Positions 1 to 64,000 of a stretch of 64,000 nt of DNA are shown here, piece after piece. The notes under the pieces are model-generated. The model saw only the letters and a list, made by a program, of their open reading frames with translations, was not told the DNA's origin and did not search any database. Position 1 is the first letter of the stretch. Each line of letters opens with the position of its first letter. The position numbers were made by a program, and so were the translations under genes. The stretch is taken from contig NZ_JABAGR010000002.1 of NCBI RefSeq assembly GCF_012844235.1, positions 124,001 through 188,000 on the forward strand. Direction: 5' to 3'. Source of the stretch: Parafannyhessea umbonata (GTDB lineage: Bacteria; Actinomycetota; Coriobacteriia; Coriobacteriales; Atopobiaceae).

Positions 1-195
1 GTCGGCGCGGGACTCGCGACTCGTCGCACGAGGGACTAGCAAGCGGGTCGGCGGGCCGCGGCAAGGCATGGCCCGCCGCAAACGGGGGAGGGGCGCCTGG
101 CGACTCAGGCGCTTCTCCCTTAAGGGGAGCGCCCGTCGGATCGAGGTCCGGCGGGCGCCCTTATGCGTCTGGCTCTTGTGGGGTGGCCTAAGGGG
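1..195. other. non-coding left edge with hairpins downstream of the MetRS-like gene
   Basis: No convincing gene is seen here. The stretch lies 3' of the minus-strand MetRS-like gene. It contains a strong hairpin at 129-158 (arms GCGCCCGTCGG and CCGGCGGGCGC, 8-nt loop, one G-T pair) and a second at 93-112 (GCGCCTG/CAGGCGC). These could end or stabilise the transcript, but there is no long U-tract. Confidence 0.45.
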
Positions 196-2253
196 CTACT
201 TGCCCTTCTTCACCTGCGAGGGATGCTTCTGGAAGAAGTCGAAGCGCGGCGGCAGCGCGACGATGGCGTGCTCGCCGGGCTCCTCGCCCAGCTTCTGCGC
301 AAGCTGGCCGGGCGTCGCGAACGCGTTCTCCCAGCTGAAGAACAGCTCGTGCGCAAAGCCCATGTGGTCGCAGATCTGCTCGCAGCCCGCGGGCACGGCC
401 GGGTGCATCAGCAGCGTCACGCAGCGCAGCTCCGCGAACGCGTCGGCCAGCGCCTGCTCGTACGCGGCGTCGTCGCCGTTCGCGGCCTTGGAGGCGTCGC
501 CCCAGCGCCTGTTCGCGGCGCGGCAGAAGTCCTCCGCCACGGCGAGCGCACCGTGCGCGTCGAAGGCGTGCGCGCACTTCTCGAACTCGAGGGTCGCCTT
601 GACGCAGTCCTCGACCACCTCGGCGTGCGGGGCGACGGAGGGCAGGTGCGAGTCGCACACGTTTGCCGCGCCATAGAAGCAGCTGCGCGCGAGGCGGTTG
701 AAGATGTTCGTGAGGAAGGCGCTCTCCTTGAGGGCGGGGTCCACGACGCGCGGGTCGTCCTTTACCAGGACCTCCTCGCCGGTCTTCTTGTCCTTGTGGC
801 TGACGGACGTGTCAAACGGCTTTGGCGAGAAGGACACGGCCTTCTGGTCGAGGCCAAGGCTCAGCCAGTGGGCGCGCAGCTGCTCCGGGGTGTAGTAGTC
901 CAGGAGCTCCGCGGCCATCGGCGGCTTGATCGCGCCCGAGCTGGACGCCTTCTTGTTCATGAACAGGATGTGGTAGTTCGCGACGGGGATGTCCTGCGTC
1001 AGGCCCCAGTCGAGCGCCTCCCACAGCGCGGGCTGCACCACGCAGTAGAAGTAGATGTTGTCCTGGCCGATGAACTGGTACACCTTCGCGTCCTTGGAGC
1101 ACCACCAGTCGCGCCAGTCGTCCGTGGAGTAGCGGCCGCCGCCCTGCTTCGCGTCCGCGTCGAGCGCGGTCTGCGTGAAGCTGATGGGCGCCCACAGGCT
1201 CTCCGGCCAGCACCACACCGTGAGGTCGTGCGTCCCCTCGAGGTCGGGCGCGGCGACGCCCCACTCGATGTTGCCGGTGATGCGGAACGGCAGGAGCGTC
1301 TTGCCCGTGCGGAAGCGGACGCCGGACGACTCCAGCACCTCGCGCGCGCTGTCGCGGTCCTCCCAGTTGGCAAAGCCCACCGAGAACGACGTCTGGCCCT
1401 TCTCGGCCTCGCGGACCGTGTGCTTGGGAAGCTTGGACTCCACGGCGTCGAACTGCTCGCGGAACTTGCTCTGGATGTAGATGACCGGGTCCGCGAGGGA
1501 CTCGCGCACCGTCTTCGTGACGATGGCGCGCACCTGCGGGTCCGCGTCCCACTCGTCCATGAGGTCGTCGAGGACCTGGTGGAAGCGGGGCAGGTCGAAG
1601 TACCAGTTGTCCACGGGACGCAGCTCGGGCGTGGTGCCGGTGAGCTGGCTCACGGGGTTGATGAGCTCCTCGGGGTCAAACTGGTGGCCGAGGTCGCACT
1701 CGTCCGCGTACGCCTTCTCGCTCTTGCAGCCACGCACGGGGCAGTGGCCCTGCACCTGGCGGCCGTTGAGGAACGTCTGGGCCTTCACGTCATAGAACTG
1801 GCGTGTGGTGCGCTTGACGAGGACGCCCCTCTCGTGCAGGCGGCGGATCAGCTTGTCGGACAGCGCCGCGTGGAAGGGCTTCGCGGGCTCGAGGCCGGAC
1901 CCCGCGAAGATGTCGAGCGAGATCTGGTAGGCGTCGAGCGCCTCTTTCTGCAGGTCGTGGTTGTGGCGCACGTAGTCCTCGATCGTGCCCGTGTAGCCCT
2001 CGCCCTCGACCTTCTTGCGGTAGCCCTCCATGATGGGGGAGCCAAAGCAGTCCGTGCCGCTGACGAAGACGACGTTCTGGGCGCCGATGCGGTCGCGCAG
2101 GAAGCGCGCGAAGAAGTCGGCGGGAACGAACACGCCGCCGATGTGGCCAAAGTGCAGGTTCTTGTTTCCGTATGGCATGCCGCCCGTGATGATGGCACGC
2201 TTGGGGAAGGTTGGGCGCGCGGCCTGGGTCGCGCTGTCGAGCTCTGTTGCCAT
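196..2253 (-). CDS. metG: methionyl-tRNA synthetase-like class I tRNA ligase, divergent
   Basis: The 685-residue protein resembles class I methionyl-tRNA synthetase, which charges tRNA-Met in the cytoplasm. The HIGH signature appears as HFGH at about residues 32-35 within TGGMPYGNKNLHFGH. A Cys-rich knuckle (CPVRGC, then DECD) lies near residue 170, and the anticodon-binding helical part makes up the C-terminal third. The usual KMSKS loop is not visible; the matching place reads MNKKASSSG. The ATG at 2253 is chosen because GAGG precedes it by a normal distance and the homologous sequence begins there; the open frame upstream is not supported. It is divergent from the membrane-protein gene at 2464. 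The family call is good, but whether it is the housekeeping MetRS or a paralogue cannot be told here. Confidence 0.8.
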   Translation of the reverse strand: MATELDSATQAARPTFPKRAIITGGMPYGNKNLHFGHIGGVFVPADFFARFLRDRIGAQNVVFVSGTDCFGSPIMEGYRKKVEGEGYTGTIEDYVRHNHDLQKEALDAYQISLDIFAGSGLEPAKPFHAALSDKLIRRLHERGVLVKRTTRQFYDVKAQTFLNGRQVQGHCPVRGCKSEKAYADECDLGHQFDPEELINPVSQLTGTTPELRPVDNWYFDLPRFHQVLDDLMDEWDADPQVRAIVTKTVRESLADPVIYIQSKFREQFDAVESKLPKHTVREAEKGQTSFSVGFANWEDRDSAREVLESSGVRFRTGKTLLPFRITGNIEWGVAAPDLEGTHDLTVWCWPESLWAPISFTQTALDADAKQGGGRYSTDDWRDWWCSKDAKVYQFIGQDNIYFYCVVQPALWEALDWGLTQDIPVANYHILFMNKKASSSGAIKPPMAAELLDYYTPEQLRAHWLSLGLDQKAVSFSPKPFDTSVSHKDKKTGEEVLVKDDPRVVDPALKESAFLTNIFNRLARSCFYGAANVCDSHLPSVAPHAEVVEDCVKATLEFEKCAHAFDAHGALAVAEDFCRAANRRWGDASKAANGDDAAYEQALADAFAELRCVTLLMHPAVPAGCEQICDHMGFAHELFFSWENAFATPGQLAQKLGEEPGEHAIVALPPRFDFFQKHPSQVKKGK

Positions 2254-2463
2254 GGGGTTGAACCTCTGTCCTATCGCGTTGTTGCCGCCCGCGTGCGACG
2301 GCACTCGTAACTGCTCGATTATCGCACAAGGCTCGCGGCAGCGCAGGTCTCGTGGCGGCGCGGGTGGGTATGCTAGTGAGCAGGGCGCGCGTCGCGCCCG
2401 CGGCGCATGGGCGAGAAGGGCGGCCGCCTTGGGGAGGGGCGTCCGTCGGGAGGGAGGCCAGCC

Positions 2464-3264
2464 ATGACGTACGGCGTGTTCACGGCACAGCCGCTTCTGC
2501 TGCGCTCTGGCGGGTTCTCGCTGTTTGGGCCAGCGCACCTGGTGTGGCTCGCCGCGTGCGCCGGGGTCGTCGCCCTGGTGGAGCGCGCGCACGCGCGTGC
2601 GCGCCGGCCAAGGCTCGTGCTCCTTGCGGCATCGGTGGTGATGCTGTCGCTTCTGGCCAGCGAGGACGCGCTCATGATCTTCTCGCACACCTTCACGAAG
2701 GCATGGTGGCCGCTGCACTTCTGCAACTTTGCCGAGTACCTGTGCCTGGCGTACTCCATAAGGCCAAGCCACGCCTGCCGCGAGCTGCTGCTGACGCTGG
2801 GCCTCATGGGCGGCATGGCGGCGATGCTCTTTCCCGGCTGGCTGGCGTGCCCGCCCTACACGTGGCCGGTGGCCTGCGGGTTCATGGAGCACGCGCTCAT
2901 ATTTGCCGTCTCGTGGTGCGCCGTGCGCGAGGGTCGCGGCCGCTTTCGCCTTCGGGACATGCGAGTGAGCCTGGCGTTCGTGGCGGCCTACGTGCTGTTC
3001 TTCAGGTGGTTCAACGCTCTTTTGGGCTCGAACTACGGCTTCGTGAGCGGCCCGGCGTACGGCACGCCGATCGAGTGGTGGTACGACGCCCTGGGCGACC
3101 CCCTGTACCTGCTTCCGTACGCGCTGTGCTTCTTCGTCGCGGCGCTCGCGCTCAATTTGTGGGCAAGCTCGTGGTCGGCGGCCCCGTCTGGCCACCGCGA
3201 GAGGGGCGCCCATCGCACGGGAACGGCCCTGCCGCACCATGGGGGCGCTCGCCCATGCGCGTGA
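2464..3264 (+). CDS. YwaF/TMEM164-family integral membrane protein
   Basis: The 266-residue polytopic protein has about seven hydrophobic segments and resembles the YwaF/TMEM164 family, whose biochemical role in bacteria is not established. Supporting features are the motif WWPLHFCNFAEYL near residues 80-92, matching the conserved PLH-C region, and a helix-rich layout throughout. The start ATG has a strong ribosome site (GGGAGGGAGG). The last ten bases overlap the following DUF3267-like gene, which suggests co-transcription. The C-terminal tail after about residue 240 is polar and basic and is probably cytoplasmic. Confidence 0.7.
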   Translation: MTYGVFTAQPLLLRSGGFSLFGPAHLVWLAACAGVVALVERAHARARRPRLVLLAASVVMLSLLASEDALMIFSHTFTKAWWPLHFCNFAEYLCLAYSIRPSHACRELLLTLGLMGGMAAMLFPGWLACPPYTWPVACGFMEHALIFAVSWCAVREGRGRFRLRDMRVSLAFVAAYVLFFRWFNALLGSNYGFVSGPAYGTPIEWWYDALGDPLYLLPYALCFFVAALALNLWASSWSAAPSGHRERGAHRTGTALPHHGGARPCA

Positions 3265-3806
3265 TCGGCACGGTCAACGTGCTGGAGGACGCGGGCATGC
3301 AGCGCTCCATGGTCCGTGCGTCTTGGGCGATCCTGGCCGCGGGCGCAGGTGTCGCCCTCGTGCTGTGGCTCGTGTCGCTTGCGTCAGGCCGGCGCGTTCT
3401 GGAGCCCGTGAGCCTGGGCTGGGTGCTGGGTCTGGCGGCGGCGTCCCTCGTCGCACTTCCCGTGCACGAGCTGGTTCATGCCGCGGCCTTCGTGCTTCTG
3501 GGCGCGGGCGACGTGCGCGTGAGCTTTGGCTTCAAGGACTTCATGCTCTATACCTCGGCAAACGGCGCGGTTCTCCCACGCGGCCGATTCATGGCGGTGC
3601 TGCTGGCGCCTTCCGTCGTGGTCACGGCGCTGTTCGCGCTGGCGGGATGCGTGTGGCACGCCCCTCTGTTCGCGCTCCTGGGAGGCGCGTTCCACCTGGC
3701 GGGGTGCACCGGCGACCTCGGCATGGTGCACATCATCAGGGTCACGCCGGCGGCGTCGTTCGTGCGGGACTCTCCCGTGGGGATCGACCTGCTCACGGAG
3801 GAGTAG
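3255..3806 (+). CDS. DUF3267-like putative membrane zinc metalloprotease
   Basis: The 183-residue membrane protein has an HELVH zinc-binding motif (HEXXH) around residue 76 in LPVHELVHAA. It has four or so hydrophobic segments and a later HLAGCTGDLG segment that could supply the third ligand, as in DUF3267/M50-like proteins. Family members are thought to be intramembrane zinc peptidases, but substrates are unknown. The ATG at 3255 lies inside the end of the upstream YwaF-like gene and is preceded by GGGGGCG, so translational coupling is likely. Confidence 0.65.
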   Translation: MRVIGTVNVLEDAGMQRSMVRASWAILAAGAGVALVLWLVSLASGRRVLEPVSLGWVLGLAAASLVALPVHELVHAAAFVLLGAGDVRVSFGFKDFMLYTSANGAVLPRGRFMAVLLAPSVVVTALFALAGCVWHAPLFALLGGAFHLAGCTGDLGMVHIIRVTPAASFVRDSPVGIDLLTEE

Positions 3807-3976
3807 CGGCTCCCAAAGGGGTGGTAGCCGGCTTCCACTTGCCAGTGTTCGCACCACGTTACGCGCAAGGCCGCCGCACTTCTCCCATGGGCAGACTTTG
3901 CTAGCATGGCCACAAGCCCACGCGGCGCCATGGCTCCACGCGGGCGCTCGGCCCAGACAACCCGCAGGGAGGCTCC

Positions 3977-4801
3977 ATGCTCAGGTGCAACTACCACACC
4001 CATACCGTGATGTGCGACGGGTCGGACACGCCGGAGGACGTCGTGCTCGAGGCCATCGCCAAGGGCTTCGAGCACCTGGGCTTCTCCGGTCACATGGACC
4101 CTGACATCCACATGGACTGGCCCGCCTACGTGGCGGAAATCCGGCGCCTCCAGTCCGCGTATGCGGACCGCATCGACATCCTGCTCGGCGTCGAGCTCGA
4201 CAACGTCTACGACCCCGCGTGCTGCCTGGGCGCGGAGTACGTCATCGGCTCCACGCACTTCCTGGACGTCGACTCCGAGGTCCCCCTCTCCGTCGACGCC
4301 AGCGTGCAGAGCATGCGCCGCCTGTGCCACGAGTTCTTCGCCGACGACTACTATGCCCTCGCCCGCGCGTACTACGAGCTTGAGGCCAGGGTGTACGACC
4401 GCCTTCGGTGCACGTGGGTCGGCCACTTCGACCTGGTGACGCGCTTCAACGACGAGGCGCACTTCCTGGATGAGTCCGACCCCCGCTACACGAAGCCCGC
4501 GCTCGAGGCCATGGAGTACCTGGTGGGGGAGGGCGTCCCGTTCGAGATTAACTGCGGCGCCGTCAACCGCGGCCGAAAGGCAGAGCTCTACCCGCGCCGC
4601 GAGCTGCTGCGTGCGCTCCACGACTTTGGCGGCCAGATCTTCATCAACGCGGACGCGCACCAGAAGGAGCTCCTCGACGGCGGCTTCGACGTCGCGGTCC
4701 GGACGGCCATGGACTGCGGGTTCACGCACGTCAACTACCTTGCCCACGACGCCCAGGGCAAGGTCGAGGTGCGTCAGGTCGCGCTCGACGGCCTTTACTA
4801 G
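3977..4801 (+). CDS. hisK: PHP-domain histidinol-phosphatase family protein
   Basis: The 274-residue PHP-fold phosphoesterase of the HisJ/HisK type would hydrolyse histidinol phosphate in histidine synthesis. Metal-binding signatures are visible in order: NYHTHT at residues 5-10, GFSGHMD near 36, GVELDN near 73, GSTHFLD near 91, WVGHFDL near 145, and INADAH near 218. The length matches the family. The ribosome site GCAGGGAGG precedes the ATG. No other his gene is in the window, so another phosphate-monoester substrate is possible. Confidence 0.8.
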   Translation: MLRCNYHTHTVMCDGSDTPEDVVLEAIAKGFEHLGFSGHMDPDIHMDWPAYVAEIRRLQSAYADRIDILLGVELDNVYDPACCLGAEYVIGSTHFLDVDSEVPLSVDASVQSMRRLCHEFFADDYYALARAYYELEARVYDRLRCTWVGHFDLVTRFNDEAHFLDESDPRYTKPALEAMEYLVGEGVPFEINCGAVNRGRKAELYPRRELLRALHDFGGQIFINADAHQKELLDGGFDVAVRTAMDCGFTHVNYLAHDAQGKVEVRQVALDGLY

Positions 4802-4940
4802 CGGCTGCCTTTCGCGCGGGCGAGAAAAGCCGCGCGGCGTGCTCGCAGCGTGCCCTCGAAGTTGTATATAAAATTCGCGTTTGGGGTATTCCTCACTCAC
4901 CTGTCGGCGGTGGTCGCCGGCACGAGTGAAAGGAACCGAC

Positions 4941-5948
4941 ATGGGTTTCATCAGCACCGCCGTTCTGGTGGTCATCGTCGTGGCCATCGTGCTCTCCACG
5001 GGGTACGTCGTCAGGCAGCAGCACGTGGCCATCATCGAGCGTCTGGGACGCTTCCACGGATTCGCGGGTCCCGGCTTCCACGTCAAGGCGCCGTTCATCG
5101 ACGTCACGCATGACGTCAGCCTCATGACCGAGGACGAGCACATGACGTTCGACGCCAAGACCAGCGACAACGTCACGATAGAGCTCGACGTCTCCATCCA
5201 GTACCACGTCGACTCGCACGACATGGACGCCCGCCAGGAGTCCGGCGTGTACAAGAGCTTCTACACCCTGCAGGACCCGGTCGGCCAGATGCAGGACTAC
5301 CTCGCGGACGCCCTGCGCTCGCAGATCCCCGCGCGCACGCTCGACGAGGTCTTCAGCGAGAAGGACGCCATCGCCCACGCGATCGACGAGGTCGTCGCCG
5401 CCAAGATGCGTGACTACGGCTACGTGCTCGTGACCACGCTCATCACCAGGATTAAGCTCCCCGGCGAGGTCCAGGAGTCCATGAACCACATCATCGCGTC
5501 CAAGAACAACCTCGAGTCCGCAAAGAACGACGCCGAGGCGGCCCGCGCGAAGACGGTCATCGCGGCGCAGGCAAAGGCGGAGGCCATGGCGGCCGAGGGC
5601 AAGGGCATCGCGGACCAGCGCATCGCCATCGCCCGCGGCATCAAGGAGTCCATCGACACCATCAAGGGCGCCGAGATGAACGAGGGCGAGGCCAACCGCC
5701 TGTTCGAGTTCACCCAGTGGATCGACATGATGAACCAGTACGCCGCGAAGGGGCCCTCCACCGTGGTGCTGCCAAGCGACTTCGGCCAGACGTCGAGCAT
5801 GTTCGACCAGGTCGTGGCCGCGCAGAACGCACCGCGTCCCACGGGTGCGCCGCAGGCGCCGGTCGACCCGTACCGCAGGAGCGGCTCGGAGGGCTGGGGC
5901 GACGCCGACAAGGGCGGCCACGCCGGCTCCGCAAAGTCCCGCAGGTAG
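4941..5948 (+). CDS. SPFH/Band 7 (stomatin-like) membrane protein
   Basis: The 335-residue protein has one N-terminal membrane segment (residues 4-22), then an SPFH/PHB domain (about 23-200, beginning VRQQHVAIIERLGRF) and an Ala/Glu-rich helical stretch that ends with a flexible Pro/Gly-rich tail. SPFH proteins oligomerise as scaffolds on the inner membrane; the cargo here is unknown. The ATG follows GAAAGGAACCGAC. An AT-rich promoter-like element (TATATAAAATT, about 4863-4874) lies in the short upstream region. No NfeD partner is adjacent. Confidence 0.8.
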   Translation: MGFISTAVLVVIVVAIVLSTGYVVRQQHVAIIERLGRFHGFAGPGFHVKAPFIDVTHDVSLMTEDEHMTFDAKTSDNVTIELDVSIQYHVDSHDMDARQESGVYKSFYTLQDPVGQMQDYLADALRSQIPARTLDEVFSEKDAIAHAIDEVVAAKMRDYGYVLVTTLITRIKLPGEVQESMNHIIASKNNLESAKNDAEAARAKTVIAAQAKAEAMAAEGKGIADQRIAIARGIKESIDTIKGAEMNEGEANRLFEFTQWIDMMNQYAAKGPSTVVLPSDFGQTSSMFDQVVAAQNAPRPTGAPQAPVDPYRRSGSEGWGDADKGGHAGSAKSRR

Positions 5949-6003
5949 GGTCGGCGCCAACGTCGGCAGGCGGCGCACGCCGTCGCAGCGCACATTAAAA
6001 AAG

Positions 6004-6034
6004 CCGGGCGAGAAGGGCCGCCCTTCTCGCCCGG
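6004..6034 (-). terminator. intrinsic terminator between convergent genes
   Basis: A perfect 15-bp inverted repeat (CCGGGCGAGAAGGGC and its complement around a single central base) lies between the convergent SPFH and PEBP genes. Read on the minus strand it is followed by six T residues, so it is mainly the terminator of the PEBP gene. Both arms contain the GCGAGAAGG motif that recurs in other gaps of this window. Confidence 0.85.
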
Positions 6035-6064
6035 ACGCTTCCGTGCGTGCGCCTTACCCGTGCG

Positions 6065-6592
6065 CTACGCCCGTGCGGGCAGGTTCGCCTCGGCCCAATC
6101 GATCACGTGCCCGCGCATGGCATGCACGAGCTCGTTTGCCCAGAAGCCCTCGCGAAGGTCTGGCATGACGTCCAGCGCGAATACCCGGAGCGTGTACACG
6201 TGGTCCCGGTCGGGCGGCTGCGGGCCGTTGTAGCGGCAGGTCAGCAGCGGGTCGGAGCTTCCCACGAGCCTGCTCGCGGACGAGTTCTTGCCCTGCACCA
6301 TGCCAAACGACCCCAGGTTCGACGCGTCCTCCGGGAAGGCGAGCCGCCCGTCGCGCGCGAGCGAGGCGTCGATCCCCGCCGCGACCCAGTGGATCCACGT
6401 GAACCCGCACACGGGGATGGAGTCGTAGTCCGTGAACGCGAGCGCAAGCGAGCGCGCGCCCTGCGGTATGCCCTCCACCTCGAAGGGAAACGACGTCGCC
6501 GGCTTCTGCGCGTGCAGGTGCGCGGCGTCCGCGTGCTTCGCGTAGCGGTCCGGAACCATGCCGTTCTTGTCGAGCACAACCTTGATGTCCAT
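6065..6592 (-). CDS. YbhB/YbcL-family PEBP (Raf kinase inhibitor-like) protein
   Basis: The 175-residue phosphatidylethanolamine-binding-protein fold of the bacterial YbhB/YbcL type is supported by AFTDYDSIPVCGFTWIHWVAAGI (its D-x-D and W-x-HW anion-site region, residues about 50-72) and by CRYNGPQPPDRDHVYTLRVFAL, read here as the CYNGP-PP and HxY strands. The function of bacterial members is not settled. The start codon lies 60 bp from the divergent queH start. Confidence 0.85.
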   Translation of the reverse strand: MDIKVVLDKNGMVPDRYAKHADAAHLHAQKPATSFPFEVEGIPQGARSLALAFTDYDSIPVCGFTWIHWVAAGIDASLARDGRLAFPEDASNLGSFGMVQGKNSSASRLVGSSDPLLTCRYNGPQPPDRDHVYTLRVFALDVMPDLREGFWANELVHAMRGHVIDWAEANLPARA

Positions 6593-6652
6593 GCTACCTC
6601 CCGTCGTTGGCGTATGCTCTCATCTTACTAGCGTCGGGCGAGTTCGGGGGGC

Positions 6653-7330
6653 ATGCGGATGGACGGACACTCTCAGGCGGCATCGGGCGCGGCGTCCGCG
6701 CGCACGCCGCTCCTTCTGCACGCATGCTGCGGTCCGTGCTCGCTCGAGCCCGTCAAGTACCTCAGGCGAGAGGGCTTCGAGCCCACCATATGCTGGACGA
6801 ACCCCAACATCCAGCCCATCCGCGAGCACGACCGGCGCCTTGCGGTGCTCGTGGCGTGGGCGCGCGACGTCGCGCGCGTGGACGTGATCGTCGCGGCGGA
6901 CGACCGCGACGCGTGGGAGAGGGGCGTTGCCCCCAAGGGCCTCGACCGCGAGCGCAGGTGCAGGGCGTGCTATGCCGTGAGGCTGGCGGAAAGCTGCCGC
7001 GTGGCGCGCGAGCGGGGTTTCCGCTTCGTGTCGACGACGCTTGCCGTCTCGCCGTACCAGCTGTTCGACGCCTGCCACGACGAGCTCGTGTCGCTTGCGG
7101 CCGCGCATGGCCTCACGCCCGTGTGGCGCGACTTCCGCCCGCACTACCCGGAGTCCGTGGAAGACTCCCGCGCGCTCGGCATGTACCGGCAGAACTACTG
7201 CGGCTGCCGCTTCTCGGCGGCGGAGGCCGCCCTCGAGCGCCACGAGGCACGCGACTGGCGCAAGGCCGCGAAGGCGGCCCGGCGCGAGGGCCGCGAGCTG
7301 CCTCCCCGCCCGGAGTACCTGCCCGGCTAG
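6653..7330 (+). CDS. queH: epoxyqueuosine reductase QueH
   Basis: The 225-residue QueH (DUF208) protein reduces epoxyqueuosine in tRNA to queuosine, the last step of the pathway, and is a non-homologous replacement for QueG. The cysteine motifs expected to hold its metal/4Fe-4S centres are visible: HACCGPC (about residues 23-29), ERRCRACY (about 101-108) and NYCGCRFS (about 182-189). It precedes queA by 160 bp, which supports the pathway call. The ATG at 6653 has only a G-run before it; ATG 6659 is an alternative start. Confidence 0.88.
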   Translation: MRMDGHSQAASGAASARTPLLLHACCGPCSLEPVKYLRREGFEPTICWTNPNIQPIREHDRRLAVLVAWARDVARVDVIVAADDRDAWERGVAPKGLDRERRCRACYAVRLAESCRVARERGFRFVSTTLAVSPYQLFDACHDELVSLAAAHGLTPVWRDFRPHYPESVEDSRALGMYRQNYCGCRFSAAEAALERHEARDWRKAAKAARREGRELPPRPEYLPG

Positions 7331-7490
7331 GGCGTGGTGCCGCCGCGGGCGCCCGCCCTTCTCCGCTTTTTGTGCTGAACGTTCGTGCGCGCCGCGCGGG
7401 CTGGCCGTCCGTCGCGCTATCATGGGCGGCTGTTGGAACACGCGATGCGCGCGACCCCGAAGGCCGCGCGCGAGGGATGCGGGGTTACGC

Positions 7491-8654
7491 ATGCGCACAG
7501 ACGACTTTGACTACGACCTTCCCGAGGAGCTCATCGCGCAGGAGCCGGCGGAGCCGCGCGACTCGTGCAGGCTGCTCGTGCTGCACCGCGACGACGGGTC
7601 CGTCGAGCACGGGCACTTCTACGACATCGTGGACTACCTGGAGCCGGGCGACCTCGTCGTCGCGAACAAGACGCGCGTCATGCCGGCGCGCCTGATGGGG
7701 CACAAGCGCGGCACGGGCGGCGTGAGCGAGACGCTCCTGCTGAAGCGCCGCGAGGACCTGGACGTGATGGGCCACGTGTGGGAGTGCCTGGTGAAGCCCG
7801 GCAAGCGCCTGAAGCAGGGCGCCGTAATCGAGTACCGCGAGGGCGGCATCCACGCGCCCATGAGCTGGCCCGTCGTCCTCACGGGCGAGGTCGTGGACTA
7901 CGTGGACGAAAGCCGCGGCGGCCGTCTGGTGCGCTTCGAGCCGGCCGAGGGCCTCACGCTGGACGAGGCCATCCACAAGGCCGGCCACGTGCCCCTGCCT
8001 CCCTACATCACGCAGTACGACGGCGACCCGGAGAAGTACCAGACGGTCTACGCCATGCACGAGGAGCACTCCGCGGCGGCCCCCACGGCCGGCCTGCACT
8101 TCACGCCGGAGCTCATCCGCAGGATCGAGGGCATGGGCGTGCAGTGGAAGACCGTGGAGCTCGAGGTCGGGATCGACACGTTCCGCCTGGTGGAGGAGGA
8201 CGACCCCACGAAGCACGTCATGCACACGGAGCGCTACCACGTGAGCCAGGACGTCGTGGACGCCGTGCACGCCACGAAGGCCGCGGGCCATCGCGTCATC
8301 GCCATCGGCACCACGTCCGTCCGCTCGCTCGAGAGCGCGTTCGACGCGGAAGCGCCCGCATGGGAGCCCCCGTGCGTCGCGCGCCGCTTCGAGGACGCGC
8401 CGGACTCCGCGAAGACCCTCGGCAAGGGAGACATCGTCGAGCGCCGCGACGCCACCACGAACCTCTACCTCATGCCAGGCTCCACCTACCACGTGGTCGA
8501 CGCCATGGTCACGAACTTCCACGTGCCGCGCTCGACCCTCATGATGCTCGTCTCCGCGTTCGCCACGCGCGAGCAGATCATGGCCGCCTATCAGGCGGCA
8601 ATCGCCGAGAAGTACCGCTTCTTCAGCTTCGGCGACGCCATGCTCATGGTGTAG
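7491..8654 (+). CDS. queA: tRNA preQ1(34) S-adenosylmethionine ribosyltransferase-isomerase
   Basis: The 387-residue QueA transfers and isomerises the ribosyl part of S-adenosylmethionine onto preQ1 in tRNA, giving epoxyqueuosine. Family signatures are the N-terminal DFDYDLPEELIAQEP, the block VVANKTRVMPARL, SAAAPTAGLHFT near residue 200, GTTSVRSLES near 276 and TNFHVPRSTLMML near 343. It lies downstream of queH, whose product acts on the QueA product. Length and start agree with the family. A strong terminator follows. Confidence 0.95.
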   Translation: MRTDDFDYDLPEELIAQEPAEPRDSCRLLVLHRDDGSVEHGHFYDIVDYLEPGDLVVANKTRVMPARLMGHKRGTGGVSETLLLKRREDLDVMGHVWECLVKPGKRLKQGAVIEYREGGIHAPMSWPVVLTGEVVDYVDESRGGRLVRFEPAEGLTLDEAIHKAGHVPLPPYITQYDGDPEKYQTVYAMHEEHSAAAPTAGLHFTPELIRRIEGMGVQWKTVELEVGIDTFRLVEEDDPTKHVMHTERYHVSQDVVDAVHATKAAGHRVIAIGTTSVRSLESAFDAEAPAWEPPCVARRFEDAPDSAKTLGKGDIVERRDATTNLYLMPGSTYHVVDAMVTNFHVPRSTLMMLVSAFATREQIMAAYQAAIAEKYRFFSFGDAMLMV

Positions 8655-8701
8655 CGCCGTCGTCGCGACCCCGGCGCCTCGAACTCGCCGGGCCACGCAA
8701 A

Positions 8702-8743
8702 GAGCCGCGGCTCCCCGTCACCTAGGATGGGGAGCCGCGGCTC
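8702..8743. terminator. strong hairpin between convergent queA and coiled-coil gene
   Basis: A perfect 15-bp stem (GAGCCGCGGCTCCCC and complement) with a 12-nt loop lies between the convergent ends of queA and the minus-strand coiled-coil gene. It is probably a bidirectional terminator. No long T-tract is present on either side. Confidence 0.8.
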
Positions 8744-8789
8744 GTATCCTTGCGCAAACATGCCGGCCCCGGGCGGGCCGCGCGCCTGC

Positions 8790-10103
8790 CTAGAGCGTCC
8801 GCATCACGAACGTCGCCACAAGCGCCACGAGGACCACTGCCAGCACGATGGCCCCTATGAACAGGAAGCGCTGCTTCCTCGTTGCCTCGCGCAGGTGCTT
8901 CTCCTCGTGGGCGAGCTTCTGGGCGGACTTCATGCGCTCCTCGAGCTCCTTGCGACCCTGGGCGATCGTGCGCGCGAGCTCCGCGCTCACCTCGGGCGTC
9001 GCGTGTATCTCCGTCGCCTCGTCCAGCAGCTTCTTCGCCTCGGCCTGGCGCGCGTCCGCGTCCTGCCGCTCCTTGCCGGCGGTCGTGATGGCGCGGTCGC
9101 GCTTCGCGATCTCGTCGGAAAGCTCCTTCTCGCCCGCGAGGGCGGCGTTGTACAGGCGCTCGTACTCCTCGCGGTGCTCGTCCGCCTCGCGCTTCGCGGC
9201 GTCGGCCGCCGTCTCCGCACTCTCGAGCGCGCGCCTCTGCGCGGCAAGGTTGGCCTGCGCGCCGTCTACCAGCTGCTTGCACTCGTTCGTGACGCGGTCG
9301 AGGTCCGCGCGCGCCGCGTCCAGGTGCGCGCGCTCGGCCACGATGTCGCTCTGCTTCTTCTGCACCACGGCGGGGGAGGCGTTCGAGTCCGCCTTCAGCG
9401 CGTCGAGCTCGCCCTCCGCCTTGCGTAGGCGCTCCTGCGAGTTGTCGACGGAGCGGTTTGCCGAGGCCACGCTCTGCTCGCGCCGCTTCGTCGCCTCTCC
9501 CAGCTGCTGGTCCGCCGCCTTCGCCTGGCGCTTCGCGTCGGCGAGCGTCTTCGCGGCGTCGTCCGCGCGCCCCTTCGTGGACTCCATCAGCTCGCGGTAC
9601 GGCCTCAGCTGCTCCTCGTGCTCGGTCTTCATCTGGGCGAGCCGCCCCTCGAGCTCGGCCTTCTCGGCCGACTGCTGGTCCATCACGGCCTGGGCACGTG
9701 CGGACGCCTGACCCTGCACCATGAGCGCGTCGTTCTGGGTGGCCACGATCTTCTCGTAGTCCGCCTCGATCTTCGTGCGGTGGTCCAGGACCTTCTGGCT
9801 CTCCTCGAGCTCAGCCTTGAGCGACTTCACCTTGTCGTGGGCCTCCGCGCGGCGCTTCGCCGCGGCGCGCACCTGCCTGATGGCGCCAAAGCCGCCCTTG
9901 AGGGGGTTCTCCGAGTCCGCGTCCGTCGCGCCGGCACCCTTCCCTTTGCGCGACTTCGCGCGCTGCCTGTCCAGGTCCTTGCCGGTTATCACGTCAAGCT
10001 CGTCTGCCGCCACGGGCACCGCGCCGGGATACTCGAGCCCCTCGTCCTTCGGGGCCCCGCCCTCTGCGGACTGCGTGTCGGTGTGGTCGTGCGGCTTTGC
10101 CAT
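8790..10103 (-). CDS. tail-anchored coiled-coil protein of unknown function
   Basis: The 437-residue protein is not recognised as a named family. A polar N-terminus (about 1-75) is followed by a very long Glu/Lys/Ala/Arg-rich coiled coil (about 75-405, with heptad-like spacing of A and L), and the protein ends in one membrane segment (about 413-434, FIGAIVLAVVLVALVATFVM) with a three-residue tail. It has no signal peptide, so it is likely a C-tail-anchored cytoplasmic rod. Two 13-bp direct repeats lie about 70 bp upstream of its start and may regulate it. Confidence 0.6.
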   Translation of the reverse strand: MAKPHDHTDTQSAEGGAPKDEGLEYPGAVPVAADELDVITGKDLDRQRAKSRKGKGAGATDADSENPLKGGFGAIRQVRAAAKRRAEAHDKVKSLKAELEESQKVLDHRTKIEADYEKIVATQNDALMVQGQASARAQAVMDQQSAEKAELEGRLAQMKTEHEEQLRPYRELMESTKGRADDAAKTLADAKRQAKAADQQLGEATKRREQSVASANRSVDNSQERLRKAEGELDALKADSNASPAVVQKKQSDIVAERAHLDAARADLDRVTNECKQLVDGAQANLAAQRRALESAETAADAAKREADEHREEYERLYNAALAGEKELSDEIAKRDRAITTAGKERQDADARQAEAKKLLDEATEIHATPEVSAELARTIAQGRKELEERMKSAQKLAHEEKHLREATRKQRFLFIGAIVLAVVLVALVATFVMRTL

Positions 10104-10171
10104 GGGGTCTCTCCTTGGGTGGGCCGGCGCGCTCCCTCGCGACGCGCCGGTCTGTGGTGGCGATTCAGAAT

Positions 10172-10197
10172 ATTCTAGGGCTAAATTCTAGGTCTAA
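10172..10197. repeat. tandem 13-bp direct repeat upstream of the coiled-coil gene
   Basis: ATTCTAGGGCTAA is followed directly by ATTCTAGGTCTAA, one mismatch in 13 bp. It lies in the AT-rich gap between the divergent coiled-coil gene (start 10103) and the HPr gene. The position suits a regulator-binding site or promoter element; the protein is unknown. Confidence 0.5.
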
Positions 10198-10276
10198 CCC
10201 GTGCAATGGGAGGCTTGCATGCGCATACCGACACATTTTGGCATCCAATGACCATCCCACATGTTTTCTTTGTTAC

Positions 10277-10282
10277 TATAAT
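10277..10282 (+). promoter_or_regulatory. -10 promoter box of the HPr gene
   Basis: A perfect TATAAT lies in an AT-rich stretch 68 bp before the HPr start. No good -35 box is seen at the normal distance. It predicts a leader of about 60 nt. Confidence 0.5.
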
Positions 10283-10349
10283 CATCAAGCAAGGCATCAA
10301 TTGGACAGGGCGCCTTGCCCTTCCCCTGTTTAATCTAAAGGAGTGCGTT

Positions 10350-10628
10350 ATGGTTTCCAAGCAAGTTTCCATCGTCAGCCCCACCGGTCTCCACGCTCGC
10401 CCCGCTTCCCAGTTCGTGCAGGTCGCGAAGCAGTACCAGTGCGCCGTCACCATCAAGGACCTTGACAAGGGCTCCGCTCCCGTCAACGCCAAGTCCATCA
10501 TGATGATCCTCGCCGCCGGCCTCGGCACCGGCACCAAGGTCGAGATCACCTGCGACGGCGCGGACGAGAACGAGGCGCTCGGTGCCCTCCTCGGCATCAA
10601 GGACGGCGACGCCAACCTCTTCGAGTAA
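10350..10628 (+). CDS. ptsH: phosphocarrier protein HPr
   Basis: The 92-residue HPr relays phosphate from enzyme I to PTS IIA proteins, here likely including the mannose-type IIA at 31305. The active-site His15 is in GLHARPASQF. A Ser46-type regulatory site is visible in NAKSIMMI, suggesting HPr-kinase control where that enzyme exists. TAAAGGAG lies just upstream of the ATG. Enzyme I is not adjacent, and the gene is monocistronic, between its own promoter and terminator. Confidence 0.95.
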   Translation: MVSKQVSIVSPTGLHARPASQFVQVAKQYQCAVTIKDLDKGSAPVNAKSIMMILAAGLGTGTKVEITCDGADENEALGALLGIKDGDANLFE

Positions 10629-10668
10629 CGTCTGCGCTGCCCAAGATCACGCACCTTCCGCATGTGCG

Positions 10669-10704
10669 CGGGGCCTGGTTCGGATTCCTCCGGACCAGGC
10701 CCCG
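10669..10704 (+). terminator. terminator of ptsH
   Basis: A 15-bp stem (CGGGGCCTGGTTCGG / CCGGACCAGGCCCCG, one G-T pair) with a 6-nt loop lies 40 bp after the HPr stop. The following bases are only weakly T-rich. Confidence 0.75.
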
Positions 10705-10762
10705 TTCGCTATGCCGACGTTCGCTATGTCGACCTTACCGGTGCCGGCAAGGCGGACGCGCG

Positions 10763-10776
10763 GCGAGAAGGACGCG
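10763..10776 (+). repeat. dispersed 14-mer GCGAGAAGGACGCG (first of four exact copies)
   Basis: The identical 14-mer is also at 19084-19097 (+), 41254-41267 (-) and 56353-56366 (-). Shorter GCGAGAAG versions lie in gaps at 2411, 6008 and 6022, 11676, 15776, 19132 (-), 33877 and 33905 (-), and 37451 (-). Most are outside genes, some 45-55 bp upstream of start codons, and some form hairpins in pairs. Its function is unknown. Confidence 0.6.
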
Positions 10777-10807
10777 CCCCCGTCGCCCCGTGGCTGGCCG
10801 CGTGGCC

Positions 10808-11632
10808 TTACGCCACGTAGTCCTCCGGGCGCACGCCCATCTTGCGCTGCAGCTCCAGGATCGTCTCGCAGAAGCGGTATCCGTGCGGCGCGGACGTCCT
10901 CACCAGGCGCCCGTCGCGAAGCGCGATCAGGCGGTTCGCAGGCACGGGCTTCCACTCCCGCGCCTCGGCGGAGCCCCCAAGGCACGTCGTGCTCACGACT
11001 ATGGCCTGCCCGCCCTTCTCGTCCGTGAACGAGCGATAGAACAGCGTGCACTTCGACGTGTTCGTATGCACGTAGGTGTACTCGCCGTCGTCCAGGATGA
11101 TGTTCACGCGGTTGCGGTTCGCCAGCTGCGTCACGGCGCCGGTGAGCGCCCCAAAGCGCACGTCGAACGTGGGCTTCGCGCCACGCAGGTACGCCTCGTC
11201 CATCACGTCCGTCAGGAACGCCGCCATGCGCTCGCTGTCGGTCTCACCCTCGGTGCGGTCCTCGTAGGGGAAGGTCAGCCCCTCGTTGAACAGGATGCCG
11301 TTGTGGATGAGCGTCCACTGGCGACCGGTCATGTCGACCGTCCTGAACGGGTGGCAGTTGCGCTCGGCCATGTCGGTGCCCGTGGCATAGCGTATGTGGG
11401 CGAGGACGTGGCTCTTCTCGATGGGGGAGCCCAGGATCTTCCAGTTGAGGTCCGAGTCTATGGCGCGCCTGCCCTCGCGCACGAGGGTGACGGACGCGTC
11501 GTCGAACGGGTCGCCGTCGCGCCAGGATATGCCCCAGCCGTGGGGGTGGTTCACGCTGTGCGAGAAGAACTCGCGCAGGTAGGCGTTGGTGTTGATGGGA
11601 CCCTCCGCGTTGAGGGCAAACAGTTCGCACAT
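10808..11632 (-). CDS. class II glutamine amidotransferase (YafJ-like)
   Basis: The 274-residue Ntn-type glutaminase domain has catalytic Cys2 exposed after removal of Met (MCELFALN). Other class II signatures are HPHGWGISW (about residues 28-36), AHIRYATGT (about 78-86) and HNGILFNEG (about 110-118, the oxyanion Asn-Gly). No synthase domain follows, so it is a stand-alone member; the ammonia acceptor is unknown. YafJ/EgtC-type enzymes are the closest by layout. Confidence 0.82.
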   Translation of the reverse strand: MCELFALNAEGPINTNAYLREFFSHSVNHPHGWGISWRDGDPFDDASVTLVREGRRAIDSDLNWKILGSPIEKSHVLAHIRYATGTDMAERNCHPFRTVDMTGRQWTLIHNGILFNEGLTFPYEDRTEGETDSERMAAFLTDVMDEAYLRGAKPTFDVRFGALTGAVTQLANRNRVNIILDDGEYTYVHTNTSKCTLFYRSFTDEKGGQAIVVSTTCLGGSAEAREWKPVPANRLIALRDGRLVRTSAPHGYRFCETILELQRKMGVRPEDYVA

Positions 11633-11938
11633 GCTTGTGCTCCTTACGTTGGAAGTTGCGCGCTAGGCGCGCCGGGCGAGAAGGACGTCGTCGCGACATG
11701 CGGCGTCGCGGCGGCTGGCGCGGCTACAGCACGTACATGTCATGTCCCTCTCCTTCCAACGGGGCCTTCGCGGGCGTCTGCCCGCCGAGCTCTGGCGGCT
11801 ATGTTACCCAATGTGGGCCCGCTGTGCGCGACGGTTTACAAAGTCCTCAACTTGCCTTCGCCTGCACGCGGCCTCGATTTCGCGCGGCCACGCAGCAGAA
11901 AGAAGGCCGCCGCCCAGCTGGCGACGGCCTGACGGACG
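11633..11938. other. intergenic gap, mostly unremarkable
   Basis: The gap contains one copy of the GCGAGAAGG motif (11676), about 45 bp upstream of the amidotransferase start, and the amidase terminator at its right end. I see no gene. Confidence 0.5.
11904..11930 (-). terminator. terminator of the ChW-repeat amidase gene
   Basis: An 11-bp stem (AGGCCGTCGCC / GGCGGCGGCCT read on the minus strand, one mismatch) with a 5-nt loop is followed by TCTTTCT. It lies 9 bp after the amidase stop. Confidence 0.75.
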
Positions 11939-14242
11939 CTATTTGCCAAACATGGCGGCGTGGATCTTCTCGTACCAGGACCGCGCCTTAGAGAGGTACT
12001 CGTTGTGCTGCGACCCACCCTTGCCCAAGGACGCGGGGCAGTCGGTGCTCGTGACCTCGTTGTGGCCGATCACGTTGACGCCCCACTGCGGGATGCCGAG
12101 GTTGTACTGCAGGCACAGCAGCGCCACCAGCTTCGAGCCGGCGTTGATGGCCGCCTCGGTCAGGTAGCGGTGGGCGGGCGTGGAGCCGGGGGCGTCCGCG
12201 TGCTCGATGCCGATGCTGTCGAGGTTCTTTACCCAGTTGCCCGCCTGCCAGGCGGTGTCGCTGTCATAGACCAGCTGACCGACCGTGCCGCTGGACTCCA
12301 CCTGGTAGTGCGCCGATGCCTCGCGGGTCTGCCAGGTGTTCCAGCAGCCCTCCGTCGTCAGGTTGCCCTCGTTGTGGTGTATGACGATCTGCCTGATGAC
12401 GTGCTGGCCGCCGTGGCTCGCGTCGAAGCGCCCCTTGCTGTAGTGCTTGTTCATCAGGAGCACCTTCACGGTGCCGGACCAGTACTGGGAGGACTTCAGC
12501 CAGCAGTAGTCAAGGCCGGACGCAACTACGGACGACGCGCCCTTCAGGACGAGCTTCACCTTGAAGGCCTCGGCTGCGAGCGCGCGTCCCACGGTACCCG
12601 CCACCTGGCCGTTCGATACCCATGACTGCCAGCCCACGTTCTGCACGTGCGCCTGGTACATGACGTCGAAGAACTTCGAGATCGCGCCCGTCAGCCTTAC
12701 CTGGAACGCCTCGAGCCTCTTGGACTGTCCCGTGGTGCCGGCAACCGAGCCGTCGGACACCCAGTCCTGCCAGCCGGTGCCCTGCACGTGCGAGCGGTAG
12801 CTGATGCCGCCGGAAAGCGCGTCCTCTCTGCCCGTCAGCTTGATGGTCATCGCCTCCAGGCGCCGTGACTGTCCCGTGGTGCCCGCCGTCGCGCCGTCCT
12901 TTCTGGCACCCTGCCAGCCCACGTCCTTCGAATGCGCCGTGTAGATCACGTCGGGCGTCGAGAAGAACGATATCTCCGTTGCCTGGCCGTCCGCGCTTGG
13001 TGCGGATTCCCCCTTGTGCACCAGCAGCACCTGGATGGCCTCCATGCGCCCGCTCGCACCCGTCGTTCCTGCGGAGGCCCCGTCCTTCGTCCAGGCCATC
13101 CAGCCAATGGTCTGCACGTGCGCCCGGTACCACACGTCGTACAGACGCGCGAGCTCTCCCGTAAGGCGGACCTCGACGGCCTCGATGCGCTTGCCTCTGC
13201 CCGTGGTCCCGGCATAGCCCGCGCTCGTGGCCCAGCCCTGCCAGCCGATGTCCTGCACGTGGGCCCTGACCTCGACATCCCCGTCGGCGTAGGCGTTAGC
13301 GACCTTCACGCGGATGGCCTCGATGCGCTTGCTCCTTCCGGTGGTGCCGGCCGTCTTGCCGTCGGTCACCCAACCCTGCCAGCCGATGTCCTGCACGTGC
13401 GCCTGGACGCGCGTCTGCGTGCCGTCAATGAACGACTCGCTGTCGGTGGAGGCGAAGTCGCCGTAGGAGGCATCGGTGGGGTCTGGGGCGCCAATTCGCA
13501 GCAGACGCAGCTCAAGTGCCTCGAGGCGCAGTCCCTGGCCCGTGGAACCCACCAGGCCGGTGCTCGTCCATGCGAGCCATCCGTGGTCCTGCACGTACGC
13601 GCGCGCCCACAGCTGCCAGTCCCTCGCGAGGTCCGACCCCTCGCGAAGCCTGACCTGGAGCGCCTCGATGCGCTTGCCGGAGCCTGCGGTGCCCACCGCG
13701 TTGCCGCCGGAGGTCCATCGTGCGTCCCAGCCGGTACCCTCCACGTGTGCGCGGTACTCCACGTCCGAGTCGGAATAGGACGTCCCGTCGGGGGAGGTGA
13801 CGTGAAGCGTGAGGGAGTCGATCTTCTCGCCAGATCCGGCGCTTCCCGCCACCTGGCCGTCAGACGCGGTCTGGCTGCCCTTGCCGTACACGTCGACGTC
13901 CGCCGAGACGCTGGGCGACGACTCCGACTGCGAGGCGTCGCACGATGTTGCGTCGCCGGTGGGGGAGGGGTCCGTCGTCGCGTCCGCGCTGCCCTGTTCG
14001 GTTACGTCCGCGCCGACGGCCGCGTCCGTGGACGCCGCTTCCTGCGACTCGCCGCCGAACGCGGCCTCCGCCTGCGCGCTCGATTGCTCGGCCTCCGCCT
14101 GCCCCGATGTCGTGACGGCGGCGGTGGTTGATGGCGGCTGCGTCGCCGCGGGCTCGGTCGCATACGCCGCGACGGGCGTTCCCACGAGCGCGAGGCCGAT
14201 GACGACCGCGATTTTGGCTGACCTTCCGGATGCTAAGTGCAA
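11939..14242 (-). CDS. secreted N-acetylmuramoyl-L-alanine amidase with ChW repeats
   Basis: The 767-residue secreted wall hydrolase has a signal peptide at residues 1-29 (ending VAAYA-TEP) and a Ser/Thr/Ala-rich linker to about 130. Eight full ChW-type repeats follow from about 155 to 590, each with a pattern like RAHVQDIGWQGW, then AGTTG and RLEA. A degenerate unit precedes them. The C-terminal third (about 615-765) is an Amidase_2/PGRP-like domain with zinc-site signatures IVIHHNEG, SAHYQVE, GIEHAD, IGHNEV and DCPASLG. It should cleave the muramoyl-alanine bond. ChW repeats are thought to bind the cell surface. A 20-bp palindrome lies about 87 bp upstream. Confidence 0.9.
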   Translation of the reverse strand: MHLASGRSAKIAVVIGLALVGTPVAAYATEPAATQPPSTTAAVTTSGQAEAEQSSAQAEAAFGGESQEAASTDAAVGADVTEQGSADATTDPSPTGDATSCDASQSESSPSVSADVDVYGKGSQTASDGQVAGSAGSGEKIDSLTLHVTSPDGTSYSDSDVEYRAHVEGTGWDARWTSGGNAVGTAGSGKRIEALQVRLREGSDLARDWQLWARAYVQDHGWLAWTSTGLVGSTGQGLRLEALELRLLRIGAPDPTDASYGDFASTDSESFIDGTQTRVQAHVQDIGWQGWVTDGKTAGTTGRSKRIEAIRVKVANAYADGDVEVRAHVQDIGWQGWATSAGYAGTTGRGKRIEAVEVRLTGELARLYDVWYRAHVQTIGWMAWTKDGASAGTTGASGRMEAIQVLLVHKGESAPSADGQATEISFFSTPDVIYTAHSKDVGWQGARKDGATAGTTGQSRRLEAMTIKLTGREDALSGGISYRSHVQGTGWQDWVSDGSVAGTTGQSKRLEAFQVRLTGAISKFFDVMYQAHVQNVGWQSWVSNGQVAGTVGRALAAEAFKVKLVLKGASSVVASGLDYCWLKSSQYWSGTVKVLLMNKHYSKGRFDASHGGQHVIRQIVIHHNEGNLTTEGCWNTWQTREASAHYQVESSGTVGQLVYDSDTAWQAGNWVKNLDSIGIEHADAPGSTPAHRYLTEAAINAGSKLVALLCLQYNLGIPQWGVNVIGHNEVTSTDCPASLGKGGSQHNEYLSKARSWYEKIHAAMFGK

Positions 14243-14328
14243 AGGGAGTCACTTCCTTGTGATAGTTGCATATGCCCTCGGTGCAGGGCCCGTTTACAGC
14301 TATCCCAATTGTGAGTCGCGCATCGTCC

Positions 14329-14348
14329 AATTTGTTGCACAACAAATT
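14329..14348. promoter_or_regulatory. 20-bp perfect palindrome, possible operator of the amidase gene
   Basis: The sequence is AATTTGTTG, then CA, then CAACAAATT, an AT-rich perfect palindrome in GC-rich surroundings. It lies 87 bp upstream of the amidase start and downstream of the phosphofructokinase terminator. The size fits a dimeric helix-turn-helix repressor site. The regulator is unknown. Confidence 0.55.
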
Positions 14349-14379
14349 TTGGCCGCAACGTGCTGCGCAGCCACATGAG

Positions 14380-14421
14380 GGACCCCTTGCGTGCCCGGAC
14401 AAGGCAATGCGCAAGGGGTCC
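14380..14421 (-). terminator. terminator of phosphofructokinase
   Basis: A perfect 12-bp stem (GGACCCCTTGCG and complement) with an 18-nt loop lies 40 bp past the pfkA stop. No U-tract follows, so efficiency is uncertain. Confidence 0.65.
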
Positions 14422-14462
14422 TGGGGGTTGCGTGTCCGGCGCGGGGAGCGCCGGGATCCTCG

Positions 14463-15542
14463 TTACTCGTCGCCGAAGCTGATGCCAAGCATGCGCGCCT
14501 CGCGCACGAGGTCGCTCTTCGGGTCGACGTACTTCAGCTTGCCCGCCACGTCCTCGAGCGGCACGCGGCACATTTTGCCTCCCACCTTGGCGATCATGTA
14601 GCCAAACTTCCCCTCGAGGAAGCCGCGTGCCGCCTCGACGCCGCACTGCGTCGCGAGTATGCGGTCCTGGGCGTCCGGCTGGCCGCCGCGCTGGGTGTGT
14701 CCGGGTACGGCCACGCGCACCTCCTTGCCGGTGCGGCCCGCGACCTCCTCCGCGATGTCGTACGCGACGGACGGCTTCACGCGCTTTGCGACCTTCGCCT
14801 TGTAGTCCTTCTTGCGCATGGCGGCCTCCTCCTGCGAGATGGCCCCCTCCGCGCACACGATGATCGAGAACCGGCCGCCGTTCTTCTCACGCCTCTCGAT
14901 CGCATCGACCACGTTGTCCATCTTGTAGGGGATCTCGGGGATGAGGATCACGTCCGCGCCGCCCGCGACGCCGGCGTACAGGGGGATCCAGCCCACCTTG
15001 TGGCCCATGATCTCGATCACGAACACGCGACCGTGCGAGCTCGCCGTCGTGTGGATGTCGTCGATGCAGCGCGTCGCCACGTCGATGGCGCTCGTGAAGC
15101 CAAACGTGATGTCCGTGCCAAACGTGTCGTTGTCAATCGTCTTCGGCAGGCAGATAACGTTCAGCCCCTCCTCGCGCAGGCGGTTCGCCGTCTTTGTGGA
15201 GCCGTTGCCGCCCAGCACGAACAGGCAGTCAAGCTTGAGGGCCTTGTAGTTCTTCTTCATCGCGGGGACCTTCTGGACCCCGTCGGCCTCGGGCGTGTCG
15301 ATGCGCTTGAACGGAGTTCGGCTCGTTCCCAGGATCGTTCCGCCCATCGTAAGGATGCCGCTGAAGTCGCTCCAGTCCATCTTGCGGTAGCGACCGTAGA
15401 TGAGGCCCTGGTAGCCGTCCTCGAAGCCGTAGACCTCCACACCCTCCTTCGTGTTGTTATACACCGTCTTCACTATGGCGCGCATGGTCGCGTTCAGCGC
15501 CTGGCAGTCGCCGCCGCTCGTAAGCAGTCCGATCCTCAGCAT
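14463..15542 (-). CDS. pfkA: 6-phosphofructokinase
   Basis: The 359-residue PFK phosphorylates fructose 6-phosphate in glycolysis. Visible motifs are SGGDCQALNATMR (residues 9-21), the nucleotide loop LGGNGSTK near 93, LPKTIDNDTFGTD near 114 (catalytic Asp in TIDND), GFTSAID, EIMGHKVGW near 160 and PGHTQRGGQPDAQD near 275. The Gly in GGNGS is the state usual for ATP use rather than pyrophosphate. The layout is of the group III / mixed-substrate branch. ATG at 15542 follows AAGGGGG; the ORF extends 12 codons upstream without support. The GGDCQALNA loop departs from the usual GGDxPGxN. Confidence 0.9.
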   Translation of the reverse strand: MLRIGLLTSGGDCQALNATMRAIVKTVYNNTKEGVEVYGFEDGYQGLIYGRYRKMDWSDFSGILTMGGTILGTSRTPFKRIDTPEADGVQKVPAMKKNYKALKLDCLFVLGGNGSTKTANRLREEGLNVICLPKTIDNDTFGTDITFGFTSAIDVATRCIDDIHTTASSHGRVFVIEIMGHKVGWIPLYAGVAGGADVILIPEIPYKMDNVVDAIERREKNGGRFSIIVCAEGAISQEEAAMRKKDYKAKVAKRVKPSVAYDIAEEVAGRTGKEVRVAVPGHTQRGGQPDAQDRILATQCGVEAARGFLEGKFGYMIAKVGGKMCRVPLEDVAGKLKYVDPKSDLVREARMLGISFGDE

Positions 15543-15740
15543 GGATTCCCCCTTAGCCTCGTTGGGAGGCGCTCCCAACTACCATTTGTCGGCGGTGCCG
15601 CGCAAAGGGTGCCCACAGCCCCGACCACCCTAGATTTTGGCACGTCGAGGCCACGGCGCGCACCAGATTGTGCACTCGTTCACAAACAAACGGCGTCCTT
15701 GCGCGCGTCTTTGTGCCGCATTACGGGTAGGCTTCACCTA

Positions 15741-15762
15741 GACAGTTATCTGACAGTTATCT
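15741..15762. repeat. tandem 11-bp direct repeat
   Basis: GACAGTTATCT occurs twice head to tail, one helical turn apart, 58 bp before the 139-residue hypothetical gene. It may be a regulator site. Nothing else identifies it. Confidence 0.45.
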
Positions 15763-15820
15763 GCGGGACGCCCGGGCGAGAAGCGCCGCCCCGCCGCCGC
15801 CCCGCATTCGGAGGTGCACC

Positions 15821-16240
15821 ATGACATCGGACGCAAGACTAGAGCGGGCCCGCGCCGCAGGCACGCGCGCCCTCCAGAGCTTGGACGAGGCGGCGGAGCA
15901 GCTTGACGGCGCGCGTAACTGGGGCCTGCTCGACATCCTGGGCGGGGGCCTCCTCACGAGCCTCGTGAAGCGCTCGCGCCTGGACGGCGCCTCCGAGGCG
16001 GTGGGGCGCGCCCAGCGCGACCTTGAGGCGTTCGCCCGCGAGCTGCGCGACTGCTCCGGCGTCACGGGCGTCGACCTCAGGCGAAGCGACATGCTCGAGC
16101 TGTTCGACATCGTGTTCGACAACTCCATAACGGACCTCTTCGTGCAGTCCCGCATCGAGGACGCCCGCGCGGACGTGAGGCGCGCCCGCGCGCGGGTTGC
16201 GGCCATGCTCGCCGAGCTCGGCTCGGCCGGGAGGGCGTAG
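15821..16240 (+). CDS. small conserved-looking helical protein
   Basis: The 139-residue soluble protein is rich in Ala, Arg, Asp and Glu, with long predicted helices and a central NWGLLDILGGGLLTSLVKRS segment (about residues 33-52) that looks like the conserved core. I do not recognise a named family. The CPBP protease gene starts two bases after its stop, so the two are almost surely one transcript. An upstream tandem repeat may be a control site. Confidence 0.7.
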   Translation: MTSDARLERARAAGTRALQSLDEAAEQLDGARNWGLLDILGGGLLTSLVKRSRLDGASEAVGRAQRDLEAFARELRDCSGVTGVDLRRSDMLELFDIVFDNSITDLFVQSRIEDARADVRRARARVAAMLAELGSAGRA

Positions 16241-16241
16241 C

Positions 16242-17240
16242 GTGGCGGCCCGCGGCGGGCGCCGGCGCGGCAGGCTCATGGCGGCCATCCTGGTCGTCGC
16301 GTTTGCGCCCGTGTTCCAGTGGCTCGTCTACCAGCCCATATCGTGGCTGCGTCTCGACGAGAACCTCTCGCTCGAGGTCACGTCCGCCCTGTACATGGCC
16401 GTGGCCGTCTGCCTTCTGGGCGGCCGGCGCATGCTCGTCCCTTCGCGCGCGTCCTTCAGGAGCGTCTGGCGCCTCGCGTGGCCCATCCTCGCCATCAGCC
16501 TCGCGCTCACCGGCACGCAGGTGGCGGGCTACGCGTCCAACGCCGCGCACCTCTCGCCCCATTGGGCGCAGAACGTGGCGTACTACGTGGCGTTCTGCCT
16601 GTGCATAGGCGTCTTCGAGGAATGCTACGTGCGCGGCGTGCTGCTTGGCGGCCTGCTGTCGCGCTTCGGGCGCAGCCGCGGCGCGCTGTGGGCGTGCATC
16701 GCCGTCTCGTCCGTCTACTTCGGGGCGCTGCACATCGACTGGGTGGGGCTCGACTACGCAAGCCCGCTCGAGCTTGCCCAGGCCGCGCTCAAGGTGGCGC
16801 AGACCGGCATCTACGGCGCCGTGCTCTCCGCCGCCGTCGTGGAGGACGACAACCTTACGGGCGCCATCCTGTTCCACGCGCTGGACGATTTCTCGATCAT
16901 GGTCATACCGTACGCGCTCTTCGGGGAGAGCCTCAGCACCAACTACGTCTCGTCCGGCCGCGAGGAGGCCATGAGCTCCATCGTGCTGTACGCGGTCCTC
17001 TGTGTGCTGTACCTTCCGTCGCTGTGGCGCGCCGTCCGCCGCACCAGGGCGCTCCCGCAGCCGCATCATGGCGGTTTCGTGATGGACGCGCTGGGCGAGA
17101 AGCGCGAGGGCCCGTGCTTGCCGCCGGGTGCCGGGGAGTTTCCGGTGCAGCCCGCGGGGATGCCGCACGACCGTGCACGCATGAGGGAAACCGCAGCTCA
17201 GGAACAGGGTGCGGAGCCGGTCGATGCGCCGGAGCGCTGA
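16242..17240 (+). CDS. CPBP-family intramembrane protease (Abi/Rce1-like)
   Basis: The 332-residue polytopic protein has CPBP motifs: the Glu pair in GVFEECYVRG (about residues 124-133), YFGALHIDW (about 160-168) and LFHALDDFS (about 209-217). These are the glutamate and histidine sites of Rce1-type endopeptidases. Substrates of bacterial members are mostly unknown. GTG at 16242 is chosen as the start because GGGAGG lies seven bases upstream and the gene begins right after the preceding stop; ATG 16278 is the alternative. The last 60 residues are a polar tail beyond the last helix. Confidence 0.82.
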   Translation: MAARGGRRRGRLMAAILVVAFAPVFQWLVYQPISWLRLDENLSLEVTSALYMAVAVCLLGGRRMLVPSRASFRSVWRLAWPILAISLALTGTQVAGYASNAAHLSPHWAQNVAYYVAFCLCIGVFEECYVRGVLLGGLLSRFGRSRGALWACIAVSSVYFGALHIDWVGLDYASPLELAQAALKVAQTGIYGAVLSAAVVEDDNLTGAILFHALDDFSIMVIPYALFGESLSTNYVSSGREEAMSSIVLYAVLCVLYLPSLWRAVRRTRALPQPHHGGFVMDALGEKREGPCLPPGAGEFPVQPAGMPHDRARMRETAAQEQGAEPVDAPER

Positions 17241-17258
17241 GGCGCCCCCGCCTTAGGA

Positions 17259-17325
17259 CCTTGCGCGCACCGCGCGCAAGGCAGCCGCAAGTCTCACGCA
17301 CAGCATGCCTGTGCTGCATTTTTAG
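17259..17325 (+). terminator. double hairpin after the CPBP gene
   Basis: The first hairpin is a perfect 10-bp stem (CCTTGCGCGC/GCGCGCAAGG) with loop ACC at 17259-17281. The second is GCACAG/CTGTGC at 17298-17314, followed by TGCATTTTTA, which gives the U-tract. Confidence 0.75.
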
Positions 17326-17443
17326 GTCAGTGGCAGTTATATTTCATTACGTTCTGCTAACATGCAGCTTGCAATCTGGTTTCGCCCGTTGGTGCGAGTA
17401 CTCGTAGCGCTGCCGCGTGGCGTCGTGAAAGGCTACTGACAGC

Positions 17444-18067
17444 ATGAGCCGTGTAAGTCGCAAGGAAGACGCGTTCTTCCTCATGTTCCAGGAGTTCAGC
17501 AAGATGACCTCCGAGGCCTCCGAGCTCTTCCTGGAGATCGTCGAGAACTACGACAAGCTCTCGTACCGCATCCCTGAGATCAAGGAGTTCGAGACCAGGG
17601 GAGACGAGATGGTCAGCAAGATCATCACCACCCTGAACTCCTCGTTCATCACCCCGTTCGACCGCGAGGACATCAGCGCGCTCGCGCTCAAGATGGACGA
17701 CATCGTCGACGGGCTCGAGAACGTCTCCGCCCGCTTCAAGCTCTACGACATCGACGAGATGCGCCCCGAGGCGATCGAGATGGCGAAGCTCATCCTCGAG
17801 GCGACGCTCGACCTCGACCACGCGTTCGCGAAGTTCCCGGACTTCAAGAAGGATGAGTCCCTCCTGGAGGAGACGAAGGCCGCCAACGACGCCGAGGACA
17901 GGGGAGACGTCGTCTACCGTGACGGGCTCGCGGCCATCTTCCGCTCCGACCTCCACACCGTGGACATCCTCAAGTGGAAGAGTCTGCTGGACAAGATGGA
18001 GAACACGCTGGACGCCTGCAAGAACGTGGCCAACGAGATTCAGAATGTCATCGTGAAAAATGGTTAG
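17444..18067 (+). CDS. DUF47 (PhoU-like) phosphate-transport accessory protein
   Basis: The 207-residue, all-helical, acidic protein is of the DUF47/COG1392 family, related to PhoU. These proteins are found with Pit transporters and are thought to modulate them at the membrane. Typical features are FFLMFQEFSKM near the N-terminus, FITPFDREDI (about residues 67-76), MDDIVDG and E-rich helices throughout. The stop codon overlaps the pit start by eight bases, so translation is coupled. Confidence 0.9.
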   Translation: MSRVSRKEDAFFLMFQEFSKMTSEASELFLEIVENYDKLSYRIPEIKEFETRGDEMVSKIITTLNSSFITPFDREDISALALKMDDIVDGLENVSARFKLYDIDEMRPEAIEMAKLILEATLDLDHAFAKFPDFKKDESLLEETKAANDAEDRGDVVYRDGLAAIFRSDLHTVDILKWKSLLDKMENTLDACKNVANEIQNVIVKNG

Positions 18068-19055
18068 CGCCCTTCTCGTCTGCGTGCTCGGGGCCGCCTT
18101 GGTCTTCGAGTTCATCAACGGCTTCCACGACACCGCGAACGCCATCGCGACGACGGTGTACACCAAGGCGCTTCCCCTGCGCGTCGCCATCCTCATGTCC
18201 GCGACCATGAACTTCATCGGCGCGTTCATGAGCGAGAAGGTCGCCATGACCATCGCGGCGGGCATCGTGGACATCAAGCTCGAGCTCTACGTGATCCTCG
18301 CGGCGCTTCTGGGCGCCATCCTGTGGGACCTCTTCACGTGGTGGCGCTCCATCCCCAGCTCGTCCTCGCACGCGCTCATCGGCAGCCTCATCGGCGCGAC
18401 GATCGTGTTCACGCACTCCGTGCGCCACGTCAAGTGGGAGGGCGTGCTCGACAAGGTCGTCATCCCGCTGTTCACGTCCCCGCTCATCGGCATGGCCTTG
18501 GGCTACGTGATCATGAAGCTCGTGTTCGAGCTGTTCGCCAACTGGCACCCCATGAAGGCCAACTGGCTGTTCCACAGGATGCAGATCCTCTCCGCGGCGT
18601 TCATGGCGTACAGCCACGGCAACAACGACGCGCAGAAGACCATGGGCATCATCACCCTGGCGCTCGTGACGGCCGGGCTCGCGGACCCCGCGGCCGGCAT
18701 CCCCGTGTGGGTCAAGATAATGTGCGCGTGCACCATGGCCCTTGGCACCTCCATCGGCGGCGGCCGCATCATGCGCACCGTGGGCGACGGCGTGACGAAG
18801 CTGAACCCCGTCATCGGCTTCGTGGCCGAGACGTCCTCCGCCATCGCGATCGAGACCATGACCGCGCTCGGCGCGCCCGTCTCCACGACGCAGGTCATCA
18901 CCACGTCCATCATGGGCGCCGGCTCCGCCCGCCGTCGCAGCTCCGTACGCTGGGGCGTCGCCCGCAAGATCATCGGCGCGTGGTTCGTGACGTTGCCCGT
19001 GACGATCCTCCTCGGCGGCTGCTGCGCGTACGTGATCGGCCTCGTCCTCGCGTAG
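18060..19055 (+). CDS. pit: inorganic phosphate transporter, Pit family
   Basis: The 331-residue Pit-type low-affinity phosphate/cation symporter has about ten membrane segments. The two signature repeats of the family are present: FINGFHDTANAIATTVYT near residue 20 and AYSHGNNDAQKTMGIIT near 183. The pair with DUF47 is the common gene order. The gene overlaps the end of the DUF47 gene. Confidence 0.93.
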   Translation: MVSALLVCVLGAALVFEFINGFHDTANAIATTVYTKALPLRVAILMSATMNFIGAFMSEKVAMTIAAGIVDIKLELYVILAALLGAILWDLFTWWRSIPSSSSHALIGSLIGATIVFTHSVRHVKWEGVLDKVVIPLFTSPLIGMALGYVIMKLVFELFANWHPMKANWLFHRMQILSAAFMAYSHGNNDAQKTMGIITLALVTAGLADPAAGIPVWVKIMCACTMALGTSIGGGRIMRTVGDGVTKLNPVIGFVAETSSAIAIETMTALGAPVSTTQVITTSIMGAGSARRRSSVRWGVARKIIGAWFVTLPVTILLGGCCAYVIGLVLA

Positions 19056-19268
19056 CGCGCGGTCCTGCCATGGCGTGACGCCAGCGAGAAGGACGCGCGT
19101 CCCGCCCGCCCGCACAACCAAAGACGAACGACCTTCTCGCCCCGCGCGCCTGCCGCCCGCGGGGTGATTTGTGCGTCCGGGCATTGGTAACGGCATGGAA
19201 ACCGGTTGCAGATACTATGTTCCTGTTGGCTTGGCATCGATGGCGCGAAGCGCCGCAAGGGGTTGTTC

Positions 19269-20579
19269 ATGAGCACACAGGAAGACGTCCTCACGATGTC
19301 GCGCGATCGGATCGCGTCGGCCCAGGTGGAGGGCATCCGCAAGACCGCGATCCACTGCTACGAGGACATTCCCTTCTATCACAGGAGCTTCGACGAGGCG
19401 GGGTTCGACCCGTATGCCATCCGCGACCTGGACGACCTCAGGCGCGCGCCGTTCGTGACGAAGCAGGACCTTCGCGACAACTACCCGTACGACATGGTGG
19501 GCGTGCCGAGGGGCGACGTGAAGGAGATCCACATGTCGTCCGGCACGACGGGCGTCGCCACGGTGGCGGCGTACACCGAGGCGGACCTCAGGGCGTGGGC
19601 CGAATGCTTTTCTCGCGCGTTCCGCTTTGCAGGGGTGGGGGCGGACGACGTGTGCCAGATCTGCTACGGCTACGGCCTGTTCACGGGCGGCCTGGGCGCG
19701 CACTACGGGTCGCTTCGCTCCGGTGCGACCGTCATCCCCATTAGCGCCGGCAACACGGAGCGCCAGATCCGCGTGCTGCGCGAGATGGGCACCACGGTGC
19801 TGGAGTGCACGCCCAGCTACGCTATGCACATCGCGGACACGGCGCTTGCCATGGGGATCGACCCTTCCAAGGAGTTCAGCCTGAAGGTGGGCATCCACGG
19901 CGCGGAGGCGTTCAGCGACAACTTCCGTCACGAGCTCGAGCGCAAGCTGGACTACAAGGTGCTGGACATCTACGGCCTGACGGAGACCGGTGGCCCCGGC
20001 CTTGCCGTTGAGTGCCTTGAGCAGGACGGCCTCCACATCGCGGAGGACCACTTCTATTGCGAGGTCATCGACCCCGCGACCGGCGAGGTGCTGCCTGACG
20101 GCGAGTGGGGGGAGCTCGTGGTGACGACGCTCGACCGCGAGGCGAGCCCCGTCGTGCGCTACCGCACGCGCGACATCACGCGGATCCTGCCGGGCGAGTG
20201 CCCGTGCGGCTGCACGCACCGCCGCATCGACCGCCTGCAGGGCCGCACGGACGACATGCTCATCATTCGCGGCGTAAACGTGTTCCCCAGCCAGATAGAG
20301 AACGTGATGAAGACGTTCGAGCAGGTATCCTCTTGGTACCAGATCGAGCTCACCACGAAGAACTACCTGGACGTCGCGACCCTGAAGGTCGAGGCGAACC
20401 CGGACTTTGACATCGACTCGACCGGCGCCATCGAGGAGCTGCAGCGCCAGATCCAGGGCGCGCTCAAGACGGCGCTGTCCGTTGGCATCCGCGTGCGCCT
20501 TGTGGAGCCCATGTCGATATCGCGCTCCGAGGGCAAGGCGAAGCGCATCGTGGACCTGAGGGAGGAGAACCTGAAATGA
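19269..20579 (+). CDS. paaK: phenylacetate-CoA ligase (PaaK-type AMP-forming)
   Basis: The 436-residue adenylate-forming enzyme activates an aryl acid as CoA thioester. ANL motifs are MSSGTTGVATV (P-loop, about residues 92-102), YGYGLFTGGLGAHYG near 135, IYGLTETGGPG near 236 and the hinge/C-terminal DDMLIIRGVNVFPSQIE near 328. In gut anaerobes such genes often act on aryl acetates or related acids made from amino acids; the substrate here is not known. GTTGTTC precedes the ATG with no strong Shine-Dalgarno. It overlaps the next gene by ATGA. Confidence 0.9.
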   Translation: MSTQEDVLTMSRDRIASAQVEGIRKTAIHCYEDIPFYHRSFDEAGFDPYAIRDLDDLRRAPFVTKQDLRDNYPYDMVGVPRGDVKEIHMSSGTTGVATVAAYTEADLRAWAECFSRAFRFAGVGADDVCQICYGYGLFTGGLGAHYGSLRSGATVIPISAGNTERQIRVLREMGTTVLECTPSYAMHIADTALAMGIDPSKEFSLKVGIHGAEAFSDNFRHELERKLDYKVLDIYGLTETGGPGLAVECLEQDGLHIAEDHFYCEVIDPATGEVLPDGEWGELVVTTLDREASPVVRYRTRDITRILPGECPCGCTHRRIDRLQGRTDDMLIIRGVNVFPSQIENVMKTFEQVSSWYQIELTTKNYLDVATLKVEANPDFDIDSTGAIEELQRQIQGALKTALSVGIRVRLVEPMSISRSEGKAKRIVDLREENLK

Positions 20580-21001
20580 TCGACCAGCTCACCGTCTTCC
20601 TGGAGAACTCCGAGGGCAGGCTCGCGAAGCTCTGCCGCGACATCGCTGCGGCGGGCATCGACATGAAGGCCCTCACCATAGCCGACACGCCGGAGTACGG
20701 CGTCGTGCGCATCGTGTGCGACGACGCGCTGCGCGCCCGCGACTATCTGGACGAGAAGGGCTATCGCGCCATGGTCACGAAGGTGGCCGCCATCGAGGTG
20801 CCCAACAGGCCCGGCGGCCTGGCGGAGCTGCTGGGCGTGCTGGACGACCTGGACATCCCCGTGGAGTACGGCTACTGCTTCAGCACGTCCGGCGACCGCG
20901 CCGTGGACATCCTGAAGATCCGCGTGCCGGCGGAGGCGTCGAAGGCCGTGTTCAAGCTGGAGGAGGCCGGCTTCAGGGTGCTGACGCAGGCCGAGCTGTA
21001 G
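20576..21001 (+). CDS. tandem ACT-domain protein
   Basis: The 141-residue protein is two ACT domains in tandem (about residues 1-68 and 69-141), each starting with a small-molecule-binding strand (QLTVFLENSEGRLAKLC and AAIEVPNRPGGLAELL). ACT domains bind amino acids or similar ligands. Such a partner commonly follows paaK genes and probably senses an aromatic amino acid or aryl acid. ATGA overlap with paaK shows coupling. Confidence 0.88.
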   Translation: MIDQLTVFLENSEGRLAKLCRDIAAAGIDMKALTIADTPEYGVVRIVCDDALRARDYLDEKGYRAMVTKVAAIEVPNRPGGLAELLGVLDDLDIPVEYGYCFSTSGDRAVDILKIRVPAEASKAVFKLEEAGFRVLTQAEL

Positions 21002-21065
21002 GGACGGGGCGGGCCTCGCCGGGTGCGACGGGGCTCGCCCCGCTGCGTGCGGCGCGCACGGGCGG

Positions 21066-22508
21066 CTACGAGTGGACGTAGACGGTGTCGCCTACCTTGA
21101 CGAGGCCGTAGAGCTCGCGCGCCGCCCTCGGGGGGAGGTTCACGCAGCCGTGGCTTCCCGCATAGGAGTAGATTGATCCGCCGAAGGCGGAGCGCCAGCT
21201 GGCATCGTGCAGGCCCACTGCGTTGCCGACGAACGGCATCCAGTACGCGACGTGGCTCTTGTAGTCGGGCTCGCCGTCGCCGTCCTCGTCCGTGCCGACG
21301 AGCGTCTCGTTCGTGCGCTTCGCGTTGACCTTGAACGTTCCCGTGGGGGTGGCCCGCCCCTCGGACGTGTTGCCGCTCACGAAGTACGAGCGCCAGATGA
21401 CCGAGCCGTCCTCGTCGTAGAAGCGCGCGTACTGGGTGGAGAGGTTCAGGTCTATGTGGCGGCCGCGGCCCTCGTGGCCGGGCGTCTGCGCGGGACGGGT
21501 GGCGGTGACGGCGAGCGGAACCTCGAGGGAGCCGTCCTTCTCGCCCTGCGCGGCGTTGGCGACGGACGCCGCGAGCGAGGCGGCGTCGATGGCGTAGTCG
21601 TGCTCCTCGTCGGACTTCGCGACCTTCTTCGCGAGGGAGTCGCGCGCCCACTGGGCGATGGCGTCACGGTCGAGGCCCACGGAAAGGTCGTCGCCCACGC
21701 GCACCCAGGTGGCGACCGTCTTCTTGTCGAGCTTCGCGAGGGGCTTTCCTTCCTTCGTGAGCGTGATGGCATGGCCGGCGTACGCGTTCGCCGTGTCCAC
21801 GGCCTTCAGAAGGCCGGCGTCCTTGCTCGTGAGCTGCGGGCGGAGGAGCGCGTCGCGTTTGAGGGAGACCTTGGTGTGGAGGCGCGCGACGTCCTTCTCG
21901 ACCTGCGCCTTGACGACGTTGGCGTCGAGCGCCGTGCCGAGCGCCTCCTGCGTGACCTCGAACGTGGACGTCTTCTGGTTCAGGGTGCACCAGGCGTTCT
22001 TGGGCGGCGTGGCGCTCTGGTTGTGAGCCTGGACGGCGGCGTCGACCAGGGCGTCGAGCTTCTTCCTGTTGTAGGCGACGGTCTTGGACACCGTGATGTG
22101 CCTGGGGTGCGTGAGGTCGAGCGCCCACGAGGCGGCGTCGGTCTGGGCCTTCGCGTCGCGGGCGTAGTCTGCGGGGCTGACGTCCAGGTCGATGTCAGTG
22201 GCGCCGATGGCGAAGGTGAGGCCCTGGCCGGCGACGGTCGTCTTCCAGGAGGCGGCGCTCGTCGCGACCTGGCGAGCGAGCTCGGCCTCCGTCATGTTGG
22301 ACACGTCCGCGCCGTTCACGGTGGTACCGGGGACGAAGTGCGAGCCATAGTAGCTTGTGCCCGCGACCTGGCCCGCGACGAGGGCAGTCGCGATGCCGAG
22401 GGCAAGGAGGGGGATCGCCTTCCTGCGGCTCTTGGCTGGCTTGGCGGCCGTTGCGCCGGCTGCGGAATCGGTCTTGCGTGCGTGCTTTGCGGACGTGGGC
22501 TGGGCCAA
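21066..22508 (-). CDS. L,D-transpeptidase (YkuD) with N-terminal anchor
   Basis: The 480-residue protein is a single-pass membrane protein (segment about 30-50 after a basic N-terminus) with a large extracellular part. A region resembling PG-binding repeats (about 60-330) precedes the YkuD catalytic domain (about 350-480). The catalytic signature GLHDASW, with YSYAGSHGCVNLPP, gives His and Cys in the expected HX(14-17)SHGC arrangement. Such enzymes form 3-3 peptidoglycan cross-links or attach proteins. The five-hairpin array lies directly upstream of its start. Confidence 0.9.
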   Translation of the reverse strand: MAQPTSAKHARKTDSAAGATAAKPAKSRRKAIPLLALGIATALVAGQVAGTSYYGSHFVPGTTVNGADVSNMTEAELARQVATSAASWKTTVAGQGLTFAIGATDIDLDVSPADYARDAKAQTDAASWALDLTHPRHITVSKTVAYNRKKLDALVDAAVQAHNQSATPPKNAWCTLNQKTSTFEVTQEALGTALDANVVKAQVEKDVARLHTKVSLKRDALLRPQLTSKDAGLLKAVDTANAYAGHAITLTKEGKPLAKLDKKTVATWVRVGDDLSVGLDRDAIAQWARDSLAKKVAKSDEEHDYAIDAASLAASVANAAQGEKDGSLEVPLAVTATRPAQTPGHEGRGRHIDLNLSTQYARFYDEDGSVIWRSYFVSGNTSEGRATPTGTFKVNAKRTNETLVGTDEDGDGEPDYKSHVAYWMPFVGNAVGLHDASWRSAFGGSIYSYAGSHGCVNLPPRAARELYGLVKVGDTVYVHS

Positions 22509-22659
22509 GGCGACTCCTCGCGTGCATGGGTGCGATGGGGATGGGTGCGGCCGCCGGTCGGCGGGCGGCGCCGTGCAGATAGCTGGAAGAATTCTAGACG
22601 ATGGGAGGGTTTTGCGCGCGCGGCGGGGGGAGGACGTGCAGCGCGCGCGTGACGAGGCA

Positions 22660-22984
22660 CCTCACTACCTGACAGGTGTGATTTCTGTCAATTAGTGAGG
22701 GGTTAGTGCGCGGGAAAAGGCCTCACTTTCTGACAGGTTCGCCTTCTGTCAGGTAGTGGGATGGTTTGCGCATGCCGAAGTGGTTTTTTCGCGAAAAAGT
22801 CCACCACTACCTGACAGGTGTGACTTCTGTCGGGTAGTGAGGCGAATTGCACGTGTTAGGGAGGCTTTTTTCAGCCAAGAGGCACCACTATCTGACAGGT
22901 TCGGCTTCTGTCAGAAAGTGAGGGACTCGTACGCATCAAAAGGCACCACCTTCTGACAGGTGTGACATCTGTCAGAAGGTGGTG
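22660..22984. repeat. array of five 41-bp imperfect palindromes
   Basis: The units are 22660-22700, 22721-22761, 22802-22842, 22883-22923 and 22944-22984. Each has CTGACAG, a 9-nt loop and CTGTC(A/G)(G/A) within a longer inverted repeat starting CTCAC/ACCAC and ending GTG. Spacers are exactly 20, 40, 40 and 20 bp. Loops alternate: units 1, 3 and 5 read GTGTGAnnT and units 2 and 4 read GTTCGsCTT. Unit 5 is a perfect 16-bp stem. The left arm of unit 2 is fully complementary to the right arm of unit 4, which suggests growth by duplication of a two-unit block. The array lies between the LDH-like gene (3' side) and the L,D-transpeptidase gene (5' side). Not CRISPR: units are palindromic and vary. 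Confidence 0.9.
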
Positions 22985-23053
22985 CGATTGGCTTGGCGCT
23001 GCGGGTGGCGCGGGGCGCTGCGGCCGGCGCCGCGCGCCGCGTGCGGGCCGGAG

Positions 23054-24001
23054 CTACTCGATGCTCGCGAACGCCTCGCGGATGACGTTGCAGGATGAGT
23101 GCATGGCGTCCCTCTCGTCCTGCGAGAGTTCGAGCGGGAGGATCTCCTGGATGCCGTTGCGTCCGAGGATGCATGGCACTCCCACCGAAACGTCCTTCTC
23201 GCCGTACTCGCCCTCGAGGTGGACGGAGAGCGGCGTCACGAGGCGCTCGTTGTGGAGGATGGATGCGATGAGCACGGCGACGACGGAACCGATGCCGAAC
23301 TCCGTGGAGCCCTTGCCGGCGACGATGCGCCCGCCAGAGGTGTGGACGGTGTCCGTGAGCGTGGCGTAGTCGAGCTTGTCTGCGAGCTGCGGGTGGCTGC
23401 GCAGGTACTCCTCGATGCCGATGCCGCCGATGGAGACGTGCGTGCGTGGGATGAACGAGGAGTCGCCGTGCTCGCCCATGCAGAACGCCTCGACCTGGTC
23501 GCGGTCCACGTCCACGATGCTCGCGATGTGGCGCCTGAGGCGGACGGTGTCGAGCGACGTCCCGGTGCTGAACACCCTCGAGCGCGGGAGGTCGAGCTTG
23601 CGATAGAAGTACTCTGCCACGACGTCCGCGGGGTTGGACACGCAGATGAGGAAGCCGGAGAAACCGGACTTCGCGATGGGGTCGACGATGCTGCCCAGGA
23701 TCGAGAACGTGCTCGCGAGCATCTGGAGGCGCGTCTCGCCGGGTCGACGGCTGCGGCCGGCTGTCATCACGATGAAGCTCGCGTCCGCGCAGTCGTCGTA
23801 GGTGCCCACGCGGATGTGCACGTGGCGCCTGGTGGCTGTGAGCATGTCCTTCAGGTCTTCCACCTGTGCGTTTGCAGCGTCCTCGTTGATGTCCAGGAAC
23901 ACGATCTCGTCCGCGTACTGGCTGACCATGAGGTTCATGGCGACGTGGCTGCCCACGTTACCGGCTCCGATGATTACGACCTTGCGTGCTAGCTGCGTCA
24001 T
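23054..24001 (-). CDS. L-lactate/malate dehydrogenase family protein
   Basis: The 315-residue NAD-dependent 2-hydroxyacid dehydrogenase has the Rossmann GAGNVGSHVA (residues about 12-21), catalytic His in GEHGDSS (about 175-181), and the aspartate-containing region VSNPADVV near 122. The active-site loop reads RSRRPGETR. The residue before the RPGETR block is Arg, at the place where lactate dehydrogenases carry Gln and malate dehydrogenases carry Arg, so substrate choice is uncertain (pyruvate/lactate, oxaloacetate/malate or a branched oxoacid). ATG 24001 follows GAGGGGTGG. Confidence 0.85.
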   Translation of the reverse strand: MTQLARKVVIIGAGNVGSHVAMNLMVSQYADEIVFLDINEDAANAQVEDLKDMLTATRRHVHIRVGTYDDCADASFIVMTAGRSRRPGETRLQMLASTFSILGSIVDPIAKSGFSGFLICVSNPADVVAEYFYRKLDLPRSRVFSTGTSLDTVRLRRHIASIVDVDRDQVEAFCMGEHGDSSFIPRTHVSIGGIGIEEYLRSHPQLADKLDYATLTDTVHTSGGRIVAGKGSTEFGIGSVVAVLIASILHNERLVTPLSVHLEGEYGEKDVSVGVPCILGRNGIQEILPLELSQDERDAMHSSCNVIREAFASIE

Positions 24002-24223
24002 GGCTCCACCCCTCTTAAGGTTGCATTTTGTTTCTATTGTGAAGTTCGATGGAGGAGCTATGGGCGAGGACTTCAAATTTGCCGTTGGCGGATTGAGCCT
24101 GTTACCTCGCACGATAGTACTTGACACGCTCGATTGTGGGTGTCGATCTTCCAGACTGCGCCGCCTCCCGCATCAATGCCCGCGCATCATCTGCGCGCCT
24201 CACGCGGGCATGGACGAATGTTG

Positions 24224-24250
24224 TATGATTTGTAAGACTAAGTTAACTAT
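24224..24250 (+). promoter_or_regulatory. possible feoAB promoter with iron-regulator-like site
   Basis: TATGAT (24224-24229) looks like a -10 box. AAGACTAAG and TTAACTAT just after it form a weak inverted repeat around AGTTAACT that could bind a DtxR-like iron repressor. The match to that consensus is poor. Confidence 0.3.
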
Positions 24251-24263
24251 CGAAAGGCAAATC

Positions 24264-26702
24264 ATGTCAGGCATCGACATGTCAGATGGCAGATCTTCGA
24301 CAACGCGCGCGGACGGCGAGGCCCTGCGCGAGGAGGGCACGCTCGCGTCCGTGGAGATCGGCCAGACCGTCACCATATCCGTCGTGGGAGGGGAGGGTGC
24401 GCTCCGCCAGCACTTCCTGGACATGGGCGTCATACCCGGCGCGCAGATCACGCTCGAGAAGTACGCGCCCATGGGCGATCCCATGGAGTTCAGCATCCAT
24501 GGCTACCAGCTGACGCTGCGCATTGCGGATGCGCGCAAGATTCGCGTCACGACGGAGGCGTGCCCCGTGCCGGCCGGCGCCGCGCGCGGGCGCCACAGGA
24601 GCATTGGGCACCCGGGCCTTGGCGAGGACGGCCTGCCCGACAAGGTGGACGTGCGCACGAGCGACCACTCGCATCCGGTGCCTGAGGGAGAAGTGCTTCG
24701 CTTCGCGCTCGCGGGCAACCAGAACTGCGGCAAGACCACCCTGTTCAACCAGCTCACGGGCTCGAACCAGCACGTGGGCAACTTCCCGGGCGTCACAGTG
24801 GACCGCAAGAGCGGCGCCATCAAGGGACACCCCGACACAGACGTGACGGACCTGCCGGGCATCTACTCGCTCTCTCCGTACAGCCCGGAGGAGCTCGTGA
24901 GCCGCCAGTACATACTGGAGGAGCAGCCAAACGCCATCATCAACATCGTGGACGCCACGAACATAGAGCGCAACCTGTACCTGACGATGCAGCTGATGGA
25001 GCTGGACAAGCCCATGGTGCTCGCGCTCAACATGATGGACGAGGTCCAGGGCAACGGCGGCACGATCGACGTGAACCTGATGGAGGACATGCTGGGCATC
25101 CCCGTGGTGCCGATATCGGCCGTCAAGGGCGAGGGCGTGGACGAGCTCGTGAGCCACGCCATACACGTGGCGCGCTACCAGGAGCTTCCCGGCCGGCAGG
25201 ACTTCTGCGACCCCAGCGACCACGGCGGCGCCGTGCACCGCTGCCTGCACGCCATCATGCACCTGATAGAGGACCACGCGAAGCGCGCGAACATTCCCGT
25301 GCGCTTCGCCGCGTCGAAGCTGGTGGAGGGCGACGCCCACGTGACGGAGGCCCTCGCGCTAGAGAAGAACGAGCTTGACGCCGTGGAGCACATCGTGCAC
25401 CAGATGGAGGAGGAGCGCGGCCTCGACCGCGCCGCCGCCATCGCGGACATGCGCTTCTCGTTCATCGAGAAGATCGTGTCCGCCGCGGTCGTGAAGCCGC
25501 ATGCCTCGCGCGAGCAGGAGCGCAGCCGCAGGATCGACCGCGTCCTGACCGGCAAGTACACGGCCATCCCCATGTTCGTGCTCATCATGGGCGCCGTGTT
25601 CTTCCTCACGTTCAACGTCATCGGGCTCGCGCTGCAGAACCTCGTCGCGGCGGGCGTCGACGCGCTCACGGCCGCGGCGGACGCGGGCCTCACGGCGGCC
25701 GGCGTGAACCCGGTGCTGCACTCCCTCGTGATCGGCGGCATCTTCAACGCTGTCGGCACGGTGCTGCCCATCGCGCCGATCATCGTGACCATGTTCTTCT
25801 TCCTGTCGCTTCTGGAGGACACGGGCTACATGGCGCGCGTCGCGTTCTTCATGGACAAGCTGCTGCGCAAGATCGGCCTGTCCGGCCGCTCCATCGTGCC
25901 CATGCTCGTGGGCTTCGGCTGCACGGTGCCCGCCGTCATGTCCGCCCGCACGCTGCCGTCCGAGCGCGACCGCAAGCTCACCATCGCGCTCACGCCGTTC
26001 ATGAGCTGCACCACCAAGCTCACGATCTACGGCTACTTCAGCGCGGCGTTCTTCCCGGGCAAGGGCGGCCTCGTGATGCTCTGCCTGTACCTCACGGGCA
26101 TCGTCGTCGGCGTGCTCGTGGCGCTCGTCACGCACAAGACCGTCGACCGCGCCGAGGCCGTCCCGTTTGTGATGGAGCTTCCCAACTATCGCCTTCCCAG
26201 CGCGAAGTCCGTGCTCATGCTCATGTGGGAGAAGACCAAGGACTTCCTGCACCGGGCATTCACCGTGGTGTTCGCGGCCGCCGTCGTCGTGTGGTTCCTG
26301 CAGTACTTCACGCCGACCCTCGCGGTCGCCAAGGACGCGCGCGATTCGATCCTGGCGGCCATCGCGGCCTGGATCTCCCCGGTCTTCTCGCCCCTGGGCT
26401 TTGGCGACTGGCGCATCACCACGGCGCTCATCGCGGGCTTCATGGCAAAGGAGATCGTGGTCGCGACGCTTTCCGTCCTGTTTGGCTCCACGGCGCAGCT
26501 GCTCGCCACGCTCACGCCGCTCTCCGTCGTGTCGCTTTTGGTGTTCTGCCTGCTGTACACCCCGTGCGTCGCGGCGATCGCGGCCATCAGGCACGAGCTT
26601 GGCGGCCGCTGGGCGCTGGGCATCGTGGTGTTCCAGTGCGGCATCGCCTACCTCGTGGCGCTTCTGGTGCACGTGGTCGGCGCCCTGCTGGGCTTCGCGT
26701 AG
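24264..26702 (+). CDS. feoB: FeoA-FeoB fusion ferrous iron transporter
   Basis: The 812-residue protein joins FeoA and FeoB. Residues about 26-105 are a FeoA SH3-like domain (FLDMGVIPGAQITLEK). Residues about 150-310 are the GTPase: G1 GNQNCGKTTLF, G2 GNFPGVTVD, G3 DLPGIYS, G4 NMMDE. The rest has about ten membrane segments with the paired Gate core, including GFGCTVPAVMSART and FMAKEIVVAT. It imports Fe2+ across the inner membrane. The ATG follows GAAAGG. Separate FeoA/FeoC are not adjacent. Confidence 0.95.
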   Translation: MSGIDMSDGRSSTTRADGEALREEGTLASVEIGQTVTISVVGGEGALRQHFLDMGVIPGAQITLEKYAPMGDPMEFSIHGYQLTLRIADARKIRVTTEACPVPAGAARGRHRSIGHPGLGEDGLPDKVDVRTSDHSHPVPEGEVLRFALAGNQNCGKTTLFNQLTGSNQHVGNFPGVTVDRKSGAIKGHPDTDVTDLPGIYSLSPYSPEELVSRQYILEEQPNAIINIVDATNIERNLYLTMQLMELDKPMVLALNMMDEVQGNGGTIDVNLMEDMLGIPVVPISAVKGEGVDELVSHAIHVARYQELPGRQDFCDPSDHGGAVHRCLHAIMHLIEDHAKRANIPVRFAASKLVEGDAHVTEALALEKNELDAVEHIVHQMEEERGLDRAAAIADMRFSFIEKIVSAAVVKPHASREQERSRRIDRVLTGKYTAIPMFVLIMGAVFFLTFNVIGLALQNLVAAGVDALTAAADAGLTAAGVNPVLHSLVIGGIFNAVGTVLPIAPIIVTMFFFLSLLEDTGYMARVAFFMDKLLRKIGLSGRSIVPMLVGFGCTVPAVMSARTLPSERDRKLTIALTPFMSCTTKLTIYGYFSAAFFPGKGGLVMLCLYLTGIVVGVLVALVTHKTVDRAEAVPFVMELPNYRLPSAKSVLMLMWEKTKDFLHRAFTVVFAAAVVVWFLQYFTPTLAVAKDARDSILAAIAAWISPVFSPLGFGDWRITTALIAGFMAKEIVVATLSVLFGSTAQLLATLTPLSVVSLLVFCLLYTPCVAAIAAIRHELGGRWALGIVVFQCGIAYLVALLVHVVGALLGFA

Positions 26703-26797
26703 GGGTAGACTGCCGTTCGCCAGAGGTGAAGGAGCATCCCGGTTTCCCATAGGATAGAATGTCGGAAAGTCAGAAATTCATACTCTTGGAGGCCGGG

Positions 26798-27061
26798 ATG
26801 CTCACGACGCTTAAGGACAAAGGTCAGGTTACGATACCGAAGAAGCTAGTCAATCAGCTCGGCCTTGTCTCTGGTGACACTTTCGATGTCTACATCGAGG
26901 ATGGGGAGATCCGCTTTGTCCCGGTAGTGATCTATCCCAAGAAGAAGATTGAAGAACTGGAGCGTCTTGCCAGTGAGGCAGAGGAGGGGCTATCCAGCGG
27001 GGACCTTCCAGTTTTTGAAGATGCGGATGATGCGATTGCAGATTTGCATCGGGCCGGCTGA
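26798..27061 (+). CDS. AbrB/SpoVT-type antitoxin
   Basis: The 87-residue protein has an N-terminal swapped-hairpin AbrB domain (LKDKGQVTIPKKLVNQLGL at about 4-22), which would bind DNA and repress its own operon, and a C-terminal acidic helix likely to cover the toxin. ATG 26798 follows TTGGAGG; the ORF begins 13 codons earlier without a ribosome site. It overlaps the toxin start by one base (TGATG). The GC content is clearly below that of neighbours, which suggests transfer. Confidence 0.82.
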   Translation: MLTTLKDKGQVTIPKKLVNQLGLVSGDTFDVYIEDGEIRFVPVVIYPKKKIEELERLASEAEEGLSSGDLPVFEDADDAIADLHRAG

Positions 27062-27336
27062 TGCCATATAAGCTCGTGCTTGCGCCTTCGTTTAAGAAGG
27101 CGTATGCGAAGCTTGGGAAGAAGGAGCAGGCGCAGGTCGAAAACAAGATTCGGCAGCTTGCTATTGATCCGTGGCACCCTTCCTTGCGCGTCAAGCATAT
27201 ACGTGCTTCACATGAGTTTGAGTGCAGCGTGAACATGGACGTGAGAATAGCGTTTAAGTTCGAGGAGGGTCATCTCATCCTGTTGTTGGACGTGGGTCAT
27301 CATGATGCATTGCTCCGTCGGCGTACAAGAAGATAG
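27061..27336 (+). CDS. RelE/YafQ-type mRNA interferase toxin
   Basis: The 91-residue basic protein has the RelE/ParE fold pattern: PSFKKAYAKLGKKEQAQVENKI helices (about 9-30), then strands with HIRASHEFECSVNMDVRIAFKF and LLLDVGHHDALL at the end. The paired HH near the C-terminus is typical of YafQ-like ribosome-dependent nucleases. It would cut mRNA when the antitoxin is lost. It is coupled to the AbrB-type gene and shares its lower GC. Confidence 0.82.
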   Translation: MPYKLVLAPSFKKAYAKLGKKEQAQVENKIRQLAIDPWHPSLRVKHIRASHEFECSVNMDVRIAFKFEEGHLILLLDVGHHDALLRRRTRR

Positions 27337-27373
27337 AAAGCTTTGCTAACTGATTTGTAGGGAGTTGCAGCGC

Positions 27374-27961
27374 ATGGCAAGCCTGGCAGACATGCTGTCC
27401 CAGCACCAGGAAGACCAGCTGATCCTGGTCGACCTCATGGACCGTCCCCAGGGCAGCATGGGAAAGCTCGCGTGCCACCAGCAGGCGCGCCTGCACAGGG
27501 CGTTCTCGCTCTTCCTGTATCGGGGGAGCGCTGGCACGCTCCAGCTCCTGCTGCAGCGTCGTGCCCAGGGCAAGTACCATTCCGGCGGGCTTCTGGCCAA
27601 CTCCGTCTGCTCGCACCCGCGGGTGGGGGAGGCGCTTGCGGATGCCGTTCCGCGCAGGCTCACCCAGGAGCTGGGGGTGCCCGCGGCCGTGGCGGCAAGC
27701 CTAGGGTACGACGAGGTGGGGTCGTTCGTGTACCGAAGCCCCTACGGCAACGGGCTTACGGAGTTCGAGTACGATCACGTCTTCGTGGCGCCGTATAACG
27801 GGCCCCTCGCTCCCGATCCCAAGGAGGTCGAGGCAATCGCATGGGTCGACGCCAAGGAGGCGCTCGCGGACCTGCAGGCGCATCCGTCCCGCTACGCAAG
27901 CTGGTTTCTGACGGCCGCCCCCATGGCGTGCGCCTGGCTAGCGGCCCACGCCCGCCCCTAG
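27374..27961 (+). CDS. idi: isopentenyl-diphosphate delta-isomerase, type I
   Basis: The 195-residue Nudix-fold isomerase interconverts IPP and DMAPP in isoprenoid synthesis. Motifs: HRAFSLFLY (about 42-50), the substrate region NSVCSHPR with catalytic Cys (about 75-82), and EFEYDHVFVA (about 128-137) with the second active-site acid. ATG 27374 follows AGGGAG; the ORF also allows TTG nine bases earlier. It stands alone after the toxin-antitoxin pair. Confidence 0.85.
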   Translation: MASLADMLSQHQEDQLILVDLMDRPQGSMGKLACHQQARLHRAFSLFLYRGSAGTLQLLLQRRAQGKYHSGGLLANSVCSHPRVGEALADAVPRRLTQELGVPAAVAASLGYDEVGSFVYRSPYGNGLTEFEYDHVFVAPYNGPLAPDPKEVEAIAWVDAKEALADLQAHPSRYASWFLTAAPMACAWLAAHARP

Positions 27962-27978
27962 GTCCGCGTCATCCCCGG

Positions 27979-28686
27979 TCACAGGCTCACGCGCGCAAGT
28001 TCCGTGTACGTGAGCGCGCCGCCATCCGGATGGTGGCTCCACATCAGCGACACCGCACCGACGCGCATCTTCGTGGTCCACGGCCGCCCCGCTCTCAGGC
28101 TACGTGCCGCAAGCTGCTCGTTCGCCTGGGCGAGAAACGCGTCCATTCCGGCCTCGCGCTCCTCCTTGCGTAGACGGCAGCCGCGCGCCAGCGTCATGTG
28201 CGGAACGAACGTGGGGAGCGGCTCCGTGATCGCGCCGCATTCCAGCAGCCGTATGCCAAGGGTCGCCCTCAGTTCCGCGAGCCGTCGCGTTCCGTTCCGC
28301 GACCCCTCATGCTCCCGTCCTTCCGCGCCATCCTCGCGAAGGCCCTGCCACAGAATCGACCCGCGACGCTTCTGGAAGCATCCCACAGGCCCCAGCTCGA
28401 CGGCGAACACTCCCGTCCGGGCGTCCTCGGCCGCCCGTCGCATCGCCTGGAGCGCACGCTTCTCGCGCTCGCGGTCGAGCTCCCCAAGGAAGGCGAGCGT
28501 CAGGTGGAGGTTCCCGCGCGACGTCGCCCGCGCGTGGTCAAGGTGGGGGAGCACCATCTGCTGCACGCCCACGAGCTCGTCGCGCACGCCCTCGTCCGGC
28601 AGCAACGCCACGAAGAGCCTCCTGCGCGGCGCTGCGTTCTCGCTCGAGCCCCGCGCGGTCTCCCTTGCCTGCGTCCCGTCGTCCAC
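27979..28686 (-). CDS. thpR: RNA 2',3'-cyclic phosphodiesterase / 2'-5' ligase family
   Basis: The 235-residue protein has the two HxTx motifs of the 2H phosphoesterase fold: LHLTLAFLG (about 62-70) and PHMTLAR (about 164-170). Family members hydrolyse 2',3'-cyclic phosphates on RNA. The start is placed at GTG 28686, because AAGGGGG lies eight bases upstream; the open frame continues to ATG 28782 with no ribosome site. It is convergent with idi. Confidence 0.8.
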   Translation of the reverse strand: MDDGTQARETARGSSENAAPRRRLFVALLPDEGVRDELVGVQQMVLPHLDHARATSRGNLHLTLAFLGELDREREKRALQAMRRAAEDARTGVFAVELGPVGCFQKRRGSILWQGLREDGAEGREHEGSRNGTRRLAELRATLGIRLLECGAITEPLPTFVPHMTLARGCRLRKEEREAGMDAFLAQANEQLAARSLRAGRPWTTKMRVGAVSLMWSHHPDGGALTYTELARVSL

Positions 28687-28995
28687 GGTGCACCCCCTTC
28701 CCGTCGCACGGCCTCGGTCTGCCGATCTCTCCGCGCCAAGCGATGCCGGCGCGACTGCCCGGATTGGATATGCGTCAACCAAGGGTAGCGGAGTGGCAAT
28801 CTGTGCTTAACACGTGGAAATCGTTTACGCAATCCCGTAAGACCACTATAACGTTTGCAGAGAAAAACGCATCATTCGCGTTTGTATCTGCTTTTTCCGA
28901 TATTGTCGGGCGTATAAGAACGATGGCTTTGATTTCACCATTGAAAAGCGACGCCGGCCGGACGCCAGCGCCCCACGGGAGGCAGGCGACATTCG
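28687..28995. other. AT-rich leader of the PTS operon
   Basis: No gene is seen. The stretch becomes AT-rich after 28790 and includes TATAAG (28914) and TTGTCG, possible promoter parts, but no clear pair. It is the likely control region of the PTS genes. Confidence 0.4.
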
Positions 28996-29481
28996 TTGGC
29001 AACACCAGACATCGTGTTCGCAAGGATTGACAACAGGCTCGTGCACGGACAGGTCGGCGCGGCTTGGGTTGGGTCCATACCCAACTGCAACCTCATCGTC
29101 GTCGCGAACGACGACGCCGCTGCAGACCCCATGCAGCAGTCGCTCATGAAGCTCACGGCGGACTCCGCGCGCGTGGGCATTAGGTTCTTCACCATTCAGA
29201 AGACGATCGACGTGATCGGCAAGGCCAGCGCCCGCCAGCACATCTTCATCGTCGCAAAGACCCCGGCGGACATGCGAAAGCTCGTGGAGGGTGGCGTCCC
29301 CATAAAGGAGGTCAACATCGGCAACATGCATGCCTCAGGGGACAAGCGCGTCTTCCACGACCAGCACGTCTACGTGGACGATCAGGACCTCGCCGACCTC
29401 AAGGCCATACAGGGCCACGGCACCAAGGTCTACATCCAGCTCATGCCCACGGGACGCAAGGTCGAGGACCTCGGTCTCTAG
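28996..29481 (+). CDS. PTS mannose-family IIB component
   Basis: The 161-residue IIB subunit is phosphorylated by IIA and passes the phosphate to the sugar. The phospho-His lies in RIDNRLVHGQVG (His at about residue 17), followed by the family pattern LIVVANDDAA. The start is taken as TTG 28996, with GGGAGGCAGG upstream; no ATG is available. IIC, IID and IIA follow in order on the same strand. Confidence 0.9.
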   Translation: MATPDIVFARIDNRLVHGQVGAAWVGSIPNCNLIVVANDDAAADPMQQSLMKLTADSARVGIRFFTIQKTIDVIGKASARQHIFIVAKTPADMRKLVEGGVPIKEVNIGNMHASGDKRVFHDQHVYVDDQDLADLKAIQGHGTKVYIQLMPTGRKVEDLGL

Positions 29482-29549
29482 ACAGTCGGGCGGGCATCAA
29501 GCCCACACAACCTCATAGCACGCAAGAGCATCCATCGTTTGTTGGCGCC

Positions 29550-29568
29550 CTTCTCCCCTGGGGAGAAG
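29550..29568 (+). other. small hairpin before IIC
   Basis: CTTCTCCCC and GGGGAGAAG form a 9-bp inverted repeat (8-bp stem with a 3-nt loop) in the gap between IIB and IIC. It may stabilise the mRNA or tune subunit ratios. Confidence 0.45.
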
Positions 29569-29589
29569 AGCTTGACATAGGGAGGAAGC

Positions 29590-30378
29590 ATGCAACTTAC
29601 CCTTGTGCAAGGCCTTCTGCTGTTCATAGTTGGCACAATATGCCAATTCGATCAGCAGACCGAGGCGTTCTACTGGTTCAGGCCCATGGTCGCCGCGTTC
29701 TTCACCGGCATCATCCTGGGCAACGTGGAGCTGGGGGTCACGTGCGGCGCCGTCACCGAGCTCGCATACCTCGGCATGACGAACGTCGGCGGGACCGTGC
29801 CTCCCGACCCGCTGTTCGCCGGCATCATGACCGTCGTTCTCGCCTACACCACCGGTCAGAGTGCCGAGACGGCGCTCGGGCTCTCGTATCCCTTCGCGCT
29901 CCTCGCCCAAGGCATCGGCATCCTCTTCAAGACGGTCTACTCCTTCGTCCCCCACAAGCTCGACAAGTACGCGGCTGAGGCTGACGTGAGGCACTTCAAT
30001 AGTCTCGTCTGGGGCGTCACCATCTTCGAGGCGGTGTTCTGCGGCTTCATCATCTTCCTGTGCTCCTATGCGCTGCAGGCGCCCATCCAGGCGTTCGTGA
30101 ACTCGTTCCCGACCTGGGTCACGCACGGCCTCGAGGTCGCGGGAGGCATCCTTCCCGCCGTCGGCCTCGCCATGCTGCTGCTCACCACGCTGAAGCCCGA
30201 GACCTACCCGTACCTCTTCATCGGCTTCGTCATGGCCACGTTCCTCAAGATGCCCAACGTGCTGCCCGTCGCCATCATCGGCGCGTCCCTCGCCGCGATC
30301 GACTACATGTACCAGAAGCGCTTTGACGAGCAGAAGGCTGAGGCAATCGACGACGGAGGCGACTCTGATGGCATCTAA
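29590..30378 (+). CDS. PTS mannose-family IIC component
   Basis: The 262-residue polytopic permease subunit has the mannose-family IIC signature ELGVTCGAVTELAYLGMTNVGGTVPPDP near residues 48-76. With IID it forms the sugar channel in the membrane. The start ATG follows GGGAGG. The last 11 bases overlap IID. Confidence 0.92.
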   Translation: MQLTLVQGLLLFIVGTICQFDQQTEAFYWFRPMVAAFFTGIILGNVELGVTCGAVTELAYLGMTNVGGTVPPDPLFAGIMTVVLAYTTGQSAETALGLSYPFALLAQGIGILFKTVYSFVPHKLDKYAAEADVRHFNSLVWGVTIFEAVFCGFIIFLCSYALQAPIQAFVNSFPTWVTHGLEVAGGILPAVGLAMLLLTTLKPETYPYLFIGFVMATFLKMPNVLPVAIIGASLAAIDYMYQKRFDEQKAEAIDDGGDSDGI

Positions 30379-31186
30379 TCCCACCAACAAGAAGGGCGAG
30401 CCCCTTCAGAAGCTCAGCAAGTCCGACATCACGAGGCTCGGCATCAACTCGCTCACCGAGCAGATCGCGTTCTCGTTCGAGCGCATGCAGGCGCCTGGCT
30501 GGACCATGAACATGATTCCGGGCTTCAAGAAGATTTACGGCGACTCGAAAGAGGACCTCAAGGAGTTCATGACCTACAACATGGAGTTCATGAACACCGA
30601 GCCGCACATGGCGACGCTGCTCCAGGGCATGGTCCTCGCGATGGAGGAGAAGGGCGCGGACCGCAAGCTCATCCAGGGTGTCCGCAACGGCCTCTTCGGA
30701 CCCATGGCTGGCATCGGTGACTCCATCTTCTGGTTCACCGTGCTGCCCATCACGGCCGGCATCGCCTGCTCGCTCGCAAAGTCCGGCTCCATCCTGGGCC
30801 CGCTCGTCTTCATCGGCATATACCTCGTCGTCGGCTTCTCGCGCATCTGGTTTGCACATCTCGGCTACAGCCTCGGCTCGAAGGCGGTCGAGAAGGTCGG
30901 CACGGCCACGAGATACCTCACCGGCGCCGCGGGAATCCTCGGCACCACGGTCATCGGCGCGCTCATACCCAGCTACGTCTCCATAGCGTTCCAGAAGAAG
31001 CTCGTCTTCGGCGTCGGCTCCACCACGGTGCAGTCGGTGTTCGACCAGCTCCTTCCCAACGTCCTGCCCCTTGCCGTCGTGTTCCTCATCTACTGGCTCT
31101 TCAAGAAGAAGCACGTCAACACCATCGCCGTCATCGGCTGCGTCATCCTGTTCGGCCTTCTGATGTCGCTCCTCAACTGGATGTAG
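30368..31186 (+). CDS. PTS mannose-family IID component
   Basis: The 272-residue IID subunit has the early FERMQAPGWTMNMIPGF (about residues 36-52) and GPMAGIGDSIFW (about 113-124) motifs and C-terminal membrane helices. ATG 30368 follows GGAGG and overlaps the IIC stop. Together with IIC it moves the sugar across the membrane. Confidence 0.92.
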   Translation: MASNPTNKKGEPLQKLSKSDITRLGINSLTEQIAFSFERMQAPGWTMNMIPGFKKIYGDSKEDLKEFMTYNMEFMNTEPHMATLLQGMVLAMEEKGADRKLIQGVRNGLFGPMAGIGDSIFWFTVLPITAGIACSLAKSGSILGPLVFIGIYLVVGFSRIWFAHLGYSLGSKAVEKVGTATRYLTGAAGILGTTVIGALIPSYVSIAFQKKLVFGVGSTTVQSVFDQLLPNVLPLAVVFLIYWLFKKKHVNTIAVIGCVILFGLLMSLLNWM

Positions 31187-31229
31187 CAACTGTGGCAAGA
31201 CCGCAGGTCACATGTAACGTCTGATGTGG

Positions 31230-31253
31230 CGGGGCCCCGTGCGCGGGGCCCCG
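31230..31253 (+). terminator. GC hairpin between IID and IIA
   Basis: A 9-bp perfect stem CGGGGCCCC/GGGGCCCCG with a 6-nt loop lies in the 118-bp gap between IID and IIA. No U-tract follows, so it may attenuate or stabilise rather than terminate. Confidence 0.5.
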
Positions 31254-31304
31254 ACCACGGTTCGGGGACGGCCCTGAGGCCGCCACCCCGCATGGGAGGG
31301 TCAT

Positions 31305-31748
31305 ATGGTCGGAATCATCGTCACGGGTCACGGCAACTTCGCCTCGGGAATCACGTCCGCGCTCGAGCTCATCGCCGGTCCCCAGGACGCCTACGCGGCA
31401 CTGGACTTCACCTCGCTCTCTGGCACGGAGGAGCTCGAGAAGGGCATGGCCTCGGCTTTGGAATCGCTTCGCTTGAGGGAGGATGTCGACGGGGTACTCG
31501 TCCTCTGCGACCTCGTGGGAGGCACGCCGTTCAAGACGGCGGCGACGCTCGGGATCCCCCTGGGCGACGTGCGCGTCGTCGCGGGCGTGAACCTGGGTGG
31601 CCTCGTCGAGTGCGCGACGCAGCGCGACGCCGTGTCCGGCCTCGACGAGCTTGCCCAGCTCGCGAAGGATTCCATGAAGTCGTCCGTCGTGGAGTTCGAG
31701 CTCGCGCAGCCTGCCGAGGAGGACGAGGACTTCTCGGACGGAATCTAG
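31305..31748 (+). CDS. PTS mannose-family IIA component
   Basis: The 147-residue IIA accepts phosphate from HPr; the active His is in IVTGHGNFASG (residues 5-15). VLCDLVGGTPFKTAA (about 67-81) is the usual surface loop. It lies last in the IIB-IIC-IID-IIA cluster, separated by a gap with a hairpin. Its acidic C-terminus (EEDEDFSDGI) is unremarkable. Confidence 0.92.
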   Translation: MVGIIVTGHGNFASGITSALELIAGPQDAYAALDFTSLSGTEELEKGMASALESLRLREDVDGVLVLCDLVGGTPFKTAATLGIPLGDVRVVAGVNLGGLVECATQRDAVSGLDELAQLAKDSMKSSVVEFELAQPAEEDEDFSDGI

Positions 31749-31773
31749 TCGCACGAGCCGAAATGCAAGAGAG

Positions 31774-31813
31774 GGCCCGCAGGCTACGTCCCATCCGGGA
31801 CTGCCTGCGGGCC
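31774..31813. terminator. bidirectional terminator after the PTS genes
   Basis: A perfect 11-bp stem GGCCCGCAGGC/GCCTGCGGGCC with an 18-nt loop and a T-rich plus-strand side lies between convergent IIA and the SIS gene. Confidence 0.8.
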
Positions 31814-31862
31814 TTAGTCCTTATTCGTGCAGCTGCCCTCATTCCCTTCGGCAGGGGCATAT

Positions 31863-32987
31863 CTACAGCAGGGGCATGACGTCCCTGATCTTCTCGGTCT
31901 TGCTCGGTGCACAGCGCTTGTAGTCCCTCATCAGAGGGAAGTCGTCCCACCTGCCGAGGGCGTCCGTCGCGTGGTGGGCGATTATCTGGAAGAACGGCAG
32001 CAGGTAGAGCGGGGAGAGCGTCGGCTCCGCGACCTCGCCTACGCTCGCTGCGAACGTGTGGTCGTCCTTCTCGCCCGCGTCGCCGCACGTCACGAGGTAC
32101 GTGTGGTCCGTGATGCACCGGCAGGCGTCGTACAGCTCGTGCGCGCGCTTGGAGCCAAGGTTCATGTCGTCCACCACGAAGACGGTGCGGCTGGGGTTAA
32201 GCTGCAGGTTCGGGCCGTGGTTGAACTCCTCGGCCTCGAAGGCGAACGAGGGGACCTTCATGGTCTCGCCAAACTTCAGGGCACCCTCGCAGGCGATGCC
32301 GTACGCCTGATCGAAGCCGATGACGTAGTTCGTCTCGATGGAGAGCATGTCCTTCAGGTGCGCGGAGAAGAAGTCCTCCGTCGCTTCCTGGACCGCCCTA
32401 TGGCGTTCGGGAACGAGCTCGAGCTCGCTCACGACATTGCCATATCCCTCGTCGGAGAGCCGTCCCGTGTCGTGGGAGGCCTCGAGCGAGAAGAGCATGA
32501 GGAACAGGGCGAGCGTCGTCACACCCTTGGTTACGTAGCCCACGTACTCGACGCCCACGCCATAGTCCACGACGAGGTCCGCATGGTCACGGAAGTCGGA
32601 GTCGAGGTTGCCTGTGATGCCGATGGCCCTCCTGCCTGCGGAGCGCAGCCTGTCGAGCGCGGCCAGGGAGTTCGTTGAGCAGCCGGACTGCGAAACTACG
32701 AAGCAGAGCGTGTCGTTCCCGGGAAGGAAGTCGGAGGTCAGAAACGCGCCGGGCGTCGTGACCACTACCGGGATTCCCAGGTACTTCCGCATGAACGGCG
32801 CGGCGCACCTGCTTGCGTTCGCACTCGAGCCGCAGGCGATCACGAGCACGGAACCGTAGCCTCCCCGTTCGAGCTCGTCCACCAGCGGCGCCACGAGCTC
32901 CTTCCTACGGCCGACGTTCTTCTCGACCTGTCCGGGAGTCTCCCGCACGTAGGTCATCATCGTGACGTTCTCGATTTCCTTCTCCAT
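31863..32987 (-). CDS. tandem-SIS sugar deglycase/isomerase (FrlB/GfrF-like)
   Basis: The 374-residue protein has two SIS domains: one with LVIACGSSANASRC (about 49-62) and SQSGCSTNS (about 97-105), and a second with IGFDQAYGIACEGALKFGE (about 211-229) and EEFNHGP (about 240-246), where the Glu/His pair resembles the GlmS isomerase site. It has no glutaminase domain. Enzymes of this form include fructoselysine or glucoselysine 6-phosphate deglycases, which occur next to mannose-family PTS permeases. The substrate is therefore a likely Amadori compound or amino sugar, by inference. ATG 32987 follows GAGGGG. Confidence 0.75.
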   Translation of the reverse strand: MEKEIENVTMMTYVRETPGQVEKNVGRRKELVAPLVDELERGGYGSVLVIACGSSANASRCAAPFMRKYLGIPVVVTTPGAFLTSDFLPGNDTLCFVVSQSGCSTNSLAALDRLRSAGRRAIGITGNLDSDFRDHADLVVDYGVGVEYVGYVTKGVTTLALFLMLFSLEASHDTGRLSDEGYGNVVSELELVPERHRAVQEATEDFFSAHLKDMLSIETNYVIGFDQAYGIACEGALKFGETMKVPSFAFEAEEFNHGPNLQLNPSRTVFVVDDMNLGSKRAHELYDACRCITDHTYLVTCGDAGEKDDHTFAASVGEVAEPTLSPLYLLPFFQIIAHHATDALGRWDDFPLMRDYKRCAPSKTEKIRDVMPLL

Positions 32988-33073
32988 TCCGTCCCCTCTC
33001 CCGTTCGCCGCGCTGCATGCGCGGCGCAAGACGATGCCAATTGTCTCTTGTGACGCGTCCCGTCTAGGAAGCG

Positions 33074-33556
33074 CTACCCGCGCTCGACCAGGCCCCTCAG
33101 CAGCTGCCAGACGCCAAAGAGCGCCACCGCGGCGGCCGCGACGTAGTTCGCCATGAGGGTGGGGCCCGCAAAGCCCTGCGCCTGCGCGTTCGCGACCATG
33201 AGGCAGCCGCAGGCGATGCCGCCAAGCCCGTACACCAGCCCCTGCGCAAGGCTCATGCGCCTGCGGGGGAGCGTGGCGCCGTCGTCGGGCGCAAGCTCCA
33301 GGCTTGTCAGGAAGCGGTAGTAGAAGAGATAGCTCATCACCAGGATGATCGCGGACGGTATGGCCACAAGGGCGACGTAGCTCTTCGTGAGGACCCACGC
33401 GAGCGCGCCCGCCGCCACGCCCAGCACGAAGCGCGAACGGTACATCGTGCACGTACGCTGCTGCGCGTCGTCCAGGTAGAAGCTGCGCCTGAGCCACGCG
33501 TTCCTGTAGATTGCCCTTCCGTCCTCGGACACGCCGTACGTGGCCGCCTTGCTCAT
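33074..33556 (-). CDS. small membrane protein, unknown
   Basis: The 160-residue protein has about four hydrophobic segments (near 46-60, 62-82, 107-124 and 136-152) and no family I recognise. The N-terminal 40 residues are polar with several Arg. It lies 86 bp upstream of the SIS gene on the same strand and may share its transcript. Confidence 0.6.
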   Translation of the reverse strand: MSKAATYGVSEDGRAIYRNAWLRRSFYLDDAQQRTCTMYRSRFVLGVAAGALAWVLTKSYVALVAIPSAIILVMSYLFYYRFLTSLELAPDDGATLPRRRMSLAQGLVYGLGGIACGCLMVANAQAQGFAGPTLMANYVAAAAVALFGVWQLLRGLVERG

Positions 33557-33939
33557 CCCAATTGCCTCCCCCGTGCCGCCTTGGCACCATCTTTATATGA
33601 CGTTACAGTACCATTGTGTGCCACGCGTACCGCTTACGCACAAGCCTTTTGCCACGGGTGCGCATATTTTCGCAAGCGGGAAACAACTTCCGCGCGGCAT
33701 GCGGGCGCCGTTGTCCCCCAATCGTGCGACTATGGGTTATTCCATGCACGATATGCATGCGGTATCAACATTTTCAGACTGCCATGTGCCGAACAAACAC
33801 CTACGTTTACCTAGAAACGAAATAAGTTAGAAACATAAGATTAGGTAGCAAAGTACCCTGTGTTGCGTCAATAGCGGCGAGAAGCGCTGCATACGTAGGC
33901 TGCACTTCTCGCATGGGCGCAATCCAAGAGGGAGGAAGC
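33557..33939. other. AT-rich promoter region, no gene
   Basis: The gap contains no convincing coding frame; the small ORFs on both strands lack ribosome sites. It carries an AT-rich stretch just before the carboxypeptidase gene and a hairpin at 33877-33912 whose arms are GCGAGAAG and CTTCTCGC, immediately upstream of the carboxypeptidase ribosome site. Confidence 0.5.
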
Positions 33940-36900
33940 ATGGTTTCCATTCGCAAGGCGGGCGGCGCGATCGTCGCGGGCCTCATGCTCACCGTGAGCC
34001 TGGGGCAGGCCGTGGCACCCACGACGGCGATGGCGGCGACGTCCGCACAGTCGCAGTCTGCCAGCCGTTCCACGGGCAAGGCCACGCTCGAGCGCACGGA
34101 CGCCGCGTACGACGGCAGCTCCACGCCGATGATCTCCATGATCGAGGGCCGCGAGTTCAGGATGACCGCACCCGTGGAGGGCAAGAGCGTGGACGAGCTC
34201 GAGTCCCTCATCAAGGAGGGCAAGGTCACGCTCACGCTCAGCCGCCCGAAGGGGCAGTTCAGCAAGAAGACCTACCCCAAGCAGTGGCTTGGCGGAAAGC
34301 TGGGAGACTGGAAGACCGTCGCCACCCAGGACGGCGCCGCGGAGAGCGGAAACGGCAACACCGCCGACGAGAAGGTCCTGAAGTCGCGCGACTTCTTCTA
34401 TGACGTGAGGCTGACCGCCAAGGAGGTCGACGGCACGCCGTCTGTCGTGGCCTCGTTCAAGAACCGCGAGCTCTACGAGGGAATCGACGGCATCGACGTG
34501 CGCTCGCGCGAGTTCGTGCGCTCGTCCATGTACGACTACGTGGGAACGTACACCCTCGCGTGCGACGTGGACGGCACGAAGGCCGCGTCCGCGAAGGTCG
34601 ACCTCAGGCCGTACGACGCATTCCACACGCAGAGGGACGTCGACGCCCAGCTGCCCGAGCTCGCGAGGCAGGCCAAGGCAAACGGCCTCTATGCCGAGGT
34701 CCGCACGTTTGGCACGTCTGCGCAGGGCCGTCCCATGCGCGCGCTGTTCGTGGCGAAGCAGAAGTCCGACCTCGACGACTACCAGGCCCTCAAGGAGCGC
34801 ATGGAGAAGGACCCGGCATCAGTGCAGGCGGACCTTGCGGCAGGGAAGCTCGACTACAAGGTGCCCGTCGTCTACAGCAACGTGCACGCCGACGAGATCG
34901 TGGCCGTCGACGCCGTGATGGAGTTCGCCCGCGACCTCGCGGCGAACAAGCCCATCGAGTACCGGCGCGCCACCAGCCTCACCGGCGAGGGCAAGGCGGA
35001 GCTGAAGACCGAGATGGACCACGACCGCACCGTGTGGAGCGACCTGGTGAAGGACGATGTCACGGGCATCGGCTACATCCGCGGCGACGGCGGCAAGGGA
35101 CACGGCACCAACTACGACGGCCCCAAAACGGACAACGCGTCCTCCGACCTGAGCGAGGAGGAGTTCGCAAGGTACTACGACTCCGACACGAGGACGTTCG
35201 ACCCGGCGAAGTCGCTGGACGACGTGTTCTACATCCTAGTCCCGAGCGAGAACGTGGACGCCCGCGCCGTGAACGTCCGCACCAACGGCAACGGCTTCGA
35301 CCTCAACCGCGACAACACGTACCAGACCCAGCCCGAGACCCAGGCCATGAGCGGCCTCATCACGCAGTGGGACCCGATATCGCTCCACGAGGTCCACGGC
35401 TACTACCAGCAGTTCCAGGTGGAGCCCTGCTCGCCCACGCACGACCCCAACAACGAGTATGACCTGTTCATAGACACGGCGCTCGCGCAGGGCGAGGCGT
35501 TCATGGGCACCGCCATCGCAAACAACCCCACCATCAACTCCGTGCAGATGCCCATGCGCGACTACCTCAAGCTGCAGGACGACGGCACGCGCTTCTGGGA
35601 GGCGCCGTTCGACGACATGTCCACCAGCTACACGCCGCAGTACGCCATGATGCACGGCACGAACGCGTACACGGTCGAGGCGCCGTACGGCACGGCCGAC
35701 GCCGTGGAGGCGCTGCGCTATGGCTTCATCGGCAACGCGGACTTCGTCGTCCAGAACAAGGACCGCATGTTCAACAACCAGCTCGAGCGCTTCCGCCGCG
35801 GCGTCCAGAACATTGACGCGGACTCCATCCGCCCGTACTACGTGAACCAGAGGGACGAGAAGGGCGCGGAGGCCGACACGTTCCGCCCCCGTGACGCCAA
35901 GGACAGCTTCGGCAGGACCAACGGCAACTTCTTCCCGGAGTACTACGTCATCCCCATGGACGCAGACCAGCAGAACAACCGCTCCGCGGCGGCCGAGACC
36001 GTCGACTTCCTCATCCACAACGGCGTCCAGGTGAGGGAGACCACCAAGGACGTGAAGGTGGGCGACAAGACGTACCCGGCCGGCACCATGGTGGTGGACA
36101 TGCACCAGGCGAAGCGCAACATGGCCAACTGCGCCCTGTACCCCAACCTCGTGATCGACGACTGGACCCAGTACTCGCTCTACAGCGAGCCCGTCACGAA
36201 CTTCTCGGAGTTCCGTGGGTTCGACATGGACACCGTCCGCACCGCCGGGGCGTTTGGGGCAGACGCGCTGAGGGACGTGAGGAAGGCGCCCGCACAGAAG
36301 AGCGACGTCGAGGGCAAGGGCGAGTACGCCGTGATCGACAACAACGGCCTCGACGCCGTGAGGGCCGTGAACGACCTGCTTGAGGACGGCAAGTCCGTCG
36401 GGCTCGTGAGCGAGGGCAAGGACGAGGGCGACTACGTGGTGGCCGCGGCCGACCTCGAGGGTGCCGCAAGGGACCACGTGTTGGACGTGAAGAAGGTGAA
36501 GTCCGCGCCCAAGGCGCAACGCATCAGCGGCACGATCAAGGCGTACGTGCCAAAGGCGTACGAGAAGTTCCAGAAGGACGCGGCGGGCAACAAGGTCGGC
36601 ATGGCCGACTACGAGAACCGCGCGAACACCAACGGCAACTGGGACGACTTCGCGCTCGCGAAGCAGATGGGCTTCGAGCTCACGGACGACCTGGACGAGG
36701 CGACCATCATCGTGGGCAGCCAGTACCCGGTGAACGCGAAGGCCGTGGCCGCGAAGGTGAAGTCCGGCACGCCGTACGTTGCCTACACGGCCGACGCGCT
36801 GCAGTTCGTGAAGGACTACAAGCTCGCGGGCAACATGTCGTTCACGCCGAGCGACGGCGACTGGCTGGGCTACGACGCCCTTGGAACCGTCGAGTTCCCG

Positions 36901-37350
36901 AAGGACGACATCATCACCGCGACGTACAAGAACGAGGGCGACTACCTCATGTACGGCTACGGCGGCGGCTACATCAAGAAGGCGCCCAAGGGCTCGAAGG
37001 TCCTGGTCAAGACTACGGACGACCCCCTGGTGGAAGGCTTCATGCCCAGCGACTACATAAAGGAGTACCAGGGCAAGATCCAGGCCGTCGACTACCAGAG
37101 GGACGGGCGCAGCATCGCGCTCTTCGCGAACACGCTCACCAACAAGGCGCACCAGCAGGACGACTACCGCTACCTCACGGCGGCCGTCTACTCAAAGCAG
37201 CTTGACGGCGACTTCGCCGCGTCCGGCGCGCGGCAGGGCGTGAGCCCCGCGGCCGTCGTCGTGGGAGTGCTCGTCGTCGCGGGCGTCGCGTACCTCGTGG
37301 TGCGCAGCCGCAGGCAGAAGGGCGACGCAGGCGAGAAGAGCCAGGACTAG
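33940..37350 (+). CDS. secreted, membrane-anchored M14 zinc carboxypeptidase
   Basis: The 1136-residue surface protein has a signal peptide at about 1-33 (ending AMAAT). The M14 domain begins near residue 220 (EVRTFGTSAQGRPMRALF). Zinc ligands are HADE (about 316-319), with a later His in SLHEVHGYYQQ; the catalytic Glu is in YTVEAPYG near 590. The C-terminal third is a non-catalytic part, and the protein ends with a membrane segment (about 1102-1120) and a basic tail. It should trim C-terminal residues from extracellular peptides. ATG 33940 follows GAGGGAGGAAGC; the earlier ATG at 33913 is unsupported. Confidence 0.85.
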   Translation: MVSIRKAGGAIVAGLMLTVSLGQAVAPTTAMAATSAQSQSASRSTGKATLERTDAAYDGSSTPMISMIEGREFRMTAPVEGKSVDELESLIKEGKVTLTLSRPKGQFSKKTYPKQWLGGKLGDWKTVATQDGAAESGNGNTADEKVLKSRDFFYDVRLTAKEVDGTPSVVASFKNRELYEGIDGIDVRSREFVRSSMYDYVGTYTLACDVDGTKAASAKVDLRPYDAFHTQRDVDAQLPELARQAKANGLYAEVRTFGTSAQGRPMRALFVAKQKSDLDDYQALKERMEKDPASVQADLAAGKLDYKVPVVYSNVHADEIVAVDAVMEFARDLAANKPIEYRRATSLTGEGKAELKTEMDHDRTVWSDLVKDDVTGIGYIRGDGGKGHGTNYDGPKTDNASSDLSEEEFARYYDSDTRTFDPAKSLDDVFYILVPSENVDARAVNVRTNGNGFDLNRDNTYQTQPETQAMSGLITQWDPISLHEVHGYYQQFQVEPCSPTHDPNNEYDLFIDTALAQGEAFMGTAIANNPTINSVQMPMRDYLKLQDDGTRFWEAPFDDMSTSYTPQYAMMHGTNAYTVEAPYGTADAVEALRYGFIGNADFVVQNKDRMFNNQLERFRRGVQNIDADSIRPYYVNQRDEKGAEADTFRPRDAKDSFGRTNGNFFPEYYVIPMDADQQNNRSAAAETVDFLIHNGVQVRETTKDVKVGDKTYPAGTMVVDMHQAKRNMANCALYPNLVIDDWTQYSLYSEPVTNFSEFRGFDMDTVRTAGAFGADALRDVRKAPAQKSDVEGKGEYAVIDNNGLDAVRAVNDLLEDGKSVGLVSEGKDEGDYVVAAADLEGAARDHVLDVKKVKSAPKAQRISGTIKAYVPKAYEKFQKDAAGNKVGMADYENRANTNGNWDDFALAKQMGFELTDDLDEATIIVGSQYPVNAKAVAAKVKSGTPYVAYTADALQFVKDYKLAGNMSFTPSDGDWLGYDALGTVEFPKDDIITATYKNEGDYLMYGYGGGYIKKAPKGSKVLVKTTDDPLVEGFMPSDYIKEYQGKIQAVDYQRDGRSIALFANTLTNKAHQQDDYRYLTAAVYSKQLDGDFAASGARQGVSPAAVVVGVLVVAGVAYLVVRSRRQKGDAGEKSQD

Positions 37351-37365
37351 CCTCGCCCGAGTCTA

Positions 37366-37449
37366 GCCTGGGGCCAGATCCGGGCTTGCCCCAGCCCCAG
37401 GCCAAAGAGAGGCCCGGGTCCCGCGTGACGTTGCGCGTGGGACCCGGGC
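37366..37449 (+). terminator. two hairpins in a row after the carboxypeptidase
   Basis: 37366-37402 pairs GCCTGGGGC with GCCCCAGGC. 37412-37449 pairs GCCCGGGTCCC with GGGACCCGGGC, extended by partial pairing, and is followed by TCTTCTC. Convergent with the DUF1846 gene. Confidence 0.75.
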
Positions 37450-37515
37450 TCTTCTCGCCTGAGGGCGGGCGGTATGACTGCCGCGTCGCACCTGCGTCGT
37501 CGTGGTGCAGGGCGC

Positions 37516-38997
37516 CTAGCCGTGGTAGTAGGTGCCGCGCTCGAACTTGGGCTCGCAGCACACGTTGATGCCAAGCTTCTTGTACACGGACTCGTCGGTG
37601 CGCGAGATGATGACCGAGAAGTACGCCGTGCAGCCCTTGAGCGCGCTCGTGGCCGCGATTACCTGCTCTGCCAGCGGGTTCGTCGCGGAGCTGATGGAAA
37701 GCGCTATGAGCGTCTCGTCCGAGTGCAGGCGGTGGTTCCGGCTGAGCAGGTGCTCGGTCTTCAGGCGGCCGATGGGTGCCAGGGCCTCGTCCGAGACGAC
37801 GGAGACCTCGTCCGGCACGCCGGCCACGCGTTTGAGCGCGTTCAGCAGAAGCGAGGACGCCGCGCCCAGCAGCCGGGACGTCTTGCCGGTGATTACGGAG
37901 CCGTCGGGCAGCACCATCGCGCCGGCGGGGAGCCCGGTGACCTCCTCCTTCACGAGCGCCGCCGCGTGCGCGGGGTTGTAATTCTCGTCCACGCCGACCT
38001 CCTTCATGAGAAGGGCGATGCGCGCGAGCTCCGCCTCGCCCTGGCCCGTGCGCTCCAGGCGCTCGGCCTCCCAGAAGTAGCGACGCACGATCTCGTTTCG
38101 CGCCGCCTCTTGGCACACGTCGTCGTCGCAGATGCAGTTACCCACCATGTTGACGCCCATGTCGGTGGGGGAGAGGTACGGGCTCTTGCCCATGATCTTC
38201 TCCATGATCGCCTTGAGCACGGGGAAGGTCTCGACGTCGCGGTTGTAGTTGACGGTCACCTTGCCGTAGGCGTCCAGGTGGTACGGGTCGATGATGTTGC
38301 TGTCGTCCAGGTCCGCGGTCGCGGCCTCGTACGCCACGTTCACGGGGTGCTTCAGGGGCAGGTTCCACACGGGGAACGTCTCGAACTTGGCGTAGCCGGC
38401 GTCGACGCCGCGCTCGTGCTCGTTGTACAGCTGCGAGAGGCATACGGCGAGCTTGCCGGAGCCGGGGCCAGGCGCCGTGACGACCACGAGGGGCTTGGTG
38501 GTCTTGACGTACTCGTTCTTGCCGAAGCCGTCGCCGGAAACGATGAGGTTCACGTTCGTGGGGTAGCCCGCGATGGAGTAGTGGCGGTACACCGCGATGC
38601 CCATCTGCTCAAGTCGCGCCTGGTAGGCCTCCGCCTTGGGCTGTCCGGAGTAGCGCGTGATCACGACGCCGCCGATGGCGAGGCCCATGCCGCGGAACAC
38701 GTCCATCAGGCGCAGGACGTCGTCACCGTAGCTGATGCCTATGTCGCCCCGGCGCTTGCCCTGCTCGATGTCGTTCGCGTTCAGGGCGAACACGACCTCC
38801 GCGTCGTCTGCCAGCTGCCTGAGCATGCGCGCCTTCGAGTCCGGCTCGAATCCGGGGAGAACGCGGCTCGCGTGGTAGTCGTCGAACAGCTTGCCGCCGA
38901 ACTCCAGGTAGAGCTTGCCGCCGAACTGCGCGATGCGCTCGCGGATGCGTGCCGCCTGCGTGTCGATGTACTTCTGGTTGTCAAAGCCCGTCTGCAT
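37516..38997 (-). CDS. DUF1846 domain protein
   Basis: The 493-residue soluble protein is of the DUF1846 family; homologues of similar length are widespread in Firmicutes and Coriobacteria and their function is not established. Visible features are the N-terminal FDNQKYIDTQAARIRER, VVVTAPGPGSGKLAVCLSQ near 172 (a nucleotide-loop-like GPGSGK), and DPYHLDAYGKVTVNYNRDVE near 237. ATG 38997 follows GAAGGA; the upstream extension is not supported. Confidence 0.8.
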   Translation of the reverse strand: MQTGFDNQKYIDTQAARIRERIAQFGGKLYLEFGGKLFDDYHASRVLPGFEPDSKARMLRQLADDAEVVFALNANDIEQGKRRGDIGISYGDDVLRLMDVFRGMGLAIGGVVITRYSGQPKAEAYQARLEQMGIAVYRHYSIAGYPTNVNLIVSGDGFGKNEYVKTTKPLVVVTAPGPGSGKLAVCLSQLYNEHERGVDAGYAKFETFPVWNLPLKHPVNVAYEAATADLDDSNIIDPYHLDAYGKVTVNYNRDVETFPVLKAIMEKIMGKSPYLSPTDMGVNMVGNCICDDDVCQEAARNEIVRRYFWEAERLERTGQGEAELARIALLMKEVGVDENYNPAHAAALVKEEVTGLPAGAMVLPDGSVITGKTSRLLGAASSLLLNALKRVAGVPDEVSVVSDEALAPIGRLKTEHLLSRNHRLHSDETLIALSISSATNPLAEQVIAATSALKGCTAYFSVIISRTDESVYKKLGINVCCEPKFERGTYYHG

Positions 38998-39276
38998 GGG
39001 TGCGTCCTTCGTCTTGGGGTGCGCCTGGTGCGCCGAGTGTGATGCGGCCGCCCCTAGCCTACACCATGGGCGCATGAAGCACATTGCGAAGGGACCGTGC
39101 CGGGCGCTTGTGGGCACCGGCGCTCGCGTGGGCGCGCGATCTTGCCGCTTGCGGGCGAACTTGTGCCGTTCACGCAAAGGACCATCTATCCGTATGCATT
39201 TCCCCGCGGTTGGGTAATACTTGCAGTGAAAAGAAAAAGCCGCGCGGAAACCTATCGGCGGCCGGACGAGGAGGTG

Positions 39277-39348
39277 ATGCCAGTGAACAGCGAAGAGTGT
39301 TTTACCGGGTCCTTCGCGAACGGCATCGCGCGTCCCGTCTTAGCCTAG
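39277..39348 (+). CDS. possible 23-residue small protein or leader peptide
   Basis: The ORF begins with MPVNSEECF and ends with RPVLA. It has a near-ideal AGGAGG just upstream of ATG 39277; GTG 39283 has the better spacing, giving 21 residues. It lies in the candidate ncRNA region. It has no signal peptide or double-glycine site. It may be a real small protein, a leader peptide, or chance within an RNA gene. Confidence 0.3.
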   Translation: MPVNSEECFTGSFANGIARPVLA

Positions 39349-39563
39349 CGGCCGGCACCATCAGCCAACGTCAGCGGATCGGATTCGCACAGTCCTAACA
39401 GAGACAGACGGCAGAACCGGTCGTTCGCGAAAGAGACCAGAACGCCACCCGATGAGGCGTTGCGAGTCACCGCAGGTTCCCTAGCACGAAGGCATTGCCT
39501 AGCGGGGCGTGCCCGAGCCAAGGGGGAGAGTCCAAAGTACCAGCAAGAGTAGTTACCCCTCGG

Positions 39564-39594
39564 GAGGACGGCCGCAAGGCCGTCCTCCTTTTTG
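39564..39594 (+). terminator. strong intrinsic terminator
   Basis: A perfect 10-bp stem GAGGACGGCC/GGCCGTCCTC with a GCAA tetraloop is followed by CTTTTTG. No gene other than the candidate ncRNA precedes it on this strand, so something is transcribed up to this point. Confidence 0.9.
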
Positions 39595-39693
39595 CGTGCG
39601 TGCGGCTCCCGTGGGTGCCGTCCACCGCGCCCGCTCCCGCGCGCATGGAACGTCGCGGGTTCGGGGCGGGTGCGTGCCCGCAGCCCGAGCGCC

Positions 39694-40215
39694 GCCGCAC
39701 ACACCCGGGCCGACCTTGCGGAATCGTGCGAACTCACACACGGTGCGTACCCGCGGCACTGGCGTTCCCGCACACACCAGGGGCGACCTTGCGGAATCGT
39801 GCAAGCTCGGGCCGGGTGTGTTGCGCCCCGGGGGCCGCCGTGGCAGGAACCCCGCGGTGTGTGACGCCGTGATGGTTAAACGAGTTATGGCTCGTGCATC
39901 CTACCTGCGATCATGTGGAATCGAACCAAACGCGGGCGTAGCACACCCGGGGGATTCTCGCATCTCGCGAAGCACACCCGCGACTTCGTGGCACGGGGCC
40001 CCGCTTTCTGCAACACACCGGGGGCGAGATTGCGGGTTCGCGCAAACTGGGGCCGGGTGCGTACCCGCGGCGCCGGCGCCCCCGCACACACCCGCCACGA
40101 CCTTGCAGGATCCCGGGAACTGAGGCCGGGTGTGTACCCACGCTCCCGGCCCCCCGCACACACGAGCCCCGAGTTTGCACGGATCCGTAAACTGACTGCA
40201 GGTGCGTGACCATGT
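39694..40215. repeat. array of ~72-73-bp degenerate hairpin repeats
   Basis: Units share CCGCACACACC, then a GAccTTGC-GGAATC-GTGCAAACT hairpin core, then GGCCGGGTGTGTACCCGCG. The ACACACC landmarks lie at 39699, 39772, 40013, 40086 and 40158, with a weaker unit at about 39941; neighbours are 72-73 bp apart, and a 169-bp step holds unrelated sequence. Outer CACACC and GGGTGTG arms can pair, so each unit folds into a long hairpin. Half a unit may also precede the array (from about 39632). No protein is encoded. Confidence 0.8.
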
Positions 40216-40396
40216 GCCACGAACGCGGGCGCTCGCCTTGGTCGAGTTGCCGAAGGGCTCCCCTTTGCCAACCCGAGGGTGAGCGCATGGATTCAGCTAT
40301 CTGTTCACCACATGGGCAGTCATTAGAACATTGATAGAGCTGGCAGTTGATGGTAACCTATCGACCTTTGTGGGGCCATTCTGCCTGCGGAAAAGT

Positions 40397-40428
40397 TCGT
40401 ACCGCTCGGGCAGTTAGTCGTACCGCTC
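40397..40428. promoter_or_regulatory. direct repeat upstream of the GNAT gene
   Basis: TCGTACCGCTC occurs at 40397-40407 and again at 40418-40428, 21 bp apart (two helical turns), in an AT-richer stretch 96-127 bp before the GNAT start. The layout suits a regulator-binding site. Confidence 0.45.
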
Positions 40429-40523
40429 TGAATTAATATGCGTCAATATGTTAGGGAAGTTCGGTTCCACTCTGCAGGACGAATTTTCCATGCAATAGAT
40501 GACATGAGAGAAGCTGCGAGGCT

Positions 40524-41177
40524 ATGGATATCGATACGAACGAGAGGCCCGAAATCACCTATCGGCCGTTTACCGAGGCGGATTTCGACGCGGTCGCAAA
40601 GGTCTGCGCGCGCACGTGGGCGTCTGACGTCGAGGGCGTGTACGACCGCATAACGTTCGGAAGGGTCCTGACGGCGGGCTCGCTCAAGCGATCGCAGTTC
40701 TCGTTTGTGGCCCAGCAGGGCATCAAGGTCGTCGGAGCCTGCTTCGGAGGCTTCACGAAGAACGGCGCCATCATCGTGAACGAGCAGTGGGACCAGCGCT
40801 TCAAGGAGCTCATGGTGCCGGCGCGCAAGCGAGCGAAGATCGGCGGTCCGTCCGTGGAGGAGCTGCTGTTCAGCCGCCTGCGCATGTACACCACGGCTGA
40901 CGTGTTCATTTCCCGTGGGTACAGCAACGCCGACGCGGAGCTCAACCTCTGCGTCGTGGATCCCTCTGCGCGCGGCCAGGGAATCGGGTCTGCCATGCTG
41001 GAGGAGGCGGTCATGCGCTTCTGCGAGCACGGAGCCCGCGGGTTCTTCACGATGCTCACGAAGAACTCGGACTGCCAGTTCTCTGAGCGTGCGGGCCTCA
41101 AGCTAATCCAGGAGAAGCGCGGTGTGTACGGGGACCCGAACGCAGGCGTGATCTACCTGTACGGCAGACGCCTGTAG
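40524..41177 (+). CDS. GNAT-family N-acetyltransferase
   Basis: The 217-residue acetyltransferase has the acetyl-CoA-binding signature ARGQGIGSAMLEEAV (about residues 152-166) after strand LNLCVVDP. A central insertion of about 40 residues (NEQWDQRFKELMVPARKRAKIGG) separates the N-terminal strands from the core. The substrate is unknown. It is preceded by a direct repeat and the hairpin array. Confidence 0.82.
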   Translation: MDIDTNERPEITYRPFTEADFDAVAKVCARTWASDVEGVYDRITFGRVLTAGSLKRSQFSFVAQQGIKVVGACFGGFTKNGAIIVNEQWDQRFKELMVPARKRAKIGGPSVEELLFSRLRMYTTADVFISRGYSNADAELNLCVVDPSARGQGIGSAMLEEAVMRFCEHGARGFFTMLTKNSDCQFSERAGLKLIQEKRGVYGDPNAGVIYLYGRRL

Positions 41178-41343
41178 CCGCGCGCCGCGGCTACGGGCGT
41201 CGCTGGGGCCAAAGTCGCCGCCACCCGTGCCGGCGGGTCGCGACCACCGTCGCCGCGTCCTTCTCGCCCGCGGTGGTATGCTGTCTCGGCACACAAGCCG
41301 CGCGAAGCGGCAGGCCCTGACACTACCCAGACGGTGATAGAAC

Positions 41344-42441
41344 ATGATGCACATAGCCCACGCCATCCTGCACGCCTTCGACTTCGAGTCGGGCAGCACG
41401 TCCTTCTCGCAGCGCGAGCTTGACCTGGATACGCGCGCCGTGAAGTCGTACGTGCAGCGCCACATGCGCAAGATCAGCTCGAGCGCGGAGAACAGGCACG
41501 GCGAGTTCTCTGCGGAGAGCGGGTTCGCGGACGCGCTGCACGGCTACGCGCAGGGGCAGATCGGCTTCACGGAGATCTCGCAGCAGGTGGCGCAGTACCT
41601 GTGGGAGGAGCTCAGGCGCTGCGACGACCTGGAGGAGTGCGACCTCTTGGTGTGCGACTTCACGGACACGCAGGACATGAAGGCCCGGGCGGACGCGGCC
41701 GGCGACGGCGAGGTGGCGCAGGCGTTTGCCGATGCGGCCGAGCAGGCGGACGTCGAGGACCTGAGCCGGCGCTACTTTGCGGCGGTGCTGCTGCCCAGGA
41801 AGCAGGCGTTCGTCCACGACCTGGGTGCGGACGCGACGGGCGCGCCGCTGAACCAGATCCTTCGGCAGGACTCCACGCTGCCGAGCCCCACGCAGAAGGT
41901 GGACAGCTACGTGCTGGTTGACCTGGGCGACTTCTCAATCGACTTCCACGACAAGGTGCGCACCGTGGGCACGCAGGAGCGTCAGATCATCCCGGAGGGG
42001 CTGCTGCAGTGCTCCGTGCAGGCCTCGAGCCGCGAGGTGGTGGAGGCGGTCGAGAAGATCGTGGCGGACGTGGCCGAGGAGGCCGGCGTGAACGTGACGG
42101 AGGCCGTGGCCCACGCGAAGGCCGTGGTGCAGTCGAGCGCGGAGGTGGACGAGGCGTTTGCTCCCGAGGAGGTGGGCCGGCGCGTGTTCGAGGACGAGCC
42201 GGAGCTCCAGGAGCGCTACGAGCGCGTGACGCGCGAGAAGGAGCTGCCGGAGGAGGTGCCCGTGAAGCGCGGCGTCGCGAACCGGCTGGCGAAGAACCAC
42301 AAGATAAAGACCGATACCGGCATAGAGATCACGTTTCCCTCGCAGTACGCCGCGGACTCGAACTACATCGAGTTCACGACGGACTCGGAGGGCTTCGTGT
42401 CCATCCTCATCAAGAACGTGGGAAAGATAGAGAACAAGTAG
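41344..42441 (+). CDS. nucleoid-associated protein, NdpA/YejK-like
   Basis: The 365-residue protein resembles the 37-kDa nucleoid-associated family: N-terminal HAILHAFDFESG, central QDSTLPSPTQKVDSYVLVDLGDFS, and C-terminal LAKNHKIKTDTGIEITFPSQY near 320. Family members bind the nucleoid; a precise role is not known. The ribosome site is weak (GGTGATAGAAC). Start may be 41344 or 41347. Confidence 0.75.
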   Translation: MMHIAHAILHAFDFESGSTSFSQRELDLDTRAVKSYVQRHMRKISSSAENRHGEFSAESGFADALHGYAQGQIGFTEISQQVAQYLWEELRRCDDLEECDLLVCDFTDTQDMKARADAAGDGEVAQAFADAAEQADVEDLSRRYFAAVLLPRKQAFVHDLGADATGAPLNQILRQDSTLPSPTQKVDSYVLVDLGDFSIDFHDKVRTVGTQERQIIPEGLLQCSVQASSREVVEAVEKIVADVAEEAGVNVTEAVAHAKAVVQSSAEVDEAFAPEEVGRRVFEDEPELQERYERVTREKELPEEVPVKRGVANRLAKNHKIKTDTGIEITFPSQYAADSNYIEFTTDSEGFVSILIKNVGKIENK

Positions 42442-42498
42442 CCGCCGCGGCACGTGGCGGCGCCGGGGCTTCCGGCACGACGAGAGCGGGAGAAAACC

Positions 42499-42969
42499 AT
42501 GGTCGACCTGTTGGTGCTGGTGAGGCATGGCAAGGCGGAGCCGAAGGGACCCGAGGGCGACCTTGCCCGCGAGCTGACGCCGGACGGCGTGGCGGCGCTG
42601 GAGGAGGCCTACCCGCGCATATTCGCGACGCTCGAGCCGGTGGGCGAGCTGGAGCTGTGGTCGAGCCCGGCGGCGCGCGCGGAGCGCACGGCCGAGGTGG
42701 CGGCGGACGCGCTGGGCGTGGACCCCATGGACATAGTGCCGCACGACAGCCTGTACGAGCAGGATGAGGACGGCTTCCTGAGCGAGCTTTCGTGCGTGGA
42801 CGGCAGCACGGTGGTCGCCGTGGGGCACGTGCCGTTCATGCGGAACATGGTGGAGCGCCTGTGCGGCGAGGACGTGCCGTTCGGCAAGGGCACCGTCGCC
42901 GCGATCGACTTCCCGACGGGAAGGCTGGCGGCGGGCCAGGCGCGCCTGCTGTGGCTGCGCGAGGCGTGA
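42499..42969 (+). CDS. sixA: phosphohistidine phosphatase SixA-like
   Basis: The 156-residue histidine-phosphatase-superfamily protein has the RHG motif at residues 8-10 (VLVRHGKAEPKG) and a second His in VVAVGHVPFM near 113. SixA removes phosphate from phosphohistidine proteins, in E. coli from the PTS protein NPr. ATG 42499 follows GCGGGAGAA. It follows the NdpA-like gene closely (57 bp). Confidence 0.82.
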   Translation: MVDLLVLVRHGKAEPKGPEGDLARELTPDGVAALEEAYPRIFATLEPVGELELWSSPAARAERTAEVAADALGVDPMDIVPHDSLYEQDEDGFLSELSCVDGSTVVAVGHVPFMRNMVERLCGEDVPFGKGTVAAIDFPTGRLAAGQARLLWLREA

Positions 42970-43007
42970 GGGACGCTTGGCGTAAGGGACGCTTGGCGTG
43001 AGGGCCG

Positions 43008-43886
43008 CTAGGCCCCTGCCGTCCCGGCATCCGGCGCGCCGAGGGCCTCGTTCATGGAGCCGGAGCGAAAGCCCGCGAGGTCGCAGCTGACGTAAAGGAA
43101 GCCCAGCTCGCGAAGGCGTGCCGCTACCTGGGTGCGCACGGGGTCCGCGCACAGGCGCGCGATGTCCGCCGCGGGCACCTCGATTCGCGCGAGCTGGCCG
43201 TCCGCGCCGTGCACGCGCACGCGGAGCTGGCCAAAGCCCAGGGAGTGGAGAAACGCCTCCGCCTTGGCCGTGCGCTCCAGCTTCTGGGCGGTGATCTTCT
43301 CGCCGTACGCGAAGCGGGAGGACAGGCATGCGGCGCTGGGCTTGTCCCAGGTGGGGAGGCCCATCTGGCGCGAGAGCTCGCGGATCTCCGCCTTGGCGAG
43401 GTGGGCGTGGCGCAGCGGGCTCTTTATGCCGAGCTCGCCGAGGGCGCGCAGCCCCGGCCGGTAGTCGCCGAGGTCGTCCTCGTTGGAGCCCTCTGCCACG
43501 AAGCGCAGGTCGTGGGCCGCCGCGACGAGCTTGAGCTCCGAGAAGAGCGCGTGCTTACACGTGTAGCAGCGGTTGGGGTGGTTGTCCGCGAAGCCGGGCA
43601 CCTTGAGCTCGTCGAAGTCGATTGCCGCGTGCGGGATGCCGCGCGTGCGGCAGAGCTCCTGCGCCTCGAGGAAGTCCGCCTGGCCCATGCCGCGGATGTG
43701 CGCCGTGAGCGCGAGCATGCGGTCGCCGAGCACGTCGTGCGCGACCGTCGCGAGGAACGTCGAGTCGACCCCGCCGGAGTACGCGACGGCGACGCTGCCG
43801 AGCTCGCGCAGGTACGCGCGGAGGTCGCCGAGCTTGCGCGCAAGGTCCTGCTGACGGTCCTCTGGCTGTTCCAAATCCATCCCCAT
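43008..43886 (-). CDS. larE: ATP-dependent sacrificial sulfur transferase LarE
   Basis: The 292-residue LarE is an N-type ATP pyrophosphatase with AYSGGVDSTFLA (PP-loop, about residues 35-46), NRCYTCKHALF near 107, EGSNEDDLGDYRPG near 132 and SAACLSSRFAYGE near 185. The latter Cys is at the place of the sacrificial cysteine in the Lactobacillus enzyme. It builds the nickel-pincer cofactor for lactate racemase. No larA, larB or larC is in the window. ATG 43880 is an alternative start. Confidence 0.85.
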   Translation of the reverse strand: MGMDLEQPEDRQQDLARKLGDLRAYLRELGSVAVAYSGGVDSTFLATVAHDVLGDRMLALTAHIRGMGQADFLEAQELCRTRGIPHAAIDFDELKVPGFADNHPNRCYTCKHALFSELKLVAAAHDLRFVAEGSNEDDLGDYRPGLRALGELGIKSPLRHAHLAKAEIRELSRQMGLPTWDKPSAACLSSRFAYGEKITAQKLERTAKAEAFLHSLGFGQLRVRVHGADGQLARIEVPAADIARLCADPVRTQVAARLRELGFLYVSCDLAGFRSGSMNEALGAPDAGTAGA

Positions 43887-44051
43887 CCCCCTGTTTCTTG
43901 CGTCTAGCTGCAGCTGCGACGCGGTTTGTGCGATTGTATCGCGCCTGTCTTGCGCGCGGGCGCGCGTAGCGGGAATTTAACCGTTTTGCGTGGTCCGCAC
44001 GACGCGCCCGGGCGCGTAGAATCGGTGCACCCGGGGGAGGGAGGAGAGCCG

Positions 44052-44849
44052 ATGGTGCGTTTGGGACTGGGCGCGTGCGGGGCGTGGGCGCTTGCGGGTG
44101 CGGCGGGCGGCGCGCTTGTGGGGACGTGGGCGCTTGACGCCGCGTGGGACGGGCGCGGGCGCAGCGCGGACGCGGGCCGTGCGCGCCCGGGACGCGCACT
44201 GCGCGTGGGCATGGCGCTTGCGGGGGCCCTTGCGCTGGGGGCGCAGGCATGGGTGCTTGCGGGCGGCGGCGCGCCGGGCACGTGCGGCGTCGCACGCCGC
44301 GCCGGGGCGCCAGAGGCCGTGGGGACGATGGCGCTGTGCGGCTGCCTCGTGGCGCTCTCCGCGTTCGACCTGGTGCAGATGAGGATCCCGAACGGCGTGC
44401 TTGCCGTGGCTGCCGCCACGCGGGTGGCATGCATGGTGTGGGAGGGGGCAGCCGGTGGGGCCGTCCCCGCCGAGGTGGCTCTCCCGATCATGGGACGGGT
44501 GCTTTGCGCGGCGGGAGTGCTGGCGGCGGCCATGCTCTTCTCGCTTGCGGCGGCCCGAGCGCTGGGGCCGGGCTGCGTCGGCGGCGGGGACGTGAAGCTC
44601 GCCGCGGTGGCGGCGCTGTACCTGGGGCCCGCGCAGATGGCGCTCATGCTCGCGCTTGCGAGCGTGCTGGGGCTGGCGTTTGGGCTTGTGTGGACGCGGC
44701 GCGCCCGTCGACGCGGCGCACAGACGCGAGGCGGGCCCCGCGGGACGCGTGAGGACGCGTTTCCGTGGGGCCCGGCGCTGGCGGCATCGTGCTGGGTGGC
44801 GCTCGTGCTGGGAGAGGGCGGCGCCGGCGCGCTTCTGGGCGCGGTCTAG
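44052..44849 (+). CDS. A24-family prepilin peptidase
   Basis: The 265-residue membrane aspartyl protease has the catalytic pair in ALSAFDLVQMRIPNG (first Asp, about residue 102) and GGGDVKLAAVA (GxGD, about 177). About six to seven membrane segments. It would cleave the leaders of type IV-pilin-like proteins. No pilin or pilus ATPase is in the window. ATG 44052 follows GGGAGGAGAG. It is extremely Ala/Gly-rich, with high GC. Confidence 0.82.
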   Translation: MVRLGLGACGAWALAGAAGGALVGTWALDAAWDGRGRSADAGRARPGRALRVGMALAGALALGAQAWVLAGGGAPGTCGVARRAGAPEAVGTMALCGCLVALSAFDLVQMRIPNGVLAVAAATRVACMVWEGAAGGAVPAEVALPIMGRVLCAAGVLAAAMLFSLAAARALGPGCVGGGDVKLAAVAALYLGPAQMALMLALASVLGLAFGLVWTRRARRRGAQTRGGPRGTREDAFPWGPALAASCWVALVLGEGGAGALLGAV

Positions 44850-44868
44850 CAGCCGGCGCCGCGGGCCG

Positions 44869-46524
44869 CTACAAGATCATCATCGCGGCCGTGAGGATCG
44901 CGACGGAGAGCACGCCGATCACGACGATGGGCTTCCACGCCCAGCGGAGGTACGTGCCGTATCCCACGTGCGCGAGCATGAGGCCGGGCAGGAAGATGGC
45001 GGTGGGCGAGAACAGGTTCGCGAGGCCGTTTGCCGCAACGAAGATCATCACGACGACGTCGGGCGAGAAGTGCAGCACCTGGGCGAGCGGCCCCATGATG
45101 GGCATGGAGACGGACGCGAGCGCGGACGTCGAGGTGATGATGATGGAGAGCCCCAGGTAGACGAGGTAGCAGAGCGGCGTGAAGACCATGGCGGAAAGCC
45201 CCTGCAGGCTGTGGGACGCGGACGTGAGGATGAGCTGGTCCAGGCCCGACATGTTCATGAGGAGCTCGATGGCGCGCGAGAGGCCGACGACGAGCGCCAC
45301 GCCGACCATCTCTCCCGCGCCGCCGATGAACGCGTCGACGGTGTCGGCCTCGGACAGGCGCGCGACGAGGGCGATGACGATGGCCATCACGAAGAACCAG
45401 GTGCTGGCCTCGTTGAAGTACCAGTCGCCGATGGAGGCGCCGGTGAGCCAGCCCGTCCAGCTTTGCGAGTCCTCGACGGTGGAGGTGGTCGTGGCCCTGG
45501 CGCCCTTGGAGATGGAGGTCATGGTGCCGTACTTGTCGGCGCTCGTGTCGTTCCAGTCGTCCTTGATGGCATCTGCGTCGAGCTGCTGGGTCTGGTCGTG
45601 CGAGGACGCGCCCGCGTCGAACACGTTGACGCCGAAGTCGCCCCAGGGGACGAAGCCGGCGATCATCACGACGAACGTGAGGGCGAAGAGGACGAGCGTG
45701 ACCTTCTGGGTGCCGGTGAGGGTGGAGTTCTCCCTCGTGAGGACCTGGGAGCTGTCCTTTCCGCCGAAGGCCTCGTCGCAGGCCTCGCGCTCCTGGAGCG
45801 AGAGGATGGACGAGCCCTTGTCGCGCTGGACGCGGCGGGCGTAGCGCAGGATGAAGAACAGGGAGACGCAGTACGCCATCACGCAGAGGAGCGCACCGAG
45901 TGCGATGATCGTTACCTGGTTGCACTCGATTCCCTTGTCGTGGAGGCTCGCGATGGCGACGCCGTTGGCGAACGGGTTGACGGTGGAGCCGAGGCAGCCG
46001 ACGCCGGCGCCGAAGAGGACGGTGGCGGAAGAGACCATGGTGTCGTACCCCGCGAGGTACATGACGGAGCCGAGCAGGGCGTAGAACGGGATGGTCTCCT
46101 CGCAGAAGCCGTACGCGGAGCCGAGGACGGCGAAGATGGCCATGATGACGGGGACGAGGACGAGCTCGCGGCCCTCGAGGCGCCGCACGAGCGCGCGGAT
46201 GCCGGTCTCGATGGCGCCCACCTTGTTCACGACGCCCATGCAGCCGCCGAAGATGAGGAGGAAGAGCGAGATCTCGATGCCGTCGAGCACGCCCTTTACG
46301 GGGCTGGAGATGATGTCCGATACCTTGACCGCCGTGACCTCGGGCGTGACGCGCGCGATGAGCATGGTGGCGACGCCGATGACGACGGTGATGATGAGGA
46401 GGATGGTGTACGAGGAGATCATCTGGTGCTTCCTCTTGCCCCGGGCCCTGTCCCCGGCGTCCGCGGGGGCGTTCGGTAGGTTGGGGTCTGGCGCGGCCTC
46501 CTGGCCGTGGTTCTGGTCGCTCAT
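44869..46524 (-). CDS. YfcC-family (DcuC-type) transporter
   Basis: The 551-residue polytopic carrier of the YfcC / C4-dicarboxylate anaerobic carrier family has a polar N-terminus, about twelve membrane segments and a long extracytoplasmic insert (about 285-375). Characteristic blocks are GAGVGCLGSTVNPFANG near 181 and GLANLFSPTAIFLPG near 506, the twin re-entrant-loop type motifs. Substrates in the family include amino acids and dicarboxylates; this one is unknown. ATG 46524 follows AAGGGAG. Confidence 0.82.
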   Translation of the reverse strand: MSDQNHGQEAAPDPNLPNAPADAGDRARGKRKHQMISSYTILLIITVVIGVATMLIARVTPEVTAVKVSDIISSPVKGVLDGIEISLFLLIFGGCMGVVNKVGAIETGIRALVRRLEGRELVLVPVIMAIFAVLGSAYGFCEETIPFYALLGSVMYLAGYDTMVSSATVLFGAGVGCLGSTVNPFANGVAIASLHDKGIECNQVTIIALGALLCVMAYCVSLFFILRYARRVQRDKGSSILSLQEREACDEAFGGKDSSQVLTRENSTLTGTQKVTLVLFALTFVVMIAGFVPWGDFGVNVFDAGASSHDQTQQLDADAIKDDWNDTSADKYGTMTSISKGARATTTSTVEDSQSWTGWLTGASIGDWYFNEASTWFFVMAIVIALVARLSEADTVDAFIGGAGEMVGVALVVGLSRAIELLMNMSGLDQLILTSASHSLQGLSAMVFTPLCYLVYLGLSIIITSTSALASVSMPIMGPLAQVLHFSPDVVVMIFVAANGLANLFSPTAIFLPGLMLAHVGYGTYLRWAWKPIVVIGVLSVAILTAAMMIL

Positions 46525-46879
46525 GGCGAGGCGACTCCCTTCTTTCCGCAGGCGGCCGGCTGCCGCGGCGTAGCGTTTGGACGGGTGCTTTCGTGCCGCG
46601 ACCGTCATGCCGGCGTGCTGTCGGGCACCGGGCGGCAGTCTATATTTGTAAGGAAAATATTTCAATAAGATTACGAATTGGTTTCCGCGAACTGGGGACA
46701 CGAGCCCACGAGCGGCCACAATCGGGTCTGCGGTGCGATGGGCACTGCATCTTCGTGGGGGCGTTTATGCATGTGTGGGGAATACCGGCGCTTTGGGCTG
46801 ATGTGAAACTTGCGGAAAGGGACGAGGTGGAGGGGCGGGGAGGGTAGTATCCTATCTCACGTGTGGGTTTAGAGCCCGA
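46525..46879. other. divergent promoter region, AT-rich
   Basis: There is no gene. On the minus strand TTGAAA (46665-46660) and TATAGA (46644-46639) with a 15-bp spacer could drive the YfcC gene. GTAGTAT (46845) is a possible -10 box for the plus-strand hydrolase gene. Otherwise nothing notable. Confidence 0.45.
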
Positions 46880-48082
46880 ATGCAGATCAAACGAACAGGG
46901 GACCCCTTGGAACTCAACAACATCTCTCGCAGGGACGCGCTGAGGATATTTGCGGGTGCCGGTCTTGCCACCGTGCTGCCACGCGTCGCCCTTGCCGTGG
47001 ACCAGAAGGACGTCGACTCGACGAACGCACAGATCGAGGAGACGAAGAAGCAGCTCGCGAAGGTGCAGGGCGAGCTTGACGACATCGCCGCCGAGTACGA
47101 GAAGCTCTCGAAGAAGCAGTCGGACACCCTCGACCAGATCGAGCAGACGCAGGGGAAGATCACCGACGTCGAGAAGGACATCAGCGAGAAGGAGGACGAG
47201 CTCTCCGAGAAGAAGAAGCGCCTGGCAAAGCGCGTTTCCGAGAGCTACCAGGCGGGGTCGGCCGGCTTCCTGGACGTGCTCTTCTCGTCCGCGTCCTTCG
47301 AGGAGCTCGAGTCCAACGTGTACTACATGGACAAGATCAGCGAGTCCGACAGCAGGATGATCCAGGAGGTCAAGGACCTGAAGGCGGAGCTCGTGAGCCA
47401 GCGCGACACGCTGCAGGAGCAGAAGGCGCAGCTGGAGAGCCTCTCCGCGACCCAGCAGAAGCAGCTGAAGGAGATGGAGTCGAAGCAGGCGGAGACGCAG
47501 AGCGTGCTCGCCGGGCTTTCCGACCAGCAGAAGAAGCTGATGGACCAGCGCGACTCCGAGCTGGCCGCGATGGCGAAGGAGAAGGCGGAGCAGGCGGCCG
47601 CGGCGAAGAAGGCCGCGGCGGCTGCCGCCGCGAGGAACTCCTCGAACTCCGGCGCGGGCGCCGCGAACGTGACGGGGGCGATCTCTGGCGGCGGCGCGAC
47701 GACGGGGTCGCAGCAGGCCGTGGTGAGCGCGTGCCACACGACGCCCTCTCCGGGACTGGGCCTGTGCGCCATGTGGGTCTCGCAGGTGTTCAGCAACGCG
47801 GGCTACGGATACGCGAGCGGCAACGCGTGCGACATGTACAACGCGTGGTGCACGAGCTCGAACCGCGGCGACCTTAAGCCCGGCATGATCGTGGCCGTGT
47901 CGTCGCACGCGCACACGGCCGCAGGCAGGATCTACGGCCACATAGGCATCTACGTGGGCGGCGGCGTGATGATGGACAACGTGGGCTACATCAGGACCAT
48001 CAACGTGAACGAGTGGATCAGCTACTACGGCACGACGGTCACCCCGCGCTGGGGCTGGCTCATGGGCATCAAGCTGGCATAA
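46880..48082 (+). CDS. secreted coiled-coil (CwlO-like) peptidoglycan hydrolase
   Basis: The 400-residue protein has an export signal with a twin-Arg pattern (SRRDALRIFAGAG, about residues 15-27). A long coiled coil (about 45-245) resembles the N-terminal part of CwlO/PcsB. The C-terminal domain (about 285-400) has Cys in GLGLCAMWVSQVF and His in IYGHIGIYVGGG, matching CHAP/NlpC-type endopeptidases. FtsEX-type activation is possible by analogy. The start may be TTG 46907, which has AGGGGA upstream; ATG 46880 has none. Confidence 0.78.
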   Translation: MQIKRTGDPLELNNISRRDALRIFAGAGLATVLPRVALAVDQKDVDSTNAQIEETKKQLAKVQGELDDIAAEYEKLSKKQSDTLDQIEQTQGKITDVEKDISEKEDELSEKKKRLAKRVSESYQAGSAGFLDVLFSSASFEELESNVYYMDKISESDSRMIQEVKDLKAELVSQRDTLQEQKAQLESLSATQQKQLKEMESKQAETQSVLAGLSDQQKKLMDQRDSELAAMAKEKAEQAAAAKKAAAAAAARNSSNSGAGAANVTGAISGGGATTGSQQAVVSACHTTPSPGLGLCAMWVSQVFSNAGYGYASGNACDMYNAWCTSSNRGDLKPGMIVAVSSHAHTAAGRIYGHIGIYVGGGVMMDNVGYIRTINVNEWISYYGTTVTPRWGWLMGIKLA

Positions 48083-48110
48083 GCCGGGCGCGAGAATCTG
48101 ACGAGACAGG

Positions 48111-48148
48111 CGGGGCCGACAGCAAATCGCGATTTGTTGTCGGCCCCG
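48111..48148 (+). terminator. 38-nt palindromic terminator, shared core 1
   Basis: A nearly perfect 38-nt palindrome (outer arms CGGGGCCG/CGGCCCCG, core ACAGCAAATCGCGATTTG) follows the hydrolase gene and is followed by ATTTTGCGTTTT. The same core recurs in the next palindrome. Confidence 0.8.
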
Positions 48149-48178
48149 ATTTTGCGTTTTCGCAGGTAGATACACAAA

Positions 48179-48216
48179 TGCCCCAAACAGCAAATCGCGA
48201 TTTGCTGTTTGGGGCA
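48179..48216 (-). terminator. 38-nt palindromic terminator, shared core 2
   Basis: A perfect 38-nt palindrome with outer arms TGCCCCAA/TTGGGGCA and core ACAGCAAATCGCGATTTG. It lies 35 bp past the stop of the hemolysin III gene on the minus strand. Its centre is 68 bp from that of the first palindrome. The core is shared; the outer arms differ but each stays self-complementary. Confidence 0.8.
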
Positions 48217-48250
48217 CGGCGGGCGGGCGCGGGCGCGACTGGCGGGGCCG

Positions 48251-48922
48251 CTACACGACGAACAGCAGCGCGGAGAGCGTGATGCAGGTGGCGCCTGCGA
48301 GCACGAAGAGGTGCCACACGAAATGGAAGTACGGCACCCGCTTGACCACGTAGAACACGCAGCCGACGGTGTAGCACAGGCCGCCCGCGAGGAGGAGGGC
48401 GAACGCGGCGGACGGAAGAAGGCGCACGATGTCAGCCACGTGGAAGATGACGAGCCACCCCATGGCGAGGTATACGAGGGCGGAGACCCACTTCGGCTGG
48501 CGCTCGCGCAGGAAGCACTCCGCAACGATGCCGACCGCCGCTATGACCCAGACGGCGACGCCGAGCTGGAAGCCGCCCTCGCCCGCGAGGGTGATGAACG
48601 CGAACGGCGCGTAGCTGCCGGCGATGAGCAGGTAGATGGCGCTGTGGTCCAGGACCCTGAACACGGCCTTCGCCGCCCTGGGGCGAAGCGCGTGGTACAG
48701 GGTCGAGAACAGGAACTCGAGCACGAGCGAGACGCCCATGAGGACGGCGGGGACCACGTGGGCGGCGCCTGCGCCCGACATGGCCGCGCGGACGACGAGA
48801 AGAACGAGCGCCGCTATCGAGAGGAGGGCGCCGACGCCGTGGCTCACGGCGTTCGCGATCTCCTCGCCCGTGCTGTACTGGCGTGGCGCCCTTCCGAGCG
48901 CCGCTGCGTCCCGAGATGCCAT
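48251..48922 (-). CDS. hemolysin III (PAQR/YqfA) family membrane protein
   Basis: The 223-residue protein has seven membrane segments and PAQR signatures: ANAVSHGVGALL (about 24-35), FSTLYHAL (about 73-80), LDHSAIYLLIAGSYAPF (about 91-107) and the terminal FHFVWHLFVLAG (about 198-209). The conserved Ser, Asp and His residues form a probable zinc site. The biological role is unclear. It follows two minus-strand genes closely. Confidence 0.88.
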   Translation of the reverse strand: MASRDAAALGRAPRQYSTGEEIANAVSHGVGALLSIAALVLLVVRAAMSGAGAAHVVPAVLMGVSLVLEFLFSTLYHALRPRAAKAVFRVLDHSAIYLLIAGSYAPFAFITLAGEGGFQLGVAVWVIAAVGIVAECFLRERQPKWVSALVYLAMGWLVIFHVADIVRLLPSAAFALLLAGGLCYTVGCVFYVVKRVPYFHFVWHLFVLAGATCITLSALLFVV

Positions 48923-48963
48923 GTTCTTCTCCCTTGGTTGCGTGGCGACGTTGCGTGGCGGCG

Positions 48964-49317
48964 TCACAGGATGTCCTCCGGGTCGTCGAAGTCCTCGCGC
49001 GGGCGGTCCGGTCGGTTGTACCATGCGGTGATGCGGGCGTTGCTCTGCTCCCTCATCTGGTGCTCGATCCAGGTATTTCTGTTCTGGACGATGGCGAGCA
49101 TCTCGTCGACGACCTCCTCGACGCTGCCGGGACGGGCGCTCATGAGGTACGTAGTCATCTGGCGCATGGCCTTGGCGGACTTGAGCTCGCCGGACATGAC
49201 GTAGGCGAACTCCTGGGGAAGTCCGAGGCCTCGCGTGGCGCGCACGAGCGCCCGGTAGGCGAGCTCGCGCTCGTCCGGGGCGCCCGCGGCACCTTGTGTA
49301 TGTGCGATGGCCGCCAT
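48964..49317 (-). CDS. small hypothetical protein
   Basis: The 117-residue acidic, helical, soluble protein has no motif I recognise; features include QEFAYVMSGELKSAKAMRQMTTYL (split helices, about residues 36-59) and an acidic tail (EDFDDPEDIL). It starts five bases after the C69 peptidase stop and is surely in its operon. Confidence 0.65.
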   Translation of the reverse strand: MAAIAHTQGAAGAPDERELAYRALVRATRGLGLPQEFAYVMSGELKSAKAMRQMTTYLMSARPGSVEEVVDEMLAIVQNRNTWIEHQMREQSNARITAWYNRPDRPREDFDDPEDIL

Positions 49318-49322
49318 GGGCG

Positions 49323-50897
49323 CTAGTGGTCGCTCAGGGCGAACGCGTTTCTCATGCCGAGGCTCGCGGTGAGAAGGACGTCGTCCAGGGTCTTGTCCGT
49401 CTGCTCGCGCAGCATGTCCGCGATCCTGGCGTTCGCCTCCTCGAGGACGGGCGTCGCCTCGCGGTAGGCGAGGGGCGCGCCGCCCTCGGCGACCTTGCGG
49501 TCGTACTGGGCGACGAGGGCGTGGCCCTTGGACGTGACGGCCTCGTTGTAGTGCTCGATGTGGCGCGAGCAGCTGTTGAAGTGCGCGTCGGCCATGGCCG
49601 CGATGATGCGGTTTGCCCAGTAGAAGCTCTCCGTCGTGACGTGCGGGGTCGTGTTCGCCAGGTACTCGGGCGTGGCGTCCACGTTCGCGAAGAACGGCAC
49701 GAGCGCGTTGAACGCGTTGCTGCCGTAGGCCATCCACTGGATCGCGCGGCAGGACTCCGGCGCGTACGGGCGGATCTGGATGACGGCGAGCTGGCCGTTG
49801 CGGTTGATGCCGATGGGGCGGTACGCGCCGCGCGTGGACGCATTGCCGCGGTCGCCGTACGGGTCGTACGGCGTGCCCTGGTAGTGCAGCGACAGCGCGT
49901 ACTTCACGTCCTCGATCGTGAGCTTGCGCTGCGGCGTCATGCACCAGGGGATGTCGTCGTCCTCCGGGTTCCAGCCCGCGCTGGGGTCGTCCCAGCCGAG
50001 GCCCGGGTTCAGGAAGCGGTGCATGGCCCAGGCGCGCGGCGTGTTGTACACGTGGTCCGAGTCGCTGTGGCTGCCGAAGGCGTCGCGCGGGTTGAAGAAG
50101 CGGTGATCGGCGTCAGGCCAGGGGTCGTCCGCCTGCCCGTCGTCGTCGCCGTCCACGAGCTCGACCACGTCGAGCGAGAGGTCGAGGTGGTTGGCGTCCA
50201 TCCACTCCGCGAGGTCCGCGGAGCACATGTGGTCGACCTTCTCGCCCAGCGCGTCCGTGAGGTCGAAGTCGTCGATGCCGAGCTGGTTGGGCATGGTGAC
50301 GTAGCAGTCGTCCGGCACGCGCTTCGCGATCCAGTGGTGGCCGCCGACGGTCTCCATCCACCAGATCTCGTCCGCGTCGGAAAACGCGATGCCGTTCATC
50401 TCGTACGTGCCGTAGCGCTCCAGGTAGGAGCCCAGGAGCTCCACGCCCTCGCGCGCGGAGCGGGCGTAGGGCAGGACGATGGTGACCATGTCCTCCTCGC
50501 CGATGCCGCCCGCGACCTCGGGCTCGTAGCCGTCCTCGCCGGGGGTGCCCTTCGCCTTCACGAGCTCGACGAGCGGGTCCGCGCCGAGCACGCGCTCGTT
50601 GGACGTGAGGGTCTCCGTCGCGCTCATGGCGACGTTCGCCGTGTTCACGCCGGCCTCCGCCCAGATGCCGTCCTTCGGGGTGGCGTCGGGTACGGAGGTG
50701 TAGCGCATGGGGTCGTCGGGAAGCTCGATCTCTACGTGGCTCAGCACGGAGCGGTAGTGGCGCGGCTGGTCCTCGGGCTTGACGACGACGAACTTCTTCG
50801 GGGTGAACACGCCGCCGGGTGAGTCCTCGTTGCGTGCGATTATGGTCGAGCCGTCGTAGCTCGCCTTCTTGCCGATGAGCAGGGTGGTGCAGGGCAT
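49323..50897 (-). CDS. pepD: C69-family dipeptidase
   Basis: The 524-residue Ntn-type dipeptidase has its catalytic Cys at position 3 ([13 protein letters not shown]), ARNEDSPGG near 21 and [15 protein letters not shown] near 83, with the C69/U34 motif [11 protein letters not shown] near 185. It hydrolyses short peptides, likely after autoprocessing at Cys. ATG 50897 has GGAGG six bases upstream, which decides against ATG 50909. The next two minus-strand genes follow closely. Confidence 0.9.
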
Positions 50898-51096
50898 GTG
50901 TGCCTCCATCGGGTCGCGTGTGTCATGACCCTTGTATGGTACCCGTCATGGGCCCGCCCAGCCCGCGCGCGAAAAAAGGCTCCAAATGTTAACCTTGCCG
51001 ACAAGCGCAAGAAAGCATCCCGTGCGAGAATGCGCAGACTGCGCCGCGTCGCCGCGTCGCATCGCTCATCACCTACGCTCCCAGGAGGAGAAGAAC

Positions 51097-52125
51097 ATGT
51101 CCATGCAGTTCAAGCGCCGCCTTCCCATTCCCATGGAGATACGCGAGGCCATGCCGCTCTCGCTGGAGATGGCCAGGCGCAAGGAGGCGTTCGACGCCCA
51201 GGTCGCCGCCGTCATTCGCGGCGAGGACAAGAGGATCCTGCTCATAATAGGGCCGTGCTCGGCCGACCGCGAGGACTCCGTGCTCGACTACGTCACGCGC
51301 CTCGCGGCGTTGCAGGAGCGCGTCGCGGACAAGGTCCTGATGATCCCGCGCGTGTACACGAACAAGCCGCGCACGAACGGCACGGGCTACAAGGGGCTGC
51401 TGCACAACCCCGACCCGGAGGGCGCGCCCGACCTCCTGGAGGGCGTGAGGGCCATCCGCCGCATGCACCTGCGCGTGGTGGAGGAGACGGGCATGTTCAC
51501 GGCGGACGAGATGCTGTACCCCTCCAACTACCAGTACCTGGTGGACGTGCTGAGCTACGTCGCCGTGGGCGCGCGCTCCGTCGAGAACCAGGAGCACCGC
51601 CTGGTGGCCGGCGGCATCCCCGTGCCGGTGGGCATGAAGAACCCCACGGGCGGCTCCACCTCCGTCATGCTCAACTCCATCTACGCGGCGCAGGCGCCCC
51701 AGGACTTCATCTTCCGCAACTGGGAGGTCCACACGACGGGCAACCCCCTCGCGCACGCGCTGCTGCGCGGCTACGTGGGGCTCGACGGCATCAACTACCC
51801 CAACTACCACTACGAGTACCTGGAGCGCCTCGCCATCGCCTACACGCACGGCAAGTACGAGAACCCGGCCGTCGTGATCGACTGCAACCACGACAACTCC
51901 GGCAAGCGCCCGCTGGAGCAGCCACGCATCGTGAACGAGGTGCTCGACTCCGTGCGCCGCTCGCCCGACATCGCGAGCATCTTCCGCGGCTTCATGGTGG
52001 AGTCGTACCTGGTGGACGGCAACCAGCCCGTCGGCGGCGGCGTGTACGGAAAGTCGATAACGGACGCGTGCATCGGCTGGGAGGGGACGGAGCGCCTCGT
52101 GCTGGACATGGCGGAGCGCGTGTAG
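51097..52125 (+). CDS. aroF: 3-deoxy-7-phosphoheptulonate (DAHP) synthase, type I
   Basis: The 342-residue enzyme condenses phosphoenolpyruvate and erythrose 4-phosphate at the start of the shikimate pathway. Motifs are IIGPCSADRE (about 49-58), PRVYTNKPRTN near 86, GARSVENQEHR near 161, GMKNPTGGS near 178 and IDCNHDNSGK near 262, with metal-binding Cys, His, Glu and Asp placed as usual. There is no extra regulatory domain. GGAGGAG lies before ATG 51097. Feedback by an aromatic amino acid is likely but not shown. Confidence 0.95.
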   Translation: MSMQFKRRLPIPMEIREAMPLSLEMARRKEAFDAQVAAVIRGEDKRILLIIGPCSADREDSVLDYVTRLAALQERVADKVLMIPRVYTNKPRTNGTGYKGLLHNPDPEGAPDLLEGVRAIRRMHLRVVEETGMFTADEMLYPSNYQYLVDVLSYVAVGARSVENQEHRLVAGGIPVPVGMKNPTGGSTSVMLNSIYAAQAPQDFIFRNWEVHTTGNPLAHALLRGYVGLDGINYPNYHYEYLERLAIAYTHGKYENPAVVIDCNHDNSGKRPLEQPRIVNEVLDSVRRSPDIASIFRGFMVESYLVDGNQPVGGGVYGKSITDACIGWEGTERLVLDMAERV

Positions 52126-52258
52126 CCACGCCCGCCGCGACCCGTACCTTGGGGCTGTGTGCGCGGGGTGGAGCCTTGCGGCGCCGCGCGGCTCCGCGGA
52201 AGCCGTCGGGCGTGGGCGCGGGTATGCTAGCCCCTGACAACTTCCTGAAGGGAACCGC

Positions 52259-55200
52259 ATGCTCCAGCTCAAGCACATCCGCAAGGCATACAGGACGGAC
52301 GACTTCACGCAGGTCGCCCTGGACGACGTGTCCGTGGCGTTTCGCGACAGCGAGTTCGTCGCGATCCTGGGGCCCTCGGGCTCCGGAAAGACGACCATGC
52401 TCAACATCCTGGGCGGCCTCGACCGCGCGGACTCCGGCGAGATCGTGATCAACGGCGTCTCGACGAGGGACTACTCGTCCAAGGACTGGGACACGTACCG
52501 CAACCACCGCGTGGGCTTCGTCTTCCAGAGCTACAACCTCATCCCGCACCAGAGCGTGCTCTCCAACGTGGAGCTCGCGCTCACGCTCGCGGGGGTGGGC
52601 CGCGCCGAGCGCCGGCGCCGCGCGACGGAGGCCCTGGCGGCCGTCGGCCTCGCCGACCACGTGCGCAAGCGCCCGGCGCAGCTCTCCGGCGGGCAGATGC
52701 AGCGCGTCGCCATCGCGCGCGCCCTCGTGAACGACCCGGACATCGTGCTCGCGGACGAGCCGACGGGCGCCCTCGACACCGACACCGGCATCCAGGTGAT
52801 GAACATCCTGCGCGACGTCGCGCGCGACCGCCTCGTGGTCATGGTCACGCACAACCCGGAGCTCGCGGAGCGCTACGCCACGCGCATCGTCCGCGTGCGC
52901 GACGGCCGCATCGTGGACGACAGCGACCCGATCCGCGCCGACGAGCCCGTGGCCGCGTCCCTCTCGCCCGCGGGCGACGCCGCCCAGGCGCCGCTTCCCA
53001 CGGGGCGCACGGCCGAGAAGGACAAGGGCGGCCGGGCGTCGATGGGCTTCCTCACGGCGCTCTCGCTTTCGTTCAACAACCTCATGACGAAGAAGGGCCG
53101 CACGTTCATGACCGCGTTCGCCGGGTCGATCGGCATCATCGGCATCGCGGCGATCCTGGCGCTCTCCAACGGCGTGAACCACTACATCGCGCGGACGGAG
53201 GAGGGCGCGCTCAGCAGCTACCCGCTCACCATCACGAAGAGCAGCTTCGACTTCTCGAAGCTCATGGGCTACGGCATGGGCGACTCTGGCCTCGGTGGCA
53301 CCACAGGCGCGCGCTCTGGAGCGAAGCGCGCGAAGGGCAGCGACGACATCCCGCAGCGCGCCATCGTCACGGACATGTTCGCGCAGGTCAAGAGCAACGA
53401 CCTCGGCTCGTTCAAGACGTACCTGGACGCGCACCGCAAGAAGGTGGGACGCTACGCGAACGCCGTGGAGTACGACTACGACGTGACGCCGCAGATATAC
53501 ATGGCCGACACGTCGAAGGGCGTCACGCGGCTTAACCCCTCCAGCGTCGCCGCCACGCTGCAGGGCGGCGTCATGGGGTCGGCGCTCACGGGCGGAAGCT
53601 CCTCCTCCGGCACGTTCACGCAGCTCGTGAGCGACGAGCGCCTCCTGCGCAGCAACATGAGCCTCGTGAGGGGCAAGTGGCCGAAGGCGGCGGACGAGGC
53701 CGTGCTCGTGCTGAACCGCAAGGGCGAGGTGAGCGACTACACGCTGTATGGCATAGGGTTCTACGACCCCAAGAGCATGCAGAGGATGACGGACGCGGCG
53801 CTCGGCGGCCAGAAGGTGGAGGTCTCGCGCAAGGACCGCCGCGACTTCACGTACGACGACGCGCTGGGCATGACGTTCTCCGTGGTGCCGTCCGCGAACC
53901 TCTATCAGAGAAACGACGCCCAGGGCACGTGGACGGACATGTCCGGGGACGAGGCGTACATGAGGCAGCAGGTGCAAAACGGCATCAGGCTCAAGATCGT
54001 GGGCGTCATCAGGCCAAAGGGCGACGCGCAGTCCGGCCTCGTGAAGGAGGGCGTCGCGTACACGCCCGCGCTCACGCAGGAGCTCATGCGTCGCGCCGCC
54101 AGCTCGCAGATCGTGCGCGAGCAGCAGGCCAGGCGCGATGTGGACGTGTTCACGGGCAAGACGTTCCTGGAGCTGCAGCAGTCGCAGACCAGCTTCGACA
54201 TGCGCAAGATGTTCACCGTGGACCAGGACGCGCTCAAGCGCGCGTTCACCATCGACACCTCCGCCGTGAGCGCGGCGGCCGGCGGCCTCGACTCCTCGGC
54301 GCTCGACCTTTCGGGCATCTCGCTCGACCAGGCGGGCTTCGACCCCTCGGCCATGACCCTCGACACGTCCGCCCTGGACAACGTGCTGAGCGCGGACACC
54401 GTGCAGGGCATCCTGAGGGGAATCGAGCCCTTCTCGGCGTATGCCGAGAAGAACGGGCTTGCGCTGACCGAAGATCAGGGCCAGGCGGTCGACAAGGCCT
54501 CGACTGCGCTCGTCACGGGCTACCTCGCCTGGCGGCAGGGCTTGGGCGAGGGCGCGGACTCCTCGTGGGACGCGTACTCCCAGACGCCAGAGGCCCAGGC
54601 CGTGCTTTCGCAGCTGAAGGCGGACCTCGGGGACGACGCGTTCGCAAGCGCGAGCGCGCTGTACCAGCAGTACATGGGCTACGTGGGCGACTACGTCAAA
54701 GGCCAGGTGGACGCCCTGGTGCAGCAGGCGGCGCAGGTCATGGCCACGCAGCTTGCGAGCCAGATGTCCGCCCAGGTGAGCGCGGCGACCCAAAGCCTGG
54801 GCACGCAGCTCTCCGCCGCCGTGTCGCAACAGGTCGCCGGCAGGATGGCCGCGCTCTCCGGCGCGCTGCAGAACGGGTTCTCCGTAGACCCGGAGGCGTT
54901 CGCGAGCGCCATCCACCTGAACATGACGGCGGACGACCTGCGCTCGCTCCTTGACAACTACGCGAGCGCGGACAAGCTCACGTACGACTCGAACATGCGG
55001 AAGCTCGGTTTCGCGGATGCGTCGAGCCCGGAGTCCGTGAGCATCTACCCTAAGGACTTCGCGGCCAAGGAGTCGCTGCTCAAGGTGATAGACGAGTACA
55101 ACCGCTCGAAGGCCGCCAAGGGACAGGACGGCCAGAAGATCCAGTACTCCGACGTCGCGGGCTCGCTCATGAGCTCCGTCACGGACATCGTGAACATGAT

Positions 55201-55600
55201 CTCGATGGTGCTCATCGCGTTCGTGTCCATCTCGCTCGTGGTGAGCTCCATCATGATCGGCATCATCACGTACATCTCGGTGCTCGAGCGCAAGAAGGAG
55301 ATCGGCGTCCTGCGCGCCATGGGCGCCTCGAAGCTGAACGTCGCGAACGTCTTCAACGCCGAGACCGTGATCGAGGGCCTCATCGCGGGCGTGCTCGCCA
55401 TCGCGGTGGTGCTCGTGGCGCAGGTACCCGTGAACCACGCGGTGCTCGCGTGGAAGGGCATCCCCGACATCATGATGTTACCGTGGGAAAGCGCGCTCGC
55501 ACTCATAGGCATCAGCGTGCTGCTCACGTTCTTGGGTGGGCTCATCCCGTCCACGAAGGCGAGCCGGAACGACCCGGTGGAGTCGCTCCGGAGCGAGTAG
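52259..55600 (+). CDS. fused ABC ATPase-FtsX (MacB-type) transporter
   Basis: The 1113-residue protein joins an ATPase (about 1-230: Walker [10 protein letters not shown], signature LSGGQMQR, Walker [13 protein letters not shown]) to an FtsX permease. The first membrane helix is near 290-310. Then a roughly 630-residue extracytoplasmic part is rich in Ala, Ser, Asp and Leu with coiled-coil-like segments, and three helices follow at the C-terminus (about 980-1010, 1040-1060, 1080-1100). Family members drive mechanotransmission or export of peptides. The second such system lies at 59123-62563. ATG 52259 follows CTGAAGGGAAC. Confidence 0.88.
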
Positions 55601-55735
55601 CGCCGCCGGAGTGACGGCGTCGCGAGCGTGCCGGGCGCATTCGCGTCCGGCGCTTGCGGTATGCTCGTATGCGTCAGCCGAGGCGGCCGTCGTGCCGCGG
55701 GGCCTGCGCCTTGGGCCCGGAATCTGGAGGAAGTC

Positions 55736-56317
55736 ATGTTCAAGGGACAGACCGAGAAGCGCGTGGCGGTCTTCTTCGCAAACGGCCTCGAGGAGTGCGA
55801 GGCGCTCGTGCTCACGGACCTTCTGTACAGGGCGGGCGTCCCGTGCGACAAGGTGTCCATAACGGACAACCTCGCCGTCACGTCCAGCCACGAGGTCACG
55901 GTCGTGTGCGACCGCACCATCGCGGACGAGGACTTCGACTTTGCCGCGTACGACATGCTGGTGCTGCCCGGCGGCATGCCCGGCACGAAGAACCTGCGCG
56001 CGTGCGAGCCGCTATGCGACGCGGTGCGCGCGTTCGCCACGTCCGGCCGCGCGGTCGCCGCCATCTGCGCGGCGCCGTCCATCCTGGCGGAGCTCGGCCT
56101 GCTCGAGGGCAGGGACGCCACGAGCAACCCCAACTTCCAGCACGTGCTTGCCGAGCACGGGGCGCGAGTGCTCCAGGACGCCGTCGTCACGGACGGCAAC
56201 ATCATGACGAGCAAGGGGCTGGGCACGGCCGTGGAGCTGGGCCTCGAGCTCGTGCGCCACTTCCTGGGCGATGACGCCGTCGAGGACGTGAAGCGCAAGA
56301 TCGTCTACCAGGGCTAG
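55736..56317 (+). CDS. DJ-1/PfpI-family protein
   Basis: The 193-residue class I glutamine-amidotransferase-like protein has the nucleophile Cys in AAICAAPSIL (about residues 102-111) and the early Glu in GLEECEAL (about 16-23), the DJ-1 pair. It has been linked in the family to stress, glyoxalase or deglycase activity; which applies here is not known. The dinB-like gene starts two bases after its stop. Confidence 0.85.
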   Translation: MFKGQTEKRVAVFFANGLEECEALVLTDLLYRAGVPCDKVSITDNLAVTSSHEVTVVCDRTIADEDFDFAAYDMLVLPGGMPGTKNLRACEPLCDAVRAFATSGRAVAAICAAPSILAELGLLEGRDATSNPNFQHVLAEHGARVLQDAVVTDGNIMTSKGLGTAVELGLELVRHFLGDDAVEDVKRKIVYQG

Positions 56318-56318
56318 C

Positions 56319-57710
56319 GTGGCTGCGCACGACGCCGGCGCCGCCGCGCCGGCGCGTCCTTCTCGCCCACGCCAGTACCTGGTGATCGACCTCAAGAGCT
56401 TCTATGCCTCCGTCGAGTGCGTGGAGCGCGGGCTCGACCCCATGACGACGGACCTGGTGGTGGCCGACGCGTCGCGCACCAAGAAGACAATATGCCTGGC
56501 CGTGTCGCCCTCGCTCAAGGCGAAGGGCGTGCGCAACCGCTGCCGGCTGTTCGAGGTGCCGGAGGGGCTGGACTTCATCATCGCGCCGCCGCGCATGCAC
56601 CTGTACATGGAGCGCTCGGCGGACATCTACTCCGTCTACCTGCGCTACGTGGCGCCGGAGGACATGCACGTGTACTCCATCGACGAGGCGTTCCTGGACG
56701 TGACCGGCTACCTGGACCTGTACGGGTGCTCTGCGCGCGAGCTGGGCGAGCGCATACGCCGGGACGTGGTGCGCACCACGGGCATCCCCGCGACGTGCGG
56801 CCTGGGCACGAACATGTACCTGGCGAAGGTGGCGCTCGACATCACGGCGAAGCACAGCCCGGACTTCTTTGGCGTGCTGGACGAGCAGACGTACCGCGAC
56901 ACGCTGTGGACGCACCGCCCCATAACGGACTTCTGGCGCGTTGGCCCCGGCACGGCGCGCCGCCTTGCCGGGCTTGGCATCCACACGATGGGCCAGCTCG
57001 CCGTGCACCCGCAGGAGCCGCTGTACCGCGCGTTCGGCGTGGACGCCGAGATCCTGATAGACCACGCGTGGGGCCGCGAGCCCGTGACCATCGCGGACAT
57101 CAAGGCGTACCGGTCAAAGGACAAGTCGCTCTCGTCCGGGCAGGTGCTGGGCCAGGACAAGGACTTCGCGGGCGGCCTTCTGGTGGCGAAGGAGATGGCG
57201 GACGACCTTGCGCTGCAGCTGGTGGAGAAGGGCCTGGTGGCGCGGGGCGTGAGCATCGCCATAGGCTACCGCCTCTCCGCGGCCGAGAAGGACGAGCTCC
57301 GCCGGCAGGCGGCGGCCCAGGGGGCGGACGGCCGCGCGGGGGAGCACGGCGCGCGCGTGCGCTGGGGCGAGTTCGCCGAGGGCGGAAGCGCCCGCCTCGC
57401 CGTGCCCACGAGCTCGCGCACGGAGGTGATGCGCGCCGCGACCGCGCTGTTTGAGCAGATGGCGGACCACGGGCGCCCCATACACCGCCTGACGATGACG
57501 CTCACGGGCGTGACGCCGGAGGGCACCGGCGAGCAGATGGGGCTGTTTCAGGACGGCGCCCAGCTCGAGCGCGAGCGCCGCCGCCAGCAGGCCATAAGCG
57601 AGGTCAAGCGCAAGTTCGGCAAGAACGCGCTCCTGAAGGGCATGGACCTTCTGCCCGAGGCCACCCAGCGCGAGCGCAACGGGCAGATAGGGGGACACCG
57701 CAGTGGCTAG
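56319..57710 (+). CDS. Y-family DNA polymerase (UmuC/DinB-like)
   Basis: The 463-residue translesion polymerase has VIDLKSFYASVEC (about residues 24-36), YSIDEAFLDVTG (about 122-133, catalytic Asp-Glu) and a helix-hairpin-helix WRVGPGTARRLAGLGI (about 207-222). The little-finger domain follows, with RLTMTLTGV near 392. Start GTG 56319 is two bases after the preceding stop. The first 20 residues are low-complexity, and part of that DNA is an exact copy of the dispersed 14-mer, so the true start could be later. It probably copies damaged DNA under SOS-like conditions. Confidence 0.85.
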   Translation: MAAHDAGAAAPARPSRPRQYLVIDLKSFYASVECVERGLDPMTTDLVVADASRTKKTICLAVSPSLKAKGVRNRCRLFEVPEGLDFIIAPPRMHLYMERSADIYSVYLRYVAPEDMHVYSIDEAFLDVTGYLDLYGCSARELGERIRRDVVRTTGIPATCGLGTNMYLAKVALDITAKHSPDFFGVLDEQTYRDTLWTHRPITDFWRVGPGTARRLAGLGIHTMGQLAVHPQEPLYRAFGVDAEILIDHAWGREPVTIADIKAYRSKDKSLSSGQVLGQDKDFAGGLLVAKEMADDLALQLVEKGLVARGVSIAIGYRLSAAEKDELRRQAAAQGADGRAGEHGARVRWGEFAEGGSARLAVPTSSRTEVMRAATALFEQMADHGRPIHRLTMTLTGVTPEGTGEQMGLFQDGAQLERERRRQQAISEVKRKFGKNALLKGMDLLPEATQRERNGQIGGHRSG

Positions 57711-58071
57711 CAGGGCGCCCGTCCCGGGCGGGCACGTGGTGCGCCGCCCGCACATGCCCATGAGCGAGCGCGCGAAGATCTTCATACCGTTCGATCCGCT
57801 GCCGGGCTACCGCCAGATGCTGCGGGAGCGCGAGGAGGAGCTGCTGAACGTGCCGCGAGTGGACCTTTCCGACGAGCAGCGCGAGCGGCTGTCCCGCCAG
57901 ATCCGCGAGCTCGCGCCCGGCCAGCTGGTGGCCGTGACGCACTACGTGGACGGCCGCTACGTCAGGACCGTGGGCTGCGTCAGCCGGGTGCTTACGGCGG
58001 ATGCCCTCCTGTGCGTGGTGGGCGAGAAGATCCCGTTCGATTCCGTCGCGGCGATCGAGGACGCAGGGTAG
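57703..58071 (+). CDS. small partner of Y-family polymerase (YolD-like?)
   Basis: The 122-residue protein overlaps the polymerase stop by eight bases; GTG 57703 has AGGGGG upstream. Residues about 22-45 hold KIFIPFDPLPGYRQML, and the C-terminal strands (about 75-118, GQLVAVTHYVDGRYVRTVG, PFDSVAAIED) resemble YolD-like proteins, which are often encoded next to such polymerases. The likeness is modest; it could be a novel accessory protein. Confidence 0.6.
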   Translation: MASRAPVPGGHVVRRPHMPMSERAKIFIPFDPLPGYRQMLREREEELLNVPRVDLSDEQRERLSRQIRELAPGQLVAVTHYVDGRYVRTVGCVSRVLTADALLCVVGEKIPFDSVAAIEDAG

Positions 58072-58241
58072 GCGTTCCGGCGCCGCGCACGTAGGCGCGT
58101 TCACGCCACCGCCACGTTAATGCCGCTTTTCTGCAGATGGGCGGCCGCGGGCCGCTTTTGGTGGAAGATGTCTTACGCACGGGGCATAACAAGCGACGAT
58201 GGGCGGCGCCGCCGCGCACGCACAAGGGGAGGGACTTCGGC

Positions 58242-59045
58242 TTGATCAGACTCGTACTCGTGGACATGGACCGCGCCCTGGGGACCCGCGACGGCAGGCC
58301 GCTTGACCAGGCCGTGCTCGAGCACCTGCACAAGGTCCTGCACGCGGGGATCCTGCTTGCCCCCATGACGGCGCGCGACCGCACCCAGGCGCTCACGCTG
58401 CTGCGCGGCGACGAGTCCTGCCTGCAGAACGCCGTGCTCCGGGACGGCGCGCTCGTCGTCGCGGACGGCATGCCGCTCGGCGAGCGCACGGCGTCGCGGC
58501 TCGAGGGCGCCCGCGCGCTCATGCGCCGGCTCGGCGTGGCGCTGGGCGAGGTGCTGGTGCTGGGCGGCGCCAGCGCGGACGCGGAGCTCCTCTCGGCCGT
58601 GCCAAGGTCCGTCGCCACCCGCGACTCGTCGCAGGCGGCGCGCTCGTGCGCGCGCACGCTGGTGCCGGGCGTGCACGAAGGCGGCGTCGCGGCGCTGCTG
58701 GATGACGTGGCCCAGGCCGCGCAGTGGGGAGAAGAGCCCGCGTTCCTGCGCGCGGACGGCTCGGACGGCGGGCTTCGCGCGGAGCTGGGGGCGGAGGCTC
58801 CCCTCGAGCCCGCGAGGGGGCACGCCGCCGTGCCGCTGCTTGCGGGCGCAGCCGTCGTCGCGGCGAGCTTCGTGGTGTACCTTTCCGACACCTTCCCCTC
58901 GATCGCGGGCATGATGGTGCTCTCCGTGGGGCTGCTCGTGGGCGTCGCCCTGTTCTACATGGGGCTCTCGCAGCGCCGCGACGCCCGCAAGGCCCGCAGG
59001 GCCGCCGCGGCCGGCCGCGCGGGAGCGCGCCAGGTCCGGCGCTAG
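58242..59045 (+). CDS. degenerate HAD-like protein with membrane anchor
   Basis: The 267-residue protein begins like a Cof-type HAD phosphatase (LIRLVLVDMDRAL, DxD) and keeps a Thr loop (APMTARDR), but the usual GT after DxD is absent and the last Asp motif (GD..ND) reads GGASADAE. The cap is reduced. Two membrane segments follow (about 201-219 and 225-243), and the C-terminus is basic (RRAAAAGRAGARQVRR). It is probably a pseudoenzyme or altered phosphatase at the membrane. The start is TTG 58242 with GGGAGGG upstream. Confidence 0.55.
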   Translation: MIRLVLVDMDRALGTRDGRPLDQAVLEHLHKVLHAGILLAPMTARDRTQALTLLRGDESCLQNAVLRDGALVVADGMPLGERTASRLEGARALMRRLGVALGEVLVLGGASADAELLSAVPRSVATRDSSQAARSCARTLVPGVHEGGVAALLDDVAQAAQWGEEPAFLRADGSDGGLRAELGAEAPLEPARGHAAVPLLAGAAVVAASFVVYLSDTFPSIAGMMVLSVGLLVGVALFYMGLSQRRDARKARRAAAAGRAGARQVRR

Positions 59046-59122
59046 CGCACCGCATCCGTCTGCCGCAGGCGGTTTGAAACGCCCCTCTCGCCGTGACAGA
59101 ATGGTGAGCAGGGGTGCTTCGC

Positions 59123-59824
59123 ATGTCGTTTGTGGAGTTCGAGGACGTCCGCAAGATCTATCGCACCGGCGAGGTGGAGGTCCGCGCGCTTGACGGCATG
59201 GACTTCTCCATCGAGCGCGGGGAGCTTGCCGTCATCGTCGGGCCGTCGGGCGCCGGCAAGACCACGGTGCTCAACCTGCTGGGCGGCATGGACTCATGCA
59301 CGTCCGGCACCATCCGCCTGGACGGGCGGCTCGTGAGCGCGATGGGCGAGCGCGAGCTGACGCGGTACCGCCGCCACGACGTGGGCTTCGTGTTCCAGTT
59401 CTACAACCTGGTCCAGAACCTCACCGCGCTGGAGAACGTGGAGCTGGCGAGCCAGATCTGCCGCGACCCGCTGCCGGCGGCGGACGTGCTTGCGCAGGTG
59501 GGGCTCGCGGAGCGCGCGGACAACTTCCCCGCGCAGCTCTCCGGCGGCGAGCAGCAGCGCGTCGCCATCGCACGCGCCCTCGCGAAGAACCCGAAGCTGC
59601 TCTTGTGCGACGAGCCCACGGGCGCCCTCGACTACCGCACGGGCAAGCAGGTCCTGGGGCTTCTGCAGGACACGTGTCGCGACACGGGCCGCACCGTGGT
59701 CATCGTGACGCACAACCTCGCGTTCACGCAGATAGCGGACCGCGTCATCCACGTGCGAGAAGGGCGTGCCGCCTCCGTCGAGACCAACGCGCATCCCGCG
59801 GACGCCCAGACGGTGGAGTGGTAG
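59123..59824 (+). CDS. ABC transporter ATP-binding protein (LolD/MacB-type)
   Basis: The 233-residue ATPase has Walker [13 protein letters not shown] (about 37-48), Q-loop [10 protein letters not shown] near 93, signature [15 protein letters not shown] (about 139-153) and Walker [13 protein letters not shown] near 160. It energises the permease that starts six bases after its stop. ATG 59123 has AGGGG upstream; GTG 59114 is in the track but has no support. Confidence 0.9.
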
Positions 59825-59830
59825 GCCGCC

Positions 59831-62563
59831 ATGGGACGCTCCGCATACATGGTGGAGATCGCCCGCGGCGTGCGCGGCTCGCTCGGGCGCTTCCTGGCGA
59901 TACTGGGCATCGTGGCCCTGGGCTGCGGCTTCTATGCGGGCTTGCGGATGTGCGGGCCTGACATGCGCATTGCCGCGGACCGCTGGTACGACGGCTGCGC
60001 GCTGTGGGACCTCAAGGTGGTGTCCTCGCAGGGGCTCGACGACGCGGCCGTGGCGCGCCTGCGCAAGGTGGACGGCGTGGAGGCGGCCATGCCCGCGCGC
60101 ACGGTGGACGTGATGGCCGAGGCGGCCGGCAAGAGCGTGGCCGTGCGCGTCTCGTCCGTGGACGCCGACGCGGCGCGCGCAAGCCGCGCGAGCGGGCCCT
60201 TTGCCGTCACGTCGTCGAAGGACGACTACCTCAACCGCGCGCGCCTGGCAAGCGGCCGCTGGCCGAGGGCGGCGGGGGAGTGCGTCGCCTCCGCGGACTC
60301 GACGACGGCGCCGCTGAGGGTGGGCGACGTCGTGCGCGTGACGTCCTCCGCAGGCGACGTGGACTCCGTGCTCGTGCGGCGCACGCTCACCGTCGTGGGC
60401 ACCGTGAGCTCGCCTGACTACCCGTACACCGGCTCGTTTGGCACGACGACCCTGGGCGACGGCACCATCGGGCAGTACGTGTACGTGACGGACGCCACGT
60501 TTTCCAAGGACGTGCCGTACACGACGGCGTACCTTGCCGTTGAGGGCGCGCGCGGGCTTGAGAGCGGCTCTTCCGCGTACGAGCGCCGCGTGGACGCCGT
60601 GGCAGGGCGCGTGCGCCGTACCGCCGTCGCGGCGGCGAGGGAGCGCTTCCAGGACCTAAAGGCTGACGCGCAGGCGCAGGTGGACGCGAAGGCGCGCGAG
60701 CTGGAGGCGCAGCGACAGGCAGTGGCCGCCCCCGACGCGGTCGCCCCCGCAGAGATCGCCCCTGCCGCGGCGGCGCAGGCGCAGGATGGCCTGGCCGCGG
60801 CGCAGCGCCAGATAGACGAGGCCCAGGCCAAGGTGGACGCCATGCAGGGGCCGGAGGTCTACGTGCTCGACCGCACGCAGAGCGAGGGCGCGGCCACCTA
60901 CCAGGCTGACACGGAGCGCATGGACCACATAGCCGCGGTGTTTCCCGCCATGTTCTTCTTGGTCGCGGCCCTAGTGGCGCTCACGACGATGACCCGCATG
61001 GTCGAGGACGACCGCCAGAAGATCGGCACGCACAAGGCGCTGGGCTACGGCCGCGCCCGCATCGCGGCGATGTACCTTGCGTACGCGCTGCTCGCGGCCG
61101 GCGCGGGCGCCGTCCTGGGCATCGCGGTGCTCTCGCAGGCGCTGCCGCTCATCGTGACGGGCGCGTACGGCATCATCTACGCGGTGCCGAGCCTGGGCCT
61201 GCCGCTTCCCGTGAGCAGCGGCATCGCGCTTTCGTCCGGCGGCCTCGGCGTGGGCGTGACGCTTGCGGCCACGTGGATCGCGGTGGCGTCCACCCTGCGC
61301 GAGACGCCGGCCGCCCTCATGCTGCCGCGCGCGCCCAAGGCGGGCAGGCGCATCCTCCTGGAGCGCGTGGGCCCGCTGTGGCGGCGGCTGTCCTTCTCGT
61401 GGAAGGTCACGTTCAGGAACCTGTTCCGCTACAAGCGCCGCCTGCTCATGACGGTGGTGGGCATCGCCGGCTGCTCCGCGCTGCTGCTGGTGGGCTTTGG
61501 CCTGCACGACTCCATATGGGACATCATCGACCGGCAGTTCGGCCCCATAATCCGCTACGACACCACGGTGGGCATGGACGCGGACGCCGCCGAGAAGGAC
61601 GTGGACGCCGTGGCGGCGCGCCTTCGGGACGCGGGCGCGCGCCGGGTGGAGCGCGTGGAGCGACGCACGATGCTGGCGCGCGGGAAGGGCGGCTCCGCCT
61701 CCGCCACGGAGAAGACGCGCGTGAGCGTCATGGTGCCGCGCTCGGCCGCCGGGCTTTCGCGCTGCGTGGGCATGCGCGACCGCGAGACGGGCGAGGCCGT
61801 GGCGTTTGGCGACGACAGCGTGCTGGTGACGGAGAAGCTCGCGAGCCTGTACGGCATCCGCGCAGGACAGAGGATCGTGCTGTTTGGCCAGGACGACGCG
61901 GGCAACGCGAAGGGCGGGGGCGTGGAGCTCACGGTCGACGGCATCGTCGAGAACTACGTGGGCAACGTCGTGTACGTGGGCCGCAGCGCCTGGCGCCGCG
62001 TGGAGGAGGGGGACCCGTCCTTCTCGACCGTGCTCGCGCACGTGCGCGGAGGAACGTCCGCGCAAGAGCGCCTGGCGGACGAGCTGCACGACATGGACGG
62101 CGTCGCGACCGTGGCGTTTTCGAGCGAGACGATCGAGACGTACCGCCACATGCTCTCCGTGGTGAACATGGTCGTGGTGGTGCTCATCGTGAGCGCGGGG
62201 GCGCTTGCGTTCATCGTGCTGTACAACCTGACGAACATCAACGTGTCCGAGCGCGTGCGCGAGATCGCGAGCCTCAAGGTGCTGGGGTTCACGCGGCGCG
62301 AGGTGCACGCGTACGTCTTCCGCGAGATCGTGCTGCTGTCGCTTCTGGGCGACGCCGTGGGCATGGCGCTGGGCACGTGGCTCGAGGGCTTCGTGATCAC
62401 GACGGCCGAGGTGGACTACGTGATGTTTGGCCGCGAGATACACCCGCTGAGCTTTGTGCTCGCGTTTGCGCTGACCATGGCGTTCACGCTGGCGGTCCTT
62501 CTGCTGATGCGGCGCAGGCTCGACGCGGTGGACATGGTGGAGTCGCTGAAGAGCGTGGACTGA
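59831..62563 (+). CDS. FtsX-family ABC permease, two-repeat
   Basis: The 910-residue permease has a first membrane helix at about 15-38, then an extracytoplasmic part with an Ala/Gln/Asp-rich coiled coil (about 275-345). A cluster of helices follows (about 365-560), a second periplasmic domain, and terminal helices (about 770-890), in the layout of duplicated FtsX/MacB_PCD domains. With the ATPase at 59123 it forms an exporter or mechanotransmission complex. Cargo is unknown. Confidence 0.87.
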   Translation: MGRSAYMVEIARGVRGSLGRFLAILGIVALGCGFYAGLRMCGPDMRIAADRWYDGCALWDLKVVSSQGLDDAAVARLRKVDGVEAAMPARTVDVMAEAAGKSVAVRVSSVDADAARASRASGPFAVTSSKDDYLNRARLASGRWPRAAGECVASADSTTAPLRVGDVVRVTSSAGDVDSVLVRRTLTVVGTVSSPDYPYTGSFGTTTLGDGTIGQYVYVTDATFSKDVPYTTAYLAVEGARGLESGSSAYERRVDAVAGRVRRTAVAAARERFQDLKADAQAQVDAKARELEAQRQAVAAPDAVAPAEIAPAAAAQAQDGLAAAQRQIDEAQAKVDAMQGPEVYVLDRTQSEGAATYQADTERMDHIAAVFPAMFFLVAALVALTTMTRMVEDDRQKIGTHKALGYGRARIAAMYLAYALLAAGAGAVLGIAVLSQALPLIVTGAYGIIYAVPSLGLPLPVSSGIALSSGGLGVGVTLAATWIAVASTLRETPAALMLPRAPKAGRRILLERVGPLWRRLSFSWKVTFRNLFRYKRRLLMTVVGIAGCSALLLVGFGLHDSIWDIIDRQFGPIIRYDTTVGMDADAAEKDVDAVAARLRDAGARRVERVERRTMLARGKGGSASATEKTRVSVMVPRSAAGLSRCVGMRDRETGEAVAFGDDSVLVTEKLASLYGIRAGQRIVLFGQDDAGNAKGGGVELTVDGIVENYVGNVVYVGRSAWRRVEEGDPSFSTVLAHVRGGTSAQERLADELHDMDGVATVAFSSETIETYRHMLSVVNMVVVVLIVSAGALAFIVLYNLTNINVSERVREIASLKVLGFTRREVHAYVFREIVLLSLLGDAVGMALGTWLEGFVITTAEVDYVMFGREIHPLSFVLAFALTMAFTLAVLLLMRRRLDAVDMVESLKSVD

Positions 62564-62592
62564 CGCGGGGCGCGGTGGCGGTGGCGCCTGGC

Positions 62593-64000
62593 CTAGCCGC
62601 GCTCGAGCCTGTCTGCCTGCTTCAGGAGGTCGAGCCCGCGCTCGTGGAACATGAGCGCGCGGCCGTGCTCCGCGAGCTTGGTGGACGCGTGCGCGGACGC
62701 GAACGCCATGAACGCCGGGTCGACGGCGAGGTGCGTCGCGAACACGACGGTCTCCTGCGCGTCCGCGCCGAACGCGGCGTCCAGGAAGTCGAGCGCGTGG
62801 TCGAGCTGGGACGAGGCCCCCGCGAGGTCGGCGTCGAGGGCGCGGCGGCGCGCGGCGAGCACGGAGCGCGCGGCGTCGAGCGCCGTGGCGGGGGCGCCGG
62901 CGGCCGTGCCCAGGGCCCAGCGGCCGACCTCCGCCCTCACGTCGTCCAGGGCCTCCGCGCACTCCGCGAGCACGAGCTGGCGCGACGTGTCCGCCGTGCC
63001 CTTGGCGCGCGCGTCCGAAGCGGCCTGGGCCGCCTTCGCGCAGATGCGCTCCGCCGCGGCCTGGGCGGCCGTCTGGGGGCCGATGAGCTCGTCCGCGGCA
63101 TCGTCCACCTCGCGGCCGGCCCGCTCGAGCGCGCCCCCGCGCGCCTGGGCGTCGTGGACGCGCTGGAGCAGCGCGTCCAGAAGGAGGTTCACCAGGGCGA
63201 TGCGCTCGTCGAAGGGCGCGCCGGAGGCACGGGCCAGGATCTTCTCGCCCGCGGCGCCCTCGAGGATCTGGTCCACCTTGTAGTCGTCCTCGTACTTGCT
63301 GAAGAGCTCGAGGTAGAGGCCGAAGTCCTCCGAGACCTCACGATCTTGCAGGTACTGGGCCACGAGGTCCTGGTCGACGGCCAGGCCCTCGTGGCGGTAC
63401 GCGACGATCATGTGCGAGAGGTCCTCCCAGCCGCGTGCCGTGACCATGCGCGCGCTGTTGACGCCTGCGCGCACGCGGTAGAAGCTCTTTGGCTTGTTGG
63501 CGAGGTAGGTGGTGATGGCGGGGTGCACGCCGTGGCTGACGGCGTAGTCCATCCACACGTCGAGGTCGGGCTCGACGTCGATGCGCTTCAGGCGGTCCAT
63601 CATGGCGGGGTCGAACTCGCGCGCGGCGCGGTTGTACTCCGGCGGGTTTCCGGCCGTGACGATGACCCAGCCCGCGGGCAGGCGGTGCTGGCCGAACGTC
63701 TTGTACTGCAGGAACTGCAGCATCGCGGGCATGAGGGTCTCGGATGCGCAGTTGACCTCGTCCAAGAAGAGGATGCCCTCCGGGATGCCGCTCTTCTCGA
63801 CCGCGTCGTACGCGGCGGCGATGATCTCGCTCATGGTGTAGCGGCTGACCTTGTACGTGCGGCCGCCGTACTCGCTCTGTGCGATGTACGGCAGGCCGAG
63901 CGCGCTCTGGCGCGTGTGGTGCGTGATGGAGTAGCTGACGAAGTTGACGCCGAGGCGGTCCGCGATCTGGCTGACGATGGCCGTCTTGCCGATGCCCGGG
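62593..64000 (-). CDS. MoxR-family AAA+ ATPase, N-terminus cut by window end
   Basis: This partial gene reads off the right edge. Walker A appears at the very end as PGIGKT, followed by QIADRLGVNFVSYSITHHTRQSALGL. Walker B is GILFLDEVNCAS and sensor 1 is VIVTAGNPPEYNRAA, and then the AAA lid. The last 200 residues are an Ala-rich helical tail specific to this protein. MoxR ATPases act as chaperones, often with von Willebrand factor A proteins, which would be upstream of the window. Confidence 0.82.
   Translation of the reverse strand, partial: PGIGKTAIVSQIADRLGVNFVSYSITHHTRQSALGLPYIAQSEYGGRTYKVSRYTMSEIIAAAYDAVEKSGIPEGILFLDEVNCASETLMPAMLQFLQYKTFGQHRLPAGWVIVTAGNPPEYNRAAREFDPAMMDRLKRIDVEPDLDVWMDYAVSHGVHPAITTYLANKPKSFYRVRAGVNSARMVTARGWEDLSHMIVAYRHEGLAVDQDLVAQYLQDREVSEDFGLYLELFSKYEDDYKVDQILEGAAGEKILARASGAPFDERIALVNLLLDALLQRVHDAQARGGALERAGREVDDAADELIGPQTAAQAAAERICAKAAQAASDARAKGTADTSRQLVLAECAEALDDVRAEVGRWALGTAAGAPATALDAARSVLAARRRALDADLAGASSQLDHALDFLDAAFGADAQETVVFATHLAVDPAFMAFASAHASTKLAEHGRALMFHERGLDLLKQADRLERG

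Follow-up and report, generated by a model that had tools for sequence, protein, structure and literature searches.

What does an ordered row of five palindromes do in the gap between a lactate/malate dehydrogenase gene and an L,D-transpeptidase gene of Parafannyhessea umbonata (G000)? The first-pass annotation of the window (the whole 64,000-nucleotide stretch that was analysed) had offered three ideas, namely a multi-site protein-binding array, a switchable RNA leader of the L,D-transpeptidase gene, or a replicating small repeat. Each unit has two arms of 16 bp around a centre, or loop, of 9 bp (16-9-16), and the array with its two flanking genes is laid out as follows.

21066-22508, minus strand: L,D-transpeptidase (YkuD) gene, Pfam PF03734; start codon 152 bp from the array
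22660-22700, no strand: palindromic unit 1 (16-9-16); loop GTGTGATTT, 14/16 pairs
22701-22720, no strand: 20-bp spacer between units 1 and 2; 6 turns centre to centre, A-tract AAAA on its right side
22721-22761, no strand: palindromic unit 2; loop GTTCGCCTT, 12/16 pairs
22762-22801, no strand: 40-bp spacer between units 2 and 3; 8 turns centre to centre, phased A/T tracts
22802-22842, no strand: palindromic unit 3; loop GTGTGACTT, 13/16 pairs
22843-22882, no strand: 40-bp spacer between units 3 and 4; 8 turns, phased A/T tracts
22883-22923, no strand: palindromic unit 4; loop GTTCGGCTT, 13/16 pairs
22924-22943, no strand: 20-bp spacer between units 4 and 5; 6 turns, AAAA on its right side
22944-22984, no strand: palindromic unit 5; loop GTGTGACAT, perfect 16-bp stem, 16/16 pairs
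23054-24001, minus strand: lactate/malate dehydrogenase gene, Pfam Ldh_1_N and Ldh_1_C; stop codon 70 bp from the array

The geometry described by the first-pass annotation proved correct in all its coordinates: five 41-bp units starting at 22660, 22721, 22802, 22883 and 22944 (61, 81, 81 and 61 bp apart), spacers of 20, 40, 40 and 20 bp, loops that alternate in type, a perfect stem in unit 5 alone, and full complementarity between the unit 2 left arm and the unit 4 right arm. The motif CTGACAG-N9-CTGTCAG, which had been ascribed to every unit, is exact in units 2, 4 and 5, whereas unit 1 ends in CTGTCAA and unit 3 in CTGTCGG. The 20-40-40-20 symmetry is present but not special in itself, being an instance of the whole-turn spacing that holds for the arrays in general (see below).

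The suggestion that such order is unlikely by chance was borne out at the genome level. Across the 2.3 Mb of G000, the core CTGACAG-N9-CTGTCAG had 20 exact occurrences, and 39 when up to two mismatches were allowed, compared with 0 and 2 for the reversed control pattern. All but two of these 39 sites (37) fall in nine clusters on six contigs, that is, nine arrays with 37 units. The complete genome of a sister species of the same genus (G001) holds nine clusters as well, and by their flanking genes all nine arrays are syntenic between the two species, with none private to either (G000/G001 pairs: window/L029, L019/L035, L020/L033, L021/L032, L022/L027, L023/L028, L024/L030, L025/L031 and L026/L034). 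Since all nine locations are common to both species, none has moved since their split. The idea of a replicating small repeat therefore holds as far as a family of units goes, but not as far as recent movement is concerned. Likewise, the first-pass annotation held that copies scattered over the genome would mark an ordinary mobile repeat; the copies are scattered, but the conservation of all nine positions and the helical rule tell against the word "ordinary".

Elsewhere the arrays are scarce. No array was found in a third species of the genus (G002). Its junctions at hisS, ldh and the purine-nucleoside-phosphorylase gene are plain, and an ordinary terminator stands behind ldh in place of the array. 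Among 140 genomes of the family, the exact core was found only in G000 and G001, plus one lone site in G061. Searches for the array pattern in viral contigs and in plasmids found none, a search of a genome contig collection returned only two unrelated chance matches, and a literature search gave no description of such arrays in this bacterial group.

The rule that governs the arrays is one of distance. Centres of neighbouring units lie 40-41, 49-52, 61, 70-71, 81 or 112 bp apart (57 intervals), and these distances fit n x 10.13 bp with an intercept of zero, a resultant R of 0.96 and a root-mean-square residue of 0.5 bp; a period of 10.5 bp fits worse, with a residue of 2.5 bp. When 18 of the 57 intervals were dropped for having homologous spacers, the remaining 39, whose spacers are mutually dissimilar, gave the same period and an R of 0.96, compared with a maximum of 0.51 among 3000 random sets in a Monte Carlo test. 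The sites are thus whole helical turns apart, as expected of a phased array (period 10.13 bp; 57 intervals, 39 of them independent), although part of this spacing may have been inherited through tandem duplication inside arrays. Turnover follows the same rule. Units have been gained or lost between orthologous arrays, and unit number and spacing differ nearly always by whole turns. In the window array, one 81-bp step was lost or gained relative to the sister species, the best alignment showing unit 3 with one such step as missing there; and an 11-bp deletion separates one spacer of L024 and L030 (81 to 70 bp, or 8 to 7 turns). Arms are 87% identical between orthologues, compared with 68% for loops and 79% for the remainder, which includes coding flanks.

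The spacers point to the helix as well. The sequences of the twenty 40-bp spacers are mostly unlike, yet to either side of a unit A/T recurs 24-26 and 35-37 bp away from its centre; the A/T fraction is 0.7-0.9 at these in-register positions and about 0.2 between them. A/T power at 10.13 bp in these spacers was 6.4, compared with 0.63 +/- 0.31 in shuffles (shuffle maximum 2.05), and whole arrays peaked at 10.15 bp in G000 and 10.10 bp in G001 over a background of 0.8-0.9. No A/T phase of this kind was seen in the 10-bp spacers. A wedge model of intrinsic curvature showed no general bend and no overall rise, so we make no claim of curved naked DNA; the A/T register suits DNA that is bent or wrapped by a protein.

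Taken together, we consider it somewhat probable that the arrays are a DNA-level platform, on which a putative cooperative, sequence-specific protein would occupy several adjacent palindromes along a single face of the helix. Among the three ideas of the first-pass annotation, the multi-site protein-binding array is best supported, by the 10.13-bp spacing, the A/T register and the independent half-sites of the core. Judging from the conserved positions, a dimer or tetramer would contact each 41-bp unit via the half-site YCACTWTCTGACAGRW (W = A/T). With centres whole turns apart (10.13 bp per turn) and A/T tracts at each turn, the stretch could then be wrapped or coated as one nucleoprotein body. 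This reading rests on the spacing by whole turns, the shared A/T register of spacers that are unrelated in sequence, the whole-turn turnover and the half-site-like variation of the units, and we also count in its favour the nine syntenic arrays and the conservation of arms above loops. That, among species of the host genus, the array is known from only two counts against it.

The same observations bear on another explanation, that the units are REP/BIME-like interspersed palindromes, selfish or once mobile, multiplied by a transposase and now immobile, with a spacing that stems from their mode of duplication. In its favour, the units are dispersed intergenic palindromes of 40-41 bp, lineage-specific in sequence and absent in a close species; palindromic repeat clusters of other kinds occur in further genera of the family, modules have been duplicated within arrays (a 184-bp module in L026), and loops keep one orientation. 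However, a RAYT-type transposase was found in neither G000, G001 nor G005 (a member of another genus), a GTAG tag lies outside the stem in just 1 of 75 units, and about 37 copies at nine shared positions, none private, are far from the hundreds expected. In addition, neither insertion nor duplication would be expected to place units whole turns apart across non-homologous spacers, or to bring A/T tracts into phase. As a full explanation we regard this as unlikely, if worth serious attention; that the units began as mobile repeats is quite possible, and this would be compatible with a function at present.

Over 74 units the consensus is CCTCACTATCTGACAG-RWNNNNNWY-CTGTCAGATAGTGAGG (R = A/G, Y = C/T, W = A/T, N = any), with purines before the centre and pyrimidines after it. 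At core position +1, each side varies independently of the other (T-A 58, C-A 8, T-G 6 and C-G 1). Outer-arm positions -1 to -4 and -6 covary (z 3.8-7.5), which simple DNA half-sites do not require and which counts against the platform; such covariation could be explained by template-switch repair of quasi-palindromes or by a hairpin function. The 9-bp centre is not palindromic (consensus RAGYGCGAY). Centres of one array share a single direction (in 120 of 134 pairs, compared with no more than 92 in shuffles), and this direction is in most pairs kept between species. An asymmetric, uniformly oriented loop is not explained by a symmetric dimer and is a further point against the platform. It would be at home in a site-specific recombinase crossover site, where two inverted arms flank an asymmetric 9-bp centre and sites follow head to tail: the 16-9-16 geometry, the conserved centre in one orientation per array, and the gain and loss of units between species all agree with it. 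Nonetheless, there are no genes between the sites and hence nothing to excise or invert, the centres differ between units, which would block recombination, and crossover sites do not need helical spacing, so that we hold this explanation to be very improbable.

Constraint at the level of RNA was weighed against constraint on the DNA. The units could act in RNA, as intrinsic terminators or as hairpins at the 3' end that protect the transcript of the upstream gene or bring it to an end. The transcript folds strongly (hairpin fold z -11), the arms covary, the species that lacks arrays has an ordinary terminator at the same junction, and a T-run follows 14 of 150 unit sides, 12 of these 14 running in the direction of the abutting gene. 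Given this shared direction, transcription probably also stops at some units, and those that adjoin gene ends would sometimes double as intrinsic terminators. In the window, unit 5 together with the TTTT that follows it on the minus strand looks like a putative intrinsic terminator of the gene at 23054-24001, and the intrinsic-terminator consensus has one match within the array. As an account of the arrays as a whole, however, RNA hairpins are quite unlikely: the majority of units lack a T-run, divergent genes flank one array pair, an Rfam scan of the region gave no match, and helical spacing with A/T tracts at 2.5 and 3.5 turns is meaningless in RNA. Mispairs in stems, read on the transcript strand, comprise 24 G-U and 21 A-C; since G-U is about as frequent as A-C, RNA pairing is not what is selected, and the lean towards G-U that a structured regulatory RNA would show is missing, which we count in favour of the platform. 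Together with the Rfam result, this places the main constraint on the DNA. The second idea of the first-pass annotation, a switchable RNA in the L,D-transpeptidase leader, is not supported, given this same lack of G-U preference and the presence of the same arrays at eight other junctions beside unrelated genes, mostly behind stop codons.

Where the arrays lie says something about the role of such a platform. Most start 20-90 bp behind a stop codon; besides the window junction, their neighbours are a response regulator and a cation ATPase, a nucleoside phosphorylase and tRNA-Thr, hisS, the purH neighbourhood, an aldo-keto reductase, a 6-pyruvoyl-tetrahydropterin synthase and a DEAD helicase, a GmrSD-type endonuclease, and RNase PH with MurE, where gene calls rest on reading-frame composition and are partly uncertain, and names come from Pfam where scanned and otherwise from inspection by eye. 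These neighbours are unrelated housekeeping and other genes, and a shared regulon was rejected. Nine arrays at fixed junctions beside functionally unrelated genes suggest an architectural or boundary role instead, and the main role may, tentatively and with more doubt than conviction on our part, be one in local chromosome architecture or in keeping neighbouring genes apart, topologically or in transcription. On the 2.35 Mb chromosome of G001, the distance of the arrays from dnaA ranges from 126 to 948 kb; as the nine do not cluster at the origin, an origin-proximal, parS-like centromere was rejected.

Several features adjoining the arrays, or near the array in the window, are recorded here in their own right. 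The GmrSD-type restriction endonuclease beside one array (L025:6126-8270) carries a RAMA domain. A 359-aa protein beside another (L028:4987-6066) has low third-position GC and no Pfam match, and is endonuclease-like by eye. Phage-like genes follow the array-adjoining tRNA-Thr in G000 (L020:6100-12001) and are absent from the sister species; they are probably a prophage integrated in the tRNA. Within the window, at 26759-27336, a pair resembling (by eye) an AbrB-type antitoxin and a RelE-type toxin has low third-position GC and is found in the sister species too.

A comparable design was found in another genus. Behind hisS, G005 carries an unrelated palindrome, TCCGSAACCTGCACGT-N9-ACGTGCAGGTTGCGGA (S = C/G), which is also 16-9-16 and 41 bp long, with about 44 genome copies, neighbours 61 bp apart and an A/T period of 10.15 bp. 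Two further species of that genus, G104 and G121, have palindrome copies at places syntenic with G005, and G104 uses a variant half-site, ACCCGCACGT, at the same 61-bp step, with an A/T power of 13 at 10.15 in one array. Spacers in this genus are partly conserved, so the 61-bp step alone is not independent evidence; the fixed step is partly the length of the repeat unit, and the support comes from the A/T period. The same 16-9-16 geometry and 10.15-bp period with an unrelated sequence in a second genus is counted for the platform.

G013 seemed initially to offer a third phased example, which was then rejected. Its 40-bp palindromes have spacings of 41 and 112 and 72-bp spacers that are conserved in sequence, and these conserved spacers with an A/T period of 8.0 rather than 10.1 bp led us to count them as a different repeat family. 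In L081-L100 of G013 (e.g., L081:2444-2748), a 152-bp repeat of a 40-bp palindrome, the conserved 72-bp spacer and a second 40-bp palindrome occupies about 20 junctions, with a sharp A/T period of 8.00 bp (power 18 vs. a background of 0.9), 40 and 112 being multiples of 8. We also observed that the hisS 3' junction bears palindromic arrays of unrelated sequence in three genera (L021 and L032; L041/L124 of G005; L040/L087 of G013). Sampled stretches of other relatives held other palindromic repeat clusters, none with whole-turn spacing; lineage-specific examples occur in G007 (L173:350-530, 64 bp), G004 (L179:18545-18720, 38/95 bp) and G014 (L152:415-545, 83 bp).

When palindromic repeats are dispersed through a bacterial genome, they are mostly put down to mobile leftovers or RNA hairpins. 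In the present case, spacing and the A/T pattern of unrelated spacers follow the helix at nine conserved loci in two species, and again, with a different sequence, in another genus. A cooperative protein function at the level of DNA can therefore be tested directly, and the arrays provide a clean system for the co-evolution of a chromosomal site set and its binding protein. It is a bolder and rather unlikely proposal that several lineages of the family each have their own sequence-specific DNA-wrapping system. In each, some ten to twenty intergenic platforms at fixed places would encode a nucleosome-like wrap at 10.1 bp per turn for a dedicated protein, and between genera this protein would have changed in step with its 16-9-16 palindrome.

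Among known systems, REP, BIME and REPIN elements are defined as short intergenic palindromes of 20-50 nt, clustered with linkers (PMC8266576). Those with a RAYT (TnpAREP) resemble the arrays in their short, clustered, lineage-specific and mostly intergenic palindromes, and the arrays are indeed extragenic. The arrays differ in lacking a RAYT (the Y1_Tnp profile, PF01797, had no match in G000, G001, G002 or G005, and one in G013) and a GTAG tag (the 1 of 75 units noted above, within 6 nt outside the stem), in having about 37 units in only nine syntenic clusters instead of hundreds of copies or more, and in running head to tail, as their uniform loop orientation indicates, rather than as inverse REP/iREP pairs; identity with RAYT-type REPs was rejected on these defining features. 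Whole-helical-turn distances and spacer A/T tracts in register set the arrays apart further. Intrinsic (Rho-independent) terminators share the hairpin followed by a T-run with some of the units beside gene ends, but an array here has up to seven hairpins, most of them bare of a T-run, with one pair between divergent genes and no G-U bias. Helically phased multi-operator arrays are known from Fis sites upstream of rRNA promoters, Lrp sites, and the site sets of SlmA, Noc and MatP. The arrays described here are like these in their repeated palindromic sites on one helical face and in forming a set spread over the chromosome; they differ in a longer site (41 bp), in larger spacings that vary freely by whole turns (4-11 turns), in 10.13 rather than about 10.5 bp per turn, and in their positions at gene ends.

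Follow-up and report, generated by a model that had tools for sequence, protein, structure and literature searches.

A lactate dehydrogenase-like protein of Parafannyhessea umbonata with a malate-type arginine at the specificity position

The dehydrogenase gene and its surroundings

The window, by which we mean the whole stretch of DNA analyzed, spans 64,000 nucleotides of a Parafannyhessea umbonata contig (NZ_JABAGR010000002.1, positions 124,001 to 188,000). It carries on its minus strand an intact open reading frame for a dehydrogenase, with the ATG at 24001 and the stop codon ending at 23054; the coordinates 23054-24001 given in the original prediction are correct, and the strand, absent there, is minus. 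Residue numbers such as 107 and 247 follow the superfamily convention, and a residue followed by such a number (R102, T246) denotes the standard position. The features considered below are:

24005..24014, minus strand: purine-rich stretch GAGGGGTGGA, a possible ribosome-binding site judging from the sequence
23456..23458, minus strand: codon of S182, standard position 199 by alignment (an acid in LDH and Met in MDH type 3, but Ser in this protein; role according to PMC9486893)
23054..24001, minus strand: LDH/MDH-superfamily 2-hydroxyacid dehydrogenase of 315 aa with Arg at standard position 102 (TIGR01771, Ldh_1_N, Ldh_1_C and PDB matches)
23729..23755, minus strand: codons of the active-site (specificity) loop RSRRPGETR, residues 83-91, aligned with solved LDHs
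23747..23749, minus strand: codon of R85, standard position 102 by alignment (Gln in LDH, Arg in MDH)
23468..23470, minus strand: codon of H178, the catalytic His195 (His in all 227 rows tallied)
23291..23305, minus strand: codons of T233-E234-F235-G236-I237, positions 246-250 (T246 and I250 LDH-like, E247 typical of the clade)

The purine-rich stretch contains GAGGGG just 5′ of the ATG. Comparison with a relative of 97% amino acid identity gives a dN of 0.013 and a dS of 0.23 (dN/dS ~0.06), and comparison with a relative of 85% identity gives a dN of 0.11 and a dS of 0.47; the gene is under purifying selection. Because of the GAGGGG and the low dN/dS against these relatives, the gene looks real. 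Both the NAD-binding and the C-terminal Pfam domains (PF00056/PF02866; Ldh_1_N, Ldh_1_C) are found in the product, and the superfamily residues R109, D168, R171 and H195 are all present.

The gene lies between an L,D-transpeptidase gene (21066-22508) and a FeoA-FeoB fusion gene (24264-26702), neighbors that do not point to a pathway. The latter, divergent from the dehydrogenase gene, joins FeoA and FeoB domains in one protein of 812 aa. Elsewhere in the window, a MazE-like antitoxin gene (26759-27061) overlaps by one base a ParE-like toxin gene (27061-27336), both with Pfam matches, that of the toxin clearing its cut-off by just 2 bits, and a phenylacetate-CoA-ligase-like gene (19269-21001), under the PaaK cut-off, overlaps a gene for a pair of ACT domains. 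No Rfam family reaches its gathering score in the window.

The specificity loop and the family tree

The window protein scores 310.1 bits against the NCBIfam L-LDH model TIGR01771, 6.5 above the cut-off of 303.55, and a pipeline relying on this model would label it "L-lactate dehydrogenase". It falls under the cut-off of 339 for the LDH subfamily model NF000824 (302.4) and far under that of 351.85 for the MDH model TIGR01763 (169.5 bits). Its top PDB matches are LDHs.

A scan of genome contigs yielded 239 relatives, and the best 80 of the 239 loci were kept. A search of 121 Atopobiaceae genomes found matches in 84; orthologues of at least 50% identity occur in 46 of the 121 (in one, G098, as a fragment only), and five more of the 121 hold an R102 group of 44% identity. 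We aligned 190 proteins (the window protein, three solved LDHs and 186 from the loci) together with 25 MDH and 14 LDH references, 229 rows in all. Ten duplicate ORFs and one copy of the window protein were left out, and 16 matches of the 121-genome search, including the G098 fragment and a 33% match of G075, are not among the rows. The 25 MDH references were taken from the top scores among the 61 genomes that pass the TIGR01763 cut-off. The LDH references come from 17 rows over the TIGR01771 cut-off, from which the proteins under test (the window gene, its G003 orthologue and the M102 paralogue) were excluded. The tally covers 227 of the 229 rows, two A102 rows lying outside the groups, and its signature counts are of rows, not of independent events.

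The loop TAGRSRRPGETR corresponds to residues 80-91 of the window protein. The original prediction held that a malate-type Arg stands two residues before the loop proline, and this is borne out: R85 lies two residues ahead of P87 and aligns without gaps with the Gln of three solved LDHs, whose loops read NQKPGETR (1ldb), NQKPGQTR (3wsv) and PQKPGETR (2zqy). We take these structures to be from Bacillus stearothermophilus, Enterococcus mundtii and Lactobacillus casei, respectively. With the alignment free of gaps here, a Gln at this position through re-gapping is excluded, and the GEHGD and GETR motifs are retained, as the prediction also said. Position 102 is Gln in 19 of 19 LDH rows (the 14 TIGR01771 references, the three PDB LDHs and two family rows chosen for Gln) and Arg in all 25 MDH references; the window protein has the Arg of bacterial MDHs in place of the Gln of canonical L-LDHs. 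R102 occurs in 111 of 191 aligned rows, one of the 111 duplicating the window protein. According to PMC9486893, residue 102 is the main specificity residue.

In a first tree of 215 rows, 50 rows with R102, the window protein among them, form a clade (support 0.893) that is nested within a larger one of 163 rows (support 1.0), the latter marked by a Glu after T246. The larger clade also includes another R102 group, chiefly from Firmicutes (55 rows, support 0.936), and a sub-branch of 58 rows (support 0.962) that mostly carry Ala, Pro, Asp, Ser, Glu or Lys at 102, with Arg in three. In a second tree of 109 rows, the larger clade has a UFBoot value of 73, or 99 without a two-row Clostridioides pair, and the R102 clade of the window protein, whose sister is a single Anaerostipes protein (L026), has a value of 87. 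The M102 paralogues come next (joint clade UFBoot 100), followed by the Q102 LDHs (88). With MDH as outgroup, the larger clade and the M102 paralogues together are sister to the Q102 LDHs, in a tree that does not include the published intermediate subgroups.

The minus-strand LDH-like ORFs of L163 and L165 encode proteins that combine R102 with Q199 and branch within the Q102 LDH clade, perhaps through a separate Gln-to-Arg change. Contigs of Clostridioides difficile (L020 and L030, ~4900-6912) carry two adjacent relatives, one with the enlarged loop SSEGPLRRQNTTR and the other with PLPEKNQTR.

Residue 199 and the remaining signature positions

Residues 102 and 199 were absent from all patterns of the contig scan. 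At position 199, all 19 Q102 LDH rows have Glu, all 25 bacterial MDH references have Met, and the window protein has Ser. An acid at this position is described in PMC9486893 as always present in LDHs, for charge neutrality upon loop closure. It is missing from all 110 R102 rows, window protein included. The 50 rows of the window protein's R102 clade have Ser (30), Met (15) or Ile (5), and another 58 R102 rows elsewhere in the larger clade have Ser (48), Gln (9) or Ala (1), the placing of 102 being doubtful in L020, L030 and L170, which have unusual loops. R102 and a non-acidic 199 are coupled in at least two places of the tree, because the two R102 rows nested in the LDH clade have Q199. Loss of the acid is nevertheless not confined to R102 proteins, since the sub-branch with other residues at 102 mostly lacks E199 (Glu in 13 of 55 rows, Gln in 39, Ala in 3). 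Judged from the alignment, residue 199, which the original prediction did not mention, is an independent second support for its malate reading.

The remaining positions are LDH-like, with one exception. The 19 Q102 LDH rows have T246, with Tyr, Asn, Phe or Ser at 247 and Ile (17) or Val (2) at 250, and all 25 MDH references have R102, M107, M199, A246 and P250. The 50 rows of the window clade have R102, Glu (45) or Gln (5) at 107, and T246, E247 and I250 throughout; T246 and E247 are likewise constant in the larger clade's 58 remaining R102 rows. Because the scan patterns included the peptide KGSTEFGI, the loci that the scan kept were in part selected for T246, E247 and I250, whose conservation there is to that extent built in. 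Residue 68 of the signature in the literature was left out, being unreliably placed in the alignment, where the MDH references read Gly rather than Asp, and the FBP-site residues 173 and 188 do not enter the evidence. Compared with canonical L-LDHs (TIGR01771; 3wsv, 2zqy and 1ldb), the window protein thus shares the fold domains, the catalytic residues, E107, T246 (T233) and I250 (I237), but has Arg for Gln at 102, Ser (S182) for the acid at 199 and an unusual Glu at 247. With MalDH type 3-like bacterial MDHs (TIGR01763), it shares R102 and a non-acidic 199 but has E107 rather than Met, T246 rather than Ala and I250 rather than Pro, in addition to E247; of the MalDH type 3 residues M199, A/S246 and P250, it has none, reading Ser, Thr and Ile.

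In the genome that encodes the window protein, 2.3 Mb in size and 99.94% complete, Ldh_1_C genes number only two, the window gene and one at C1:255349-256269 (L225:7329-8288). The product of the latter scores 365.1 bits on TIGR01771 and 375.8 on NF000824 (cut-offs 303.55 and 339), belongs to the M102 rows and has E199, as do all 18 M102 paralogue rows. This second LDH also lacks Gln102: its loop, APMPKDSNDR, has one extra residue and aligns Met at 102, a pattern found in 18 rows, and the M102 loop is possibly a further solution to pyruvate specificity.

These data bear on whether the window protein could be an ordinary L-lactate dehydrogenase able to accommodate Arg at 102. Its TIGR01771 score above the cut-off, its LDH-like T246, I250 and E107 and its best PDB matches would all fit such an enzyme, and, according to PMC4109310, the influence of residue 102 can be dampened by epistasis. 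Against this, the acid at 199, said to be universal in LDHs (PMC9486893), is lost in every R102 row, and the same genome encodes a better-scoring LDH that retains E199. We regard an ordinary LDH as quite unlikely.

Gene neighborhoods, genome content and proposed function

All 187 target genes were recovered by a codon-model gene caller; two crude callers overlooked 65 and 40 of them. With the codon-model caller, no conserved operon was detected for the close relatives of the window gene, many of whose flanks span 1.5 kb; of the 69 listed R102 loci with high GC, three have a divergent FeoAB gene next to the target, many flanks again being just 1.5 kb. ABC-transporter-like genes are frequent neighbors of R102 relatives, chiefly in Firmicutes (L012, L017, L035 and similar loci; 28 and 27 of the 147 loci called, all R102). 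The transporter may resemble TrpXYZ, and a T-box lies near transporter-like genes in L008; an RNA search of 11 Firmicute loci found one T-box and one tRNA. A DAHP synthase gene lies directly 5′ of an R102 relative in 10 loci, its family confirmed for one representative. In the R102 group of 44% identity, found in L041, L043 and similar loci of Atopobiaceae MAGs, the dehydrogenase gene of five loci is, by eye, 3′ of a pyruvate:ferredoxin oxidoreductase-like gene, and in three loci of this group, oxalyl-CoA decarboxylase and formyl-CoA transferase genes, one representative of each confirmed, lie within three genes. A glutamate-dehydrogenase-like gene, assigned by eye, adjoins five R102 relatives and is two genes from a sixth.

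Some of these neighbors hint at substrates other than oxaloacetate. The ABC-transporter-like and DAHP synthase genes beside R102 relatives suggest aromatic amino acids and hence a bulkier 2-oxoacid, aromatic or branched, with R102 then contacting something other than a substrate carboxylate. The sub-branch with Ala, Pro, Asp, Ser, Glu or Lys at 102 within the larger clade is in keeping with this, and 1hyh, L-2-hydroxyisocaproate dehydrogenase, is the third-best PDB match of a member with Asp at 102. However, 1hyh is not among the best 60 of the 156 PDB matches of the window protein, the neighbors listed around the window gene and in its close relatives (many flanks 1.5 kb) include none of this kind, and a buried Arg with no acid at 199 would be a more suitable partner for a second carboxylate than for a side chain without charge, which makes a bulky substrate rather unlikely. 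The same charge logic would apply to another anionic 2-oxoacid, such as 2-oxoglutarate, sulfopyruvate or an oxalate-related acid, and glutamate-dehydrogenase-like, oxalyl-CoA decarboxylase and formyl-CoA transferase genes do occur near some R102 relatives. These neighbors belong to other sub-branches, though, not to the closest relatives of the window protein, and oxaloacetate is a common central metabolite in this organism, which has PEPCK and PEPC genes; we find reduction of a different anionic acid decidedly improbable. The original prediction had offered oxaloacetate or a branched oxoacid in place of pyruvate, and it is oxaloacetate that has the better support, from R102 and the non-acidic 199, the branched oxoacid faring less well with 1hyh not close.

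Genome content bears on malate metabolism. TIGR01763 finds no MDH above its cut-off in any of the 121 Atopobiaceae genomes and finds one in 61 of 149 genomes of the phylum sample; the model is blind to some kinds of MDH (an E. coli control went unmatched), and other MDHs are excluded in the window's own genome only, by the Ldh_1_C search. This genome has genes for PEP carboxykinase and PEP carboxylase and, at a distance from the dehydrogenase gene, a fumC gene beside a malic enzyme gene. By TIGR00979 at E <= 1e-20, fumC is present in 45 of the 46 genomes with an orthologue of at least 50% identity and in 48 of the 75 without one, an association confounded by kinship, and is absent from the five genomes of the 44% identical group. 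Class I fumarase was found in 5 of the 121 genomes, not including the window's own. Two candidates for fumarate reductase both fall under the model cut-off.

On the strength of these residues and gene contents, we consider the window protein to be, with moderate probability, an NADH-dependent L-2-hydroxyacid dehydrogenase on an LDH scaffold that prefers 2-oxoacids bearing a second carboxylate, most likely oxaloacetate, and so serves as the cell's malate dehydrogenase. The reaction of the superfamily is ordered, with NADH binding before the substrate; a preference for NADH over NADPH is assumed here from the family. The loop would close over the substrate, carrying R85 and R91, R85 (R102) would pair with the second carboxylate of oxaloacetate, and H178 and D151 would form the proton relay; lacking an acid at 199, the enzyme should find pyruvate a poor substrate. 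Oxaloacetate from PEP carboxylase or PEP carboxykinase would in this way be converted to malate for FumC and malic enzyme. In favor of malate dehydrogenase activity, the other LDH gene of the genome outscores the window protein on both LDH models. The active site also resembles that of a published LDH mutant: the single change Gln102Arg makes the enzyme as efficient on oxaloacetate as the wild type is on pyruvate (PMC4109310, B. subtilis; PMC3268733, G. stearothermophilus), and 1ldb, a solved relative of an LDH mutated in this manner, has E107, T246 and I250. The A. fulgidus MalDH (R102, T246, P250) accepts oxaloacetate and not pyruvate (PMC9486893).

Other observations argue against malate dehydrogenase activity. 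The overall sequence is far under the MDH model and groups with LDHs in both trees, Glu247 could restore the negative charge, and malate can be made here from fumarate or pyruvate without any MDH. Some pyruvate side activity is plausible, because T246 and I250 are LDH-like and are reported to be unfavorable for oxaloacetate (PMC9486893). Some T246 intermediates accept both oxaloacetate and pyruvate (PMC9486893); in C. cellulolyticum, adding an mdh mutation to an ldh mutant reduced lactate still more (PMC3268733). Because of these intermediates and the C. cellulolyticum result, R102 need not exclude pyruvate.

Proteins of this kind are already known, both as mixed-signature MDH/LDH intermediates and as Ccel_0137. 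The MalDH/LDH intermediate group was reportedly treated by Brochier-Armanet and Madern (Biochimie, 2021). Its members, like the window protein, mix LDH and MDH signature residues and pair R102 with T246; the common combinations join R102 with P250, whereas the window protein joins R102 with I250 and E247 (PMC9486893). This last combination is not among the common ones that PMC9486893 names in a list that is incomplete. Ccel_0137 of Clostridium cellulolyticum was first predicted to be an LDH, has Arg at the specificity position and proved by knockout to be the main MDH, the mutant retaining 28% of wild-type MDH activity (PMC3268733). By description rather than by sequence, it resembles the window protein in its first prediction, its Arg and a separate LDH paralogue in the genome, and differs in adjoining a malic enzyme gene. 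Such adjacency, as in Ccel_0137-0138, is absent from the loci of the relatives (one query, flanks of 1.5-6 kb), the sole malic-enzyme matches being two loci chosen for that gene. A literature search covering titles and the beginnings of abstracts found no paper on the window protein or on an Atopobiaceae malate dehydrogenase as such.

LDH-like R102 proteins turned out to be widespread in gut anaerobes. More tentatively, and with considerable doubt, the proteins that combine R102, a non-acidic 199, T246, E247 and I250 might form an unrecognized MDH family of gut Coriobacteria and Firmicutes that is built on an LDH scaffold and labeled as LDH in databases; this would be a natural counterpart of the engineered Gln102Arg enzyme in which the balancing acid has moved from 199 to 247, and the only MDH of most Atopobiaceae that carry it. 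In a community study, only one of ten abundant MAGs (ACT2) had genes for succinate formation via PEPCK and malate dehydrogenase, and the Olsenella_B MAGs of the same table apparently lacked that route, the missing gene being unstated there (PMC10263058). The window gene is an ordinary metabolic gene, though probably one that is mislabeled. If the malate assignment is true, these bacteria have a malate dehydrogenase that TIGR01771-based annotation wrongly reports as a second LDH, and the step from oxaloacetate to malate drops out of metabolic reconstructions. The clade would then also offer natural test cases for how residues 102, 199, 246, 247 and 250 share control of specificity.
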